64,000 bases of DNA, from NCBI RefSeq assembly GCF_003480915.1, contig NZ_QUKD01000012.1, positions 227-64,226 of the forward strand. Reading direction: 5' to 3'. How positions within the stretch are numbered: the stretch's first letter is position 1; the number at the start of each line of letters is the position of its first letter. A program made the translations under genes and the position numbers. This document shows, piece after piece, positions 1 through 64,000 of the stretch. This stretch comes from Parabacteroides sp. TM07-1AC. Its GTDB lineage: Bacteria > Bacteroidota > Bacteroidia > Bacteroidales > Tannerellaceae. The notes under the pieces were generated by a model. The model saw only the letters and a program-made list of their open reading frames with translations, made no database searches and had not been told where the DNA came from.

Positions 1-17
1 TCTCTCGAATGCGGATG

Positions 18-49
18 CAAAAGTAGTGCTTTACAACATACGCTCCAAA
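18..49 (-). promoter_or_regulatory. Divergent promoter for a gene off the left edge
   Basis: Read on the minus strand, TACTTTTG (18-25) fits the Bacteroidetes -7 box TAnnTTTG, and TTTG (46-49) lies 20 bp upstream as a -33 element. It would drive leftward transcription out of the window. The rest of 1-293 holds nothing else I can name. Confidence 0.5.
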
Positions 50-293
50 CTTTTCACGCTTTATTTTTCACATAAAATCGTATCTATTCAACTATAGCGC
101 TGAGTCATTGACGATTACAAAGTAAAAAAAATCAACACACTCCAAACACTCAACTATCGTTAAAAATCAGAACTTATGCCCTATTCGCTCTTCCAAAGAC
201 CGGTTTTCCTATACATTATAATATGGGAAAAACATCAGGTACAACAAAGCCTTCTTCTTGTTTGTTTTACTAAAAAAACAAGGAGATTATTTT

Positions 294-1172
294 ATGGCAA
301 TAAAAAAAGTAGAAAACATCATAGCACCTCCTGCACCACATATGGTTGGAGATGGATTCAGAGTACATAACTTCATACCTCATCTGGAAGAATTAAGCAG
401 AGAGCGCATGAATCCTTTTATCTTGCTCGACTATAATGCAAAAATGGAGTTCGCACCACGAAAAGAGCCAAGAGGAGTCGGGGTTCATCCACACCGTGGG
501 TTTGAAACCGTAACAATTGTATATAAAGGGAAGGTCGCTCACCATGACAGCAGAGGAAACAGCGGCGTGATCGGTCCGGGTGATATCCAATGGATGACAG
601 CAGCTTCCGGTGTTCTTCACAAAGAGTATCATGAAGAACAATTCAGCCAAAAAGGAGGAGAATTCCATGTCGTACAACTATGGATCAATCTTCCAGCCAA
701 AGATAAAAAGACAGATCCGAAATATCAATCTATCATCAACGGCCAGATACCCAAGGTTGAACTACCCGATAATGCCGGACTGGTTGAAGTCATTGCCGGA
801 CATTATCAGAATACAAACGGAATAGCATCCACTTTCACGCCCATGCATTTACTAAATGTCAAGCTAAATAAAGGTGGAAGTGCTGATTTTTCATTTCCAG
901 CAAATTATAACACTGCCATTCTGGTCATTGAAGGCTCCGTAAAGATCAATAATAATGAACTGGTTCCAACCGATTATTTCGCTTTGTTCGAAAATAAAGG
1001 AGAAAGTTTCAGTATTCAGGCTGTAAACAAAGCGACTATCCTTGTATTGAGTGGAGAACCAATCAAAGAACCTATCGCTGCTTATGGCCCATTCGTCATG
1101 AACAATGTTGCAGAATTGAAACAAGCTTACATCGACTTGGGAGCCGGTAAGTTCGGTAAACTGGATGACTAG
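294..1172 (+). CDS. Pirin family protein (cupin-type)
   Basis: Bicupin pirin homologue of 292 residues, about the family's usual length. The N-terminal cupin carries HPHRGFE at residues 65-71 and HKE at 109-111, matching the four metal ligands of pirins (two His, then His and Glu). Some pirins have quercetin 2,3-dioxygenase activity; others act as redox-sensing cofactors, so the substrate here is unknown. I chose the ATG at 294 rather than an in-frame ATG at 258 because AAGGAG lies just upstream at 280-285. It stands alone, with a hairpin after the stop and a ferritin-like gene downstream, which fits an oxidative or redox stress role by context only. Confidence 0.88.
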   Translation: MAIKKVENIIAPPAPHMVGDGFRVHNFIPHLEELSRERMNPFILLDYNAKMEFAPRKEPRGVGVHPHRGFETVTIVYKGKVAHHDSRGNSGVIGPGDIQWMTAASGVLHKEYHEEQFSQKGGEFHVVQLWINLPAKDKKTDPKYQSIINGQIPKVELPDNAGLVEVIAGHYQNTNGIASTFTPMHLLNVKLNKGGSADFSFPANYNTAILVIEGSVKINNNELVPTDYFALFENKGESFSIQAVNKATILVLSGEPIKEPIAAYGPFVMNNVAELKQAYIDLGAGKFGKLDD

Positions 1173-1186
1173 GGTGACTAGGCCGA

Positions 1187-1242
1187 CTATTCCTGTTAGA
1201 TATTCCAGTGTTATACAATACAACTTACATCTAACAGAATAG
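1187..1242 (+). terminator. Hairpin after the pirin gene
   Basis: The arms 1187-1201 and 1229-1242 are complementary over 14 pairs with one bulged C. It follows the pirin stop by 14 bp. No T-run follows on the plus strand, so termination is inferred from position only. Confidence 0.4.
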
Positions 1243-1265
1243 AAAAAATAATAAATTACCGCTTC

Positions 1266-1340
1266 AATTTAGTTTAGTATGAACAAACGCCTGACAGCAT
1301 TGTTTGAACAAGACAAACGAGCATTATACTAAACTAAATT
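1266..1340 (+). promoter_or_regulatory. Perfect 15-bp inverted repeat in the leader of the Dps-like gene
   Basis: AATTTAGTTTAGTAT (1266-1280) is repeated as its exact reverse complement at 1326-1340, ending 8 bp before the start codon at 1349. The enclosed 45 bp contain CAAAC (1284-1288), GTTTG (1302-1306) and CAAAC (1314-1318), so the middle element could pair with either neighbour. It may be an operator or a leader RNA fold; the sequence alone does not decide. Confidence 0.5.
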
Positions 1341-1348
1341 TTACAGTT

Positions 1349-1858
1349 ATGGCAAAAGAAAGTGTTAAGATTCTACAGCAGAAACTAGACGTAGAAAGTT
1401 TATTATCACAGCTTAACGCTGCATTATCAGAAGAATGGTTAGCATACTATCAATATTGGGTAGGCGCTTTGGTAGCAGAAGGTGCTATGCGTGCAAACGT
1501 ACAGGCTGAATTTGAAGAACATGCCAACGAAGAATTAGGACATGCCAAACTACTGGCTGACCGTATCATCGAACTGGAAGGCGTTCCAGTTCTCGATCCG
1601 AAACAATGGTTTGAACTGGCAAGATGCAAATATGACACACCTAATGATTTCGATGTTGTCAGCCTGTTGAACCAGAATGTTGCTTCAGAACGTTGCGCTA
1701 TCGTCAGATACCAGCAAATTGCTGAATTTACAGATGGCAAAGACTTTACTACCTGCGAAATCGCCAAACATATCCTGGGTATGGAAGAAGAACATGAGCA
1801 GGATCTGCAAGACTATCTGACTGATATTGCCAGAATGAAAATTTCTTTCTTAAAGTAA
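1349..1858 (+). CDS. Dps-like / bacterioferritin-like ferritin-fold protein
   Basis: Four-helix-bundle ferritin-like protein of 169 residues. Diiron-type motifs appear twice: EEHANEELGHA in the first half and MEEEHEQD in the second, with a further Glu-Arg (SERCAIVRY) on helix three. This pattern is like the Bacteroides Dps-like (DpsL/thioferritin) group, which stores iron and protects DNA from peroxide. The start is set at the ATG of MAKES; an upstream in-frame ATG at 1304 would lie inside the 15-bp inverted repeat structure and lacks support. Downstream is a strong bidirectional terminator. Peroxide control is expected from relatives but no operator is recognised beyond the inverted repeat. 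Confidence 0.85.
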   Translation: MAKESVKILQQKLDVESLLSQLNAALSEEWLAYYQYWVGALVAEGAMRANVQAEFEEHANEELGHAKLLADRIIELEGVPVLDPKQWFELARCKYDTPNDFDVVSLLNQNVASERCAIVRYQQIAEFTDGKDFTTCEIAKHILGMEEEHEQDLQDYLTDIARMKISFLK

Positions 1859-1882
1859 TACCTGGTCCGGTATAAATTACTG

Positions 1883-1928
1883 AAAAATAAACCCGCTCCT
1901 TTCAATAGAAAGCCGTGGGTTTATTTTT
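1883..1928. terminator. Bidirectional terminator between the Dps-like and Crp/Fnr genes
   Basis: A perfect 12-bp stem pairs 1883-1894 with 1917-1928, with an inner CTTTC/GAAAG stem in the loop and A/T runs on both sides. It serves the two convergent genes and touches the Crp/Fnr stop codon. Confidence 0.8.
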
Positions 1929-2596
1929 TATTGTGCCATCTGCTTCAATGCAGGCATGTTACATACTTTTACCACTTTCCTGTCTATAGAGATGATTCCC
2001 TCCTGCTCCATCTCTGCCAGCGCCCGTGCCAATGACGGCCGGGTAACACCGAACGAATCGGCTATCTCCTGCTGTGTTTCTGTTAAATGAATCACAGTCG
2101 ACAATGCATCCGGTAACTTACGCAACAAATAATCCGCAATCTTATTCTTTATGTTCTTCAGGGACAGGAACATGATCTTATCGCTCAGGAAATGGCTTCT
2201 TCCGGATATCAACATCAGGAAGTTCTGAAGAAGTTGCCTGTTCTGTTGCATCCAAACGGTAAAATCATCCCGATGAATAAATAAGATCTCCGACGATTCC
2301 ATAGCAATAATGTTTACCGGCAGATTATTTTTCGGAGCATATAAAAATGCAGGGGCTAATAATTGAGCGGCTTCCAACTCCTCAATAACAACGAGTTTAC
2401 CTGCATCATTCACCATTTGCCCTTGTAAAAGTCCGTTCAAAACGATCATCAGATGATTACAGGGCGTTCCCTGTAAAGCAACGACATCTTTTGTCCGGTA
2501 AGTAACAACCCGGTAAGCCGCCGTTTCCAACAAAGCGGAAATCTCAGATTCCGGGATATCCCGGAATAGGATGGATTTAGAGAGAATAGCTATCAT
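1928..2596 (-). CDS. Crp/Fnr family transcriptional regulator (HcpR-like candidate)
   Basis: Regulator of 222 residues with an N-terminal cyclic-nucleotide-binding-type beta barrel (about 15-125) and a C-terminal winged helix whose recognition segment reads GVTRPSLARALAEME. It lacks the N-terminal cysteine cluster of FNR. The start is the ATG at 2596; a TTG two codons further upstream is less likely. It is divergent from hcp, and a palindrome sits at the class II activator position of hcp. The same palindrome precedes nrfHA. That makes it a good candidate for an HcpR-type nitrosative-stress activator, but this is inferred from context. The second Crp/Fnr gene at 28.3 kb is the competing candidate. 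Confidence 0.85.
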   Translation of the reverse strand: MIAILSKSILFRDIPESEISALLETAAYRVVTYRTKDVVALQGTPCNHLMIVLNGLLQGQMVNDAGKLVVIEELEAAQLLAPAFLYAPKNNLPVNIIAMESSEILFIHRDDFTVWMQQNRQLLQNFLMLISGRSHFLSDKIMFLSLKNIKNKIADYLLRKLPDALSTVIHLTETQQEIADSFGVTRPSLARALAEMEQEGIISIDRKVVKVCNMPALKQMAQ

Positions 2597-2615
2597 ATTC
2601 AATTATATATACAGA

Positions 2616-2623
2616 CAAATATA
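2616..2623 (-). promoter_or_regulatory. -7 box of the Crp/Fnr gene
   Basis: On the minus strand the site reads TATATTTG, matching TAnnTTTG, 19 bp before the ATG at 2596. No clear -33 element was found. Confidence 0.4.
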
Positions 2624-2660
2624 ACAAAAGATATGGAGGAAAGCTTCTTTTTCTGCAAGG

Positions 2661-2758
2661 GAAAGTTGTTGCCGACACTGTCGGCAAAATAATCGACAGC
2701 GTCGGCAAAGCTTTCGACAGTGTCGGCAATATTGTTGACACTGTCGGCAACAACTTTC
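2661..2758. repeat. Array of four palindromic units between two divergent promoters
   Basis: Four units at 22-24 bp spacing are each palindromic around GACAnTGTC. The first is a perfect 19-mer, TTGCCGACACTGTCGGCAA (2669-2687). The outer flanks GAAAGTTGTTGCCGACA and its complement close the whole block into a larger inverted repeat. It lies upstream of both the hcp and crp/fnr promoters. The rest of the 2597-2936 gap holds those promoters and the hcp operator. Confidence 0.75.
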
Positions 2759-2852
2759 ATCGGCAACTAAACAAAGTTACATAAGGTCCCATACTGCTTT
2801 CATTCCTATCCTGCTAAAAGTTTTACCGTGTCTATCTAAAAAATATCCACGT

Positions 2853-2898
2853 TTGTAACATTTGGTACAATATAAGAAACCTTACCACCTTACTTTTG
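2853..2898 (+). promoter_or_regulatory. hcp promoter with Crp/Fnr-type operator
   Basis: TTGTAACATTTGGTACAA (2853-2870) has perfect 5-bp arms around 8 bp. TACTTTTG (2891-2898) matches the -7 box. The operator centre is 36.5 bp before the end of the -7 box, close to -41.5 from the likely start site, the class II activator position. Confidence 0.7.
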
Positions 2899-2936
2899 TT
2901 TCCAGAATAATATAAACCAATAAATTATAGAATAGT

Positions 2937-4592
2937 ATGGATGCAAAAATGTTTTGTTTTCAGTGTCAGGAAGCCGCAAAAGGTACAGGTTGTACAATCA
3001 AAGGTGTCTGTGGAAAAGATGATGAAACAGCCAACCGGATGGACCTGCTTTTATTTGTTACTAAAGGTGTTTCCGTTGTAGCTACTCTATTACGGAACGC
3101 CGGAGTTGAAATTCCCTCACATATCGACCACTTCGTTGTCGATGCCCTTTTCTCTACAATTACGAATGCGAACTTTGACATAGAAAGTATTACTAAACGA
3201 ATTGTCGAAGGTATCACTTTAAGAGACCGGTTAAAGGAAGAAGCCCGCAAACAGGCAATCGAACTTCCGATCATCGACGAACTGGTATGGATAGGCGATG
3301 AAAGCAGTTTTGAAGGGAAAGCACTGACCGTCGGTGTTTTACGCGAAGCTAACCCGGACATCCGTTCGTTGAAAGAACTAACCATCTACGGATTGAAAGG
3401 CATGGCTGCTTATGTGGAACATGCCGGAAACCTGGGATTCGAGGATAAAGACCTGCACCGATTTATCCAATATGCCCTGGCGGAAACTTTAAGAAAAGAC
3501 CTTTCCGCAGAGCAATTAACAGCATTGGTTCTGGAAACCGGAAGTTATGGTGTGAAGGCCATGGCTTTATTAGACAAGGCAAACACCAGCAGTTACGGTA
3601 ACCCGGAAATCACACAGGTGAACATCGGTGTCCGCAATAATCCGGCAATCCTTATCAGCGGTCATGATCTGAAGGATATGGAAGAACTGCTTGCACAGAC
3701 AGAAGGAACCGGAGTCGATGTTTATACACATAGTGAAATGTTACCGGCCAATTATTATCCGGCTTTCAAGAAGTACAAACATTTTGTCGGCAACTACGGA
3801 AATGCCTGGTGGCAGCAACGGGAAGAGTTCGAGAGCTTTAACGGACCGATCCTGTTCACAACAAACTGTATCGTACCGCCGCTGGAAGGAGCTTCCTACA
3901 AAGACCGTGTCTATACAACCAACTCGACCGGTTTCCCGGGATGGAAACATATACCTTCTAGAGAAGATGGTAAAACAAAAGACTTTTCAGAGATCATAGC
4001 ACATGCCAAACGTTGTGCAGCACCGAAAGAGATCGAACATGGACAGATCACCGGAGGTTTTGCCCATAACCAGGTAATGTCTTTGGCTGATAAAGTGATC
4101 GATGCCTTTAAAAGCGGTGCAATCCGTAAGTTCGTGGTGATGGCCGGATGCGACGGACGTATGAAGAGCCGTAACTATTATACGGAATTCGCCAGCGAAT
4201 TACCCTCCGACTGCGTGATCCTGACTGCCGGTTGTGCCAAATACCGTTACAACAAATTGCCATTGGGAGATATAGGCGGTATTCCCCGCGTATTGGATGC
4301 CGGACAATGTAACGACAGTTATTCACTTGCCGTTATAGCCATGAAGCTGCAGGAGGCTTTCGGACTGGAAGATATCAACCAACTGCCGATCGTCTATAAT
4401 ATCGCCTGGTACGAACAAAAGGCGGTGATCGTCCTGCTCGCCCTGCTGAGTCTTGGAGTCAAAAACATTCACTTGGGTCCGACGCTTCCGGCTTTCCTTT
4501 CTCCCAACGTGGCAAAGGTACTGGTTGAGAACTTCGGTATCGGGACGATCAGCACTGTAGACGAGGATATTGAAAAACTAATTCTTGCCTGA
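2937..4592 (+). CDS. hcp: Hydroxylamine reductase / hybrid cluster protein
   Basis: Hcp of 551 residues, full length for the class found in strict anaerobes. The N-terminal cluster cysteines are C7, C10, C19 and C25 (spacing 2-8-5). Hybrid-cluster segments are visible later, including TGGFAHN, a Cys-Asp-Gly turn and the segment [10 protein letters not shown]. Family members reduce hydroxylamine in vitro, act as nitric oxide reductases in vivo, and are induced by nitrosative stress. It lies alone on the plus strand, divergent from a Crp/Fnr regulator and preceded by a palindrome at an activator position. mscL follows after 75 bp and may share transcripts, but it has its own near-consensus -7 box. 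Confidence 0.97.
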
Positions 4593-4667
4593 TATTTTAA
4601 CGAAACTTTGTATATTCGCAACCAAATTCGGATAAGAATGGTTATATCATAAAAAAGGCGAATATAT

Positions 4668-5093
4668 ATGGGGAAGTTTTTACAAGAATTTAAGCAGTTC
4701 GCCATGCGCGGCAACGTCGTTGACATGGCTGTCGGTATCATCATCGGTGGTGCTTTCGGAAAGATCGTATCTTCTGTCGTTGGAGATATTATTATGCCAG
4801 CAGTAGGGTTACTGGTGGGTGGTGTGAACTTTACGGATTTGAAAATCGTATTGAAGCACGCGGTAATGGAAGGTGACAAAGTAATCACTCCTGCCGTATC
4901 CATCAATTACGGGAACTTTTTACAGGTGACATTGGACTTTATCATCATTGCGTTTGCAATCTTTCTGATGATAAAAGGGATGAATGCCCTCAACAAGAAG
5001 AAGGCAGAGGAAGTTCCGGCCGCCCCTCCCGCTCCACCGGCTGATGTTCAGTTGCTGACTGAAATACGTGATTTACTGAAAGAAAAGAAATAA
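4668..5093 (+). CDS. mscL: Large-conductance mechanosensitive channel
   Basis: MscL of 141 residues. The N-terminal amphipathic helix and TM1 contain the family signature [20 protein letters not shown], and TM2 covers about residues 72-96. A Pro/Ala-rich linker ([10 protein letters not shown]) leads to the C-terminal helix ending in DLLKEKK. It opens under hypo-osmotic shock and releases small solutes across the inner membrane. AAACTTTG near 4608 is one base from the -7 consensus. It converges on lysC with a shared terminator between them. Confidence 0.97.
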
Positions 5094-5131
5094 GCAAAAG
5101 CCTTACGAATAAGGTTTCCACAAAGATAGGG

Positions 5132-5171
5132 AAGCGTGTCAAAACAGAGGTCTGCCTCTTTTGACACGCTT
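5132..5171. terminator. Bidirectional terminator between mscL and lysC
   Basis: AAGCGTGTCAAAA pairs with TTTTGACACGCTT, continuing with GAGG/CCTC after a 2-nt bulge and a 4-nt loop. A T-run follows on the plus strand. The two genes converge here. Confidence 0.85.
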
Positions 5172-5178
5172 TTATTTT

Positions 5179-6522
5179 CTATGCACCGACAGTTTCCGGT
5201 ACATCCGGTTTCGGGAACAGGCGAGAGCTTAATGCTTGCAGCGCCCGGGCTTTATCGGCAGACTTCATAACCAGCGAGACGTTACTGCTACTTCCTCCGT
5301 AAGAGATCATCCGCACAGGGATATCTTTTAACGCATCTATGATACGGGCTTCAAAGCCGACATTCTGCCATTCAAGATCTCCGACAACACATACGATCAC
5401 CATATCCCTTTCCACATAGATCGTTGCATACTTTTCCAGGTTTGTGACTATTTCCTGTAAATGTTCAGGATTATCTATGGTCACAGAGACACCGATATCC
5501 GATGTCGTCACCATATCGACAGCCGTTTTATAAAGAGCAAACGTTTCAAAAACCACATTCAGGAACTTATGAGGTGGTAAAATATTTAACGACTTCATCT
5601 TAATGAACACGATATTATCTTTCGCTGCTACCGCCTTGATCCTTCCCTTCTCTGCCGTATTGGAGATCAGTGTTCCGGGAACCTCCGGCTGCAAAGAGCT
5701 TAGCAGGCGGACGGGGATATTGTTATCCTTTGCCGGGCGGATACAGAAAGGATGGAGTATTTTCGCGCCGAAATATGCGAGCTTCGCTGCCTCTTCAAAA
5801 TTCAATTGGCGGACAGGTGCCGTGTGATCCACTACGCGGGGATCGTTGTTATGCATACCGTCAATATCCGTCCATATCTGTATTTCTTCAGCATGGATGG
5901 CAGCTCCGATCAGGGAAGCGGAATAGTCACTTCCGCCACGTTGCAGATTGTCCGTCTCTCCGTATGCATTCCGGCAAATGAAACCCTGTGTGATGAAGAT
6001 TCCGGTACCGGGGAAGCGGGAAAGCTGGTTATTGAGATGCTCTGAGATATATGCCATATCCGGTTCTCCGTCAGCATTGATCCGCATAAAATCGAGAGCC
6101 GGAAGCAAAGCGGATTTTATTCCCTGCTCCTGCAAGTATAAGTGCATCATTCCGGTCGAGATCAATTCACCCTGTGCCAGGACCACTTTCTCATCAAATA
6201 TGGTAAAAGGTGTATCGGCGAACGCCCAGATTACGTTGAAGCGCTCCATGACCAGTTCCAACGCCTTTTCCTTATAGGTGACAGAAGAATATAAATCCTC
6301 GATATGTCCGGCATAGGTCTGTTCCAGACGGGTGATGATCTTATTTGCTTCATCAGCCTCCTTACGGTAGAAACAGCGGGTGATGTCGACCAGCGAATTG
6401 GTCGTTCCGGACATAGCTGATAAGACGACAATTTTAGGTTCTCCATTACGGATTATAGATACGACGTTCTTCATCCGTTGGGCTGAGCCAACAGATGTAC
6501 CGCCAAATTTCAATACTTTCAT
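5179..6522 (-). CDS. lysC: Aspartate kinase (monofunctional)
   Basis: Aspartokinase of 447 residues, first step of the lysine, methionine and threonine pathway (aspartate to aspartyl phosphate). The N-terminal nucleotide-binding motif KFGGTSVG is at residues 5-12, and QRGGSDYSASLI in mid-protein forms the substrate site. The C-terminal third (about 300-440) contains two ACT domains expected to bind an allosteric amino acid, with SYGGSSSNVSL near the end. No homoserine dehydrogenase domain is fused. It starts only 29 bp after the histidine kinase gene on the same strand with no terminator between, so it may receive transcription from the kdp operon. Confidence 0.95.
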   Translation of the reverse strand: MKVLKFGGTSVGSAQRMKNVVSIIRNGEPKIVVLSAMSGTTNSLVDITRCFYRKEADEANKIITRLEQTYAGHIEDLYSSVTYKEKALELVMERFNVIWAFADTPFTIFDEKVVLAQGELISTGMMHLYLQEQGIKSALLPALDFMRINADGEPDMAYISEHLNNQLSRFPGTGIFITQGFICRNAYGETDNLQRGGSDYSASLIGAAIHAEEIQIWTDIDGMHNNDPRVVDHTAPVRQLNFEEAAKLAYFGAKILHPFCIRPAKDNNIPVRLLSSLQPEVPGTLISNTAEKGRIKAVAAKDNIVFIKMKSLNILPPHKFLNVVFETFALYKTAVDMVTTSDIGVSVTIDNPEHLQEIVTNLEKYATIYVERDMVIVCVVGDLEWQNVGFEARIIDALKDIPVRMISYGGSSSNVSLVMKSADKARALQALSSRLFPKPDVPETVGA

Positions 6523-6551
6523 GATTGTTTACTGTGTTATCTAAATTACTA

Positions 6552-8282
6552 TCAGACTTCAAATTTTATAATGAACGTACTCCCTTTACCGACTTCGCTT
6601 TCCACACGGATCGTACCGCCATGCGCTTCAACAAAGTCTTTGCTGATCGCCAGGCCGAGCCCGCTACCCTGCACTTTGGTTCCGGGGACACGGAAGTAAC
6701 GGTCGAAGATGCTTTGATGGTAACGGGGATCGATGCCTTTACCGAAATCGCGGACGAATATCTCCAGGGATTTGCCCTCCTGACGGGCTCCAATGATGAT
6801 ACGACCGTTCTCCGGCGTGTAATGGATGGCGTTCGATAACAGGTTGGTCAATACCCAGGCAATCTTTTCGCTATCGACAAACAGCTTGGAGATCTTCTCC
6901 GGATACTCGACTTCAATGTGGCAGCCGAACCGCTCCGCTTGCACACGGTTTGCCTTAATCGCGTAGTCGATCAGTTCGATCGGCTTGGTGATCTTCGGGT
7001 TCAACTGTAGTTTACCGGTTTCCACCTGCGTCATTTTAAGCAGTTCGCCGGTTATTTCCAGAAGGCGGTCGCTGCTTTCCTTGATACTTTCAGCCAACGC
7101 CTTTTGCTCGTCGTTCATATTGCCGACACGGTTATCTTCCAGGAGCTTGAGGCTCATCATAATGGCAGAGATAGGTGTTTTCAGCTCATGGGAAATGGTC
7201 GAGATGAAGGTTGTCTTTGCTGAATCGAGCTCCTTGAACTCTGTGATATTCTTCAGAAGAATTACGTCGCCGACATACTGGCTGCCGTTTTTCTGGTCGT
7301 CCGTTACATGAATAGGGATATACTGGACTTTGAAATAACTTTCTTTATTATCGGCATAAATCTTGAGCGGTTCTTCCTTTTCGTTCGGCTGAACCAATTC
7401 ACGGACGAGGCGGCGCAACAGATCGTTCTTTAAAGCGAGTTCGGCGGCGGATTTGCCAATCACATTTTCACGTTTCAGATTGAGGATAGTTAACGCCACG
7501 TCGTTGGCAAAAAGAATGATACGGTTACCATCCAGGCCGATGATCGGTTCGGTAATGCTGTTTACGATGGCTTCGATGTATTTCTTACCCTGAATAATAT
7601 CGGAAAGCGTACTTTTACGGTATTCGGTCAGACGCTCCGCCATCCGGTTGAACGATTGGGCAACTTCGGTAAATTCCTCGTATTTTCCCAGGTCGAGACG
7701 CTTCTCATAATTATGGTTGGCAATTTCCATGATACCGTCTGTCAGCTTACGAATCGGAGTATTGATGGATCGCGGGAGACGTATCAGGAAAGCAAAGGCA
7801 ATCAGAATACAGGTGATACCGATGATGCAGATCCATAGCAACGCTTCATGCGCGGTATGTTCCGCTACCTGGCTTTTTCGGTAGATAGAAGCCATGTTCA
7901 GGCTCATCACCTCGTTCAAAGCGATGCGGACACGTTGGATGGAAGCATCGTTCATGTCTTTCTTCATCGATTCATATTGTGTGACCAGATGAGTGGTCGC
8001 TGCATTCTCGTCCACCTCTGTTATGTTCTCCTTTTGCAGGCCCAGGTTCTTTTCAAATTCGTTCCGTGCCACCGGGTCGGTCTTGATGCGTTCGAGCGCA
8101 TCCAACATACGGCGGGAATACAACAATGTGTTGTAATTATCCGCAAGGATATTCTGCGTATCTGCCGACATACGGTAGATATTCTTTACCGACAGACCGC
8201 CCAACAGGACGATCATTGCAAACAGCAGACCTATTCCGTAGGTGAGCTTCGTTTTAATCTTTAAACTAATAGACTGTAACAT
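6552..8282 (-). CDS. Membrane sensor histidine kinase of the kdp operon
   Basis: Histidine kinase of 576 residues. TM1 lies near residues 13-33 and TM2 near 150-170, enclosing a periplasmic helical domain. HAMP and PAS domains follow, then the H-box FISTISHELKTPISA, and a HATPase domain with N, G1 (DFGKGI) and G2 (GSGLGLAIS) boxes. It lacks the DUF4118 four-helix membrane region of classical KdpD. It begins 1 bp after the truncated KdpD gene, so the two probably form a split sensor for potassium limitation. No response regulator gene is next to it; a sigma-54 type regulator at 29 kb is a possible partner by inference. Confidence 0.9.
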   Translation of the reverse strand: MLQSISLKIKTKLTYGIGLLFAMIVLLGGLSVKNIYRMSADTQNILADNYNTLLYSRRMLDALERIKTDPVARNEFEKNLGLQKENITEVDENAATTHLVTQYESMKKDMNDASIQRVRIALNEVMSLNMASIYRKSQVAEHTAHEALLWICIIGITCILIAFAFLIRLPRSINTPIRKLTDGIMEIANHNYEKRLDLGKYEEFTEVAQSFNRMAERLTEYRKSTLSDIIQGKKYIEAIVNSITEPIIGLDGNRIILFANDVALTILNLKRENVIGKSAAELALKNDLLRRLVRELVQPNEKEEPLKIYADNKESYFKVQYIPIHVTDDQKNGSQYVGDVILLKNITEFKELDSAKTTFISTISHELKTPISAIMMSLKLLEDNRVGNMNDEQKALAESIKESSDRLLEITGELLKMTQVETGKLQLNPKITKPIELIDYAIKANRVQAERFGCHIEVEYPEKISKLFVDSEKIAWVLTNLLSNAIHYTPENGRIIIGARQEGKSLEIFVRDFGKGIDPRYHQSIFDRYFRVPGTKVQGSGLGLAISKDFVEAHGGTIRVESEVGKGSTFIIKFEV

Positions 8283-8283
8283 G

Positions 8284-9405
8284 TTATGCCAATATTATCA
8301 GGTCAATATTCATTTGTGACAAGCTATTCAGCAATTTCCGGTACTGGAAACAAGCGCGAAGGACGGAAGTGAGCGTAAAAACAGGCTTTCCGATACAGAC
8401 GGTCGTGATTTGCTTTTCGCGGCATACCTCGATAATGCTGTCGGGGATACTTTTCGACTGGACCTGCATCACCTCGCCTCCCAACTCTGCCGCCAGTTTG
8501 AAATGGTTGGACAGATAACGCTGGTTTGCCAGCGGAATGCGCTCGATACTTTCGCGGGGCGTTTGCACGTAAAGGACAAAGAACTTCGTGTTGTAGCGGG
8601 TAGCCAGCCGCGCCGCCTTGCGGATCACTTTCCTCGGCGTCTTCTCATTACTGCTGATGCAGGCCAGGAACTTCTCGTGGCGGACACCGGTATTGACTGG
8701 GACAGCACTCTCCACCTTCTTCTCGACACGGAGGGCAACCTCCTTCAAGGCCAGTTCGCGTAACTGGAGAATGTTTTCGGATTTAAAGAAATTGTTCAGT
8801 GCCGTCGGAATCTTTTCCGGCTTGTATATCTTGCCCGCTTTCAGGCGTTTCACCAGTTCATCGGCTGTCAGGTCGATGTTCACGACCTCATCCGCCTGCT
8901 CCAGGACACTGTCGGGGATGCGTTCTTTGATCTCGATGCCGGTGATATCCTGCACATCTTCGTTCAGACCTTCCAGATGCTGGATATTTACTGCCGTAAT
9001 CACGCTGATACCTGCTTCTAAAATATCCGTCACATCCTGCCAACGCTTTTCGTTCTTGCTTCCATCGATATTGGTATGTGCCAGTTCGTCCACGATCACG
9101 ACCTCCGGATGGATATTCAGGATTGCCTGCAAATCCATCTCCTCCACTTCCTTCCCCTTGTAAAACGACCGGCGGCGCGGTATCAAAGGTAAACCTTCTA
9201 CCAACGCCTCCGTTTCAGTCCTGCCGTGGGTTTCCACATAGCCGACCTGCACGTCTATTCCGCTGCGAAGCAATTCGTGCGCCTCCTGCAGCATGCGGTA
9301 TGTCTTGCCTACACCGGCGATCATACCGATGTAGATCTTGAAATTGCCGCGACGGGACTTTTTCAGCAAATCTAAAAAGTGTTGTACGCTTTGTTCTCTG
9401 TCCAT
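8284..9405 (-). CDS. kdpD: KdpD N-terminal sensor protein (KdpD domain plus USP domain only)
   Basis: Protein of 373 residues matching only the cytoplasmic N-terminal half of KdpD. The Walker A-like motif GMIAGVGKT is at residues 27-35, with Walker B VVIVDELAHTN near residue 105. A universal-stress-protein-like domain occupies about 245-373. The DUF4118 membrane segment and kinase core of one-piece KdpD (about 900 residues) are absent. The next gene downstream supplies a histidine kinase with its own transmembrane sensor. Binding of ATP or cyclic di-AMP is known for KdpD relatives, but the sites here are unverified. Confidence 0.9.
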   Translation of the reverse strand: MDREQSVQHFLDLLKKSRRGNFKIYIGMIAGVGKTYRMLQEAHELLRSGIDVQVGYVETHGRTETEALVEGLPLIPRRRSFYKGKEVEEMDLQAILNIHPEVVIVDELAHTNIDGSKNEKRWQDVTDILEAGISVITAVNIQHLEGLNEDVQDITGIEIKERIPDSVLEQADEVVNIDLTADELVKRLKAGKIYKPEKIPTALNNFFKSENILQLRELALKEVALRVEKKVESAVPVNTGVRHEKFLACISSNEKTPRKVIRKAARLATRYNTKFFVLYVQTPRESIERIPLANQRYLSNHFKLAAELGGEVMQVQSKSIPDSIIEVCREKQITTVCIGKPVFTLTSVLRACFQYRKLLNSLSQMNIDLIILA

Positions 9406-9421
9406 GAGTTCCTGTTTCAGA

Positions 9422-10195
9422 TTACCACGGTCTTAACGATATTCCAAACACTAAATGAGCGTCTTCCATACGAGGATTCCAAATAGCCTGCGCAAATATA
9501 GGCAAAGAGAATGAATCGCTGAACTTTATTGCCGTACTTCCTTTGAGCGCGACGTTGGTAACAGCAAATCCGTCGTTGGTCTTCGTACCGGTATATACGC
9601 CGTAAGAGGTATAGGGAAGGAAACCGCAGGTCAGATTCAAATCTACCATTTTTACAGAGAAAGGATAGTTCAATTCGACATAAGATGAATAATTTTGATT
9701 GCCGTCGGCATCCTTATCCTGTCCGGCAAACATAGTGTACCAGGCGATCGAGAGGGGAAGTTTCTCAACCGGGAGTGTATAGGCTACGCCCGCTTCAAAA
9801 TGATGTGCCGTTTCATGGCTTTTGAAGTTGAAGTATTTGTTCGCACCTTGACCAGCCCACCAGAGGTCGGCGATGGAGAGGGTCAGACCGGAGTTTCCAA
9901 AGGTATAGGCGGCGGTGAGGTCGATCTCTTTGTTGGCGGCACCTTCCGAGGATTTGTAACCGTCGAAATCGGTCGATCCCCATGCCGTCAGGGAGAAGCT
10001 TCCGGCGCTGAATGCCAGTGTCGGTTGGAAACTTGCTCCCGTTTGGTAGAAGCCTCTCCAGATATAGGAACTCACGAGGTCACCCTGGACGGTGAAGTTT
10101 ACGGGGCTTTCGTTTTCCTCCGCTTTCAAGGCAGTAAAGGAAGATAAAGAGAAGATCAGAGAGGCTAATGTGATATTTTTAACGATAGATTTCAT
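9422..10195 (-). CDS. Outer-membrane beta-barrel protein in the kdp operon (TorF-like)
   Basis: Protein of 257 residues with a signal peptide (cleavage probably near LKAEE, residue 25) and alternating aromatic beta strands. It ends in an aromatic residue (GISLRPW), as expected for an outer-membrane barrel. It resembles the TorF family of putative porins. It sits between kdpC and kdpD, which suggests a role in potassium or cation entry through the outer membrane. That role is inferred only from position. Confidence 0.7.
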   Translation of the reverse strand: MKSIVKNITLASLIFSLSSFTALKAEENESPVNFTVQGDLVSSYIWRGFYQTGASFQPTLAFSAGSFSLTAWGSTDFDGYKSSEGAANKEIDLTAAYTFGNSGLTLSIADLWWAGQGANKYFNFKSHETAHHFEAGVAYTLPVEKLPLSIAWYTMFAGQDKDADGNQNYSSYVELNYPFSVKMVDLNLTCGFLPYTSYGVYTGTKTNDGFAVTNVALKGSTAIKFSDSFSLPIFAQAIWNPRMEDAHLVFGISLRPW

Positions 10196-10239
10196 ATTCT
10201 TATATATTCAAGTTGTTATTGTCATCTGTTTTATTCCGG

Positions 10240-10821
10240 TTATTTATTCATTGCCGCTTTCTCCAAAGCGACATTCAGTTTCAGGACATTGACCTTTTCA
10301 GGACCGAATAAACCTAACAGGGGTCCTTCCGTATTGGCATTCACCAAAGCCATCACTTTTTCAGGAGAAAGACCGCGTGCCGTCGCTACCCGTTGTACCT
10401 GCACGTATGCGGCTTTCGGAGAGATATCGGGATCGAGTCCGGAACCGCTGGCGGTGACCATCTCGGCAGGGACTTCCCCACGTTTCAGATACGGATGGTG
10501 CACCAGGAAAGTGTCGATGCGGGATTCTACTTCGGCAAGGTATTCTTCGTTGGAAGGGCCTTTGTTACTGCCGCCGGAAGAGGAAGCATCATAGCCGTCG
10601 CCCGCACAGGAGGGACGACCCCAGAAGTAAATGTCCTGCGTGAAGGTCTGGCCGACGTTTGCGGCACCTACGATCTTGCCGTTCAATTCAACAACATCCG
10701 CATTTCCTTTGTTCGGACCAGCGACTTGTGCAAAAATCCACAGGATGAAGATGTAGCATACACTGAATAAAATACAGAATGCTACGGTCAGTTTAAATGA
10801 TTTGAAAAGAGTCGATATCAT
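10240..10821 (-). CDS. kdpC: Potassium-transporting ATPase subunit C
   Basis: KdpC of 193 residues with a single N-terminal transmembrane helix (about residues 10-33) and a periplasmic domain. Family landmarks include GQTFTQDIYFWGRPS, the SGSGLDPDISP segment and an R-A-RGLS-E-V loop. KdpC stabilises KdpA-KdpB and enhances ATP affinity. It follows kdpB by 30 bp in the standard F-A-B-C order. Confidence 0.96.
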   Translation of the reverse strand: MISTLFKSFKLTVAFCILFSVCYIFILWIFAQVAGPNKGNADVVELNGKIVGAANVGQTFTQDIYFWGRPSCAGDGYDASSSGGSNKGPSNEEYLAEVESRIDTFLVHHPYLKRGEVPAEMVTASGSGLDPDISPKAAYVQVQRVATARGLSPEKVMALVNANTEGPLLGLFGPEKVNVLKLNVALEKAAMNK

Positions 10822-10851
10822 ATTATTCGTTATTTTTTAATTATTACTGCG

Positions 10852-12894
10852 TTACATAAAAAGACTGACTACCATATCGATCAGCTTGATGCCTACGAAG
10901 GGAGCAACTATACCTCCCACCCCATATATCAACAGGTTGCGGCGAAGCAAAGCGGAAGCACCGATCGGCTTGTAAGCGACCCCGCGTAAAGCCAGCGGTA
11001 TTAGGATAGGGATGATGATCGCGTTGAAAATAACCGCGCTCAGGATGGCACTCTCCGGACTATGCAGATGCATAATGTTCAGTGCAGCCAACTGCGGGAT
11101 TGCCACCATGAACAAAGCCGGTACGATCGCAAAATACTTGGCGACATCGTTTGCGATACTGAATGTAGTCAACGTACCGCGTGTCATCAGCAACTGCTTA
11201 CCGATTTCCACGATCTCGATCAGCTTTGTCGGGTCATTATCAAGATCCACCATGTTGCCAGCCTCCTTCGCTGCCTGCGTACCACTGTTCATCGCAACGC
11301 CGACATTCGCCTGTGCCAGTGCGGGAGCGTCATTCGTACCGTCACCCATCATGGCGACCAATTTTCCGGCTTCCTGCTCCTTCTTGATGTAGTTCATCTT
11401 ATCTTCCGGCTTTGCTTCGGCAATATAATCGTCCACGCCTGCCTTTTCTGCAATATATTTAGCTGTCAAAGGGTTATCTCCCGTTACCATAACCGTTTTT
11501 ACCCCCATCTTGCGTAGGCGTTCAAAACGTTCCTGGATACCCGGCTTGATGATATCCTGCAATTCGATCACACCGATAATGAAATCATCCTGCGAAACGA
11601 CCAGCGGCGTACCTCCGTTACCCGATATCTTCTCCACCAGCTCGGCTACTTCCTCCGGATACTTGTTTCCTGCCGCCTCGCTCATCTTACGGATGGCATC
11701 GAAAGCACCTTTACGGATACGTGTACCGTCTTTCAGGTCGACACCCGAACATTTTGTCTCCGCTGTAAATTTGATCATGCGTGAACCCGAAGTACTCAGG
11801 TCGCGGATGCGGACACCCTTTTCGCGTCCCAACTCTACAATCGATTTACCTTCCGGAGTTTCGTCGGACAAGGACGCCAGCAGGCAAGCCTGCACAAATG
11901 AATGTTCGTCGATCCATGTCACCGGATAAAACTGCGTAGCCTTCCGGTTACCAATCGTGATCGTTCCCGTCTTGTCGAGCAGCAAGGTATCGATATCGCC
12001 TGCCGTCTCCACAGCCTTACCCGACTTGGTGATCACATTTGCACGCAACGCCCGGTCCATACCAGCGATACCAATCGCTGAAAGCAGTCCCCCGATCGTA
12101 GTCGGTATCAGACAAACAAACAAAGAGATGAAGGCTGCGATCGTGATCTGCGTATTCGAATAATCCGCCATCGGTTTCAAGGTACCGCAAACTACCACAA
12201 ACACCAGTGTAAAACCTGCCAATAAGATCGTCAACGCAATCTCATTCGGTGTTTTCTTGCGGGACGCACCCTCGACAAGGGCAATCATCTTATCCAGGAA
12301 GCTCTCTCCCGGCTGCGTCGTCACTCTCACCCGTATCTGGTCGGACAAAACTTTCGTACCGCCCGTCACCGAACTTTTATCGCCGCCCGCTTCCCGGATC
12401 ACCGGAGCGGACTCACCTGTAATGGCACTCTCGTCGATAGATGCCAGCCCTTCGATGATCTCGCCGTCGGACGGGATCGTATCGCCTGCCTCACAGATAA
12501 AGATATCGCCTTTCTTCAGTTGCGAACTGCTTACTGTCGTAATGCTTTCATTCGCACCAACCAGCTTAGCTGGTGTTTCCTCACGGGTTTTCCGTAAACT
12601 GTCTGCCTGCGCTTTGCCACGGGCTTCGGCGATGGCTTCGGCGAAGTTGGCAAAGAGCAAGGTGACAAACAGCACAATGAATACCAATATGTTATATCCG
12701 AACGAACCTTGTGTATGATCGCCTGTCACGGCGGCCCAAAGGGTAACAAGAAGCATTACGAACGTCACGATCTCTACGATGAACATGATCGGATTCCGGA
12801 ACATCGTACGCGGGTCAAGCTTCACGAACGATTGTTTAAAACTTTCTATAACAAGCTCCTTAGGAAATAAGGAAGCAGCTTTTTTATCTTTCAT
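10852..12894 (-). CDS. kdpB: Potassium-transporting P-type ATPase subunit B
   Basis: KdpB of 680 residues, the catalytic P-type ATPase of the high-affinity potassium pump. The actuator loop TGES ([10 protein letters not shown]), the phosphorylation site LLLDKTGT, the nucleotide-domain KGA motif, MVTGDN and the hinge [13 protein letters not shown] are all present. Membrane helices lie at about 35-80, 210-275 and 580-680. It works with KdpA in the inner membrane to import potassium under limitation. Operon order and spacing (49 bp from kdpA) are standard. Confidence 0.98.
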
Positions 12895-12943
12895 ATTATT
12901 TATTCTTTTCGTATATCGATATGAATATTACACCTATCAATTG

Positions 12944-14656
12944 TTATCTGTAAATCGAGAAATACTCCGCAATCGGTCCCAGCGTCAGTGCAGGGAAGAA
13001 AGACAAAGCGGCTACGATAAAGATCACACTGAATGTCATCACGGCAAATGTCGCCGTATCCGTCTTTAATGTCCCTGCACTTTCCGGTATATATTTCTTC
13101 TGAGCCAGCAGTCCTGCAATGGCAACCTGCCCCACGATCGGAAGATAACGGCTGATGATCAGAGCCAGACCGGTCGTAAAGTTCCAGAAGTAAGTATTAT
13201 CGCCCAGTCCTTCAAAACCGGAACCGTTATTCGCTGAAGACGACGTATATTCGTAAAGCATCTCACTGAAACCGTGGAACCCCGGATTGTTCAGCCAACC
13301 ACCTTCCGCCTCCACAAAAGCCGGGTTATATACCCAATAGTAGCAAGCCACCGCCGTACCGATTAATATCACGAACGGATGTGCCAGCGCCACGATCGTT
13401 GCTATCTTCATTTCACGCGCCTCTACTTTTTTACCCAGGAATTCCGGCGTACGCCCTACCATTAAACCGCTGATAAAGACGGCAATGATCAGGAATGCGT
13501 AATAATTCATGAATCCTACGCCCACGCCGCCGAACCAGGTATTGATCTGCATGTTCAGCATCTCCATCATTCCCGACAGAGGCATCGTGCTGTCGTGCAT
13601 ACCGTTCACCGACCCGTTGGAGGTCACCGTCGTCGTACAACTCCACAGTGCAGTGGCTGCCGCTCCGAGCCGCGTCTCTTTTCCTTCCATCGCTCCCGCG
13701 CGCTGGTCGATTCCCATCGCCGAGATCATCGGGTTTCCCTTCGTCTCATAGTGCGTATTGATCGCAACGCTCGCCAGATAGGCAAACAACATCACTCCGA
13801 AGATCGAATAAGCCAGTTTCTTCCGTTTCAGGTAGAATCCCAATGCAAAGACCATCGCCATCGGCAAGACAAGGATTGCCCAGCATTCGACCATATTGGT
13901 CAGGTATGTCGGATTTTCCAGCGGATGCGATGAATTGACTCCGAAGTAACCGCCTCCGTTCGTCCCCAACTGTTTGATCGGGATGATAGCGGCAGCCGGA
14001 CCCTGCGAAACCATTTGTTCGGTACCTTCCAGTGTCGTCAACTTCATCTTTCCGTCAAATCCCATCGGCGTACCTTCCACGATCAGGATACAGCCAACGA
14101 TCAGGGCAAGCGGTAACAGGATACGGGTACAGCTTTTCATCAACAGATTCCAGAAGTTACCGATCGTCTGTGTCGTTTTCGATGCCATCGCCTTGAAGAC
14201 ACCCGCCAGCGCCGCCATACCGGTTGCCGCTGTAATAAACTGGAACAGCATGATCACGAACAATTGTGTAAAATAGGTCAACCCGCTCTCGCCGCTGTAA
14301 TGCTGCAAGTTACAGTTCACCATAAAGCTGATGCAGGTGTTGAACGACAGATGCGACGACTGTCCTGCGTTACCGTCGGGGTTCAGCGGCAGATACTGCT
14401 GGAAATATAAGAGCAGGACTCCCCAAAAAAACCAAAAGAGATTGATTGTCAGAAGTGCTTTCAGGAAACTTTTCCAACTCATCTCCACATTCGGGTCGAT
14501 GCCGCACAGTCTGAAAATAAAACGTTCCACCGGAGCCATGAAGTCCAGCCAGGTCTTCTCTCCTTTATATACTTTTGCGATGTACATTCCCAGCGGATAC
14601 GCCAGGACGATCATCAATACTATTTGCGTGATGCTACCTACTAATTCCGTATTCAT
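12944..14656 (-). CDS. kdpA: Potassium-transporting ATPase subunit A
   Basis: KdpA of 570 residues, the potassium-selective channel-like subunit with about ten membrane helices. It belongs to the SKT superfamily; selectivity-loop segments are recognisable at FNTCISFMVNCNLQHY, LGTNGGGYFGVNSSHP and SSSANNGSGF. The spacing to kdpF upstream is 21 bp. The whole operon appears to be transcribed from the sigma-54 type site at 14923-14939. Confidence 0.98.
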   Translation of the reverse strand: MNTELVGSITQIVLMIVLAYPLGMYIAKVYKGEKTWLDFMAPVERFIFRLCGIDPNVEMSWKSFLKALLTINLFWFFWGVLLLYFQQYLPLNPDGNAGQSSHLSFNTCISFMVNCNLQHYSGESGLTYFTQLFVIMLFQFITAATGMAALAGVFKAMASKTTQTIGNFWNLLMKSCTRILLPLALIVGCILIVEGTPMGFDGKMKLTTLEGTEQMVSQGPAAAIIPIKQLGTNGGGYFGVNSSHPLENPTYLTNMVECWAILVLPMAMVFALGFYLKRKKLAYSIFGVMLFAYLASVAINTHYETKGNPMISAMGIDQRAGAMEGKETRLGAAATALWSCTTTVTSNGSVNGMHDSTMPLSGMMEMLNMQINTWFGGVGVGFMNYYAFLIIAVFISGLMVGRTPEFLGKKVEAREMKIATIVALAHPFVILIGTAVACYYWVYNPAFVEAEGGWLNNPGFHGFSEMLYEYTSSSANNGSGFEGLGDNTYFWNFTTGLALIISRYLPIVGQVAIAGLLAQKKYIPESAGTLKTDTATFAVMTFSVIFIVAALSFFPALTLGPIAEYFSIYR

Positions 14657-14677
14657 CTTTTCATTCTCATTATTTGT

Positions 14678-14758
14678 TTAAAACTTTTCGGGCTTCACCA
14701 ATACATACATCAGATACCCGAAGATCACGAGACAGAGTATAAACAATGCGATAAACAT
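14678..14758 (-). CDS. kdpF: KdpF-like micro-protein
   Basis: A 26-residue hydrophobic peptide starting MFIALFILC and ending VKPEKF. It is preceded by AAAGGAG at good spacing and followed by kdpA after 21 bp. KdpF in other bacteria is a single-helix peptide of about 29 residues that stabilises KdpFABC. Size, helix, charged tail and position all fit. Confidence 0.85.
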   Translation of the reverse strand: MFIALFILCLVIFGYLMYVLVKPEKF

Positions 14759-14774
14759 ATCTTCTCTCCTTTCT

Positions 14775-14876
14775 TTAAATCTTTTCGAACCAATCTACAC
14801 ACTTGAAAAAGAACCAATAGCAGAGACTCCCTACTCCGCATACAAAAATCAATGATACAATCTCATTTTCTAACAT
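14775..14876 (-). CDS. 33-residue membrane micro-protein upstream of kdpF
   Basis: A short open frame begins MLENEIVSLIFVCG and ends CVDWFEKI, with one predicted helix (about residues 6-25) rich in aromatics. AAAGG lies 4 bp before the ATG, and kdpF follows after 16 bp. It would be the first gene after the sigma-54 type promoter. I do not recognise it. It could be an extra Kdp-associated peptide, a leader peptide, or a second KdpF-like subunit. Confidence 0.6.
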   Translation of the reverse strand: MLENEIVSLIFVCGVGSLCYWFFFKCVDWFEKI

Positions 14877-14922
14877 ACCTTTGTTATTTAATCGTTAATA
14901 CTAATCGTTTCGCCCTACTATA

Positions 14923-14939
14923 TGCCAAAGGCGTGCCAA
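14923..14939 (-). promoter_or_regulatory. Sigma-54 (-24/-12) type promoter of the kdp operon
   Basis: On the minus strand the site reads TTGGCACGCCTTTGGCA. It matches the consensus TGGCACG-N4-TTGCW except for G in place of the second T, and the GG-to-GC spacing of 10 bp is exact. The predicted start near 14912 leaves a 35-nt leader before the first micro-ORF. No TAnnTTTG match was found on the minus strand between the site and kdp. Confidence 0.6.
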
Positions 14940-15256
14940 AAAAGGAAGATTACCACGTGAAGATTTGATACAGAAACACTTATCTTAAAAACAAGGGTTA
15001 GGAGGCAGGAATACAACCCTACCATTTTGAAAGGGTCAGCCTACCAAAACGGAAAAACTTTATACAAAGAGCGTTATTTTTTCGTTGCTTAAAAGGATAA
15101 AAGCCTTTTTTTCATGGCTTCTGTGGATTTATGAATTATTTCACTTTCCTTAATTCATTCTGTATTAATACTCTATGGGAAATGGTAAGAATTGTATTTT
15201 CAATATGCATATCAACACATTAGCGACTAATAATCAGATAATTACAAACAAAAATA

Positions 15257-15467
15257 GTGACTAGAAAAAAGGATCGTTTTTTTTAGTCACTATTTTTTAC
15301 ATGTCGCAAAGTTAAAAAGAATTATTATAAAACAAATGAAAATCAAGTTTTTCTTACTATAAATCAGTAAAATATATCTTGATAATCAACGATACTACAA
15401 ATGTAAACCAATGTTAAATGAAAGGCATAAAAAATGACTAAAAAAAACGATCCTTTTTACTAGTCAT
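15257..15467. repeat. 211-bp segment bounded by 34-bp inverted repeats (candidate invertible element)
   Basis: The repeats at 15257-15290 and 15434-15467 are inverted copies agreeing at 31 of 34 positions. Each is also a near-palindrome with arms GTGACTA/TAGTCAC or ATGACTA/TAGTCAT. They enclose 143 A/T-rich bases holding minus-strand promoter boxes. No target-site duplication is evident. The rest of the 14877-15501 gap holds the sigma-54 site and A/T-rich DNA in which I see nothing else. Confidence 0.7.
15307..15336 (-). promoter_or_regulatory. Promoter inside the inverted-repeat segment
   Basis: On the minus strand TAACTTTG (15307-15314) is an exact -7 box and TTTG (15333-15336) lies 18 bp upstream. 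It now points left, away from the surface-protein genes. A second -7 match, TACATTTG, is at 15398-15405 on the same strand. Confidence 0.5.
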
Positions 15468-15501
15468 CACTAGATATTTCGACTGATAAACAAACCAGCA
15501 A

Positions 15502-15888
15502 ATGACAATAAACGATGATCTAAATAAAGAAAATAAGCCATCAACCGTGATTACTTATACAAGCAAGGCAGTTAATTCTTCATCCATCTGCGTGAATTAT
15601 GCATTTCCTTCATCTTATGAATCGTTTACCCGGGTGAACAACCTGTGGAAGCCCTTCAATTTAACATTTACCCGGGTGAGATTAACATTTCCTGCGTATT
15701 TGAAATTGTCGACCCGGGTGAACGGAGCATTCAACGCCTCCAATTTAACGTTTACCCGGGTGAGATTAACATTTCCCGTGTATTTGAAACTATCAACCCG
15801 GGTGAACAGGTCATTTCAGGGCTTCCACGCACTGTTTACCGTGGTAAATAAAATATTCATCCCCGATTTTACAAAAACACTAGTATAA
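15502..15888 (+). CDS. Hypothetical protein with six 14-residue repeats
   Basis: A 128-codon frame whose second half consists of six units at exactly 42-bp (14-codon) intervals. Each starts FTRV or STRV (the last FTVV) and contains ACCCGGGT in the DNA (starts 15628, 15670, 15712, 15754, 15796, with ACCGTGGT at 15838). Two 84-bp super-units (from 15657 and 15741) differ by six bases in their first 63 bases, and five of these are synonymous in this frame, which favours coding. There is no signal peptide and no clear ribosome site. It ends 21 bp before the next gene. It could instead be a non-coding palindromic repeat array. I do not recognise the family. Confidence 0.45.
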   Translation: MTINDDLNKENKPSTVITYTSKAVNSSSICVNYAFPSSYESFTRVNNLWKPFNLTFTRVRLTFPAYLKLSTRVNGAFNASNLTFTRVRLTFPVYLKLSTRVNRSFQGFHALFTVVNKIFIPDFTKTLV

Positions 15889-15909
15889 ACACTTTAAATC
15901 TAACACATT

Positions 15910-16725
15910 ATGGCAAAGATTCAATCTGCACCTAAGTCAAAAATGTCAGTCAGCGAATTTTATTATTTCTGCCTGTTTATCGTCAATTACCTGTCAGCAG
16001 CCAATTTTGCGGTACTGAAGTTCAAAACAGCCTTCAATAATTTCAAGGAGAAGTTCGACGCATACAGCGACAGCATCAACAAAATAAGCAAGATGGATTA
16101 TGACAAGAAGTCTGCCGATATGAAAAAGAAATTGAACACTTCGCGTACAGGCTTTTTCAATGTGATCTCCGGCTTGTCGGTAAGTGCCGTTGCCGATGTC
16201 AAAGGAGCGGCAACCATCCTGCTCGATCTGATCGATAAAAAATATCGGAATATGAGCAAGTTGAAATATAAGGATCTGCAATTAATGACCCTTAACTTGC
16301 TCAACGATCTTGATTCGGACGAATACAAGACGTATATCGAAAAGCTGGAACTGACAAAGATCGTCACGGCTCTTCGTACATTATATAATGAATGCATCGA
16401 ACTGGAATCGAAGTTGATCAGTGCCGAAGGTACAAACAAGCGTATGCGTAAGTCGCTTGTTACCCGTCGTGAGTTGAATGTCGCCTACGAAAGGCTGACA
16501 GACCAGCTCAATGCCCTTGCCCAGGTGGAAGGCGATACCGAATATCTGGAACTTTTCACCTGGTGGAATGCTTTGATCGACGACTACCGTGTCAAGATCT
16601 CTGCCCGCTCGGGTTCCGGCACAGGCGGTAAGACGCAAACCGACGAATCTTCGCAAACAGATCCTAATAAAGGGGTCGATAATGGCGGCGGTAGTGGTGA
16701 CGATGATCGCCCGGTAATAGAATAA
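15910..16725 (+). CDS. DUF6261-like helical protein
   Basis: A 271-residue largely alpha-helical protein with no signal peptide. The segment from ELNVAYERLTDQLNAL to WWNALIDDYRVKISAR resembles the C-terminal part of DUF6261 proteins of Bacteroidales. The tail (about 230-271) is a low-complexity Gly/Ser/Asp/Thr-rich stretch ending RPVIE. Function is unknown. It lies 19 bp before the large surface protein, so the two are probably co-transcribed. Confidence 0.6.
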   Translation: MAKIQSAPKSKMSVSEFYYFCLFIVNYLSAANFAVLKFKTAFNNFKEKFDAYSDSINKISKMDYDKKSADMKKKLNTSRTGFFNVISGLSVSAVADVKGAATILLDLIDKKYRNMSKLKYKDLQLMTLNLLNDLDSDEYKTYIEKLELTKIVTALRTLYNECIELESKLISAEGTNKRMRKSLVTRRELNVAYERLTDQLNALAQVEGDTEYLELFTWWNALIDDYRVKISARSGSGTGGKTQTDESSQTDPNKGVDNGGGSGDDDRPVIE

Positions 16726-16744
16726 CACTAACACAATAAAGAAT

Positions 16745-19700
16745 ATGAGGGAATTAATTATTTTATGTTTCACAATCTTGTTTCTCCCGCTGTCGATGGC
16801 GGCGGAAGGGACGGGGTTGAAGGTTGAAGGGGGAACACCCGGAACGGATTACAAGTATGAGGATAATACATACACTATTCTGACAGACACAGAATTAACA
16901 ATATCCGGAACGACTACAGCGGATCATATTGCTGTGGGGGAAAATGTGACAGCGAATATTATATTCAATGATTTGTCCATTAAGTTTGAAGATGGAAATA
17001 ATCCAATTAAAGGAACATGTGCCTTTTATATATATAAAAAAGCTCATGTCACAGTAACTATCACTAGTACTAATACTATTCAAAGTGGTGCACTTTTAGC
17101 TGGTATTCAGATAGAAAAAGACGCTTCCATAACAATTCAAGGGGATGGTACACTAAATGCACAAGGTGGTTGGGGAGGCGCTGGTATCGGTGCCGGAAAA
17201 GCAACTTCTTGTGGAACAATTAATATTAACAGTGGCACTGTAAATGCTTTTCCCGGAGGTTGGGCTTTTGGTTTAGGCGGAGGCTGCTTTTTAGAGATGG
17301 AGCCAACAACAGATGCTATTATTAATATAAATGGAGGAATTGTAAGTGCTGGTGGAAAAGAATGGGGTTCTTCTAGCATAAATGGTACAATAAATATAAA
17401 TGGAGGGGAGATTACTACTTCTTATCATGGAAGTAGTTTTTACAAATATAATTTCAATGGTCTACAGACTATAACAGGAGGAACATTTAATAATTATACT
17501 TTCAATAATGAAACCACAATTAAAGGTGGAACATTCACAAACTGTACCCTCAATAAGATTATATCTTTTGATGAGACTAACGCTTCTTTCTCAGATTGCA
17601 ATCTGACTTTTACAAATCCGGCAACATTAACAAAAGATTATTCAGGCTGTACTTTCAATGGAGAGATAACAATTAAAGGTGGAACATTCACAAACTGTAC
17701 CCTCAATAAGATTATATCTTTTGATGAGACTAACGCTTCTTTCTCAGATTGCAATATGACTTTTACAAATCCGGAAACATTAACAAAAGATTATTCGGGC
17801 TGTACTTTCAATGGGGAAATAACTATTAAAAGTGGGAAATTTACAAACTCTACTTTCACTGGAGAGATAACAGTTAAAAATGGAACATTTACTGACTGCA
17901 TCTTTGATGGAAAAGTCTTTTTATATAATGGCTCATCTACCGGTGATTCATCTGTAAAAGGTTCAGAATGTTATATATATGATGGAAATTGGATTTTTAA
18001 TAATAATGAGGCTGCCATTAATAGTTCAAAAGTCAATATTTATGGAGGTTCTATTAAAGCAAATGGAGTTTGGGGTGCCGGCATTGGAGGAAATAGTAGT
18101 AGTAATGGGAAAAATGTCACAATATATGGAGGATACATAACTGCAACTAGCGTGTATGGAGCCGGTATCGGTGGTGGAGATGGATATTCTGGCGGTGGTC
18201 AAGGAGGCACAACAATAATTTATGGAGGAACTGTTGTTGCTATTGTTAATTACTATGATGCAGCCAGAGGATTTGGTATTGGCTCCGGAAGAGCAAATCG
18301 TGGATCAGGCATTACTAAAATATATGGTGGTTCTATTAAAGGAACGATCGATGGTCAGCCAATAACAACTGGTGATCAACCTGTTTATTTAGGCAAGTTG
18401 GAAGTTCAAAATGTAACCGATGTTTCAGTAGATGGTAAACCTTATTATATTGATCGGAATATAGATGAGGATGATAATCTTTATTTATATATGACAGGAG
18501 ATAAGCATACTGTAACTGTGCGTACAAGTGGTAGTAATAATGTTACGACTTATAACGCGACTTATGCATCGCAAGGTGTAAATAATGACGGGACTAATAA
18601 AGGATATTTTACATTTGATAGTGGAACCTCATCAACACCCACTGAGAGCTCTTCTGTTGCTTTTAATTTCTCCAATTATGACATAATTTACGGTACAGAT
18701 AAGCTAACAGTAAAATTAACGGTGACAAATAAAGTAACAAGAACCCGTAGTGCCGCTATGAACAGTGTGCAATTGGCGTTAATAGATGAAGAGAATAATG
18801 TTTTATTGTCTGACTGGAAAGATGTTACTACAGATGGTGAATATGAATTTGAGTTTGATACAAAAAAACTCAATGCAGGTACTTATACATTAACTGCTCA
18901 GTATGGAGGAAGTAGTGAGAGTAATCCATCCAGTAAACAAGAAGTTCCATTGATTATTGCTCAGGCCGAAGGTACTAAAGCTCCCGAATATGAAGATCCT
19001 ACGCTAACGGCGATTTATAAAAATAAATTAAGCGATATTCAATTACCTACGGGATGGACGTGGGATGTACCAGAGGCAGAGGTAGGCAATGTCGGAGATA
19101 ATACATTTGCAGCAATCTTTACACCTAAGGATACAAGGAATTATAAGGTGGTTTCAAAAGATCTTACCGTAACTGTGAGTCCTTTACTTGTAAGCAAGTT
19201 GGATGACCCAAAAGTTATATCGTCCCAGCCGGTGACCTATGGCATAACGTTATCTAATATAGAAATTACTGATAAATGGAAGTGGGTAGATGGAAATACC
19301 ATACCGAGAGTTTCGTCTTGGAATTCATATCCGGCTTATTATGAAATAGAAGATGATACAAATTATGATTGGAGTAAAATAAGTGGCTATAATAAAGGTC
19401 AACATCGAGTAATAAGAGAGATTGAGCTAGATGTAAAACCAATATATTTAGAGGCTAAGGATTTTATATTCACTCCTCCGGAAAATCTGATTTATGATGA
19501 TCAAGGAAAAGAGGCGAAAGTAGAAGTAAAAGATAAAAGTATATCCTATAGCAATTTTTTTATTGAATATTATAATACTAATGGTGAATTAGTAAGAACA
19601 CCTAAAGAGCCGGGAACATATACTGTATCTATTACTTTTTTTATGTCTACTAATTATGTTTTGAAAGAAGATCCATTAACAGATCTCAGTTGGACATTTA

Positions 19701-20482
19701 CCATTAAAGAGCTACATAATATTACTATTACTTCTTCGATAGCAAATGGCAGAGTCACAGTAAATAAAGAAAAGGCAACCGAAGGTGAAACAATTATCTT
19801 AAAGGCTAATCCTGCTAGTGGATACGAACTCGAATCTTTATCTTATACTCAGTTGTCTGATGGAGCAACTATTTCCATCACTAATAAAACATTCATTATG
19901 CCTGAAAGCGATGTAACGGTAACGGCTACCTTTAAGAAAGCAACTGTTACCCCACCCGATCCTGTCGATCCTGATCCGCCTGTCGATCCCGATCCGTCGC
20001 CAGTGTATTACACTGTCACCCTTCCTGCTGTTGAAGGTGCAATGACCGATCCGGTAGCCGGTAGTTATGAGATTGAATCATGGGGTAACTTTGGTTTCTT
20101 CCTGATGATAGAAGAAGGTTATAAGGGAAGCTCCGTTCCTGTAGTGACAGCCGATGGCAAAGTGATAACGCCACGCATATCCGACGGTAAATATATCCTC
20201 AAAAATGTGCAAAGTGATATAGGTATTGAAATCTCCGGCATCGTTAAAGACCAGTCTACCGGTAATGTACCATTGCCTTCGGGCTTCGGTATCTTCATCG
20301 CAGACGGTATCCTCCGTGTGACAGCGCCGTATGTTATCCGCCTGTATCTGGCTGATACCAATGGTCGCCTCATCTTGACACGCCAGCTTCCGGCAGGCGA
20401 TACCCGCATCGAAGGTCTTGCCGCCGGTATCTATCTGCTGACATTAGAAGGACAACCGACCCGGAAGATTTTACTAAAATAA
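16745..20482 (+). CDS. Large repeat-rich surface protein with C-terminal sorting-like tail
   Basis: A 1245-residue protein with a signal peptide (cleavage near MAAEG, about residue 20). Residues 30-560 are Gly/Asn/Thr-rich short repeats (INGGE, IYGGS, IKGGTFT) expected to form a right-handed beta helix, including a 51-residue unit present twice. Later parts look like Ig-like or MBG domains (about 640-1000), then an InlB B-repeat-like domain with ITITSSIANGRVTVNKEKA (about 1000-1070) and a Pro/Asp linker (VDPDPPVDPDPS). The last 70 residues resemble a type IX secretion C-terminal domain, ending GIYLLTLEGQPTRKILLK. It is probably an exported adhesin. A/T-rich codon use in the middle differs from the GC-richer 3' end, suggesting a mosaic origin. 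Confidence 0.75.
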   Translation: MRELIILCFTILFLPLSMAAEGTGLKVEGGTPGTDYKYEDNTYTILTDTELTISGTTTADHIAVGENVTANIIFNDLSIKFEDGNNPIKGTCAFYIYKKAHVTVTITSTNTIQSGALLAGIQIEKDASITIQGDGTLNAQGGWGGAGIGAGKATSCGTININSGTVNAFPGGWAFGLGGGCFLEMEPTTDAIININGGIVSAGGKEWGSSSINGTININGGEITTSYHGSSFYKYNFNGLQTITGGTFNNYTFNNETTIKGGTFTNCTLNKIISFDETNASFSDCNLTFTNPATLTKDYSGCTFNGEITIKGGTFTNCTLNKIISFDETNASFSDCNMTFTNPETLTKDYSGCTFNGEITIKSGKFTNSTFTGEITVKNGTFTDCIFDGKVFLYNGSSTGDSSVKGSECYIYDGNWIFNNNEAAINSSKVNIYGGSIKANGVWGAGIGGNSSSNGKNVTIYGGYITATSVYGAGIGGGDGYSGGGQGGTTIIYGGTVVAIVNYYDAARGFGIGSGRANRGSGITKIYGGSIKGTIDGQPITTGDQPVYLGKLEVQNVTDVSVDGKPYYIDRNIDEDDNLYLYMTGDKHTVTVRTSGSNNVTTYNATYASQGVNNDGTNKGYFTFDSGTSSTPTESSSVAFNFSNYDIIYGTDKLTVKLTVTNKVTRTRSAAMNSVQLALIDEENNVLLSDWKDVTTDGEYEFEFDTKKLNAGTYTLTAQYGGSSESNPSSKQEVPLIIAQAEGTKAPEYEDPTLTAIYKNKLSDIQLPTGWTWDVPEAEVGNVGDNTFAAIFTPKDTRNYKVVSKDLTVTVSPLLVSKLDDPKVISSQPVTYGITLSNIEITDKWKWVDGNTIPRVSSWNSYPAYYEIEDDTNYDWSKISGYNKGQHRVIREIELDVKPIYLEAKDFIFTPPENLIYDDQGKEAKVEVKDKSISYSNFFIEYYNTNGELVRTPKEPGTYTVSITFFMSTNYVLKEDPLTDLSWTFTIKELHNITITSSIANGRVTVNKEKATEGETIILKANPASGYELESLSYTQLSDGATISITNKTFIMPESDVTVTATFKKATVTPPDPVDPDPPVDPDPSPVYYTVTLPAVEGAMTDPVAGSYEIESWGNFGFFLMIEEGYKGSSVPVVTADGKVITPRISDGKYILKNVQSDIGIEISGIVKDQSTGNVPLPSGFGIFIADGILRVTAPYVIRLYLADTNGRLILTRQLPAGDTRIEGLAAGIYLLTLEGQPTRKILLK
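17519..17824 (+). repeat. 153-bp direct repeat inside the surface protein gene
   Basis: Two nearly identical copies start at 17519 and 17672, a period of 153 bp (51 codons). The DNA is almost unchanged between copies, including third positions, so the duplication is recent or homogenised. The exact length keeps the frame, so unequal recombination would add or drop a beta-helix turn. Confidence 0.8.
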
Positions 20483-20579
20483 ATAAGGAGCTACACAATA
20501 ATTTATAAACATCGCTTCAGGCAATAACAAACATGGGCTGTCGTTTTTATAGGCAGAATACTTAAATAGAGAGAATTAT

Positions 20580-21113
20580 ATGAAAAATCAAATGTGTGTG
20601 TGTTGCCTGTTGCTGATGTTGTCTTTGGTATCGTGTACGAAGATGGAAGTTGGGTTTAAGGGGCAGGTTTATTTGTATCAGTCGGAACCGGAAGTAACCC
20701 GATATTCACTGGAAAAAAGAGATAGCATCGTTGTAAAAGGGTTTAATAACTGGGCTATGAGGGATGAACATAAAGGCATGCTGCCCGATAATGTCGTGAA
20801 AGATTCGGGATATGATAAATCTTACGTATATTATATATGTGCAGTCACCGCTAAGGTGGAAATGAAAGAGGATGATTTTATAACCAGTTCCGCAGATCCG
20901 GATACTAAACTCGGATATACGACTCAAGAGCTGGATCAGCACGGAGTTTCAAGCATCATAGGAGATGGCAGCAACGCGGGTGATTATTTGATTATGAATA
21001 CCTATCTGATCTATATTTCGCAGGAAAAGAATGGCAAAAAGATGGATGTCTGGTATCCGTGCTCCCCTGCTGATTTGGAATGGCATTGCATTGCCTTCAA
21101 AGGTATAAAATAA
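20580..21113 (+). CDS. Lipoprotein, paralogue 1
   Basis: A 177-residue protein with a lipoprotein signal (lipobox LVSC, Cys at about residue 19). No known domain is recognised. It shares with the next gene the motifs EVTR(Y/F), DSI.VKGF, SGYDKSY and a C-terminal D(V/I)WYP.SP..LEW. It follows the surface protein by 97 bp, and may be a cell-surface partner of it. Function unknown. Confidence 0.65.
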   Translation: MKNQMCVCCLLLMLSLVSCTKMEVGFKGQVYLYQSEPEVTRYSLEKRDSIVVKGFNNWAMRDEHKGMLPDNVVKDSGYDKSYVYYICAVTAKVEMKEDDFITSSADPDTKLGYTTQELDQHGVSSIIGDGSNAGDYLIMNTYLIYISQEKNGKKMDVWYPCSPADLEWHCIAFKGIK

Positions 21114-21153
21114 GAAAGACAGGTTTTAATATTCAATATAATAAGAAGGAATT

Positions 21154-21666
21154 ATGAAGAATCTATCATTTATTTATAGTCTGTTGGTTGTATTTGCTTT
21201 GCTCTCCTGTTCAAAGACAAAGTTCACTTATGAGAAAAAAATCTATTTGTCTACTCCGGAGGTGACGCGGTTTACATTGGATGATCAGGATAGTATCGCT
21301 GTAAAAGGGTTCGACCGATGCGAAGCGTTAGAAGTCGTCAAAGGGAAATTGCCGGAAAATGTAGCGAAGGAATCGGGATATGATAAATCTTACTACTATT
21401 GCACTTATGAGGCTACGGTAGAAATGGAAGATGATATGGATAAATTAGTTTTTCCCAAGGAAAAGGTCGACGTGGGATATTCAACCATAGATTTTGAAGG
21501 CAGGGGATTCATGCAAGTATCAGATACGAAGGACGGACACAAATACGTGAAATTATATACCTATCTCGTCCATATCTTTAAAGATGAGAACGGAAAAGAG
21601 ACGGATATCTGGTATCCCCACTCTCCTTTCGAGCTGGAATGGACTTTCTTTTCGATCGATAAATAA
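21154..21666 (+). CDS. Lipoprotein, paralogue 2
   Basis: A 170-residue lipoprotein (lipobox ALLSC) that is a diverged tandem duplicate of the preceding gene. It shares the PEVTRFTLDD-DSIAVKGF region, SGYDKSYYY and DIWYPHSPFELEW. It is the last gene of the surface cluster and ends before a strong hairpin. Function unknown. Confidence 0.65.
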   Translation: MKNLSFIYSLLVVFALLSCSKTKFTYEKKIYLSTPEVTRFTLDDQDSIAVKGFDRCEALEVVKGKLPENVAKESGYDKSYYYCTYEATVEMEDDMDKLVFPKEKVDVGYSTIDFEGRGFMQVSDTKDGHKYVKLYTYLVHIFKDENGKETDIWYPHSPFELEWTFFSIDK

Positions 21667-21701
21667 AAGAACAAGTATCGGATGCAAACGGTACTGATAA
21701 T

Positions 21702-21751
21702 GCAGAGGGACGCAGACTATATTGATTATTAAAAAGTCTGCGTCCCTCTGC
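21702..21751. terminator. 17-bp perfect hairpin between convergent genes
   Basis: GCAGAGGGACGCAGACT (21702-21718) pairs exactly with 21735-21751 around a 16-nt A/T-rich loop. It separates the lipoprotein and OmpA-like genes, which converge. T-runs are weak, so termination is inferred. Confidence 0.6.
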
Positions 21752-21799
21752 GTATTCTGCACCGTCTGTGTCCGGTAAGATATCCTCTTACATTATATA

Positions 21800-22633
21800 T
21801 TACTGGAGCATCTGATACAACTTATCCAGCTTCGGAGCCATGATGATCTCCGTACGGCGGTTCTTGCTGCGACCCTCGGCAGACTCGTTGTCGGCAACCG
21901 GCATATATTCGCCGCGTCCGCTGGGCTGGATCTGCAACGGGTTCACGCCATAGTCTTTGGTCAGGATACGGACTACCGATGTCGCACGTATCACGCTCAA
22001 ATCCCAGTTATCCTTGAACTGTGCCGTATTGATCGGCTTGCTGTCGGTGTGCCCTTCGATATATACGTCTATATCCGATTGCTTGTTGAGGACTTCCGCC
22101 AGCTTCGCCAATGCTTCTTTCCCCCGTTTATCCACGCGCGCGCTGCCTGATTCGAACAACAGCTTGTCGGACATGGCGACATATACCTTGCCGTCTTTTT
22201 CGGTTACCGTCAGTTCGTCGCTGCTGAATCCCAGCAGGGCATCCTTCACGCTGTTCAGCAGGTTGCGGACTTTCTCGTTTTGGGCGTTGATCATGTCCTG
22301 CAGTTCGTTGATCGTCCGTTCACGTTCATTCAGCTCTTCCATCTTCTGACTGAGGAGGCTGTTCAGTTTCTCCTGTTGCGTCATGTTCGAGCTGAGCATG
22401 GTTTGGTAATTACGGATGTTGCTGCCCAGGCGTGCCGTGTCGCGCTGGAGGGCGGCAAGACGCTCGTTCAGTTTGTCACCGGTATCGCGGCAATCGACCA
22501 GTTGTTCCTGTAATGCGTTGGCACGGCCGATGGCTTCGAGACGGCCGTTTTCCGCTTCCAGGTATTTCTTTTTCGTTACACATGAAGTGCAAAGCAGCAG
22601 TGCGGAGACTGCTATGAATAAAACTTTCCTCAT
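21800..22633 (-). CDS. OmpA-family lipoprotein with coiled coil
   Basis: A 277-residue lipoprotein (lipobox CTSC, residue 18). Residues about 25-125 form a long coiled coil rich in Leu, Glu and Gln. A C-terminal OmpA-like peptidoglycan-binding domain (about 150-265) contains IEGHTDSKPI, NWDLSVIRATSVV and NRRTEIIM, including the conserved Asp and Arg contacts. It probably tethers the outer membrane to peptidoglycan. It is divergent from nrfH, and the nrf operator lies between them. Confidence 0.9.
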   Translation of the reverse strand: MRKVLFIAVSALLLCTSCVTKKKYLEAENGRLEAIGRANALQEQLVDCRDTGDKLNERLAALQRDTARLGSNIRNYQTMLSSNMTQQEKLNSLLSQKMEELNERERTINELQDMINAQNEKVRNLLNSVKDALLGFSSDELTVTEKDGKVYVAMSDKLLFESGSARVDKRGKEALAKLAEVLNKQSDIDVYIEGHTDSKPINTAQFKDNWDLSVIRATSVVRILTKDYGVNPLQIQPSGRGEYMPVADNESAEGRSKNRRTEIIMAPKLDKLYQMLQ

Positions 22634-22653
22634 TTCACCTATAATTTTCGTGC

Positions 22654-22700
22654 AATGTAATATTTATTACATTTTACCTGTATCCGAATTAAGATATTTG
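22654..22700 (+). promoter_or_regulatory. nrfHA promoter with Crp/Fnr-type operator
   Basis: AATGTAATATTTATTACATT (22654-22673) is a palindrome with 9-bp arms and a 2-bp centre. GATATTTG (22693-22700) is a one-mismatch -7 box. The centre is 36.5 bp before the end of the -7 box, identical to hcp, and the 16-bp core matches the hcp core at 13 positions. Confidence 0.7.
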
Positions 22701-22728
22701 TAATCAATTAAACTTTAATTAAGGCTGT

Positions 22729-23316
22729 ATGAAGATAAAAGAGATCATAAACAGGATTCTTCCTACCCGGCGGAGTAAATTATTTGCGCTTGTAGCCAGT
22801 GGGGCGATCTGTGGTTTAGGCTTTTATACATTTTATGTATCGAGGGCCTGGAGTTACTTGTCCGATGAGCCGTCGACCTGTGTGAACTGCCATATCATGG
22901 GGCCTTATTATGCCACCTGGAACCATAGCTCACACAGCCGGAACGCCACCTGTAACGACTGCCATGTGCCACACGAAAACGCCGCGAAGAAATGGTTCTT
23001 CAAAGGAATGGACGGTATGCGTCATGCCGCTGTATTCATGATGCGCGGGGAACCGCAGGTGATTCAGGCCATCGACGAGAGCGCTGAAGTCATTATGAAC
23101 AACTGTATCCGTTGCCACATGCAACTGAATACGGAGTTTGTCAATACCGGTCGCATCGACCATGAAATGGCGATGGCAGGCGATGGAAAAGCCTGCTGGG
23201 ACTGTCACCGGGAGGTTCCGCACGGAGGATCGAACAGTCTTTCGTCGACTCCGTCGGCAATCGTCCCTTATCCGAAATCCAACACGCCGGACTGGCTGAA
23301 AGAGATGCTTAAATAG
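22729..23316 (+). CDS. nrfH: Cytochrome c nitrite reductase small subunit
   Basis: NrfH of 195 residues, a membrane-anchored tetrahaem cytochrome of the NapC/NirT family. One N-terminal helix (about 18-38) is followed by four CxxCH sites: CVNCH, CNDCH, CIRCH and CWDCH. It takes electrons from menaquinol and passes them to NrfA. It is the first gene of the nrf operon, with nrfA starting 26 bp later. Confidence 0.97.
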   Translation: MKIKEIINRILPTRRSKLFALVASGAICGLGFYTFYVSRAWSYLSDEPSTCVNCHIMGPYYATWNHSSHSRNATCNDCHVPHENAAKKWFFKGMDGMRHAAVFMMRGEPQVIQAIDESAEVIMNNCIRCHMQLNTEFVNTGRIDHEMAMAGDGKACWDCHREVPHGGSNSLSSTPSAIVPYPKSNTPDWLKEMLK

Positions 23317-23342
23317 AACGAATAAAATAAAAATCAACGAAT

Positions 23343-24827
23343 ATGGAAAAGAAACTTAAATCATGGCAAGGCTGGTTATTGTTCGGAGGAACAATGATCG
23401 TCGTTTTTGTACTGGGTGTACTCGCCGCTTCTATCAACGAGAGACGGGCTGAAATTGCCAGCGTTATGAATAACAAGAAGGTGGAGATCAAAGGGATCGA
23501 AGCGGTGAACGAAAAGTTCGCTCCGAACTATCCGCGCGAATATGAAACATGGACGCAGACTGCCGATACCAGTTTCCGGAGCCAGTTTAACGGCAACCAG
23601 ATGGTCGATGTGCTGGAAGCGCGTCCCGAAATGGTGATCCTTTGGGCAGGATATGCTTTCTCGAAGGACTACTCCACTCCGCGCGGTCATATGCATGCGA
23701 TCGAGGACATGCGCCATACCTTGCGTGTCGGTTCTCCGATGACACCGGACGAAGGTCCACAGCCGGCAACCTGCTGGACTTGCAAAAGCCCGGACGTTCC
23801 GCGCATGATGCAGGCTATCGGCGTCGATAATTTTTATAAAGGAAAATGGGCTTCGATGGGTACGGAGATCGTGAATCCGATCGGTTGTGCCGATTGCCAT
23901 GAGCCGGAGAACATGAATCTTCATATCAGCCGCCCGGCTTTGATCGAAGCCTTCCAGCGCCAGGGACGCGACATCAATAAAGCGACCCAACAGGAAATGC
24001 GCTCGCTGGTATGCGCGCAGTGCCATGTGGAATACTATTTCAAAGGAGACGGAAAATATCTGACTTTCCCCTGGGACAAAGGTTTTACGGTTGAAGATAT
24101 GGAGGCTTACTATGATGAGGAAGGTTTTGCAGATTATACGCATAAATTGAGCCGTACGCTGATATTGAAAGCGCAGCATCCGGACTACGAACTATCCATG
24201 ATGGGTATCCATGCACAGCGCGGCGTTTCATGTGCCGACTGCCATATGCCTTACAAGAGTGAAGGCGGCGTAAAGTATAGCGATCACCATATTATGAGTC
24301 CGCTTGCCATGATCGACCGTACCTGTCAGGTTTGCCACCGCGAAAGCGAAGAGACACTCCGCAACAACGTTTACGAACGCCAGAACAAGGCGAACGAAAT
24401 ACGAAACCGCCTCGAAACGGAACTGGCAAAGGCCCATATCGAAGCTAAATTTGCCTGGGATAAGGGCGCTACGGAAGATCAAATGGCTCCGGTATTGAAA
24501 CTGCTCCGCCAGGCACAATGGCGTTGGGACTTCGGGGTTGCTTCTCATGGCGGCGCGTTCCATGCTCCCCAGGAGATACAGCGTATTTTGGGCAACGGCT
24601 TGGATAAGACCATGCAGGCTCGTCTAGCGGTATCGAAAGTGTTGTCGAAGTTAGGCTATACGGATGATGTGCCGATGCCGGACATCTCTACAAAGGACAA
24701 AGCACAACAATATATCGACCTGGATATGGCTGCTGAACGTCAGGCTAAGGAAAAGTTCATGAACACGGTCGTTCCGGAATGGATCAAAGAGGCGAAAGCA
24801 AACAAACGTCTGGCTGATAAGATTTAA
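23343..24827 (+). CDS. nrfA: Ammonia-forming cytochrome c nitrite reductase
   Basis: NrfA of 494 residues with the diagnostic active-site haem motif CWTCK and four CxxCH sites (CADCH, CAQCH, CADCH, CQVCH). An N-terminal signal-anchor (about 10-30) exports it to the periplasm. It reduces nitrite to ammonium with six electrons, and can also handle nitric oxide and hydroxylamine. Together with hcp this gives two detoxification routes that appear to share an operator. Confidence 0.98.
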   Translation: MEKKLKSWQGWLLFGGTMIVVFVLGVLAASINERRAEIASVMNNKKVEIKGIEAVNEKFAPNYPREYETWTQTADTSFRSQFNGNQMVDVLEARPEMVILWAGYAFSKDYSTPRGHMHAIEDMRHTLRVGSPMTPDEGPQPATCWTCKSPDVPRMMQAIGVDNFYKGKWASMGTEIVNPIGCADCHEPENMNLHISRPALIEAFQRQGRDINKATQQEMRSLVCAQCHVEYYFKGDGKYLTFPWDKGFTVEDMEAYYDEEGFADYTHKLSRTLILKAQHPDYELSMMGIHAQRGVSCADCHMPYKSEGGVKYSDHHIMSPLAMIDRTCQVCHRESEETLRNNVYERQNKANEIRNRLETELAKAHIEAKFAWDKGATEDQMAPVLKLLRQAQWRWDFGVASHGGAFHAPQEIQRILGNGLDKTMQARLAVSKVLSKLGYTDDVPMPDISTKDKAQQYIDLDMAAERQAKEKFMNTVVPEWIKEAKANKRLADKI

Positions 24828-24831
24828 AGAT

Positions 24832-26103
24832 ATGTGGAGACAACCCTGGGGATATAAGGAAGGATGGACGATCTGTATCGGATTGTTCATTACCGGAGCA
24901 GTGTTGCAACTGACAGCCGGAAAGGTTGATCCGACGCTTTTCCGGTATCCCCTAAATGCTATAACGGGAGGTTTGTTCCTGTTTTTCTTGATAATGGTAT
25001 ATGTCGCGAGCCGTAAAGCTACTGCCTTGCAGTGGTTTTACAGCCTCACGACGAGTATTACGTCTTTAACTGCATGGATGGTTTTGGTTATCATCATGGG
25101 ACTGACCCGACAGGTGGCTCCCTCCGTAACGGTTACTCACGGAGGACTACTGTCTGGGTTGGGTTTCATGCAGATGACGCTCTCGTGGCCTTTTATGTTG
25201 CTGTTCCTTTACTTTCTTTCGGTATTGGGGTTGGTGACTATTCGTAAAATAGCTCATTTCAGAAAGAAAGACATTCCTTTTATCCTGAATCATGCGGGAT
25301 TGTTCATCACACTGCTGGCGGCTATCCTGGGAAACGGCGATTTGCAGCGCATGCGTATGACGGTTCCTCTGGAGCAACCCGAATGGCGGGCGACGAATGA
25401 AACCGGTGAAATGCAGGAATTACCTTTGGCGATCGAGCTGAAATCGTTTACGATCGATGAATATCCTCCGAAGTTGCTGGCTATCGACAACACGACCGGA
25501 AATGCGTTGCCGGAAAATAATCCTGAAAACTTGTTGGTGGAAGAGACTCCTTTATCGGGTTCCTTATTGGATTGGGAGGTGAAAGTGATCCGATCGCTTC
25601 CGATGGCAGCCTGTGTTCATGGGAAAGATACGGTAAACTTTGTCGAGTTCCATTCTGAAGGGGCGACTTCCGCCGTCTTTGTCAAGATTCGTAATAAGAA
25701 GGATGGTGCGGAGAAGAGCGGTTGGGTGAGTTGCGGTAGCTTCATGTTCCCGTACGTCTCCTTACAGCTGAACGACGAGATCAGCCTGGTGATGCCGGGG
25801 CGGGAGCCGAAACGCTTTGCGTCTGAAGTTTCCGTCTATACGCAGGACAAGGAGCAGGCAGATGCGCTTATCGAAGTCAATAAGCCTTTCAGCATAGCCG
25901 GATGGAAGATTTACCAGCTGAGCTATGACGAGACGAAAGGGAAGTGGAGCACTGTCAGCGTCTTTGAACTGGTTCGCGATCCGTGGCTTCCGATAGTATA
26001 CGCCGGCATCCTGATGCTGTTGCTCGGCTCTGTCTGCCTGTTCATACAGGCTCCGGGAAACAAGGAAAAGGAAGAGGCGGTTAACGATACAATAAATGAA
26101 TAA
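24832..26103 (+). CDS. resB: Cytochrome c biogenesis protein ResB/Ccs1
   Basis: A 423-residue membrane protein matching ResB: helices near residues 15-35, 40-60, 65-90 and 115-140, a large extracytoplasmic domain (about 165-370) and a last helix near 385-405. ResB and CcsA form the system II haem ligation complex that exports haem and attaches it to CxxCH. It lies 4 bp after nrfA, so it likely matures NrfH and NrfA. Confidence 0.9.
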   Translation: MWRQPWGYKEGWTICIGLFITGAVLQLTAGKVDPTLFRYPLNAITGGLFLFFLIMVYVASRKATALQWFYSLTTSITSLTAWMVLVIIMGLTRQVAPSVTVTHGGLLSGLGFMQMTLSWPFMLLFLYFLSVLGLVTIRKIAHFRKKDIPFILNHAGLFITLLAAILGNGDLQRMRMTVPLEQPEWRATNETGEMQELPLAIELKSFTIDEYPPKLLAIDNTTGNALPENNPENLLVEETPLSGSLLDWEVKVIRSLPMAACVHGKDTVNFVEFHSEGATSAVFVKIRNKKDGAEKSGWVSCGSFMFPYVSLQLNDEISLVMPGREPKRFASEVSVYTQDKEQADALIEVNKPFSIAGWKIYQLSYDETKGKWSTVSVFELVRDPWLPIVYAGILMLLLGSVCLFIQAPGNKEKEEAVNDTINE

Positions 26104-26899
26104 TATGGATTGGAGTCATTTTATATATTTCGCTTTGCCGTCCGTCATCTGCTGGGCGATAGGTGCAGCGATGGCGTACCGGACGGACAAGCCGGAACGG
26201 GTTATCGGGTGGACGGTTGCCGGACTGGCGATATTCATGGCTTTCATTGTGGGCATGTGGATGTCGTTGGAACGTCCGCCACTTCGGACGATGGGCGAGA
26301 CGCGCTTGTGGTACTCGTTCTTCCTGCCGGTTGCAGGAATCATTACTTATATCCGCTGGCGGTATAAATGGATATTGTCGTTCAGTACGGTGCTGTCGTT
26401 CGTCTTTATCTGCATCAATCTGTTCAAGCCGGAGATACATAATAAGACGCTGATGCCAGCCCTGCAGAGTCCGTGGTTTGCACCGCATGTGATTGTGTAT
26501 ATGTTTTCCTATGCGATGCTGGGAGCGGCGGCGATCGTGGCGGTCTATCTGTTAGTCCGCTCACGGAAAAGAACGATAGACCGGAAGGTGATGAGTCTCT
26601 GCGACAACCTGGTCTATGTTGGGACCGCCTTTCTGACGATCGGCATGCTGTTCGGTGCACTTTGGGCAAAAGAAGCTTGGGGGCATTACTGGAGCTGGGA
26701 TCCGAAAGAGACCTGGGCAGCTGCAACCTGGCTGGGCAACTTGCTATATATTCATTTCAGGCTTCACAGGTACAAACAATATAAGGTTGCTCTCGGATTA
26801 TTGGTGTTCGCTTTTGTCCTGCTGCAAGTTTGCTGGTTCGGTGTGAACTACCTCCCTTCGGCGCAAGGAAATAGCGTGCACGTATATAACATGGAATAA
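26096..26899 (+). CDS. ccsA: Cytochrome c biogenesis protein CcsA/ResC
   Basis: A 267-residue polytopic protein with the tryptophan-rich haem-handling motif AWGHYWSWDPKETWA and conserved membrane His residues (PWFAPHVIVYM). It overlaps resB by 8 bp; an ATG at 26105 is an equally possible start. It handles haem for system II cytochrome c maturation with ResB. Confidence 0.93.
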   Translation: MNNMDWSHFIYFALPSVICWAIGAAMAYRTDKPERVIGWTVAGLAIFMAFIVGMWMSLERPPLRTMGETRLWYSFFLPVAGIITYIRWRYKWILSFSTVLSFVFICINLFKPEIHNKTLMPALQSPWFAPHVIVYMFSYAMLGAAAIVAVYLLVRSRKRTIDRKVMSLCDNLVYVGTAFLTIGMLFGALWAKEAWGHYWSWDPKETWAAATWLGNLLYIHFRLHRYKQYKVALGLLVFAFVLLQVCWFGVNYLPSAQGNSVHVYNME

Positions 26900-26936
26900 C
26901 AAGCAAATAGAAATATCAACTTTAAATAGAAACGAT

Positions 26937-28247
26937 ATGAAGAAACGGGTGATTGTTTTTTCCGGGCTTCTGTTACTAGGCTCGGTATGGATGAAAGCAG
27001 ATGAAAATGAAACATCCAAAGAGAAAGAGAATACCTTCTCGATGAGTGCGCAGATACGCCCCAGGGCGGAATACCGCAACGGAGTATTAAATCCCCGTAG
27101 CGAAGGACAGGGACCGGCAGGCTTTATCAACAACCGTGCCCGTCTTTCTATGAATTACGAGCGACAGAACCTCTCGCTGGGCCTTTCCGCACAGCATGTC
27201 GGTGTCTGGGGACAGGACCCGCAGATAGATAAGAACGGTCGCTTCATCCTGAACGAGGCGTGGGCCCAACTGGACTTCGGGTACGGCCTGTTTGCCAAGC
27301 TCGGCCGCCAGTCCCTGATCTATGACGACGAACGTATCCTCGGCGGACTGGACTGGAATATTGCCGGTCGTTATCACGACGCTCTCAAACTCGGTTACGA
27401 AAACAAAAAGAATAAGCTCCACCTGATCCTCGCCTTTAACCAAAACGACGAAACAAAGATTGACGGTACGTATTATGCTCCGGGTGCACAGCCTTATAAG
27501 AACATGCAGACCTTATGGTACCAGTATATTGCCAGCAAAGAGTTCAAAGCCTCTTTCCTGTTCATGAATCTGGGTTTGGAAGGCGGCGACGCTGAAACAA
27601 AGAAATCCGATACCCAGTTTATGCAAACGATGGGTACCAACCTCTATTACCAGCCGGGAGCCTGGACTTTCGGCGGTACGTTCTATTATCAGTCCGGAAA
27701 GAATGCCGGCAAACGCGACGTTTCCGCTTTCCTTTGGGCGTTGAATGCCGCTTATAAATTCAATTCACAGTGGAGCCTGGGTATCGGCAGCGATTATCTG
27801 AGCGGTGCAGGCACTGCGGACGGTCCCGATGCCAAATACAAGGCTTTCGATCCGTTGTACGGAACGCATCATAAGTTCTACGGTGCTATGGACTATTATT
27901 ATGCCACGCCGTTCAAGGACAACTTAAATCCGGGCTTGTGGGATAACCAGGTAAAAGTAGCTTACAACGCTTCCTCAAAGGTAAACCTTGCCCTGACGTA
28001 TCATTACTTCTCGACCACCAGTGATCTTACCATAAACAGCAAGGAGCTCGATCGCGGTCTGGGTTCCGAACTCGACCTGCAGGTCGACTGGCAGATCATG
28101 AAAGACGTGAAGCTCTCCGCCGGTTACTCCACCATGTTCGGAACATCGACGATGGAAGCCGTCAAAGGTGGCAGCAAAGACAGCTGGCAAGACTGGGGAT
28201 GGTTGTCGATCAACATTAATCCAAGAATATTTACTGCCAAATGGTAG
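26937..28247 (+). CDS. Alginate-export-type outer-membrane porin
   Basis: A 436-residue protein with a signal peptide (about 1-21) and a beta barrel resembling the alginate export (AlgE-like) family. It ends in an aromatic strand (INPRIFTAKW). The LGRQSLIYDDERILGGLDWN segment is typical of this family. As part of the nrf cluster it may allow nitrite or another anion into the periplasm, but the substrate is not shown by the sequence. Confidence 0.8.
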   Translation: MKKRVIVFSGLLLLGSVWMKADENETSKEKENTFSMSAQIRPRAEYRNGVLNPRSEGQGPAGFINNRARLSMNYERQNLSLGLSAQHVGVWGQDPQIDKNGRFILNEAWAQLDFGYGLFAKLGRQSLIYDDERILGGLDWNIAGRYHDALKLGYENKKNKLHLILAFNQNDETKIDGTYYAPGAQPYKNMQTLWYQYIASKEFKASFLFMNLGLEGGDAETKKSDTQFMQTMGTNLYYQPGAWTFGGTFYYQSGKNAGKRDVSAFLWALNAAYKFNSQWSLGIGSDYLSGAGTADGPDAKYKAFDPLYGTHHKFYGAMDYYYATPFKDNLNPGLWDNQVKVAYNASSKVNLALTYHYFSTTSDLTINSKELDRGLGSELDLQVDWQIMKDVKLSAGYSTMFGTSTMEAVKGGSKDSWQDWGWLSININPRIFTAKW

Positions 28248-28252
28248 TTTGC

Positions 28253-28297
28253 AGTATCGGAAATGTTCTTATCTTTGTATGGAACATTTCCGATACT
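28253..28297. promoter_or_regulatory. 16-bp perfect inverted repeat bracketing a -7 box
   Basis: AGTATCGGAAATGTTC (28253-28268) and its exact complement (28282-28297) enclose 13 bp containing TATCTTTG (28270-28277), an exact -7 box for the next gene. The arms could be an operator covering the promoter, or a terminator for the porin gene. Confidence 0.6.
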
Positions 28298-28310
28298 AAA
28301 TCAATGCCGA

Positions 28311-28976
28311 ATGAATATAACCGATATCTTTAAAATACCACTGTTCCGGAATTTTACGCAGAAGATGCAGGACGAGTTTCTGGAAAATATTGAATATACT
28401 ATTGAAGAGCATTCGAAAGGAAAAACCATTATCCACCAGGGTTCTCCCTGTCATGCCATACATGTATTGCTGAAAGGTAAGCTGAACGTAGATGTAGTCG
28501 ACGTTTCAGGAGGCGAAGTACGGGTTGAGGTCATTAAGGCACCCAGAACTTTTGCCACTCCGCATGTGTTCGCTGAGAAGAATCAGTTTCCTGCCACCTT
28601 CTCTGTCGAGGAAGATGTCGTCCTGATGAAGATACCTAAAGAATCTTTCTTTAAGGTCATGCATACCATGCCTCTTTTACTCCATAACTTCCTTTGTGTC
28701 AGTACGAGCTGCAACAAATGCACAATGACCCGCCTGCGTGTTTTATCTTTCCGTGGTATCCGCAGCCGTTACATCTATTATTTGCTCGACCATCTGAAGG
28801 AAGGAGAAGTTACCGTTGAGATGGAACACAACCAGGTGCAGCTCGCCGAATACTTCGGAGTCACCCGCCCTGCCCTTTCCAAGGAAATCGGCAAGCTCGT
28901 AGAGAACGGACTCATCAGTCTGGGCAGAGGAAAGGTAAAGATCCTGAACAAGCAAGCCCTGATAAACCTGCTGTAG
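28311..28976 (+). CDS. Crp/Fnr family transcriptional regulator
   Basis: A 221-residue regulator with a cNMP-binding-type barrel (about 10-125) and a winged helix with the recognition segment GVTRPALSKEIGKLV. The start at MNITDIF is chosen because an upstream ATG at 28263 lies within the inverted-repeat promoter. Two cysteines (SCNKC, about residue 135) lie near the dimer helix. Its place at the end of the nrf cluster makes it the alternative candidate activator for nrfHA and hcp. Confidence 0.9.
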   Translation: MNITDIFKIPLFRNFTQKMQDEFLENIEYTIEEHSKGKTIIHQGSPCHAIHVLLKGKLNVDVVDVSGGEVRVEVIKAPRTFATPHVFAEKNQFPATFSVEEDVVLMKIPKESFFKVMHTMPLLLHNFLCVSTSCNKCTMTRLRVLSFRGIRSRYIYYLLDHLKEGEVTVEMEHNQVQLAEYFGVTRPALSKEIGKLVENGLISLGRGKVKILNKQALINLL

Positions 28977-29003
28977 CCTTTCATATTATTCTTTTGCATC
29001 CCC

Positions 29004-29033
29004 TTGCGGAAAAAAATAATCATCGTACATTTG
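29004..29033 (+). promoter_or_regulatory. Promoter of the NtrC-type regulator
   Basis: TTG (29004-29006) and TACATTTG (29026-29033) are 19 bp apart and fit the Bacteroidetes -33/-7 pattern, 25 bp before the ATG. Confidence 0.6.
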
Positions 29034-29058
29034 CGATGGTTATCAGAAAGCGGACAAG

Positions 29059-30399
29059 ATGGGAAAAGTATTGATTATTGACGACGAAAAGCAGATTTTA
29101 GGTTTATTATCACGGATCATCGGACTGGAAGGATACGATGTTCTCCAGGCGGCCACCTGCAAGGCGGGTCTGAAACAACTGGAGCAGCATACGCCCGAAG
29201 TAATCCTGTGCGATGTCTGCCTGCCCGACGGCAGCGGTGTAGAACTTGTCAGCGAACTAAAGAAACTGCGCCCCCTCTCCGAAGTCATTTTACTGACGGC
29301 GCACGGCAATATCCCCGACGGCGTACAAGCCATCAAGAACGGTGCTTTCGATTATATCACCAAAGGCGATGATAACAACAAAATACTCCCCCTGATCGCC
29401 AAGGCGATGGAAAAAGCCTCCGCCGCTTATCAGCAAAGCAAGCTGTCCGCCTCGCCGGTCGGCAAGCAATACTCGTTTGACACCATCATTGGCAAATCGC
29501 CAGCCATCCAGGAAGCGATTGCCCTCGCCCGCAAGGTTGCCCAGACCGATGTGCCTGTTCTCCTGACAGGTGAGACCGGGACGGGAAAAGAAGTCTTTGC
29601 CCAATCCATCCACCAGCACAGTACCCGGAGCGGAAAAGCCTTCGTTGCCATCAACTGCTCTTCTTTCAGCCGTGATCTGTTGGAGAGTGAGATGTTCGGA
29701 CATAAGGCCGGAGCCTTTACAGGTGCATTGAAAGAGACAAAAGGTCTTTTCGAAGAGGCGGACAACGGCACGATCTTCCTCGACGAGATCGGGGAAATGG
29801 CTTTCGACCTGCAAGCCAAGTTGCTCCGTATCCTTGAAACCGGCGAATTCATCAAGATTGGCGATACACGTCCTGTCAAGGTCAATGTGCGCGTCATAGC
29901 GGCAACCAACCGTGACTTGTCGAAAGAGATTGCCGAGGGACATTTCCGGGAGGATTTATTTTACCGCCTGTCGGTTTTCCAGATTCATCTGCCGGCGTTG
30001 CGAGAGCGTGCAGAGGATATTCCGCTGCATGTGAAGGCTTTCGTCTCCGCCCTGTCTGCCAGGATGGGAAAAGAGATCAAGACAATCTCGCCGGATTACA
30101 TTGATTTGCTGAAAAAAAATCAATGGAAAGGGAATGTGCGCGAGCTTCGCAATGTAGTGGAGCGCAGTCTGATCATTGCCGATGGCGATACGCTGGATAC
30201 GGATTCGCTGCCGTTGAATATACAACGGGCAGATGTGGTAGAGACAGAGGCTTATGCCGGATTCGATCTGAGCGGCGTTGAGAAGATGCATATTCAGAAG
30301 GTGCTGAAATATACGAAAGGGAACAAGACGGAGACTTCGCGGCTATTGGGGATCGGGTTGACAACGCTTTACAGGAAGATTGAGGAATACGGGTTGTGA
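29059..30399 (+). CDS. Sigma-54-dependent response regulator, NtrC type
   Basis: A 446-residue regulator with three domains. The receiver (1-120) has acidic D8, D9 and phospho-acceptor D52. The AAA+ domain (about 145-370) has Walker A GETGTGKE, the GAFTGA loop that contacts sigma-54, and Walker B GTIFLDEIGEM. The C-terminal Fis-type helix-turn-helix contains NKTETSRLLGIGLTTLYRKI. No kinase gene is adjacent. The only histidine kinase in the window is in the kdp operon, which has a sigma-54 type promoter, so a link is plausible but inferred. Confidence 0.95.
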   Translation: MGKVLIIDDEKQILGLLSRIIGLEGYDVLQAATCKAGLKQLEQHTPEVILCDVCLPDGSGVELVSELKKLRPLSEVILLTAHGNIPDGVQAIKNGAFDYITKGDDNNKILPLIAKAMEKASAAYQQSKLSASPVGKQYSFDTIIGKSPAIQEAIALARKVAQTDVPVLLTGETGTGKEVFAQSIHQHSTRSGKAFVAINCSSFSRDLLESEMFGHKAGAFTGALKETKGLFEEADNGTIFLDEIGEMAFDLQAKLLRILETGEFIKIGDTRPVKVNVRVIAATNRDLSKEIAEGHFREDLFYRLSVFQIHLPALRERAEDIPLHVKAFVSALSARMGKEIKTISPDYIDLLKKNQWKGNVRELRNVVERSLIIADGDTLDTDSLPLNIQRADVVETEAYAGFDLSGVEKMHIQKVLKYTKGNKTETSRLLGIGLTTLYRKIEEYGL

Positions 30400-30414
30400 T
30401 CAGATTTGCCCCCC

Positions 30415-30438
30415 CCTGCCCCCTCTCCAAAGGGCAGG
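30415..30438. terminator. Hairpin between convergent genes
   Basis: CCTGCCC and GGGCAGG pair around a 10-nt loop, 15 bp after the NtrC-type regulator gene. T-runs are absent. Confidence 0.4.
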
Positions 30439-30486
30439 AAGATACTCCTGTCGCTAGATGGGGAAAGAGTTATGAGGGGCGTCCGG

Positions 30487-31155
30487 CTATTGTAAATATG
30501 CTTCTACCTTCTGAAAAAAGGTTGCCAGGTGCGCACCGTCGACAAAACCATGATGCACGTTGATGGCGACAGGCATCACCAGCCTGCTATCCCTTACAAC
30601 CGCCTTGCCGACATTCAGCAACGGATAACTGCTACCGCTCGGCCGCTCCTGCGTATGAGTCATTGAAGTAAAATAAAGGTCGGGCGTAGCACTTACCAGA
30701 ATGACGCTGTATCGCTGGTCCTCCGAGGAGCCGTTTTCGGTTGCGTACGGATCACCGTCTTCCGGAATGGAGTCGATGATATGCCGGGCTTCGCGGTGGA
30801 AGTCCCCGAAATCCTCTTTCCAGGGAATCCTGACCGTATAAAACTTCCCATTCGCATGCATCCGGACAGGGCACAACACATCGACTGTCTCGAAATAGAG
30901 GATCTGTCCCTCGTTATCCACGCGGAACCGAAGCTCTTTGATCTCGTTTGCTGCCCGCAGGATTGCATATAAGTAATGCAGGAAGAAGGACTCTCCGTTC
31001 GCTTTCGCCTTTTCGCGCGCGGCACTGCATTCTACTTCGGAAGTGATGGTGATACAGGGATTCAGGAAGTTTCTGAAGAAATTAAAGTTATCTTTCCGTT
31101 CCCACGATTCGATATCAATGATCTGCCTCCTGGGAAAAGTCGCTTGCTTATCCAT
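30487..31155 (-). CDS. Chloramphenicol acetyltransferase-family protein
   Basis: A 222-residue CoA-dependent acyltransferase of the CAT fold and length. The catalytic motif is HHGFVDG, matching HHxxxDG with the general-base His. A Phe/Tyr-lined pocket segment (DLYFTSMTHT) resembles that of CATs. Chromosomal CAT-like proteins in Bacteroidales often have no proven drug substrate, so resistance should not be assumed. A -7 box TATCTTTG lies at 31182-31189. Confidence 0.8.
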   Translation of the reverse strand: MDKQATFPRRQIIDIESWERKDNFNFFRNFLNPCITITSEVECSAAREKAKANGESFFLHYLYAILRAANEIKELRFRVDNEGQILYFETVDVLCPVRMHANGKFYTVRIPWKEDFGDFHREARHIIDSIPEDGDPYATENGSSEDQRYSVILVSATPDLYFTSMTHTQERPSGSSYPLLNVGKAVVRDSRLVMPVAINVHHGFVDGAHLATFFQKVEAYLQ

Positions 31156-31181
31156 TCTATACTAAGTTTAATTGATTGCCT

Positions 31182-31189
31182 GCAAAGAT
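31182..31189 (-). promoter_or_regulatory. -7 box of the CAT-family gene
   Basis: On the minus strand TATCTTTG is an exact match to TAnnTTTG, 26 bp before the ATG at 31155. Confidence 0.5.
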
Positions 31190-31210
31190 AGGCATTTCAT
31201 CCGCCATAAA

Positions 31211-31240
31211 AAATGGAGCATCTTTACAGGTGCTCCATTT
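31211..31240 (-). terminator. Terminator of the ECF sigma factor gene
   Basis: AAATGGAGCA and TGCTCCATTT form a perfect 10-bp stem with a 10-nt loop. A T-run follows on the minus strand, downstream of the sigma gene. Confidence 0.8.
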
Positions 31241-31262
31241 TTTGTATCGGGAAAATACCGGT

Positions 31263-31772
31263 TTATGCATAACGAAAATCTTTCAAAGCTTTCTGTAATT
31301 CCTGACGGGCAAAAAAGATACGACTTTTGATAGTTCCCAACGGAAGATCCAGCTTCTCTGCAATTTCATGATATTTATAACCGCTCAGATACATGGAGAA
31401 AGGAACTCTCAAGTCATCGTTCAATTGTTCGATGGCTTTTGATATTTCCTGCATCTGATAGGCCTTATCAGGAGATTCAAACCCGGAGTCGTTCGTGACA
31501 TCCAAGTTATACAGATCGGCACCCGAATCGATAACCGTCTGTGTACGTACTACTTTATGATAGTTATTTATGAAAATATTACGCATCACTGTCAAAACCC
31601 ATCCTTTGAAGTTGACATTGTCAACAAACTTTTCCTGGTTGCTTAACACCTTCAGTGTTGTGTCTTGCAACAAATCCTCGGCATCATTGCGGTCGGCAGT
31701 GAGCATGAGAGCGAAATTCATCATGTTTTCTTGTAAGCTCACTAGTTTTTGTTGGAAATGGAAGGCATTCAT
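31263..31772 (-). CDS. ECF-type RNA polymerase sigma factor
   Basis: A 169-residue sigma-70 family protein with region 2 (about 10-80, including DAEDLLQDTTLKVL and the -10 reading helix) and region 4 (about 115-165, with YKYHEIAEKLDLPLGTIKSRI). No anti-sigma factor gene is adjacent. Length and motifs fit extracytoplasmic-function sigma factors. A -7 box TATATTTG lies at 31835-31842, about 60 bp upstream. Confidence 0.93.
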   Translation of the reverse strand: MNAFHFQQKLVSLQENMMNFALMLTADRNDAEDLLQDTTLKVLSNQEKFVDNVNFKGWVLTVMRNIFINNYHKVVRTQTVIDSGADLYNLDVTNDSGFESPDKAYQMQEISKAIEQLNDDLRVPFSMYLSGYKYHEIAEKLDLPLGTIKSRIFFARQELQKALKDFRYA

Positions 31773-31834
31773 ACTTATTCAATTTTATGTTTGTAAAAAT
31801 TATTTGTTGCTATAAATCAGTAACAAATACAATA

Positions 31835-31842
31835 CAAATATA
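31835..31842 (-). promoter_or_regulatory. -7 box of the ECF sigma gene
   Basis: On the minus strand TATATTTG matches TAnnTTTG. An 8-bp inverted repeat, TATTTGTT/AACAAATA (31801-31829), lies just downstream in the leader. Confidence 0.45.
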
Positions 31843-32031
31843 AGAAACTTTATGACACGATTTCATTTCATTGGCATACATTAATAATTAAGGCGTGATC
31901 TTAATATATTTATACTTAAAACTACTGATTATGAATAATATCTACAAGTTCGTGATCACAAAATACAATTACCGCAAAGAACTAGACACCTTATCTTATG
32001 AAATACATGACAGCCGTAGAATGAAATCTTT

Positions 32032-33252
32032 TTATTTCCGGCATTTGATTGCGAAATATAATATGTATAGGAATGCGACCAGTGGGACGAAAAATCCGAT
32101 CGCCATATTGTTTTCGCCAATGTATCCCATCAGCATCGGACTGAAAGCACCTCCGGCAACGCCCATCACAATATAAGAAGAAGCCTTTTTGGTGTAAGTC
32201 CCCATCCCCTCCAGTCCCAGTGCGAAGATCGTCGGAAACATGATCGACATAAAGAAGAAAGAAATATACAATGCATACAATGAAATCGTTCCTGCAGAAA
32301 CAATCACCAATGCCATGCAAACCGCATCCGCCAGCGCAAACCAGGTCAGCAGCTTTCCGGGCGACATCCATTTCATCGTGAAACTGCCGGACAGACGGCC
32401 GATCATAAACAATGCCATCCCACCGAATGCCAGTATTCGTGAAGCCTCGACATTCGTCATTTCCGGGTTCGCCTCCGTTACATAATTAATAAAGAAGCTG
32501 AAAATACCTGTCTGTGCCGCACAATAACAGAACTGTGCCAATACCGCCCGCACAAACTGTCCGTGCCGCCACATGGAAGTAGCCGGAAGTTCCGTATCGT
32601 CGGCAGCCTCCTCCAGTTCCTCCGTCTTCACTTCCGGCAGACGTGTGAAGAAGAACAGGACAGCTACCAGCAACACAACGCATCCTACCAATATATAGGG
32701 CTTTGTCAACGTGAAAGGATCATCCTGCGCCCCACCGAAGATCAATGCTCCGCCAACCAGCGGGCCTAATATCCATCCCAATCCGTTGAACGACTGCGAG
32801 AGATTCAGCCGTTGTGCACCCGATTCTGCCGGACCGAGTATGGTTGAATACGGATTTGCAGCCGTCTCCAAAATACATAATCCGCAGGCGATAACAAACA
32901 ACGCCACCAAAAAAGGGGTTGCCGAATGCAGGAAAGCGGCGGGAATAAAAGCAAAAGCACCCGCAGCAAAAAGCAGCAACCCGAGGATAATGCCTTTCTT
33001 ATAACCGTAACGTTTCATAAACATACCCGCAGGCAGCGCCATCAGGAAATAAGCGATGTAGGTAGAGAATTGCACCAGGCCGCTTTCGGCTTTCGTCATG
33101 GTGAAAGCTCCCTGGAAATGTTTATTCAGAACGTCCAGCAATCCATGTGCAAATCCCCATAAAAGGAACAGGCTCGTGATCAGGATAAACGGGATAAGGT
33201 AGGATTTGCCGTTCGGGGCGGCGAATAAGCTTTGTTTGTTTTTCTTTTCCAT
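32032..33252 (-). CDS. FucP-like sugar MFS transporter
   Basis: A 406-residue MFS protein with about 12 helices, similar to L-fucose:proton symporters (FucP) and the Bacteroidales NagP/GluP group. Landmarks are LLWGFAHGLLDVLNKHFQ in helix 1, the ETAANPYSTILGP segment and LNLSQSFNGLGWILGP. Sugar specificity cannot be read from the sequence. The nearest upstream -7 box is TATCTTTG at 33301-33308. No sugar-catabolic gene is adjacent. Confidence 0.9.
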   Translation of the reverse strand: MEKKNKQSLFAAPNGKSYLIPFILITSLFLLWGFAHGLLDVLNKHFQGAFTMTKAESGLVQFSTYIAYFLMALPAGMFMKRYGYKKGIILGLLLFAAGAFAFIPAAFLHSATPFLVALFVIACGLCILETAANPYSTILGPAESGAQRLNLSQSFNGLGWILGPLVGGALIFGGAQDDPFTLTKPYILVGCVVLLVAVLFFFTRLPEVKTEELEEAADDTELPATSMWRHGQFVRAVLAQFCYCAAQTGIFSFFINYVTEANPEMTNVEASRILAFGGMALFMIGRLSGSFTMKWMSPGKLLTWFALADAVCMALVIVSAGTISLYALYISFFFMSIMFPTIFALGLEGMGTYTKKASSYIVMGVAGGAFSPMLMGYIGENNMAIGFFVPLVAFLYILYFAIKCRK

Positions 33253-33300
33253 CTGATTATTTTTGACAATATCTTTTCATAACTTCATTTTTAAGGACTG

Positions 33301-33308
33301 CAAAGATA
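33301..33308 (-). promoter_or_regulatory. -7 box of the FucP-like gene
   Basis: On the minus strand TATCTTTG matches TAnnTTTG, 48 bp before the ATG at 33252. Confidence 0.5.
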
Positions 33309-33338
33309 CGGTTTTCATTGAATAAACGAAGATGTTGA

Positions 33339-33370
33339 AAAACAGCATGACTGTATGTGCATGCTGTTTT
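33339..33370 (-). terminator. Hairpin at the end of the DUF4153 gene
   Basis: AAAACAGCATG and CATGCTGTTTT form an 11-bp perfect stem with a 10-nt loop, touching the stop codon of the DUF4153 gene. Confidence 0.55.
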
Positions 33371-34875
33371 CAGTCTTTCTTCTTCAGATAAAACGAAGGT
33401 GTCATATAAGAGATTGTATACGCCGAATCAATGGAAGGACGATACAAATGAATACTTTGGAAAATCAGCTTTGCCGAATCTATATCTAAAACAAGCAGAT
33501 TGGGGAAAGCGGCTTCCGGTATCGTATCCGTCGGATTTACTCCGGCTTTCTTTAATTGTCCCTCCCAAAAAGAAGGCAGGGCTTCGCTGTATATAACAGC
33601 ATTCTCTTTGTTAAATAAACGTAATGTATCGTTGTTGTTGATGGTGTACATGCAATTATCGTTCTGATAGCCTGTCACAGGGATCAGCAACTGGTAACCG
33701 GAAAGATCGATCGGATACTTGTTGTCTATCTCCATATAGGAATACCGGTCGTAATGTCTCTCATGCCCCGGCTCATTCTCCCTTCCTTCCTGCGAGATCC
33801 TTTCGATATCCTTCGCCGTGATACCCGGAATATAAGTAACCGCCGACAGCAGGACAACCGACAGACAAGCGGCATACAAATACCTGCCCCATCGCTTCGT
33901 CAGGAACAGCACGACCAGTCCGGTCAGTATCCCTCCCACTGCGACCAAATAAACACGGGGTTCTGTAAAGCCGTATTGATTGATACGGTAGTAAGTCCCG
34001 ATCCAGTACATCACCAGCGCGGGCAATACCACCCAGCTGGCGTATTTATAAAACCAGTCGTAATACCTTTTGGAAAGAAACACCTGACAGCCTTTCAAAA
34101 TAAATGTAGCCGAAATAAAACTGACTACGATATAAGCTACCGCTCCTTTCGGCAGCGACCATAGCACGGCTACCTTAATAAAATAGAGGTACAATATCAC
34201 CGCATAGATCAGCAACACGGGTGAAAGGACATAGTTCAGCAAGACTTCAAACAGCCGGTTTCGGCTCTCGTCCCTCTCCTCTTTCTCCTGGTTGAACATT
34301 AAAAACAGCAAAGGCATCCCGCACATGAATATCAGATACGCAGCCTCGGTGTAGAACCATCTGTAACTGTCTTCCCATATTTCAAAGATATATCGTATGG
34401 AAGTATTGATGGATATCGCCAGCAGATAGGCGACTCCGGCAAGCAGTCCGGCTGACAGCATCGCTTTGAGATAGCGCAGGGCAATACGGACAAAATCGTC
34501 ATTGTCGCGTTTCCAGCCGCTTATGAGGTAGACGAGCTGTATCACGACCAGCGAGACCAGATAGGTCGGTGTCCAGATGGCTGTATCCGTCATCCAAAGG
34601 AACGGTATAAAGAAGAACGCGGAAAGATAATATATGGGACGCAACCGGATAGCTGCAGCCGGACTGCCGGTCTTTGTCAGGCCGTTCAGCGTATAGGTCG
34701 CCAAAAACAGGATCGGAAAATAGGACAGCGGTCCCACGAGGAAGTCGTATTCATACCCGCTCTCGAAATGAACACATCCTGCCAGGCTGAAAACGACTGA
34801 CATGAAGACTTCTACCGGATGTTGTCTGACTGCCGAACGCAGGCGGATCATGATGGCTTCTATTTTCTTTTTCAT
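33370..34875 (-). CDS. DUF4153 family membrane protein
   Basis: A 501-residue membrane protein with about ten predicted helices up to residue 360 and a soluble C-terminal domain of about 130 residues. It matches the DUF4153 family. Function is unknown. It is divergent from ftnA; a near-consensus -7 box (TATCTTCG on the minus strand) lies at 34901-34908. Confidence 0.75.
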   Translation of the reverse strand: MKKKIEAIMIRLRSAVRQHPVEVFMSVVFSLAGCVHFESGYEYDFLVGPLSYFPILFLATYTLNGLTKTGSPAAAIRLRPIYYLSAFFFIPFLWMTDTAIWTPTYLVSLVVIQLVYLISGWKRDNDDFVRIALRYLKAMLSAGLLAGVAYLLAISINTSIRYIFEIWEDSYRWFYTEAAYLIFMCGMPLLFLMFNQEKEERDESRNRLFEVLLNYVLSPVLLIYAVILYLYFIKVAVLWSLPKGAVAYIVVSFISATFILKGCQVFLSKRYYDWFYKYASWVVLPALVMYWIGTYYRINQYGFTEPRVYLVAVGGILTGLVVLFLTKRWGRYLYAACLSVVLLSAVTYIPGITAKDIERISQEGRENEPGHERHYDRYSYMEIDNKYPIDLSGYQLLIPVTGYQNDNCMYTINNNDTLRLFNKENAVIYSEALPSFWEGQLKKAGVNPTDTIPEAAFPNLLVLDIDSAKLIFQSIHLYRPSIDSAYTISYMTPSFYLKKKD

Positions 34876-34918
34876 ACGATCTGATGTTTATAGATATAAA
34901 ACGAAGATAAGAACTTCT

Positions 34919-34926
34919 TATTTTTG
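34919..34926 (+). promoter_or_regulatory. -7 box of ftnA
   Basis: TATTTTTG is an exact match to TAnnTTTG, giving a leader of about 60 nt before the ATG at 34991. Confidence 0.5.
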
Positions 34927-34990
34927 GAACAAATCCGATAGCTGTTTGTTTTATTATAAAATCAATAAACATAATATAAAACATACAACT

Positions 34991-35473
34991 ATGATTTTAA
35001 GTAGAAAATTATCCGATGCTCTCAATGAGCAGATATTGGCAGAGATGTGGTCTTCCAATCTTTATTTATCCATGTATATCCATTTTAGCCAGATCGGTCT
35101 GGACGGCTGTGCACATTGGATGAAAAAGCAATCACAGGAAGAACTGGAACATGCGTATAAAATGATCGATTACTCCATTCAGCGTGGCGGACAGGTGAAA
35201 CTGGATCAGGTCAATGTGGTTCCGACCGCTTTCGGTACACCGCTGGAAGTATTCGAGCATGTTTATTCGCACGAAGTACATGTATCGGAGCTGATCGACA
35301 AGCTGGTAGACATCGCCCACGCTGAAAATGACAAGGCTACGCAGGATTTCCTTTGGGGATTCGTTCGTGAGCAGGTGGAAGAAGAAGCTACAGCCAAGAA
35401 CATCGTCGAAAAGCTGAAGCTGTACGGCGAACATCATGTGGCGATCATGGATCATCATCTCGCCAAAAGATAG
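34991..35473 (+). CDS. ftnA: Ferritin (FtnA type)
   Basis: A non-haem ferritin of 160 residues. The ferroxidase ligands are visible: an early Glu in NEQILAEMWSSNLYLSMY, EELEHAYKM (Glu and His), and EQVEEEATAKNIV. The start is the ATG of MILSRKL; longer open frames upstream would run through the promoter. It stores iron as a mineral in a 24-mer. It stands alone with its own promoter and a downstream terminator. Confidence 0.96.
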   Translation: MILSRKLSDALNEQILAEMWSSNLYLSMYIHFSQIGLDGCAHWMKKQSQEELEHAYKMIDYSIQRGGQVKLDQVNVVPTAFGTPLEVFEHVYSHEVHVSELIDKLVDIAHAENDKATQDFLWGFVREQVEEEATAKNIVEKLKLYGEHHVAIMDHHLAKR

Positions 35474-35517
35474 AGACACAACATCCTATTACTTACTATA
35501 GACTTTTATATGAAAGC

Positions 35518-35555
35518 ACCGGATGCGGCTTTTCTGCCATTAAGCGGCATCCGGT
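35518..35555. terminator. Bidirectional terminator between ftnA and the SGNH hydrolase gene
   Basis: ACCGGATGC and GCATCCGGT form a perfect 9-bp stem, followed by TTTATT on the plus strand. The genes converge here. Confidence 0.7.
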
Positions 35556-36332
35556 TTATTCGACAGCCTTCAAAATGGCTTTCCCCCAGAACTCACCCAG
35601 CACCGCCGCGCCTTTCTCGTTGGGATGGAGATAGAAGGTTCCGGCATTCCCGTCTTCAGGGAAAAGGTCGGTCAGGTAGTTTGCCTTGAAATAATCGAAT
35701 GCCTCCGTGTCGCCCATGAACACTTGTCCGGGGAAACGTTTGGCATATTCTTCCACGAGTGATTGCAGTACCGGATAGTAACTCTGCAAACGGTTCAGCC
35801 CCTCCTTCAGATACATCGCTCCGTTGTACGTGTTCGGACTGTACCATACCGGACGGTTCAGGACGATCTTGCAATTCGGGTACAAGGCGAGCAACTGGTT
35901 GATGATGGTTTTCATGTTTTCCTCGTATTTCTCCGGCGAAGCGGGTGCACCGTTCGGACCGGTGATGGCGCTGTCGTTCGTCCCCAGCATAATGGAAAAG
36001 ATCAGGGTCGCCCAGGTTTCATCGGCAAACTTGTCGGCGGCGGCTCTCGCTTTCGGGAACAGGGTTTCCGTAGCCGGAAGATAATCCGTAGTCGTGCAGC
36101 CGCTTACTCCCTGGTTGGAGTATTTGACCGAAGTGACGGAGGGTTGTTTGGTCAGGTACAAGGCAGCTTTCACCGGAGGGGCATCGTGCGCAGGGTCTGC
36201 GATCAATGCTCCGGCAGTAATACTGTTTCCTATAAATATGATATTCATGCTCTTTTTATTTTCCGCCTTCATAAAAGGGTTACTGATTGCCAGTCCCAGC
36301 AGCAGGCAGGCTATTTTCGCGATCTGTTTCAT
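35556..36332 (-). CDS. SGNH/GDSL-family hydrolase
   Basis: A 258-residue exported esterase-like protein with a signal peptide (about 1-23). Block I is GNSIT (nucleophile Ser), block III GTNDS, and the C-terminal catalytic pair appears as HPNEKG. The substrate may be an acetylated or acylated glycan, which the sequence does not settle. Its start lies 53 bp inside the proX gene in another frame, so the two are translationally overlapped at the end of the betaine operon. Confidence 0.85.
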   Translation of the reverse strand: MKQIAKIACLLLGLAISNPFMKAENKKSMNIIFIGNSITAGALIADPAHDAPPVKAALYLTKQPSVTSVKYSNQGVSGCTTTDYLPATETLFPKARAAADKFADETWATLIFSIMLGTNDSAITGPNGAPASPEKYEENMKTIINQLLALYPNCKIVLNRPVWYSPNTYNGAMYLKEGLNRLQSYYPVLQSLVEEYAKRFPGQVFMGDTEAFDYFKANYLTDLFPEDGNAGTFYLHPNEKGAAVLGEFWGKAILKAVE

Positions 36333-37218
36333 ATCCGTTCAGTTGAGTTAGATTATTTGTCTGCGAAGATAAAAATAAATCAACTATTTCGGGGTGCTTT
36401 TTCAACCAAACTTTTGCGCCTTCCAGCTCGCGTAACGGATAGTCTTCCATGATGTTCATCAGTTCACTCAACTGTTCGTTGGTGAATCTGAAGTTTTTGA
36501 AGAAGGCTGCCACAAATGGGTGCGTCTCGGAGAAGCCTTTGGTGGCAACGGTTGCGATATGCTCGGTATCGCCATAAACACCTTTGTCGTCATCGAGAAA
36601 CTTGAGGTCATAACGGGCAAACATCCAGTGGGGGGTCCAGCCTGTGACAACGATCCAATCGTTATGCTCTACGGACTTCTGCAGGAAGGCGGTCATGGTC
36701 GGGCCGCTGGAAGGCATTAATTTGAGTTGCAGGTCGTAATCGTTTACGGCGTCTTCCGTCAGGTTCATCAGGCTGGCACCGATATCGATACCGATAATTT
36801 CGCCTTTGAAGCGTTCCTTATTGGCATTCAGTTCTTCGATCGTATTGATCGTCACGTAGGACGGGACGGCCAGACCTAAACGGGCGTTCTTAAAAGGGAT
36901 GCCGATCGTTTCCAGGCGGTCGCCGTATTTCTTCATGTAGTCGACATGGGTATTCGGAAGCCAGGCATCCAGAAAGAGGTCGACTTTTCCGGCTGCTACC
37001 GAGGTGAAGATCGGGGCGATGTCGGCATTCTTCAATATCACCTTGTAGCCCTGCTCCTCCAGCATCGCCTTGGCAAGATAACTCATGGCGATGCCTTCCG
37101 ACCAGTTCACGTAGCCGATGGAAATTTCTTTCGGGTCTTTGGCACGGTTACAGCTGACCAGGAACATCAGGACAGCCAGCAGCAGAATCAGGTTGATAAG
37201 TATAAATAATCTTTTCAT
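36280..37218 (-). CDS. proX: Glycine betaine/proline ABC transporter, substrate-binding lipoprotein
   Basis: A 312-residue OpuAC/ProX-type binding protein with a lipoprotein signal (lipobox LVSC, about residue 23). The fold contains IGYVNWSEGIAMSYL and VVTGWTPHWMFARYDL, typical of betaine-binding pockets lined by Trp. It captures compatible solutes at the outer face of the inner membrane. It is third in the operon after proV and proW. The last 17 codons overlap the SGNH hydrolase gene. Confidence 0.93.
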   Translation of the reverse strand: MKRLFILINLILLLAVLMFLVSCNRAKDPKEISIGYVNWSEGIAMSYLAKAMLEEQGYKVILKNADIAPIFTSVAAGKVDLFLDAWLPNTHVDYMKKYGDRLETIGIPFKNARLGLAVPSYVTINTIEELNANKERFKGEIIGIDIGASLMNLTEDAVNDYDLQLKLMPSSGPTMTAFLQKSVEHNDWIVVTGWTPHWMFARYDLKFLDDDKGVYGDTEHIATVATKGFSETHPFVAAFFKNFRFTNEQLSELMNIMEDYPLRELEGAKVWLKKHPEIVDLFLSSQTNNLTQLNGYETDRENSLPAAGTGNQ

Positions 37219-37254
37219 ATAAATTCTTTTATGGAGTGAATAACTAAGGGCCGC

Positions 37255-38070
37255 TTATTTCTTGCGGACAAATCCCTGGGTAATACGGTCGAGGATGATC
37301 GCGAGGATCACGACGGCAATGCCGCCTTCAAAACCGAGGCCGATCTTCATCTGGGTGATTCCTTTGAGGACTATCTCGCCCAAACCGCCTGCCGAGATCA
37401 TCGCAGCGATGACTACCATCGAGAGCGCCATCATGATTGTCTGATTGACGCCGGTCATAATCGTCGGCAATGCCAAAGGAAGCTGTACTTTGAATAGCAA
37501 CTGTCCGGAGGTGGCACCAAAAGAACGGGTCGCCTCGACGATATCTTCCGGTACCTGCCGGATACCGAGGTCCGTCAGACGAACTACGGGCGGCATGGCA
37601 AAAATAACGGTCGCGAATGCACCTGGTACGGGCCCCAATCCGAAGAACAAGACTGCGGGAATCAGGTAAACGAAGGCGGGCATGGTCTGCATCAGGTCCA
37701 TGACAGGGCGGATTATCTTGGAGGCAACCCGGTTACGCGCCGTCCATATTCCCAGCGGTACACCGAGTACCAAGGCAATCACGGTAGAGGACAGGACTAA
37801 TGCGACGGTCTGCATAGTCTGTTCCCAAAAGCCCATTCCGTAGATCAGAAGCAACCCCAGTAGTGTCAGAGCGGCAGTCCCTTTTCCGGCTTTATACCAA
37901 GCCAATACGGTCAGGGCTGCAATCATTATAAAAAAAGGTATCCATAACAGGCCGTTCTGGAAGGCATCGATAAAGCCTCCGATCAGGTTATTGACGACAT
38001 CAAAAAAATGCGCCCAGTGTTCCGTCATCCAGTTGATGACGATTTCTATATATTTTCCGATATTGATCAT
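37255..38070 (-). CDS. proW: Glycine betaine/proline ABC transporter permease
   Basis: A 271-residue permease with about seven helices and the BPD-type EAA loop (EATRSFGATSGQLLFKVQLPLA). It overlaps proV by 4 bp, which supports translational coupling. It forms the membrane channel of an osmoprotectant importer. Confidence 0.95.
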   Translation of the reverse strand: MINIGKYIEIVINWMTEHWAHFFDVVNNLIGGFIDAFQNGLLWIPFFIMIAALTVLAWYKAGKGTAALTLLGLLLIYGMGFWEQTMQTVALVLSSTVIALVLGVPLGIWTARNRVASKIIRPVMDLMQTMPAFVYLIPAVLFFGLGPVPGAFATVIFAMPPVVRLTDLGIRQVPEDIVEATRSFGATSGQLLFKVQLPLALPTIMTGVNQTIMMALSMVVIAAMISAGGLGEIVLKGITQMKIGLGFEGGIAVVILAIILDRITQGFVRKK

Positions 38071-39293
38071 AAATCTATTGCGTTTTGAATTATTTCTTCT
38101 ATTTCTTTTTCGTCTTTTCCTGTCATTTCAATGATGATGGCGGACGGAGGGATAACGCCCAGCAAACGGTTGTTCTCATCGACTACCGGCAATGCCTGCC
38201 GTACTTTGGACAGCAGAGGGAGCATATCTTCCACAATGGTGTTTTCGAGGACGGACGGGACTTCTTTTTTGATAATGGAGCCGATATCCTTCCCGCCTTC
38301 TTTCCGCAGGTTCAGTACATCTTTATAGTGTATCTCTCCGATGAATTGGTCATCATTGCCGATGACGGGCAGTGCGTAGAGGCGTCTTTCGCGCATCTTC
38401 CGGAGGATGGTTTCCGGACCGTCTCTTTTGATCCTGACAACAATGGGTTGCCTGAGCATGATCGACGAGGCTGTTACGATTCGGCCGCGGTCCACGCTTT
38501 CCGTAAAACGGGTGACGTAATCGTTGGCAGGGTCGGTCAGTATCTCTTCCGGCGTTCCCACCTGCACGATGACACCGTCTTTCATAATGGCGATACGGTC
38601 GCCCAGCTTGATCGCCTCGTCCAGGTCGTGGGTGATAAAAACGATCGTCCTTTTCATCTTCTCCTGCAAGAGCAGCAACTCGTCCTGCATCTGTTCACGG
38701 ATCAGCGGGTCGAGTGCAGAGAAGGCTTCATCCATCAAAAGGACCTCGGGATTGTTTGCCAGGGCACGTGCCAGTCCGACGCGCTGCTGCATTCCGCCTG
38801 ACAGTTCATCGACCCGCTGGTTTTCGTACCCTTTCAGACCGACCTGAAGGATGCTCTCCAGGGCTTTCTTTTCGCGTTCCTGTTTAGGGACACCTTGCAG
38901 TTCGAGGCCGAAGGATACGTTATTCAGGACAGTGCGGTGAGGCAGCAGTCCGAAGTGTTGGAAAACCATCGCCAGCTCTTTTCGCCGTATCTGCAACAGT
39001 TCCTTGTCCGACGAACGGGTTATATCTATCCCGTTCACCCGAATCTCTCCCATCGTCGGCTCGTTCAGCCGGTTGATACAGCGTAATAAGGTCGATTTAC
39101 CGCTGCCGGAAAGCCCCATAATGACAAACATCTCGCCTTCTTCTATTTCCAGGTTCGCGTTACGCACGGCAACGGTACAGCCTGTTTCTTTTAGTATTTC
39201 CTGTTTGCTTTTCCCTTTCAGGATCATCTTTTTCGCCCGGCTCTTTTCGGGACCGAAAAGGATGGATAAGTTTTTTATTTCTATTTTTGCCAT
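38067..39293 (-). CDS. proV: Glycine betaine/proline ABC transporter ATP-binding protein
   Basis: A 408-residue ATPase with Walker A GLSGSGKST, signature LSGGMQQRVGLARAL, Walker B VLLMDEAFSALDP and switch His ITHD. The C-terminal part (about 280-400) contains two CBS domains, which in OpuA sense ionic strength or cyclic di-AMP. The promoter is unclear: no TAnnTTTG box is seen in the 300 bp upstream, so transcription may come from the leader at about 39927. Confidence 0.95.
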   Translation of the reverse strand: MAKIEIKNLSILFGPEKSRAKKMILKGKSKQEILKETGCTVAVRNANLEIEEGEMFVIMGLSGSGKSTLLRCINRLNEPTMGEIRVNGIDITRSSDKELLQIRRKELAMVFQHFGLLPHRTVLNNVSFGLELQGVPKQEREKKALESILQVGLKGYENQRVDELSGGMQQRVGLARALANNPEVLLMDEAFSALDPLIREQMQDELLLLQEKMKRTIVFITHDLDEAIKLGDRIAIMKDGVIVQVGTPEEILTDPANDYVTRFTESVDRGRIVTASSIMLRQPIVVRIKRDGPETILRKMRERRLYALPVIGNDDQFIGEIHYKDVLNLRKEGGKDIGSIIKKEVPSVLENTIVEDMLPLLSKVRQALPVVDENNRLLGVIPPSAIIIEMTGKDEKEIEEIIQNAIDL

Positions 39294-39303
39294 ATATTGA
39301 TTA

Positions 39304-39498
39304 TTACTTAGGTTTATGAAACAAGGGGGCGTGCTCCGGCTCAGACTGGCCGGACAAGCAAAATTCCTCTTCCGGACGCACGCAGTGAATCCGAAATGAC
39401 TTTTTAATCGTAAATTTATCTGCTAATTTTAATACCTTAATGGTAGACCAAATTTTACCCTTTCGTCTATATAACAAGTAAGCCTTGAATATGTTCAT
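39304..39498 (-). CDS. Doubtful 64-codon ORF upstream of proV
   Basis: An open frame of 64 codons ends 10 bp before proV, in the same direction. The product is basic at its N-terminus and has no recognised domain, signal or ribosome site. It would lie in the presumed leader of the proVWX operon. It may be chance. Confidence 0.15.
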   Translation of the reverse strand: MNIFKAYLLYRRKGKIWSTIKVLKLADKFTIKKSFRIHCVRPEEEFCLSGQSEPEHAPLFHKPK

Positions 39499-39649
39499 TT
39501 ATATCAGAAAGTTCATGCAAATGGAGGCATCCGATAGGCTTAGTTTCAGGAAATAAAGAATTATCTTATTTTTGAATGAAATTACATGAAGAAGATCGTA
39601 CCTGACGAAAGATGATAACCAATCATATTCAGGAAACCTATCGGTTGCC

Positions 39650-39961
39650 TGCTAAACAAAAGAAGCGTGGAAACTGTTGATATATAGACATTGAGGCTCT
39701 CGACAGGCCCCCCAACAATATATATAACAGTACCACGCTCTTATCCATATACACGAATCAATTTCTACAATTCTCTCGGTGTGTATAAATAGAAAAGAAC
39801 ATTTGCATTTACAGTACTATTATTTGTTGGGATGAAATTGTCGAGATTTCAATGTCAAATAATATTTAAAAACGCTTATGTCTAACTAACAAATTGCCCA
39901 TGTTGCAACACCTTGCATTTCATGTGCGGAACAAAGATACACAGAAGATTCAAATAATCAA
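39650..39961 (-). ncRNA. Candidate structured RNA or long leader upstream of proVWX
   Basis: On the minus strand TTG (39959-39961) and TATCTTTG (39932-39939), 19 bp apart, make a good promoter starting RNA near 39927. The transcript would run about 270 nt to a 20-bp interrupted stem (39664-39739; AGCGTGG/CCACGCT, ACTGTT/AACAGT, ATATATA/TATATAT), then a T-rich stretch. It carries a small frame starting MKCKVLQHG. It could be an sRNA, or an attenuated leader of the betaine operon. The rest of 39294-40353 holds the palindrome array at 40122 and the next promoter. Confidence 0.4.
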
Positions 39962-40121
39962 TTTTTCGCTAAAAAATATATACATATCTTCTATTCCTTC
40001 CTCCAATTCCCAGACTCTACAAAAAGGACAACTTTTTTTATAACTTAGGTATAAGCCGAGTCAACCGATCTTATATATTAGACAATAGTAGTCAACTAAA
40101 ATCATTAAACTACATTGCTTA

Positions 40122-40191
40122 AAGTGTTTCATTAGGATGAAACAAGTGTTTCACCTAGTAGAAACAACTGTTCCACTAGGGTGAAACACTT
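40122..40191. repeat. Array of three 18-bp palindromes at 22-bp period
   Basis: GTTTCATTAGGATGAAAC (40126-40143), a GTTTC/GAAAC unit (40148-40165) and a GTTCCAC/GGTGAAAC unit (40170-40187) follow at exact 22-bp steps. AAGTGTTTCA and its complement close the block. It sits 120 bp before the promoter of the next gene. Confidence 0.7.
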
Positions 40192-40312
40192 TTCAGGTGA
40201 GCTTTTATATAAACACCGACTGTTTGATTCATTTCTGTTTTTAAGGATACTGAAAACTGATTTAGCACGAACTAATTTCGTTTATCTATTCGGTAATTCG
40301 GAGATAAACATG

Positions 40313-40320
40313 TACATTTG
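40313..40320 (+). promoter_or_regulatory. -7 box of the rsmG-gcvP operon
   Basis: TACATTTG matches TAnnTTTG, 33 bp before the ATG at 40354. Confidence 0.5.
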
Positions 40321-40353
40321 CATTTTAAAGTATTCAATTAAATCTGTATCACA

Positions 40354-41202
40354 ATGAAGACGCAATTATGCCAAAAGCTTGTAGCTCTTTTTCTCATAAG
40401 TATAATTGTCAGCGGTTGTAACACCGGGACAAAAAAAACGGCGGATAATGATATTACATTCGATTCAATCAATGTGGACAAGACCTATCATCTTCTGGAA
40501 AACCCGGAGAATCCGAATTGTAACCTTCAGATAAATTTCACTTATCCGGCTAAATATGACGACAAAGAGATCCTGAAAAAGATACAGCAGCAATTTGTGT
40601 CTGCATACTTCGGGGACAGTTACGAAAAGTTATCTCCGGAAGAAGCGGTAGCCAAGTACACGGAGGATTATCTGAATAATTATAAGGACCTGGAGGGCGA
40701 ATATAAAGAAGAAGTGGCAAAAGCCGATGAAACGCCGGTCGGAGCCTGGTTCTCTTATTACGAAATGTCTACCAACGATATTGTCTATAACCAGAACGAT
40801 ATCCTCAGTTACTCAATCTACGTAGAAAACTATACCGGAGGGGCGCATGGCTCGCATGCGACCGCCAACCATGTCATCAACATGAAAACCGGTGCCCCAA
40901 TCACGGAATCCGATATTTTCATCGAAGATTTCCAGGACGACCTGGCGCAGATCCTTGTAGACCGGATCGCCAAACAGAACAGCGTGGAGAATGCCAAGGA
41001 TCTGGAAAACATCGGTTTCTTCAGCATCGACGAGATTTTCCCGAACAACAACTTCCTGATCGACGAAAATGGGATTACCTATACATTTAATGAATATGAG
41101 ATAGCAGCCTATGTGGTCGGAGCAACGAGTGTACATCTCCCCTATGAAGAGATACAGTACCTGCTCAAGAAAGAGAGTCCGATCGCACATCTGGCATTTT
41201 AA
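40354..41202 (+). CDS. DUF3298/RsiV-like lipoprotein
   Basis: A 282-residue lipoprotein (lipobox VSGC, about residue 22). The VENYTGGAHGSHATANHV segment is the signature of the DUF3298 family, which includes the lysozyme-binding anti-sigma RsiV. No sigma factor gene is next to it. It is the first gene of an apparent operon with rsmG (9 bp spacing). Function unknown. Confidence 0.75.
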   Translation: MKTQLCQKLVALFLISIIVSGCNTGTKKTADNDITFDSINVDKTYHLLENPENPNCNLQINFTYPAKYDDKEILKKIQQQFVSAYFGDSYEKLSPEEAVAKYTEDYLNNYKDLEGEYKEEVAKADETPVGAWFSYYEMSTNDIVYNQNDILSYSIYVENYTGGAHGSHATANHVINMKTGAPITESDIFIEDFQDDLAQILVDRIAKQNSVENAKDLENIGFFSIDEIFPNNNFLIDENGITYTFNEYEIAAYVVGATSVHLPYEEIQYLLKKESPIAHLAF

Positions 41203-41211
41203 ATACAATCT

Positions 41212-41832
41212 ATGGAACTGATAAAAACTTATTTTCCGGAGCTAAACGAAACGCAACTTGCACAATACGAAGCTCTGTACGACTTATATACAGACTGGAA
41301 TGCAAAGATTAACGTCATATCGCGCAAGGATATCGAGAATCTTTATCCGCATCATGTGCTCCATTCGCTGGGGCTAACCAAGATGATGAAATTCAAAAAC
41401 GGTTCTACCGTAATGGATATCGGCACGGGAGGCGGATTTCCGGGTATTCCGCTGGCTATCTTCTTTCCTGAAGTACAATTCCATTTGGTAGACAGTATCG
41501 GGAAAAAGATCAAGGTCGGGCAAGCCGTTGCCGAAGCGATCGGTTTGAAGAATGTCACTTTCCGTCATTGCCGCGCTGAAGAAGAAAAGCAACTGTTCGA
41601 CTTTGTTGTCAGCCGGGCTGTTATGCCGCTGGGCGACCTGGTTAAGATTTCCCGTAAAAACATACGGAAGGAACAACAGAACGCACTGCCGAATGGTTTA
41701 ATATGCCTGAAAGGCGGTGAGTTGGAACACGAAATACAGGCTTTTCGGAAACAAGCGATTGTTGTCGAGTTAGGCGACCATTTCAAAGAAGAATTTTTTA
41801 GTACTAAAAAAGTAGTTTACGTACCATTATGA
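41212..41832 (+). CDS. rsmG: 16S rRNA (guanine-N7) methyltransferase G
   Basis: A 206-residue Rossmann-fold methyltransferase. The SAM-binding motif is VMDIGTGGGFPGIPLAI, and NVISRKD near the N-terminus is also characteristic. It methylates G527 (E. coli numbering) of 16S rRNA; loss gives low-level streptomycin resistance in other bacteria. It overlaps the next gene by 4 bp. Confidence 0.95.
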   Translation: MELIKTYFPELNETQLAQYEALYDLYTDWNAKINVISRKDIENLYPHHVLHSLGLTKMMKFKNGSTVMDIGTGGGFPGIPLAIFFPEVQFHLVDSIGKKIKVGQAVAEAIGLKNVTFRHCRAEEEKQLFDFVVSRAVMPLGDLVKISRKNIRKEQQNALPNGLICLKGGELEHEIQAFRKQAIVVELGDHFKEEFFSTKKVVYVPL

Positions 41833-42467
41833 TCACAATAAAAGCGTTTGAGTTCAATTACTTCCAGGAAAACACATTCGTGTTGTATGATGATACCAAA
41901 GAGGCGGTTATTATCGATTGCGGATGCCTTCGTCCGTCGGAAGAAAAAGAATTAAGTGATTTCATTGCAGAGAACAAACTGACGGTAAAGCATCTGTTAT
42001 GTACTCACTTGCATCTGGATCATATCTTTGGTAATCCGTTCGTATTCAAAACATACGGGCTGTCACCGCAAGCGCACAGGCTCGATGTGGAACAGCTTCC
42101 GTCACCTGATAAGCAGGCGCAGGCTTTCGGATTGCCGGGACATTATCAACATATTCCGGTCCAGAAACTGTTGGTCGGCAATGAAGTGGTCAAGTTCGGC
42201 CATTCGGAGTTGCAGGTACTGACTGTTCCCGGTCATTCTCCCGGAAGCGTTGCCTTCTATAATAAGAAGAACGGTTTCGCCATCGTGGGAGATGCCTTAT
42301 TTGCCGGAAGCATCGGACGTACGGACTTGTGGGGCGGCAATCAGGATGTATTGATCGCTGCCATCAACGATAAGTTGTTGTCACTGCCGGACGAAACGGT
42401 CATTTACCCCGGACATGGCCCGGAAACGAGAGTTATCGACGAAAAATTAAACAATCCTTATTTATAA
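41829..42467 (+). CDS. MBL-fold metallo-hydrolase (glyoxalase II-like)
   Basis: A 212-residue metallo-beta-lactamase fold protein. Metal ligands appear as THLHLDH (HxHxDH), VPGHSPGS, GDALF and a final GHGPET. Size and motifs are like hydroxyacylglutathione hydrolase-type or general thioesterase-like MBL proteins. The substrate is unknown. Coupled to rsmG by a 4-bp overlap. Confidence 0.9.
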   Translation: MITIKAFEFNYFQENTFVLYDDTKEAVIIDCGCLRPSEEKELSDFIAENKLTVKHLLCTHLHLDHIFGNPFVFKTYGLSPQAHRLDVEQLPSPDKQAQAFGLPGHYQHIPVQKLLVGNEVVKFGHSELQVLTVPGHSPGSVAFYNKKNGFAIVGDALFAGSIGRTDLWGGNQDVLIAAINDKLLSLPDETVIYPGHGPETRVIDEKLNNPYL

Positions 42468-42482
42468 AACACATTAAATACT

Positions 42483-45335
42483 ATGGACACAAATAAATTT
42501 GTAAACCGCCACGTCGGCATTGCAAAGGAAGATATTCCGGCTATGCTTGAAGCTATCGGTGTTAAATCGGTTGACGAACTGATTGACCAGACAATCCCGG
42601 CCAATATTCGTCTGAAAGAACCTCTGAACCTTCCGGAGCCAATGACTGAAAGGGAGTTTGCAGAACATATCGCAGAACTTGCCTCCAAAAACGAAGTCTT
42701 CACTTCTTACATCGGAATGGGATGGTATGACACAGTTTGTCCTGCTCCTATCCAGCGTAATGTTTTTGAAAATCCGGTATGGTACACTTCATATACCCCG
42801 TATCAGGCAGAAGTTTCTCAGGGACGCCTCGAAGCGTTGCTGAACTTCCAGACTGTCATCAGCGAACTGACAGCTCTGCCCCTGACCAACTGTTCTCTGC
42901 TGGACGAAGCTACCGCAGCAGCAGAGGCTGCCACGATGTTTTACGGAACTCGCAGCCGCGCACAGGCAAAGGCAGGAGCTAACACTTTATTTGTAGATGA
43001 AAATGTTTTTGAATCTACATTGGCCGTGATCCGAACACGTATGGTTCCGCAGGGAATCAATGTTGTGGTCGGCAATTACAAGACATTTACATTCACCCCT
43101 GAAGTATTCGGTGCGATCGTACAGTTCCCGAATGCAGACGGTTCGGTTGAAGATTACAAAGAATTCATCGCGAAAGCCAATGCGAACGAAACCCGTGTTG
43201 CCGTAGCTGCCGACCTGATGAGCCTGGTATTGCTGACTCCTCCGGGAGAATGGGGTGCCGATGTCGTATTCGGTAGTAGCCAGCGTTTCGGTATACCGAT
43301 GTTCTACGGCGGTCCTTCTGCTGCATTCTTCGCTACGAAAGATGAATACAAACGTGCTATCCCGGGACGTATCATCGGTATCTCGAAAGATGCTTACGGA
43401 CACCCGGCTTACCGCCTGGCTTTACAGACACGCGAACAGCATATCAAACGCGAAAAGGCAACTTCCAACATCTGTACCGCACAGGCTTTGCTGGCTACAA
43501 TGGCCGGATTCTATGCCGTTTATCACGGAGCAGATGGGTTGCGCAACATCGCCGGACGTATCCATGCTTCTGCCGGATTCCTGGCTGCCGAATTGGAAAA
43601 GTTAGGCTACAAACAGCTGAATAAAGATTATTTCGATACCTTGAAGATCGAACTACCTGCCAACGTATCCGTCAACGCGCTCCGCGAGATCGCATTGGAA
43701 TGCAAGGTGAACCTTCGCTACTTCGAAGGCGGTCAGGTAGGCATCAGTATCGACGAAACAACACAGCCTACGGATATAGGCGTCTTGTTGTATATCTTCG
43801 CCGGTGCTGCCGGAAAAGATTATATGCTGGAAGAAGCGATCCCGGAAAAGACTTATTTCGATCCGAAATTCGCTCGTACTTCGGACTTCCTGCAAGAAGA
43901 TGTATTCAAGAAATATCGTACGGAAACCGAGTTGATGCGTTACATCACCCGCCTGGGACGCAAAGACGTATCGCTGGCTCAGTCAATGATCTCTTTGGGA
44001 TCATGTACGATGAAGCTGAATGCTGCTTCTGAAATGCTTCCGTTAAGCCGTGCAGAGTTTATGAATATTCACCCGTATGCCCCGGAAGAACAGGTAGAAG
44101 GTTACAAAGAGCTGATCGAGAACCTGTGCTGCTACCTGGCTGAGATCACCGGATTCAAAGGTGTTACCTTACAACCGAACTCAGGTGCTGCCGGCGAATA
44201 TACAGGTCTCCGCGTTATCCGCGCTTACCTGGAAAGCATCGGACAAGGACATCGCAATATCGTATTGCTGCCTGCTTCGGCTCACGGTACAAACCCGGCG
44301 AGTGCCATCCAGTGCGGTTATACGACTGTTACCGTTAAATGTGACGAGAACGGCAATATCGACCTGGAAGATTTCCGTGCCAAAGCGGAAGCTAACAAGG
44401 AGAATCTGGCTGCCAGCATGATCACTTATCCGTCTACACACGGTATTTTTGAAGCCGACATTAAAGAAATGTGCGACATCGTTCACGCTTGTGGGGGTCA
44501 ATTATATATGGACGGTGCCAACATGAACGCCCAGGTAGGATTGACAAATCCGGGAACCATCGGCGCAGACGTTTGCCACCTGAACCTGCACAAGACATTT
44601 GCATCGCCTCACGGTGGTGGCGGCCCGGGTGTCGGTCCGATCTGCGTAGCCGAACATCTGGTTCCGTTCCTGCCTTCTCATCCGGTAGCCTGGGGCAGCG
44701 ATCTGAATACAGTTTCTGCCGCTCCTTACGGAAGTGCTGGTATCCTGCCGATCACATACGCTTATATCCGCATGCTGGGTACAGAAGGATTGGAAACCGT
44801 TACAAAAACAGCCATCCTGAATGCGAACTATCTGGCTTCTAAATTCAAAGATACGTACGGTATCGTCTATACAGGTGCCACAGGACGTGTCGGCCATGAG
44901 TTGATCCTCGAATGCCGCGGCGTAAAAGAAGCATCCGGTATCGACGAAGGCGATATCGCCAAACGTCTGATGGACTTCGGTTACCATGCTCCTACGCTCT
45001 CATTCCCGGTACACGGTACCCTGATGGTCGAACCGACCGAAAGCGAAAGCAAAGCCGAACTCGACCGCTTCGCCGAAGTAATGGACTGCATCTGGAAAGA
45101 GATCAAAGAAGTAGAAGAAGGTAAGGCATCCAAAGAAGATAATGTGCTCAAAAATGCTCCGCATCCTGAATACGAAGTAACAGCCGATGAATGGAAGCAT
45201 GAATACCCTCGTAGTAAAGCAGCTTTCCCACTGGAATGGTTGCATGACAGTAAATTCTGGATCAATGTGGCACGCGTAGACAATGCATACGGTGACCGTA
45301 ACCTGATTCCGACTCTCTGTGCTTGTGAAATTTAA
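42483..45335 (+). CDS. gcvP: Glycine dehydrogenase (aminomethyl-transferring), P-protein
   Basis: A one-piece P-protein of 950 residues, the decarboxylating PLP enzyme of the glycine cleavage system. The PLP lysine lies in LNLHKTFASPHGGGGPG near residue 700, and the N-terminal half has YTPYQAEVSQGRLEALLNFQ. gcvT and gcvH are not in the window, so they lie elsewhere. It follows the MBL gene by 15 bp. Confidence 0.97.
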   Translation: MDTNKFVNRHVGIAKEDIPAMLEAIGVKSVDELIDQTIPANIRLKEPLNLPEPMTEREFAEHIAELASKNEVFTSYIGMGWYDTVCPAPIQRNVFENPVWYTSYTPYQAEVSQGRLEALLNFQTVISELTALPLTNCSLLDEATAAAEAATMFYGTRSRAQAKAGANTLFVDENVFESTLAVIRTRMVPQGINVVVGNYKTFTFTPEVFGAIVQFPNADGSVEDYKEFIAKANANETRVAVAADLMSLVLLTPPGEWGADVVFGSSQRFGIPMFYGGPSAAFFATKDEYKRAIPGRIIGISKDAYGHPAYRLALQTREQHIKREKATSNICTAQALLATMAGFYAVYHGADGLRNIAGRIHASAGFLAAELEKLGYKQLNKDYFDTLKIELPANVSVNALREIALECKVNLRYFEGGQVGISIDETTQPTDIGVLLYIFAGAAGKDYMLEEAIPEKTYFDPKFARTSDFLQEDVFKKYRTETELMRYITRLGRKDVSLAQSMISLGSCTMKLNAASEMLPLSRAEFMNIHPYAPEEQVEGYKELIENLCCYLAEITGFKGVTLQPNSGAAGEYTGLRVIRAYLESIGQGHRNIVLLPASAHGTNPASAIQCGYTTVTVKCDENGNIDLEDFRAKAEANKENLAASMITYPSTHGIFEADIKEMCDIVHACGGQLYMDGANMNAQVGLTNPGTIGADVCHLNLHKTFASPHGGGGPGVGPICVAEHLVPFLPSHPVAWGSDLNTVSAAPYGSAGILPITYAYIRMLGTEGLETVTKTAILNANYLASKFKDTYGIVYTGATGRVGHELILECRGVKEASGIDEGDIAKRLMDFGYHAPTLSFPVHGTLMVEPTESESKAELDRFAEVMDCIWKEIKEVEEGKASKEDNVLKNAPHPEYEVTADEWKHEYPRSKAAFPLEWLHDSKFWINVARVDNAYGDRNLIPTLCACEI

Positions 45336-45351
45336 TAACAAACAAATCTGA

Positions 45352-46467
45352 ATGAAAAAAGTATTTATCGCTTTAGCAGCCGTTGCCCTTCTGGCAACGG
45401 CTTGCACGAAAGCACCGGAATCAAAAATCAAAGTGTACGGCTGGCAAGGCGAAGGAGGTAACACGACCGAAGAGACCTTACAAGCCGATTTTAGTAAATG
45501 GAAGTCTCATGGCCTGGACGGTATGTGCTATAATGCCGGACACGACTTACAGAAAATTCAGCGTGCAGCGAAAGTCGCTCATGCAAACGGTATGGAATAT
45601 CATGCCTGGATCCCTGCCATGCTGCAAGGAGGTATGGATTCAACCCTTTATGCCGTAAACCGTAAAGGTGAACCTGCTTACGAAGTACAGGCATATGTTC
45701 CTTATTACAAATGTCTTTGTCCGAACCATGAAGGTACGGCAGAATTCCTTACTGACCTGTATGGCAAAGTGGCTGATATCCCGGAAGTGGATTATGTCCA
45801 CCTGGACTACATCCGCTATGTAGACGTGATCCTGGCAAAAGGTCTTTGGGAAAAATACGGCTTAGTGATGGATGAAGAATATCCGACTGCCGACTATTGC
45901 TATTGCGATAAATGTGTAGCCGACTTCAAAGCTGCTACCGGCATCGACATCAAATCGGTTGAAGATCCTTCCAAATGCAAAGAATGGGCACAATTCCGCT
46001 GCGACCTGATCACAAAGCTGGTCGACCGCATTGCCGATACTGTTCACGCAAAAGGTAAGAAGGTAAGTGCTGCCGTATTCCCCGGTCCTGACTCTCATGC
46101 CAAATGGATGGTTCGCCAGGAATGGAACAAATGGAATATCGATGCATTCTTCCCAATGAACTACAACGATTTCTACCTGGAAGATGCTGCCTGGGTAGGC
46201 AAAGTGACCAAAGAAGAAGTGAACTCTGTCAAGGGAGAAAAACCTGTTTACAGCGGTCTGTTCATCTGTCGCGACTGGCAAAACAAAGCCAACATCAAAG
46301 ATCCGGAAGGACACGGATTGATCCCGTCGGAGATTGAAGAAGCCGTTCGCGGATCAATGGAAGCCGGTGCAGCCGGTGTGGCTCTGTTCACACCAGGTAA
46401 CATGACTGACGAACACTGGAAAGCTTTCGACAAGGCTATTCATCAAACTTACACTGTAAAGAAATAA
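45352..46467 (+). CDS. Putative glycoside-hydrolase-like TIM-barrel lipoprotein
   Basis: A 371-residue lipoprotein (lipobox ATAC, about residue 18). The sequence reads as a TIM barrel of the GHL10-like type, with motifs MEYHAWIPAML, DYVHLDYIRYVD and DAFFPMNYNDFY carrying acidic candidates for catalysis. A pair of cysteines (CYCDKC) is unusual for a secreted hydrolase. Substrate unknown. Last gene of the gcvP operon, 16 bp after gcvP. Confidence 0.65.
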   Translation: MKKVFIALAAVALLATACTKAPESKIKVYGWQGEGGNTTEETLQADFSKWKSHGLDGMCYNAGHDLQKIQRAAKVAHANGMEYHAWIPAMLQGGMDSTLYAVNRKGEPAYEVQAYVPYYKCLCPNHEGTAEFLTDLYGKVADIPEVDYVHLDYIRYVDVILAKGLWEKYGLVMDEEYPTADYCYCDKCVADFKAATGIDIKSVEDPSKCKEWAQFRCDLITKLVDRIADTVHAKGKKVSAAVFPGPDSHAKWMVRQEWNKWNIDAFFPMNYNDFYLEDAAWVGKVTKEEVNSVKGEKPVYSGLFICRDWQNKANIKDPEGHGLIPSEIEEAVRGSMEAGAAGVALFTPGNMTDEHWKAFDKAIHQTYTVKK

Positions 46468-46494
46468 AAAAAGACTTACACGAAATGTAAATAC

Positions 46495-46541
46495 ACGCAG
46501 GTATACGCAGCTCTAATTTTCTCATCTGCCTATACCTGCGT
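46495..46541 (+). terminator. Terminator after the TIM-barrel lipoprotein gene
   Basis: ACGCAGGTATACGCAG pairs with 46526-46541 at 15 of 16 positions around a 15-nt loop, followed by TTT and T-rich DNA. Confidence 0.7.
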
Positions 46542-46584
46542 TTTACGTTTTATATTCTATATTCTAAAAACAAATAACTATCAC

Positions 46585-47970
46585 ATGAACACAACGACAA
46601 AGAAAGAGAAAATCAAATTCAGTAAAGCGTTTTGGGTAGCCAATACCGTCGAACTATTTGAGCGTGCTGCCTACTACGGCGTATTTATCGTAATAACCCT
46701 TTATCTCAGCCGCATCCTCGGGTTCAACGACATACAGGCGGCAACTATCGCCGGAACATTCTCTGCATTTCTTTATTTTCTCCCGACTTTCGCCGGTGCA
46801 TTGGCCGATAAGATCGGATTCCGTAATTCCATGCTGCTGGCTTTTTCTTTACTGACTATCGGTTATGCCGGTCTAGGACTTTATCCTACCTGGCTTCAGT
46901 CTGCCGGACTGGTCGAATACGGGACTACGACTACATTTACCGGATTGCTTGAAAGTAATCTTCGTTATGGGATTATCCCAATCATGATACTGATCGTTAT
47001 CGGCGGTTCATTCATCAAGAGTGTGATCTCCGGAACGGTGGCAAAAGAAACGACTCCCGAAACCCGTGCCAAAGGTTTCTCCATATTCTATGCAATGGTA
47101 AATATCGGAGCTTTCTCCGGCAAAACGATTGTAAAACCATTGCGCGAAGCATTAGGGAACGAAGGATTGATCACCCTCAACTATTTCTCCGCTTCGATGA
47201 CTTTTCTCGCCTTACTCGCGATCTGGTTCTTCTATAAAAGCAGCCAGCATTCAGGAGAAGGAAAGACATTCGGACAGATATGGAAAGCATTGATCAAAGT
47301 ATGTACGAACGGTCGCCTGATTATACTGATCTTTATCATCTCCGGATTCTGGATGGTTCAGCACCAGTTGTATGCAACCATGCCTAAGTATGTTTTACGT
47401 TTGGCAGGAGAAGGGGCTTCTCCCTCCTGGTATGCCAACGTAAACCCGTTGGTGGTTGTGCTGACCGTTAATTTGGTTACCCAGTTAATGCGTAAAAAAA
47501 CAGCGCTGACCTCTATGACATTCGGCATGTTCATTATGCCGATATCCGCACTTTGTATGGCTTCGGGAAATATGCTCGATGGAAATACAACGATTCTGGG
47601 TATGCATCCGGTTGCCTTTATGATGGTAGTCGGTATCGTTTTCCAGGGATTGGCTGAGACATTTATATCTCCCCGTTTCCTCGAATATTTCTCATTGCAG
47701 GCCCCCAAAGGAGAAGAAGGGTTATATCTAGGCTTCAGTCATCTCCACTCGTTCCTGTCGTCCATTCTCGGATTCGGATTATCCGGTTTCTTACTAAGCA
47801 AATATTGTCCGGAACCGACCCTGTTCGCTACGCATGAAGAATGGGTGGCAGCCAGTACCAATGCCCATTATATCTGGTACTACTTTGGAGCAATCGCTTT
47901 AGTATCGGCATTTGCCCTGATTATTTATGGTCAGGTGGTAAAACGATTGGATGCAGCAAAAGCCAATTAA
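46585..47970 (+). CDS. POT/PTR2-like MFS transporter
   Basis: A 461-residue polytopic transporter with the ExxERxxYY motif (VELFERAAYYG) of proton-coupled oligopeptide transporters in helix 1, and a POT-like PETRAKGFSIFYAMVNIGAF segment. About 12-14 helices are predicted. It likely imports small peptides or related solutes, but specificity is not shown. Confidence 0.85.
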   Translation: MNTTTKKEKIKFSKAFWVANTVELFERAAYYGVFIVITLYLSRILGFNDIQAATIAGTFSAFLYFLPTFAGALADKIGFRNSMLLAFSLLTIGYAGLGLYPTWLQSAGLVEYGTTTTFTGLLESNLRYGIIPIMILIVIGGSFIKSVISGTVAKETTPETRAKGFSIFYAMVNIGAFSGKTIVKPLREALGNEGLITLNYFSASMTFLALLAIWFFYKSSQHSGEGKTFGQIWKALIKVCTNGRLIILIFIISGFWMVQHQLYATMPKYVLRLAGEGASPSWYANVNPLVVVLTVNLVTQLMRKKTALTSMTFGMFIMPISALCMASGNMLDGNTTILGMHPVAFMMVVGIVFQGLAETFISPRFLEYFSLQAPKGEEGLYLGFSHLHSFLSSILGFGLSGFLLSKYCPEPTLFATHEEWVAASTNAHYIWYYFGAIALVSAFALIIYGQVVKRLDAAKAN

Positions 47971-48038
47971 ACATGGGGAAAAGCACCTGTCAGAGTGCTC
48001 AAAAAACCCTAAAGTGTGCACATTTCAGGTTAAAGTTG

Positions 48039-48068
48039 TTTGATATAAAGAATGTTTGACTACTTTTG
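48039..48068 (+). promoter_or_regulatory. Promoter of the etfBA operon
   Basis: TTTG (48039-48042) and TACTTTTG (48061-48068), 18 bp apart, fit the -33/-7 pattern. A perfect 9-bp inverted repeat TCGGTAATT/AATTACCGA (48072-48097) lies at the start of the leader. Confidence 0.65.
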
Positions 48069-48137
48069 CAATCGGTAATTTTTTTACTAATTACCGAATA
48101 ATTTTCAGACAATAGAAATCTAATATTCCTATTTAAT

Positions 48138-49046
48138 ATGAGTTTAAGAATTATTGTTTTAGCGAAGCAGGTTCCGGACACACGCAACGTGGGAAAGGAT
48201 GCGATGAAAGAAGACGGAACGGTAAACCGTGCCGCACTTCCCGCCATCTTTAACCCGGAAGACCTGAACGCATTGGAACAGGCCCTACGCCTGAAAGATG
48301 CCTACCCCGGATCAACTGTTACATTGCTGACTATGGGCCCGGGACGTGCCGCCGAAATTATCCGTGAAGGTTTATACCGCGGAGCAGACGGCGGCTTTTT
48401 GTTAACCGACCGCGCCTTTGCCGGAGCCGATACATTGGCTACTTCATACGCTTTGGCTACGGCTATCAAAAAAATTAATGATTATGACATCATCATCGGT
48501 GGCCGTCAGGCTATCGACGGAGATACAGCACAGGTTGGTCCCCAGGTAGCAGAAAAGCTGGGATTGACACAGATCACTTACGCTGAAGAAATCCTGAATG
48601 TGGATGAAGCAGCACGCCGTATCACCGTTAAACGTCATATCGACGGAGGTGTGGAAACCGTAGAAGGTCCGCTGCCTATCGTCATCACAGTAAACGGCTC
48701 GGCAGCTCCCTGCCGTCCGCGCAATGCCAAACTGGTACAGAAATACAAACGTGCCATGGGTGCACAGGAAAAAGCAGCCCACCCGACTGCCTGCCATCCT
48801 GATGTTCCGAGCGAACTGCCGTATGCAGATCTTTACGAAAAACGCCCGTACCTGAATATCCAGGAATGGAGCGTGAACGACGTAAACGGAGATCTGACAC
48901 AGTGCGGTCTGTCCGGTTCACCTACAAAGGTAAAGACTATACAGAATATCGTGTTCCAGGCAAAGGAAAGCAAAACGCTGACCAGCGCGGATAAGGATAT
49001 AGAAGAGATGATTGTTGAACTGTTAGCTAACCATACCATCGGATAA
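48138..49046 (+). CDS. etfB: Electron transfer flavoprotein subunit beta
   Basis: An EtfB of 302 residues. The N-terminus IIVLAKQVPDTRNV, NPEDLNALEQAL and GRQAIDGDTAQVGPQVAEKLG are family landmarks, with nucleotide-binding residues in the last. It pairs with EtfA to carry electrons from acyl-CoA dehydrogenase. The genes etfB, etfA and acd are packed at 4- and 3-bp spacing, and in anaerobes such a trio may be electron-bifurcating; that remains an inference. Confidence 0.95.
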   Translation: MSLRIIVLAKQVPDTRNVGKDAMKEDGTVNRAALPAIFNPEDLNALEQALRLKDAYPGSTVTLLTMGPGRAAEIIREGLYRGADGGFLLTDRAFAGADTLATSYALATAIKKINDYDIIIGGRQAIDGDTAQVGPQVAEKLGLTQITYAEEILNVDEAARRITVKRHIDGGVETVEGPLPIVITVNGSAAPCRPRNAKLVQKYKRAMGAQEKAAHPTACHPDVPSELPYADLYEKRPYLNIQEWSVNDVNGDLTQCGLSGSPTKVKTIQNIVFQAKESKTLTSADKDIEEMIVELLANHTIG

Positions 49047-49050
49047 GATT

Positions 49051-50070
49051 ATGAATAACGTATTTGTATATTGTGAGATTGAAGGCACAACCATTGCCGA
49101 TGTAAGTCTCGAACTTCTGACCAAAGGTCGTAAGTTAGCGAATCAGTTAGGTTGCCAGCTGGAAGCAGTTGTTGCCGGTAGCGGCCTCGAAGGTGTAGAA
49201 AGCCAGGTACTGCCTTACGGTGTCGACAAAGTACACGTGTTCGATGCTCCGGGCCTGTTCCCTTACACTTCACTGCCCCACTCTTCTGTCCTGATCAACC
49301 TGTTCAAGGAAGAAAAACCTCAGATCTGCCTGATGGGTGCTACCGTTATCGGTCGTGACCTGGGTCCTCGTGTATCTTCTGCACTGACCAGCGGCCTGAC
49401 TGCAGACTGTACTTCATTGGAGATCGGTCCTCACGAAGATAAACGGGCAGGTATCACGTATGAAAACCTGTTGTATCAGATCCGTCCAGCTTTCGGTGGT
49501 AACATCGTGGCAACCATCATCAACCCGGAACACCGTCCTCAGATGGCTACCGTTCGCGAAGGTGTGATGAAGAAAGAGATCCTGGATGCCAATTATAAAG
49601 GCGAAGTGGTAAAACACGACGTAGCAAAATATGTATCCGATGCTGATTATGTAGTAAAAGTAATCGACCGTCACGTTGAAAAAGCGAAACACAACCTGAA
49701 AGGTGCTCCTATCGTAGTTGCCGGAGGTTATGGCGTAGGGTCGAAAGAAAACTTCAACCTGCTGTTCGAATTAGCTAAAGAACTTCATGCAGAAGTAGGT
49801 GCCAGCCGTGCTGCTGTCGACGCCGGTTTCTGTGACCACGACCGCCAGATCGGACAGACCGGTCTGACCGTTCGCCCGAAACTCTATATCGCCTGCGGTA
49901 TTTCCGGACAGATCCAGCACATTGCCGGTATGCAGGACGCAGGTATTATCATCTCTATCAACAACGACGAGAACGCTCCGATCAACACCATCGCTGACTA
50001 TGTGATCAACGGTTCGGTTGAAGAAGTGATCCCGAAGATGATCAAGTATTACAAACAGAACAGTAAATAA
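49051..50070 (+). CDS. etfA: Electron transfer flavoprotein subunit alpha
   Basis: An EtfA of 339 residues. The C-terminal FAD-binding domain has GAPIVVAGGYGVGSKENF, GASRAAVDAGFCDHDRQIGQTG and YIACGISGQIQHIAGM, the standard signature. It forms the heterodimeric flavoprotein with EtfB. It starts 4 bp after etfB. Confidence 0.97.
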   Translation: MNNVFVYCEIEGTTIADVSLELLTKGRKLANQLGCQLEAVVAGSGLEGVESQVLPYGVDKVHVFDAPGLFPYTSLPHSSVLINLFKEEKPQICLMGATVIGRDLGPRVSSALTSGLTADCTSLEIGPHEDKRAGITYENLLYQIRPAFGGNIVATIINPEHRPQMATVREGVMKKEILDANYKGEVVKHDVAKYVSDADYVVKVIDRHVEKAKHNLKGAPIVVAGGYGVGSKENFNLLFELAKELHAEVGASRAAVDAGFCDHDRQIGQTGLTVRPKLYIACGISGQIQHIAGMQDAGIIISINNDENAPINTIADYVINGSVEEVIPKMIKYYKQNSK

Positions 50071-50073
50071 GAT

Positions 50074-51780
50074 ATGGCTAACTTTTATTTAGATAATCCC
50101 AGCATGAAACATCACCTGCATCACCCGTTGATGCAGCGGATTGTCGAGCTGAAAGAACGCGGCTATGCCGACAAGGATAAATATGACTATGCGCCTCAGG
50201 ATTTCGAGGATGCAATGGACAGCTACGAAAAGGTACTGGAAATTGTAGGTGAAATCTGTGGTGAGATCATCGCTCCCAATGCAGAGGGCGTAGACCATGA
50301 AGGTCCGTCTGTTGCTGGTGGACGTGTGACGTATGCCAAAGGTACTCAGGAAAACCTGGATGCCGTACGCAAAGCCGGCCTGATGGGTATTGCAATGCCC
50401 CGCCGTTACGACGGCCTGAACTTCCCGATCGTTCCTTACATCATGGCAGCCGATATGGTATCGCGTGCCGATGCAGGTTTTGAAAACCTTTGGGGATTGC
50501 AGGACTGTGCGGAAACACTATATGAATTCGGTAACGACGACCAGCGTCAGCGTTATATCCCGCGTGTTTGTGCCGGAGAAACGATGTCGATGGACCTGAC
50601 AGAGCCGGATGCAGGTTCCGACCTACAGTCTGTTATGCTGAAAGCTACTTACTGCGAAAAGGACGATTGCTGGTATCTGAACGGCGTAAAACGTTTCATT
50701 ACCAACGGTGATGCCGATATTCACCTGGTACTGGCACGTTCCGAAGAAGGCACACGCGACGGTCGTGGTTTGTCCATGTTCATCTACGACAAACGCAACG
50801 GTGGTGTGAATGTTCGCCGTATCGAGAACAAGATGGGTATCAAAGGATCCCCTACTTGCGAATTGGTATTCAAGAATGCTAAAGCCGAACTTTGCGGTGA
50901 CCGCAAACTTGGTTTGATCAAATATGTAATGGCATTGATGAACGGTGCCCGCCTGGGTATCATGGCACAGGCAGTAGGTTTGAGCGAAGCGGCTTACCGC
51001 GAAGGTTATACCTATGCAACGGAACGTAAACAGTTCGGCAAAGCGATCATCGAATTCCCGGCTGTATATGAAATGGTAGCCCTGATGCGTGCCAAAGCGG
51101 ACGCTTCCCGTTCCATGCTTTACGAAACAGCTCGTTTCGTAGATGTTTACAAGGCGTTGGACGATATATCCAAAGAACGTAAGCTAACTCCGGAAGAACG
51201 TCAGGAAATGAAGAAATACAGCAAACTGGCTGATGCATATACCCCGATGGGTAAAGGTATGACCACCGAATATGCCAACCAGAATGCATATGACGCAATC
51301 CAGATCCACGGTGGTTCAGGTTTCATGAAAGACTATGCCTGCGAACGTATCTACCGTGATGCCCGTATCACAAACATCTACGAAGGTACTACCCAGTTGC
51401 AGGTGGTTGCAGCGATCCGCCACGTCACCACAGGTACTTACCTGGCTCAGATCCGTGAATACGAAGCCATCGAATACAAACCGGAACTGGAAGGTCTGAA
51501 GAACAAGCTGAAAGCAATGACCGACAAGTACGAAAAAGTAGTTGCCGCGGTTACAGAAACCAAAGACAACGAATACATCGACTTCCAGGCACGCCGTATG
51601 GTAGAAGCTGCCGCTCATTGTGTCTTCGGTTACCTGTTACTTCAGGATGCCAACAAAGACGACAGTTACCGCCGTTCAGCCGAAGTATATATCAACTACG
51701 GCCAGGCAGAAGTTGACAAGATCGAATCTTTCATCAACAACTTCAACCGCGAAGATCTGGCGTATTACAGACAAGCATAA
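50074..51780 (+). CDS. Acyl-CoA dehydrogenase family protein
   Basis: A 568-residue flavoprotein. The FAD-binding signature MDLTEPDAGSDLQ and C-terminal QIHGGSGFMKDYACERIYRDARI are typical. A C-terminal extension of about 120 residues beyond the usual 380-residue core makes it like the longer acyl-CoA dehydrogenases found with etfBA. It oxidises an acyl-CoA thioester and passes electrons to the ETF. Chain length is not readable. Confidence 0.93.
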   Translation: MANFYLDNPSMKHHLHHPLMQRIVELKERGYADKDKYDYAPQDFEDAMDSYEKVLEIVGEICGEIIAPNAEGVDHEGPSVAGGRVTYAKGTQENLDAVRKAGLMGIAMPRRYDGLNFPIVPYIMAADMVSRADAGFENLWGLQDCAETLYEFGNDDQRQRYIPRVCAGETMSMDLTEPDAGSDLQSVMLKATYCEKDDCWYLNGVKRFITNGDADIHLVLARSEEGTRDGRGLSMFIYDKRNGGVNVRRIENKMGIKGSPTCELVFKNAKAELCGDRKLGLIKYVMALMNGARLGIMAQAVGLSEAAYREGYTYATERKQFGKAIIEFPAVYEMVALMRAKADASRSMLYETARFVDVYKALDDISKERKLTPEERQEMKKYSKLADAYTPMGKGMTTEYANQNAYDAIQIHGGSGFMKDYACERIYRDARITNIYEGTTQLQVVAAIRHVTTGTYLAQIREYEAIEYKPELEGLKNKLKAMTDKYEKVVAAVTETKDNEYIDFQARRMVEAAAHCVFGYLLLQDANKDDSYRRSAEVYINYGQAEVDKIESFINNFNREDLAYYRQA

Positions 51781-51802
51781 TACAACCATCTCATAAAAAA
51801 GA

Positions 51803-51832
51803 AAATCCGGGTATCGTTTGATATCCGGATTT
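51803..51832 (+). terminator. Terminator of the etfBA-acd operon
   Basis: AAATCCGGGTATC pairs with GATATCCGGATTT with one mismatch around a short loop, followed by a T-run. Confidence 0.8.
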
Positions 51833-51873
51833 TTTATTTCTACATTTGTCCCAACAACCAAACAGTATTAGCT

Positions 51874-52389
51874 ATGAACAATTACAATCCTTTATTACAC
51901 CACCGTCATAGTATCCGGCTACAAGGATACGATTACTCCCAAGAAGGCCTGTATTTCGTAACGGTATGCACGCATAATATGCAATGCCTATTTGGCAACA
52001 TCACCAACGGTCAAATGATATTAAACCAATTTGGCCAAATCATCGAATCCGCCTGCCAACAAATCGAACAACAATCCCCCTACATCCGCTTCAACATCTA
52101 TTGCATCATGCCCAACCACTTCCACGCCATCATCGAAATCACCTCCCCCTGTACGGGCGGTTCGCGAACCGCCCTTTCCCGCCCCACCAAACCTCTCGGC
52201 CGCATCATCGGCGCATTCAAAACAATCACAACCAAAAACATTAATCTTATCAATAACACACCAGGCCAACGATTATGGCATCGCAATTATTATGAACATA
52301 TTATCCGCAATGATTACTCATATCAGAATATATATAATTATATATTGGAGAATCCGGAGAGGTGGGATAGGGATAAATATAGGAGATGA
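51874..52389 (+). CDS. REP-associated tyrosine transposase (RAYT)
   Basis: A 171-residue Y1 transposase of the IS200/TnpA-REP type. The HUH metal motif is MPNHFHAIIEI and the catalytic Tyr is in NYYEHIIRNDYSY. RAYTs are single-copy domesticated relatives of IS200 that process REP palindromes. A 20-bp palindrome GGGCGGTTCGCGAACCGCCC (52155-52174) is inside this gene in a variable loop (residues about 94-100), and a 28-bp copy lies 64 bp downstream. It appears intact. Confidence 0.9.
   Translation: MNNYNPLLHHRHSIRLQGYDYSQEGLYFVTVCTHNMQCLFGNITNGQMILNQFGQIIESACQQIEQQSPYIRFNIYCIMPNHFHAIIEITSPCTGGSRTALSRPTKPLGRIIGAFKTITTKNINLINNTPGQRLWHRNYYEHIIRNDYSYQNIYNYILENPERWDRDKYRR
52155..52174. repeat. REP-like palindrome inside the RAYT gene
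   Basis: GGGCGGTTCGCGAACCGCCC is a perfect 20-bp palindrome encoding GGSRTA in frame. The same 20 bp recur at 52457-52476. Confidence 0.85.
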
Positions 52390-52452
52390 AAGGGGGGATG
52401 GGGGCTATGATGGGGATAGAGGCGATGATGGGGATGGGGGGATGGGGCGACG

Positions 52453-52480
52453 GTAGGGGCGGTTCGCGAACCGCCCCTAC
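52453..52480. repeat. REP palindrome with GTAG ends downstream of the RAYT gene
   Basis: A perfect 28-bp palindrome starts GTAGGGGCGG and ends CCGCCCCTAC, around CGCG. The GTAG tetranucleotide at the base is the feature RAYT enzymes recognise in known REP elements. G-rich imperfect repeats lie at 52385-52450 and two 17-18-bp copies of ATTCAAATAAGCCCCCC at 52493-52527. Confidence 0.8.
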
Positions 52481-52538
52481 AGGGCCTGCCCTATTCAAAT
52501 AAGCCCCCCCATTCAAATAAGCCCCCCTTATAGCATAT

Positions 52539-53834
52539 TCAGATAGAGGCAAAAGAGCGGCGATGCCACAATATCCATTGCATAATTCCTCGTAACGATA
52601 AATAAATCAAAAACGCCATCCATAATGCATGGTTTCCCATTATTTCGTAAAACAGATAATAGACAACGAAGAATGTACCTGAAGCGACCAGCATCGAATA
52701 AAGCATCAGGCGGGTAGCCGTAGCCCCGATCAGGATGCCATCCCAAAGAAAAGCGGCAAAACCGGCCAATGGGATAGCCAGCACCCAGTAATAATAAGTT
52801 CCGGCAGCCTCTATGACTGTCGTGTCGTTGGTCAATAAACCCAAAAAGCCTTGACCGCCTATCATATACAGAATTGTAAAGGATAATGATAACCCCCAGC
52901 CCCAACGGAATAATAGCCGGATCATCCTTTGTAATCCATTCCGGTTCTGTGCACCGACATAACGCCCTGTCATCGCTTCGCCGGCATAGGCAAAGCCATC
53001 CATGATATAAGAAAACAAGGTGAACAACTGCATTAATAAGGTATTGACAGCCAATACGACATCCCCCTGCCGCGCCCCTGTCGACGTGAAAAAGGTTGTG
53101 ACAGCTACCAGGCACAACGTACGGAAAAAGATATCGCTATTTACCTGAAAGAAACGATGCATAGCTGTCCAGCCCAAAATCTCCCGCCAGTGAAAAGGGA
53201 TTCTCAGTCTTCCGTAATAACGTAGCCAAAGCAGTAAAGCCATAAAAAGTCCGGCGTATTGGGCAATCAGCGTACCCAATGCCACGCCCTCGATCTTCAT
53301 ATCCAACAGATAGACAAAAGCCAGACTCGCCACGATATTCACTATATTTTGTGTAATCGCTATAAACATCGGGAAACGGGAATTCTGCATGCCGATAAAC
53401 CACCCGGCAAAACCATACAACCCTAGTACAGCGGGTGCTCCCCATACACAGATACTAAAATAAACCGTAGCCAACTCGCGAACCTCAGCGGTAGCATCTA
53501 TCAAAAGAAAAGCGACTTTCCGAATCGGATACTGAAGCAGTAACAGGCATAAAGCTATAAAAAGCCCTACTCCCACCGCCCGCAACAAAACACGGGTCAC
53601 CTCTTTCAAATCACGTTTACCAAAAGCCTGCGAAGTCATCCCACTCGTCCCCATCCGCAAGAAACCAAACAACCAATAGATTATATTAAACAGCATCCCT
53701 CCCACTGCGATCGCTCCGATATAGGAAGCCGATCCCAAGTGCCCCACAATGGCGACATCAATCAGTCCCAATAGAGGAACGGTTATATTTGAGACAATAG
53801 AGGGAATTGCCAGTTGAAGTATCTTTTTATTCAT
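52539..53834 (-). CDS. MATE family efflux transporter (DinF-like)
   Basis: A 431-residue MATE protein with about 12 helices. The N-terminal GLIDVAIVGHLGSASYIGAIAVG and the LRMGTSGMTSQAFG segment fit the DinF-like branch. It exports drugs or metabolites by cation antiport. A diverged, frameshifted copy of its 5' end lies at 56567-56655. A -7 box (TATTTTTG, minus strand) is at 53853-53860. Confidence 0.92.
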   Translation of the reverse strand: MNKKILQLAIPSIVSNITVPLLGLIDVAIVGHLGSASYIGAIAVGGMLFNIIYWLFGFLRMGTSGMTSQAFGKRDLKEVTRVLLRAVGVGLFIALCLLLLQYPIRKVAFLLIDATAEVRELATVYFSICVWGAPAVLGLYGFAGWFIGMQNSRFPMFIAITQNIVNIVASLAFVYLLDMKIEGVALGTLIAQYAGLFMALLLWLRYYGRLRIPFHWREILGWTAMHRFFQVNSDIFFRTLCLVAVTTFFTSTGARQGDVVLAVNTLLMQLFTLFSYIMDGFAYAGEAMTGRYVGAQNRNGLQRMIRLLFRWGWGLSLSFTILYMIGGQGFLGLLTNDTTVIEAAGTYYYWVLAIPLAGFAAFLWDGILIGATATRLMLYSMLVASGTFFVVYYLFYEIMGNHALWMAFLIYLSLRGIMQWILWHRRSFASI

Positions 53835-53852
53835 TCTATTTTATTTTACCTG

Positions 53853-53860
53853 CAAAAATA
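53853..53860 (-). promoter_or_regulatory. -7 box of the MATE gene
   Basis: On the minus strand TATTTTTG matches TAnnTTTG, 18 bp before the ATG at 53834. Confidence 0.5.
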
Positions 53861-53929
53861 GCCTTATTTTACAGTCCTACACAATTTTAGCAGCAAAGAC
53901 ATCGTTAATCATAAATAAACCCCATTACC

Positions 53930-56245
53930 ATGTTACACCTGAAAGTTCTTATCAGAAGCTTATTACACAATAAATGGATCACGTTTATTCATGTTGGAGG
54001 ACTGGCTATCGCCTTTACCTTTGTCCTCCTCCTCTCCTTTTATGTAAGAACTGAATCAAGTGTGGATAAGTTTCATGAACAGGAGGAAAATATCTACCGG
54101 GTACTACGCGACAACACCTGCGCCTTCTCCCCTCCTTTCGCCGACTATGTGAAAGAACATGTTGCCGGAATCAAAGCATATACCCGTATATTTGAGATGG
54201 AAACAGTACTGAAATATGATGAGAACATATTGAAAACGAAAAACTGTATCTTTGTCGATACCTCTTTCTTCTCAATATTCTCTTTCCCTTTCATATCCGG
54301 TGCGCTTCAAGATAAAAATGATGTAGCCATATCGGAAAGCTTCTCCAAAGCCATGTTCGGAAATGACAACCCTTTGGGTAAAACCATACGGATCAACGAC
54401 AGACTGAGCGTAACAGTATCCGGTATAATAAAAGACTTTGGCGAAAATACACATTTCAGAAAGCCGGATGCAGTTTTTTCATTCGATCTGCTGACTGAAT
54501 TTTTCGGACAGAACTATCCGGAACAGTACGACTTACCTATGTTTATGCCCGGACTATATGTATTGGCGGAGGAAGGTGTAGACATGAGCCGGAAAGGAGA
54601 AGAATTATTCAATCTGGCCCAGCCCTGGTACTGGCTACTGCAAAACGGCCTGAATAAAAGTATTACTTTCCAACCTCTATCCGATGCCTATTTCCATCCT
54701 TCCCAATATGGTTTCCCTACCGGAGAACGGGAAGGGAACAAAACCCGCTTGTTTATCATGTCTGCTATTGCACTGGCTATACTGCTGATCGTTGCGATCA
54801 ACTATATTAATCTCTCTGTTGCACAATCCATGCGGAGAGCCAAAGATATAGGAATCCGAAAAATAGCCGGTGCGGAAAACTTTGGAATCATCCGTCAGGC
54901 AATGCTGGAAACGACAGTCGTATGCCTTATTTCTGCCTTACTGGCTTATCTTTTGGTTTTGATTGCTTTGCCATTCTACAATAACTTAGCAGGATATCAT
55001 ATAGGTATCAGAGAGTTGATTAGTGGTGATTTCATGGGAATCTATTTACTGCTGACAGTAATCACCATTTTGCTTATCGGCATAGTACCTGCATTCACAC
55101 TCACCAGGTTTTCTCCTGCCGCTCTCATCCAGGGAAAAGTTGCTCAGTTGAATACTACTCTTATCCAGAAAGTACTGCTCACATTTCAGTTCTTTGTTTC
55201 CACCACATTAATTATCTGTATGCTGATCCTGTTAAAGCAAGAGGCATATATCCGAAAATTCGATTTAGGATTTGATGCCAAAGAGACATTGTATATTCCA
55301 TTGAACCGTGAGTTTAAAGGAAAAACAGAAACTCTCAAAGAAAGCCTCAAGCAATTGTCAGGCGTTCGGGAAGTATCGTTTTGCAACGGAATGCCAGGCG
55401 TTGGTATTATCCCTATGACCTTTGATTACAAAGGAGCTAATTTCGAATTTGAACACATGGAAATAGACGACACCTATTTCCGGTTGATGAATATAGCGGT
55501 TGAAAGTTCTGTCATGGAAGATAATAGCTGTTGGTTGAATAAGAAAGCATCCCAAATGCTGGAAGTCTCTTCCGATGAAGAGTTTCTCAAGATAATGGTA
55601 AATAAGAATCCCATGACATACAAAATAAAAGGTATCCTGCCGGATATACAATTCGAACCATTATATTCAGAAGCCAAGCCGGTCATTTTCACTAAGATCA
55701 ACACTGATAACTGGGCCGAATATGCCTTTATCCGTTTTGACTCTATCGGATTAACCTCTTTGATACCGGAACTTGAAAAGGTGTACAAACAGTATTCTTC
55801 CATTTTCCCTTTTGAATATTATCTCTTGGAAAATACCTTAAACAAGGCGTATGAGAAAGAATACAGGAACACCAAAATTATTATCGTATTCACCATATTC
55901 GCACTACTTATATCCTCTTTGGGTGTTTTTGCTTTAGCTTTCTATTTTTGTCAGGGAAAGCAGAAAGAAATGGCAATCCGAAAAGTAAACGGAGCTACAA
56001 ACTTTCAGATATGGTCATTAATAGTCAGATACTTTCTCCGGCTGGTACTCATTTCATTTGTTATTGCATGCCCGTTCGCCGGATACTTTATGAATGAATG
56101 GCTAAGTAATTTTGTATATAAAACATCCTTAGACCTCTGGATTTTTGCATTAGCAGGCATCGTAGTCTCTATTATCTCGGTGCTGGTAGTAAGTAATCAA
56201 AGTTTATGGACGGTACGACAGAATCCGCTGGATGTTTTGAAGTAA
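53930..56245 (+). CDS. FtsX/MacB-like ABC transporter permease
   Basis: A 771-residue permease with the Bacteroidales double arrangement: helix 1 (about 18-40), a MacB-type periplasmic domain, an FtsX domain (about 280-410), a second periplasmic domain (about 450-640) and a second FtsX domain (about 655-760). RRAKDIGIRKIAGAENFGI and QKEMAIRKVNGATNFQIW are the coupling-helix motifs. No ATPase gene is adjacent. Substrates of these proteins are usually unknown; antimicrobial peptide or lipoprotein handling is typical of the wider family. Confidence 0.9.
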   Translation: MLHLKVLIRSLLHNKWITFIHVGGLAIAFTFVLLLSFYVRTESSVDKFHEQEENIYRVLRDNTCAFSPPFADYVKEHVAGIKAYTRIFEMETVLKYDENILKTKNCIFVDTSFFSIFSFPFISGALQDKNDVAISESFSKAMFGNDNPLGKTIRINDRLSVTVSGIIKDFGENTHFRKPDAVFSFDLLTEFFGQNYPEQYDLPMFMPGLYVLAEEGVDMSRKGEELFNLAQPWYWLLQNGLNKSITFQPLSDAYFHPSQYGFPTGEREGNKTRLFIMSAIALAILLIVAINYINLSVAQSMRRAKDIGIRKIAGAENFGIIRQAMLETTVVCLISALLAYLLVLIALPFYNNLAGYHIGIRELISGDFMGIYLLLTVITILLIGIVPAFTLTRFSPAALIQGKVAQLNTTLIQKVLLTFQFFVSTTLIICMLILLKQEAYIRKFDLGFDAKETLYIPLNREFKGKTETLKESLKQLSGVREVSFCNGMPGVGIIPMTFDYKGANFEFEHMEIDDTYFRLMNIAVESSVMEDNSCWLNKKASQMLEVSSDEEFLKIMVNKNPMTYKIKGILPDIQFEPLYSEAKPVIFTKINTDNWAEYAFIRFDSIGLTSLIPELEKVYKQYSSIFPFEYYLLENTLNKAYEKEYRNTKIIIVFTIFALLISSLGVFALAFYFCQGKQKEMAIRKVNGATNFQIWSLIVRYFLRLVLISFVIACPFAGYFMNEWLSNFVYKTSLDLWIFALAGIVVSIISVLVVSNQSLWTVRQNPLDVLK

Positions 56246-56293
56246 ACTCAACAAGCTCCACACATATCCACACAACGATGAGGACGATGGTTA

Positions 56294-56542
56294 TTATAGA
56301 TACCGAACTTCACCTACTAGATTACGAGCCTGACTGAGCGTTGTAATCATTTCTTTATTCAACCATTCTTCTTTCAATATATCATTTACATGTTCGGCTA
56401 TTGCAATCTCTCTGTGATCTCTATTTTCTGTCATACTGGCGCAACACGCAATACCTTGTAAAATAGAGATATTCTTTGCTACAATACTGTATAACTCTGT
56501 CCATATCAGACACATATAATTGATTAACTGATAATGGATCAT
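56294..56542 (-). CDS. Hypothetical small protein
   Basis: An 82-codon frame with a hydrophobic N-terminal half and a charged C-terminal half (HVNDILKEEWLNKEMITTL). No family is recognised. It starts 24 bp downstream of the MATE relic on the same strand. It may be a real orphan gene or debris of the same rearrangement. Confidence 0.35.
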   Translation of the reverse strand: MIHYQLINYMCLIWTELYSIVAKNISILQGIACCASMTENRDHREIAIAEHVNDILKEEWLNKEMITTLSQARNLVGEVRYL

Positions 56543-56566
56543 AATCTTTTATCTGGTTAGGATACC

Positions 56567-56655
56567 CACAATGGCAACATCGATCAGACCTAATAAAAGA
56601 ACCGTTATATTCGAAATGATAGAAGGTTTTGCTAGTTGAAGATTTTTTTATTCAT
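56567..56655 (-). pseudogene. Remnant of a second MATE transporter gene (5' end only)
   Basis: This 89-bp stretch aligns with the first 90 bp of the MATE gene. After MNKK a 1-nt deletion shifts the frame into a stop (TAG). In the corrected frame it reads SNITVLLLGLIDVAIVG, like SNITVPLLGLIDVAIVG in the intact protein. The similarity stops after about 30 codons. Confidence 0.75.
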
Positions 56656-56659
56656 GGTG

Positions 56660-56923
56660 TTGTATATAATAAAAGCTTATTCTTATTTTTGTAGACGAAA
56701 TTACAGATTACTTTATATATAACATTATTACACAACAATGTTTCAATTATAGATAAAACGCGAACCATAAGTGATAACAAAAACATAGGACATTCGCACT
56801 CCCTGTAATACAGATGTTTACATTTTTATTGATAATAAGACAGACATTGTTTATTGTCTTATATCATTATTCGCAGAATCATTCGCTGAAAGTGTTATAA
56901 ATAAAGCTTTTGGTAAACATGCA
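56660..56923 (+). promoter_or_regulatory. Probable leader of CRISPR array 1
   Basis: A/T-rich DNA with no gene precedes the first repeat. TATTTTTG (56694-56701) matches the -7 box, and an 8-bp inverted repeat ATAAGACA/TGTCTTAT lies at about 56844-56873. The leader side is inferred because repeats degenerate at the far end. Nothing else is seen here. Confidence 0.5.
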
Positions 56924-57545
56924 GTCGTATCCTTTACGGGTACGTGGATTGAAACATATGATAATTGATAGATTAAAATGGGCTAACAGTCGTATCCTTT
57001 ACGGGTACGTGGATTGAAACTCTTGAAGCTATTACTCATATCCCTAAAAACCCGAAGTCGTATCCTTTACGGGTACGTGGATTGAAACCTATTTGAACAG
57101 GATCATAAGCATGGGACGCATAGTCGTATCCTTTACGGGTACGTGGATTGAAACGAAAAGCCTTTTAAAACAAGAATGGTGCAAGTATTGTCGTATCCTT
57201 TACGGGTACGTGGATTGAAACAAATTCTAAGCCTCCATTAACAGCGGAAGATGCGTCGTATCCTTTACGGGTACGTGGATTGAAACAGCTATACCATATT
57301 GACGGTTAATTTCCCTTATCGTCGTATCCTTTACGGGTACGTGGATTGAAACAGTCTCATTCTGTAATCTACGTGTAGCATGGCAAAGTCGTATCCTTTA
57401 CGGGTACGTAAATTGAAACTTAAACCAGCCCATAGAATCGTTCACGTCGCCTTCGTCATACCTTAAGGTACGTGGGTGAAATTCCAAGATGATAATTTGA
57501 ATAGGTTAAGCCGATATGTCGCATCCTCACAGGTGCATAAACAAT
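56924..57545 (+). CRISPR. CRISPR array 1 (type I-C; eight good repeats plus two degenerate)
   Basis: Repeats are 32 bp, beginning GTCGTATCCTTTACGGGTAC and ending GTGGATTGAAAC. Exact or near-exact copies start at 56924, 56989, 57057, 57123, 57190, 57255, 57321 and 57388 (the last has two changes). Degenerate copies lie at 57455-57482 and 57518-57545. Spacers are 33-36 bp. The stem CGTATCC/GGGTACG is of the I-C type and would be cut by Cas5c. Decay at the right end sets leader on the left. Confidence 0.97.
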
Positions 57546-57601
57546 CCAGCACACATTTAAATTTAAGGGCTGAGAATAGCTATTTATCAAAAAATAAAAT
57601 G

Positions 57602-57609
57602 TAGATTTG
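57602..57609 (+). promoter_or_regulatory. -7 box before cas5c
   Basis: TAGATTTG matches TAnnTTTG, 83 bp before the cas5c ATG. No clear -33 element. Confidence 0.35.
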
Positions 57610-57692
57610 TATCCATAGGGGTAATTAATAAAGCTCTGTTTTCTAAGTACAGACTCCTATATTTTAATTAATCAACAGTTAACCTGACAATT

Positions 57693-58373
57693 ATGGAATA
57701 TCATAATAAAGAATATTGTTTAGAAGTTGAAGGTAAGCTTGCCTGTTTTACCCGCCCTGAAATGAAGATCGAGCGAGTCAGTTATGATGTTATTACACCT
57801 TCTGCTGCACGTGCTATCTTTGAAGCCATATTCTGGAAACCTGCCATTCGATGGAATATAACACGGATAGAAGTTTTGAAACCAATAAAATGGATTTCTT
57901 TTAAAAGAAATGAAGTAGGGAGTTTGATGAGTCCACGTGCTTCCGACTTATTCATAGAAGACAACCGACAACAAAAGTCCAGTTTGTTATTGAAAGATGT
58001 TCACTATAGGATATATGCAGAGCTAGAATTTATTCCACCAAGAAAAAGGAATGCAGAAGAAAAAGACAAAAACACATCAGTGCAAGCCGATGAAAACCCA
58101 GGTAAGTATAACGCCATGTTTGAACGCCGAGCTAAAAAAGGACAATGCTTCAATCAACCCTATTTAGGCTGTAGAGAATTTTCCGCTAACTTCACATATA
58201 TAGATAATCCGATAAAAGGGAATGGTATACAGGAAGATCGCGATTTAGGATATATGTTATATGATATGGATTTCACAAATGAAAAGAATCCCAAACCAAT
58301 GTTCTTTCGTGCTATTTTGAAACAAGGAGTTTTAGAGGTTCCTGCAATAAACAGTGAGGAGGTACGCCGATGA
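57693..58373 (+). CDS. cas5c: CRISPR-associated protein Cas5c (Cas5d)
   Basis: A 226-residue Cas5 of the I-C type, which replaces Cas6 and cleaves pre-crRNA at the repeat stem. The RAMP-like N-terminus reads CLEVEGKLACFTRPEMK and the family segment SARAIFEAIFWKPAIRW follows. It overlaps cas8c by 4 bp and begins the effector operon. Confidence 0.95.
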   Translation: MEYHNKEYCLEVEGKLACFTRPEMKIERVSYDVITPSAARAIFEAIFWKPAIRWNITRIEVLKPIKWISFKRNEVGSLMSPRASDLFIEDNRQQKSSLLLKDVHYRIYAELEFIPPRKRNAEEKDKNTSVQADENPGKYNAMFERRAKKGQCFNQPYLGCREFSANFTYIDNPIKGNGIQEDRDLGYMLYDMDFTNEKNPKPMFFRAILKQGVLEVPAINSEEVRR

Positions 58374-60124
58374 TTTTACAAGCATTATATGATTATTATC
58401 AACGTAAAGCGGCTGATCCGGATAGTACTATTGCCCCTAGAGGGCTGGAATGGAAAGAAATCCCCTATCTTATCCTGATTGATAAAGATGGAACATTTGT
58501 GGAATTACAGGATACAACAGAAGGTTCAGCAAAACAAAAACGCGCTAAGAAATATTTAGTCGTTAAGAGCAAAGGACGTTCAGGTAGCGGTAGTTGGCAA
58601 ACCGTAAATATTCTATGGGATCATTTCGGTTACGTTTTGGCACAACCCAAAAACACCGATGAAAAAGGAATGCCTAAAGCATTAGAGGATGCCCGCAAAC
58701 AAAATAAATCGTTTGTACAGGAAGTGAAACGGATAGCAACACTTTTCCCTTCTAATGAAGAGATTCAGGCTGTATCCCGATTTTATGATATGGCAGAAAA
58801 TATCGAACGGATAAAAGCAGATCCTTTATGGGAAGAATGTATAAAGAAAGACGGAACAAATTTATCTTTCAAAGTGATCGGTAATACGTCTATTGTTGCA
58901 GCAAATCCGGATATAACATCTTTAATAGAATGCAGTTCGGAGGAAAATGAAGAAGAGGGGATATGTCTTATTACCGGAAAAAAAGCACCGATTGCTTTAT
59001 TAAATAGTGCTATTGCTATACCCGGAGGAAAAAGCGGAGCCAAATTGGTCGGTTTCCAAAAGAAATCAGGGTATGATTCTTATTACAAAGAACAGGGAAT
59101 GAATGCCCCTATTTCAAAAGAAGCAGAAGATGCCTATACAACAGCACTTAATACGCTTTTAGGAAAAGACTCTTCCAATAAATACCGACTACATGATACA
59201 TCCGTTGTTTTCTGGTCACAAAAACCAACTAAACTGGAACAAAGTTTTGCTTTCCTTGTATCGGCTCCACCCAAAGATAATCCGGATAAGAATATAGAAG
59301 TTATTAAAAGCTTTTTATCTTCTTTGGAATCCGGGGTATTGGATGAAAAAGATAAAACTCCTTTTTATATTTTGGGACTATCCCCTAATGCAGCTCGTAT
59401 CTCCGTGCGATTTTGGCGTCAGGGGACAGTAGGGGAATTTTCAAGTTATTTCAGACAACATTTTGAAGACCTGGACATAGTAAGAAATAAAAGCAAAAAG
59501 GAATATTACTCTCTCTTTAACTTGCTTACTCAGATTTCTTTTCAGAATAAAATGGAAAACCTTCCACCCAATCTGGCAAGTGATTTGACCCAAAGTATTC
59601 TGGATAACGGACCTTATCCTGCAACACTGCAAATGCAATGTCTCACTCGGATAAAGGCCGACCGGAATATAACATCCATAAGGGCTGCTATTCTCAAAGC
59701 ATATTTAAATCGAAAATATAGAAATCGTACTAATAAACCTAAAGATATTATCATGGGATTAGATTTAACAAATACAAATCAGGCATACTTATGTGGCCGC
59801 TTGTTTGCTATCCTCGAAAAAATTCAGAGTGATGCAATCCCCGGAGCTAATTCAACCATAAAGGAACGCTATTACGGTGCAGCTTCGACAACACCGGCAA
59901 CCGTCTTTGGACGTTTACTCTCCTTATCCAGACATCATCTGGCAAAATTAGATACAGGCAAATGTGTCTATTACGAGAAGTTACTACAAGGGGTAATTTC
60001 TGATTTGGATAGTAACGGCTTACCGAAATATCTGTCGATAGACGATCAATCCCGCTTTGCGATAGGCTATTATCATCAGAGAGAAGAGTTATATACAAAA
60101 AAGGAAACAACAGATAAAGAATAA
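58370..60124 (+). CDS. cas8c: CRISPR-associated protein Cas8c (Csd1)
   Basis: A 584-residue Cas8c, the large subunit of the I-C Cascade that recognises the PAM. Family segments include [16 protein letters not shown] near the N-terminus and [15 protein letters not shown] near residue 345. In I-C loci an internal start within this gene often also makes Cas11c; I cannot confirm such a start by eye here. Confidence 0.95.
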
Positions 60125-60144
60125 AAATAATAATTCTATACAAT

Positions 60145-61008
60145 ATGGAAACAGCAATAAAAAACCGTTATGATTTCGTCTATTTATTTGATGTACAAGA
60201 TGGTAATCCCAACGGAGACCCTGACGCAGGTAACTTACCCAGAGTAGACTCCGAAACCGGTGAAGGTCTGGTATCAGATGTTTGTTTGAAGCGAAAAGTC
60301 AGAAACTTCATTCAGATAGTAAAAGACTGTGAAAAACCTTATGATATTTTCATTAAGGAAAAAGCTATTTTGAATAACCAGATAGCAGAAGCTCATAAGC
60401 AGGAAGATGTAAAAGCGAAAGAAAAAGGAGATAAGACAGAGGCAGCCCGTCAATGGATGTGCCGGAATTTCTATGATATCAGGACATTCGGTGCAGTATT
60501 GAGTACCGGAGAGAATGCAGGACAGGTTCGCGGTCCAATCCAATTTACTTTTGCTCGTTCTATTGATCCTATTGTGACAGCAGAGCATAGTATTACCCGC
60601 ATGGCAGTAGCGACTGAAGACGAGGCTAAAAAACAAAGCGGTGACAACCGTACCATGGGACGAAAATATACAGTACCCTATGGATTATATAAAGCTAACG
60701 GATTCATCTCTGCACATTTGGCGACCCAGACCGGATTTAATGAAGATGATCTGAATTTATTCTGGGAGTCATTAAAGAATATGTTCGATCATGATCATTC
60801 GGCTGCAAGAGGTATGATGAATGCCCGTAAATTGATCGTATTCAAACATAGTTCAGCACTAGGAAATGCTTCTGCTCATACGTTGTTTAATCTGATTGAT
60901 GTAAAGTTGAAAAATGAAGCGGTTCCTCCCCGCTCGTTCAATGATTATGTAGTGACTATCGATAAGGATAAACTTCCCGAAGGAGTAGAACTTTTAGATA
61001 TGATATGA
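60145..61008 (+). CDS. cas7c: CRISPR-associated protein Cas7c (Csd2)
   Basis: A 287-residue backbone subunit of the I-C Cascade. The N-terminal [19 protein letters not shown] is the hallmark of the Cas7/Csd2 family. Multiple copies coat the crRNA. It overlaps cas4 by 4 bp. Confidence 0.97.
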
Positions 61009-61673
61009 TAGAATACGGAGATGAGGATCTGTTGATGCTTTCCGGTATTCAACATATTACATTTTGCGAGCGTCAATGGGCACTTATACATATAGAACAA
61101 CAGTGGGCTGAAAACAAGCTCACTGTTGAAGGTAACTGGATGCATCAAAAGGTAGATGATCCCCTGTTAATGAACCGCAATAAAGAGGTCGTAACATTAA
61201 GATCCGTAACTCTTGTTTCCAGAAGACTGGGACTTTATGGAATATCTGACGTTGTAGAAATGGTTGCGTCATCTTCCGAAGAAAACGCAATACGGCATCC
61301 TAAATATCCGGGATTATGGCGATTAATTCCGGTAGAATATAAACGGGGAAAACCAAAGAAAGATCAGATTGACGAAGTCCAGCTATGTGCTCAAGCCATC
61401 TGCCTGGAAGAAATGTATGACATTTGTATTGAAAAAGGCTTTTTATATTATGGTGAAACCCGCCATCGGGAAGAGGTTCTGCTAACAAAAGAGTTACGGA
61501 CTTTAGTTGAAGAAAAGTGCACGAGAATGCATCAGTTATATGAACAGAAACTTCTTCCGCCTGCTATATACAAAGCACACTGCAAGTCTTGTTCCCTGAA
61601 TGATGTATGCATGCCTAAAGTGCTGACCAAAACACCAAAAGTGAATTCTTACCTTACCCAATTATACGAATAG
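61005..61673 (+). CDS. cas4: CRISPR-associated exonuclease Cas4
   Basis: A 222-residue Cas4 (RecB-like nuclease with an Fe-S cluster). The N-terminal Cys is in ITFCERQW and the C-terminal cluster is [11 protein letters not shown]. The nuclease core has VEYKRGKPK. With Cas1-Cas2 it trims prespacers and sets PAM orientation. Confidence 0.95.
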
Positions 61674-61676
61674 AGT

Positions 61677-62711
61677 ATGAGAAAATTGTTGAATACGTTG
61701 TATGTAACAACTCCGGAAGCCTATCTTACCAAAGATGGGGAAAACGTTGTAATCAGAGTAAAAGAGAAGGATATTTTCCGTATTCCGGTATTGAATATAG
61801 AAGGTATCGTTTCGTTTGGATATATGGGAGCATCTCCGGCTTTGATGAAGATGTGCGCCGAGAGAAACGTAGGATTATGTTTCTTAAGTGCTAACGGGCA
61901 ATTTCAGGGACGGCTTTCGGGACCGGTAAAAGGGAATGTGCTTTTAAGAAGAACGCAGTACAGAATAGCAGATGATGCAAACAAATCGTTGGAGATCAGT
62001 CGTATCTGTATAGCCGGGAAGATAGCGAACTCAAGAGCTGTAATAGAGCGATTCAAGAGGGATCATATATCTTCTGATGAACAACTTTCTGTATTTCTAT
62101 CAGCTTCTGAAAAATTGAAAAGATCGAAAAATCAAGCATTAACAGCAGATTCATCCGATAGCCTCAGAGGAATAGAAGGAGAAGCAGCAACAACCTATTT
62201 CTCTGTCTTTAGTCAGATGATTATTGCTCAGCATGAAGATTTTCCTTTTAGCGGAAGAAACCGGAGACCGCCAAAAGATAAAGTAAATGCATTGTTATCG
62301 TTTGTGTATACATTATTAAATCATGAGATCCAATCTGCATTAGAGTCTGTTGGACTTGATCCGTATGTTGGTTTTCTGCATACAGATCGTCCGGGTAGGG
62401 CTGGGTTAGCGTTAGATATGATGGAGGAGCTGCGAGCTTATATGGCAGACAGGTTGGTTTTGTCATTGATTAATCGCAAACAAATTTCAGGCAAAGGTTT
62501 TATCGAACATGGAGATAATGGAATTGTTATGAATGATGATGTCAGGAAAGAGGTTTTATCTGCCTGGCAAAAAAGAAAGAAGGAAACTATTATTCATCCA
62601 TATTTGAATGAATCTGTTCCCATAGGACTGATTCCATATATCCAGGCAATGTTATTAGCCCGATTCCTGAGAAATGATTTAGATAATTATCCTGTCTTTT
62701 TAATAAAATAG
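61677..62711 (+). CDS. cas1: CRISPR-associated endonuclease Cas1 (type I-C)
   Basis: A Cas1 of 344 residues, the integrase of spacer acquisition. The sequence has the beta-stranded N-terminal domain and the helical catalytic domain with GIEGEAAT (Glu), YVGFLHTDRPGRAGLALDMM (His) and a later Asp/Glu, the usual metal-binding set. It starts 3 bp after cas4. Confidence 0.97.
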   Translation: MRKLLNTLYVTTPEAYLTKDGENVVIRVKEKDIFRIPVLNIEGIVSFGYMGASPALMKMCAERNVGLCFLSANGQFQGRLSGPVKGNVLLRRTQYRIADDANKSLEISRICIAGKIANSRAVIERFKRDHISSDEQLSVFLSASEKLKRSKNQALTADSSDSLRGIEGEAATTYFSVFSQMIIAQHEDFPFSGRNRRPPKDKVNALLSFVYTLLNHEIQSALESVGLDPYVGFLHTDRPGRAGLALDMMEELRAYMADRLVLSLINRKQISGKGFIEHGDNGIVMNDDVRKEVLSAWQKRKKETIIHPYLNESVPIGLIPYIQAMLLARFLRNDLDNYPVFLIK

Positions 62712-62715
62712 CAGT

Positions 62716-63006
62716 ATGTATGTTCTGGTCACATATGATGTAGAAACAATGACTCCTCAGGGACAACGCCGGTTACGACAAGTAGCACGACAGTGCATGA
62801 ATTACGGGCAACGTGTTCAAAACTCCGTTTTTGAATGTTCTGTGTCTCCTACTCAGTTCACTGAATTAAGATTGAAACTATTAGATATTATAGATAGTAA
62901 TAAAGATAGTATCCGTTTCTATTTCCTGGGTAATAATTACTCTAAAAGAGTCGAGTATATCGGAGTTGTCACGTCTTATAATGTAGAGGATGAGTTAATA
63001 ATTTAA
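62716..63006 (+). CDS. cas2: CRISPR-associated endoribonuclease Cas2
   Basis: A Cas2 of 96 residues, with the ferredoxin-like start MYVLVTYDVETMTP and the catalytic-site Asp. It scaffolds the Cas1 integrase. It follows cas1 by 4 bp, completing the cas5-8-7-4-1-2 order. Confidence 0.97.
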   Translation: MYVLVTYDVETMTPQGQRRLRQVARQCMNYGQRVQNSVFECSVSPTQFTELRLKLLDIIDSNKDSIRFYFLGNNYSKRVEYIGVVTSYNVEDELII

Positions 63007-63178
63007 GTCTCTGCGAACCTGAAGTGGTAACGGATATACAAGGATGTTCGCTATTTCTGATTTTCAGCATATTATATGCTTTACCTTTCGTTCCACCATA
63101 AAGAAATAAGACAGTAAATAAAGTTTCGCATAACAGCATATCTAATATGCTGTAAATGTTTGTGTTATTTATTATGGA
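63007..63178 (+). promoter_or_regulatory. Probable leader of CRISPR array 2
   Basis: Between cas2 and the first repeat are two related palindromes: AGCATATTATATGCT near 63065-63080, and ACAGCATAT-CTA-ATATGCTGT at 63133-63153 with perfect 9-bp arms. They may be integration-host-type or leader-binding sites; no gene is seen. Confidence 0.5.
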
Positions 63179-63600
63179 GTCGTACCTTATGTAGGTACGT
63201 GGATTGAAACTCGTAAAGCGATCAATGCCTTGCGACGCTGATGGTCGTACCTTATGTAGGTACGTGGATTGAAACGATCGTGAACAGATGATCCGGGTCG
63301 TGGCGGGAAGTCGTACCTTATGTAGGTACGTGGATTGAAACTGGGCATCAGAGTTTGCACACTTACTCGGCAGTAAGTCGTACCTTATGTAGGTACGTGG
63401 ATTGAAACCTATCACAGCAAAAAGATTAAAAAAGCGGCTTAGGTCGTACCTTATGTAGGTACGTGGGTTGAAACAATGTAAATACTTAAGTCTTTTTTAT
63501 CACTCATGAGTCGTATCTTTTACGGGTACATGGATTGAAACTACAATAGGGAAGAGAGAGTATCGCTTTTATGTCGTAACTTATATAGGTACGACTTAAT
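63179..63600 (+). CRISPR. CRISPR array 2 (type I-C; seven repeats)
   Basis: Repeats are 32 bp, beginning GTCGTACCTTATGTAGGTAC and ending GTGGATTGAAAC. Copies start at 63179, 63244, 63310, 63377, 63443 (one change), 63510 and 63573. The sixth (63510-63541) is of the array-1 type, and the seventh is truncated and decayed. Spacers are 31-35 bp. The stem CGTACCT/AGGTACG differs from array 1 by paired changes. Confidence 0.97.
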
Positions 63601-63628
63601 TCATTTACCTATTTAAGGTTATTACCAT

Positions 63629-63659
63629 GTTTCAATCCACATACTTCGTAGAGTATGAC
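63629..63659 (-). repeat. Solo inverted CRISPR-like repeat
   Basis: On the minus strand this 31-bp element starts GTCATACT and ends GTATGTGGATTGAAAC, sharing the conserved 3' half of the array repeats but with a different stem. It lies between array 2 and cas3, in the cas3 orientation. Confidence 0.7.
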
Positions 63660-63695
63660 AAAACACCTCACAAAGAAACAAATCCAGTCCTTTCT

Positions 63696-64000
63696 TTATT
63701 CTATCAGCAACAGCTCTTCCGCCCAAGCCCCATCCAACACCAGTCCTGCCTGCGGATCATAGCTACTCGGATCCTCCAGAATGAAAACGCCCGAATACTC
63801 GATAACTTTGCCACTCCGTGCCAGCTCTTCAAAGTCCCACTTTTTCACAGAGACACTATATTGCTGTAACTTGCGTAATAGCCAAAACTCCGGACCTTTT
63901 TCTTTCAACTCCCTAATAAGATCTGCGCCATCACCATAATTGACCAGGATGGAAACAGAGTTCTTATCATCAATCAGGCAGAACTTCTCGGCAGCAGTTG
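63696..64000 (-). CDS. cas3: CRISPR-associated helicase/nuclease Cas3, C-terminal part (partial)
   Basis: The frame is open from the right edge to a stop at 63696, about 101 codons. It reads as a Cas3 C-terminus: CLIDDKNSVSILVNYG, then EFWLLRKLQQYSVSVKK, then GVFILEDPSSYDPQAGLVLDG. These match the order of segments at the end of type I-C Cas3 proteins. The catalytic HD and helicase domains would lie beyond the window. It faces the arrays on the opposite strand, whereas in canonical I-C loci cas3 precedes cas5 on the same strand. Confidence 0.75.
   Translation of the reverse strand, partial: TAAEKFCLIDDKNSVSILVNYGDGADLIRELKEKGPEFWLLRKLQQYSVSVKKWDFEELARSGKVIEYSGVFILEDPSSYDPQAGLVLDGAWAEELLLIE

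Follow-up and report, generated by a model that had tools for sequence, protein, structure and literature searches.

Mpi-controlled invertible promoters of Bacteroides fragilis were reportedly described by Coyne in 2003, and Fletcher is said to have described, in 2007, a phase-variable family of surface glycoproteins in Parabacteroides distasonis whose invertible promoters are reportedly OFF in most copies. The latter family belongs to the same genus as the locus analyzed here and likewise concerns surface proteins, whereas an operon led by a DUF6261 protein is another target. According to the available portions of PMC4747536 and PMC5903667, invertible promoters of B. fragilis are controlled by Mpi, which inverts 13 regions (PMC4747536). 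In Bacteroides intestinalis, the accessible part of PMC12118408 reports capsule invertible promoters on segments of 183–186 bp with the repeat GTTCGTTTAA, given there as a 10-bp repeat. Excerpts of PMC10773633, PMC10939037 and PMC9409006 were drawn on as well.

The window, a 64,000-nucleotide stretch of a contig from Parabacteroides sp. TM07-1AC, contains at 15257–15467 a segment that, together with its relatives, resembles the B. fragilis Mpi system as far as the excerpts describe it: scattered promoters between inverted repeats, one master serine recombinase, and capsule and surface genes as targets. An Mpi equivalog is present in relatives. Apparent differences lie in the 32-bp site with TGACTA ends, found in 9 of the 38 genus genomes, and in the DUF6261 operon as target. 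The B. intestinalis repeat GTTCGTTTAA, in the form given in the accessible text, is close to the AAACGWWCGTTT core of many Parabacteroides sites, but it measures 10 bp as opposed to a 32-bp palindrome. Judging from sequence comparison, we consider it highly probable that the window segment belongs to the site-specific invertible promoters of Mpi (serine invertase) type and stands in its OFF orientation. This kind of switch is known; the target, a DUF6261 surface operon, is new, and the unexpected element is the repeat array that accompanies DUF6261.

The original prediction described two 34-bp inverted arms around a promoter that points away from the neighboring operon, and all of these elements were reproduced when rechecked or recomputed on the sequence. 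The arms (15257–15290 and 15434–15467) are identical at 31 of 34 positions, each is near-palindromic, and the interior between them (15291–15433) measures 143 bp and matches the interiors at loci L084 and L083. From the window repeats and the family signature, the left arm is read as a recombination site, the near-palindrome TGACTA-7-GGATCG-7-TAGTCA with a predicted crossover at 15273–15274 (AT), and the right arm as its inverted copy with a predicted crossover at 15450–15451 (AT). A motif scan placed in this short, repeat-flanked segment a single outward Bacteroidales −33/−7 promoter with an exact match, on the minus strand (15336 to 15307, TTTG-N18-TAACTTTG). It is directed away from the operon and thus now OFF; after inversion it would occupy 15388–15417 and point rightward, with its −7 box at 15410–15417, 85 bp ahead of position 15502.

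The site motif TGACTANNAAAANNGATCNNTTTTNNTAGTCA matched twice in the 64 kb, both times at the arms, and in none of 100 shuffles. The window contains seven inverted repeats of at least 22 nt with both arms inside 600 bp, and a gap of more than 20 bp separates the arms in only two of them: the segment itself (38 nt, 92%, 133 bp) and a pair at 52147/52484. The latter (33 nt, 91%, 272 bp apart) is located at a REP-associated tyrosine transposase-like gene (51874–52484), which reached 63.9 bits, below the cut-off of 80. Since Markov resampling of the interior also produced such a promoter near one end in 199 of 5000 trials, the case for the window rests on comparison with relatives. Both arms carry the identical, uncommon core GGATCG, and the −33/−7 boxes and site palindromes are intact. 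The crossover center, AT, is the same in both arms; as it is palindromic, it shows no polarity for this particular pair.

The 32-bp site recurs within the genus. When one genome of each of 84,980 species was scanned with the exact site pattern (center fixed as GATC), 13 stretches were obtained, all from Parabacteroides and limited, among named species, to Parabacteroides faecis, P. goldsteinii and P. gordonii. The looser pattern (free 8-bp center, one mismatch) underlies the count of 9 of 38 genus genomes given above, of which two (P. goldsteinii and P. gordonii) carry 26 sites apiece and a third carries 19, while the control, the reversed non-complemented pattern, matched in 0 of the 38. The kdpA gene of the window is closest to those of two genomes (85% DNA identity). 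The window and the fetched loci together yielded 76 site pairs, representing ten sources, once those with a summed site score below 42 had been left out of the count; the outer length of the 76 ranged from 172 to 218 bp (median 205). The two central bases were given no weight in the site score. Twelve site loci had been picked with the GATC-centered pattern, so their AT centers are selected; the pairs with a non-palindromic center all stem from loci obtained by other searches.

Within pairs, the central 2 bp were identical in inverted orientation in 75 of 76 cases, and shuffling right sites within genomes gave a mean of 37.0 agreements and a maximum of 50 (2000 trials). The centers vary by pair (AT, TT/AA, TA or GT/AC). 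Among the 42 pairs with non-palindromic centers, 41 agreed in the inverted orientation and one in the direct. Serine recombinases use a 2-bp crossover, and the central dinucleotide, as read from these alignments, behaves as a within-pair rule that fits such an overlap. In 67 of 76 pairs, one end and not the other bears an outward −33/−7 promoter, compared with 1.3 expected and a maximum of 4 in 100 resamplings; the tally is 67 for promoters wholly between the sites and 68 if an overlap of up to 3 bp with them is allowed.

As regards the enzyme, PF00239 was matched in 35 of the 38 genomes of the genus. One subfamily of these recombinases corresponds to the NCBIfam equivalog "master DNA invertase Mpi" (NF009949, cut-off 272): its members in three genomes were tested and scored 323.4, 317.1 and 322.0 bits, while the other recombinases tested reached at most 186 bits. 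Across the order, a match above the cut-off is present in 9 of the 119 genomes sampled. No serine-recombinase relative was found within the 64-kb window. Among 15 genomes whose mpi-like genes were located by an N-terminal motif, 11 have a single site-like palindrome 57–60 bp ahead of the mpi start (e.g., at L164, L168 and L172). In three of them (G001, G002 and G038) it is close to the consensus, scoring 22 of 26 points, and lies 58 bp ahead of the ATG, and in eight a weaker palindrome (15 to 17.5 points) at 57–60 bp; at this distance it is absent in G012, G021, G026 and G036. This placement suggests that Mpi may regulate its own gene. The dinucleotide rule and the palindrome before mpi offer sharp tests of the enzyme and of its possible autoregulation. 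One genome with the Mpi equivalog, G004, contained no site of the TGACTA-ended motif in the looser-pattern scan.

Genes of several kinds follow the site pairs. S-layer-like genes (of the MNKKFSTLVA kind) lie downstream of 37 of the 76 pairs by text match, and the two such proteins tested both end in DUF6383. Other downstream genes, one tested of each, comprised capsule genes (Polysacc_synt_2; Glycos_transf_4), a TonB-receptor and a sigma factor; two HU-like proteins were also among those tested. Automatic state calls gave 48 OFF pairs, including the window, and four ON; a further 14 are flanked by candidate genes to the left and right, and 10 were left undecided. The ON members L126 and L216 are convincing; the remaining two calls rest on dubious ORFs and are doubtful.

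The original prediction had proposed relatives as a place to look for both orientations. Flank-matched locus pairs between genomes numbered 59, and interiors matched in 52 of these, with 48 in the same orientation and four inverted; three of the four are based on matches of 22–23 bp. In the fourth, L096 against L124, the interior is inverted relative to the flanks over 91 bp (26.3 inverted, 6.7 direct, shuffle maximum 18.4), and no exact promoter was recognized in either interior. Inversion has very likely occurred in this family, which also has ON members. For the window locus itself a single orientation is known, and the two closest homologous loci, L083 and L084, have their interiors oriented alike relative to the genes; most family members sit in a single orientation in the genomes examined.

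This distribution bears on the view that the window copy is an inert relic whose promoter segment has lost the ability to invert and is fixed as found. The like orientation of the window, L083 and L084, the strong excess of OFF calls, which would also fit inert relics, and the 48 of 52 locus pairs in agreement speak for it; nevertheless, we deem it very improbable given the shared GGATCG core, the intact boxes and palindromes, and a family that has ON members and an inverted homologous locus. Somewhat less remote, though still unlikely, is that an invertible promoter of the same kind is flipped by another recombinase, either a paralogue of Mpi or a Tsr-type tyrosine recombinase. Relatives do carry Mpi-like paralogues at about 180–186 bits, below the 272-bit cut-off, and, in the available text of PMC4747536 and PMC3090145, tyrosine recombinases invert other Bacteroides promoters. 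A 2-bp center that varies between pairs yet is identical within them fits the serine 2-bp overlap, and the site-like palindrome stands before the Mpi equivalog, while 13 other resolvase loci scanned for one yielded a single loose match.

The original prediction also allowed that the palindromic repeats are MITE ends or paired terminators, and this we regard as hardly credible. Each arm is indeed a near-perfect, hairpin-capable palindrome and the motif recurs across genomes, but neither structure calls for a central dinucleotide that varies between pairs to match in inverted orientation within them, or for a single outward promoter in each pair, and no terminator-like site fell at the arms in a consensus scan. 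Likewise, the 211-bp unit was not encountered at unrelated loci: of the other 75 pairs, only those at the homologous DUF6261 loci L083 and L084 match the interior over its full length, and the remaining interiors share stretches of at most 69 bp with the window, mostly 17–41 bp.

The Mpi-type invertible promoter in front of a surface-protein operon, as originally proposed, is thus the reading that comparison with relatives supports. A recombinase of the Mpi family encoded elsewhere in the genome would bind both palindromic sites, cut at the central AT dinucleotides and flip about 177 bp, turning the promoter from leftward, into the 600-bp gap before kdp, to rightward. A transcript starting there would cross the right site and the array of 42-bp repeats, enter the DUF6261 gene, and continue over the genes for the large surface protein and the two lipoproteins as far as a hairpin at 21676–21777. 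We infer that Mpi is present in the genome of the window, that the window copy inverts and that the operon follows the switch. Mpi-type switching in Parabacteroides would thereby extend to a surface operon led by an uncharacterized protein.

The operon is on the plus strand, and none of its three stretches scanned contained an exact −33/−7 promoter on that strand. Its DUF6261 protein (15910–16725) is a member of PF19775 at 64.8 bits (cut-off 27), a family with no assigned function; of 5.39 million papers, a single one, on Streptococcus oralis, contains the term. Structure prediction gives helices throughout, at a mean pLDDT of 81.7, and a disordered tail that closes with DDRPVIE. RPVIE or a near variant ends the tail in 26 aligned close relatives, and many distant members end otherwise. 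Of the 119 genomes sampled across the order, 14 encode DUF6261, as do 26 of the 38 in the genus. There follow a large predicted secreted surface protein (16745–20482), with an InlB-type B repeat above cut-off and Ig-like, beta-helix and sorting-tail matches all below it, and, read from the sequence, two predicted lipoproteins, one at 20580–21113 without a Pfam match and one at 21154–21666 with homologues beside DUF6261 operons in L082 and L088. Inverted-repeat search and folding placed a long terminator-like hairpin (43-nt arms, −61.3 kcal/mol) after the last operon gene.

The gene order of invertible promoter, leader, DUF6261 and large surface protein (43–44% identical) is common to the window, L083 and L084, and G038 (L088) has a 51% homologue of this protein further along the same cluster. 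The interior aligns with that of P. gordonii L084 at 75% over 179 bp and with that of P. goldsteinii L083 at 70% over 177 bp. The left neighbors differ, and the loci therefore represent homologous clusters and not one chromosomal place. Counting the window, a site pair lies upstream in 7 of 59 DUF6261 loci with enough upstream DNA, among the matches listed.

Between promoter and operon, the original prediction had placed a repeat ORF (15502–15888, plus strand). Array comparison does not bear this out: the stretch looks non-coding and is probably a leader, holding an array of ACCCGGGTGA units at 42-bp spacing (15622–15850, five clear copies and a degenerate sixth in the repeat scan). Other DUF6261 leaders contain arrays of different sequence with near-equal spacing. 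The DUF6261 loci analyzed were the best matches among those listed, and an array was called strong at a cut-off score of 70. On this basis, 47 of 61 DUF6261-like ORFs have a strong periodic array within 600 bp upstream, all of 40–43 bp (e.g., L029, L036, L039 and L045), and 1 of 58 has one downstream; upstream of other ORFs in loci without DUF6261 the figure was 3 of 603. The arrays of the window (63 of 126) and of L016 and L017 (58 each) fall under the cut. Among the DUF6261 loci behind invertible promoters, four of seven pass it, and 42 is the best lag in all seven.

The mean period, 41.6 bp, corresponds to 3.96 helical turns. Among the matches listed, 50 array-bearing upstream stretches showed similarity at E < 1e-5 in 10 of 1225 pairs. 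Dyad symmetry reached p < 0.05 in 13 of 32 loci, a test covering higher-scoring arrays only and based on mononucleotide shuffles of the consensus units. Some DUF6261 loci have a −7 box after the array and ahead of the start codon, and others have a full promoter preceding the array, a placement that favors a role of the array at the DNA level. In the literature searched, we found no description of such an upstream array.

Such arrays are not exclusive to DUF6261: intergenic tandem arrays occur at other loci too. The fetched loci held 70 others, 25 with a 22-bp period and six with 41–43 bp; of these six, four are at DUF6261 loci missed by the span test (L047, L251 and, twice, L273) and two elsewhere (L090 and L125). 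The L090 case (13371–13474), from a relative, is a palindromic array of 41 bp that separates kdpB from the gene after it, and is one of the few located away from DUF6261.

We put forward, as a proposal whose merits we find evenly balanced, that DUF6261 and its upstream array constitute an undescribed cis-acting module in which the spacing (about four helical turns, 40–43 bp) is kept and the sequence mostly is not, with DUF6261 possibly binding its own array and some Parabacteroides modules standing under Mpi-type invertible promoters as part of a phase-variable surface operon. Within this module, a protein–DNA array conserved in unit spacing rather than in sequence is likely, and DUF6261 is possibly the protein bound to it. 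Where such modules are placed under Mpi-type invertible promoters, the array–protein system would be phase variable together with the surface operon. If functional, the DUF6261 arrays would be repeat arrays of a novel type, specific to each locus and constant in period.

Further periodic arrays were observed elsewhere in the window. A dyad array of 21-bp period (CGACACTGTCG) at 2673–2750 lies between Crp-like and Hcp-like genes, named by eye, and a similar one is present at L080 (807–885). A palindromic array of 22-bp period, the commonest period among the other intergenic arrays, occupies 40122–40188. Finally, Type I-C CRISPR-Cas genes were matched at 57693–62711 (Cas5c, Cas8c, Cas7 and Cas1c), and are followed by an array of 67-bp period at 63178–63408.
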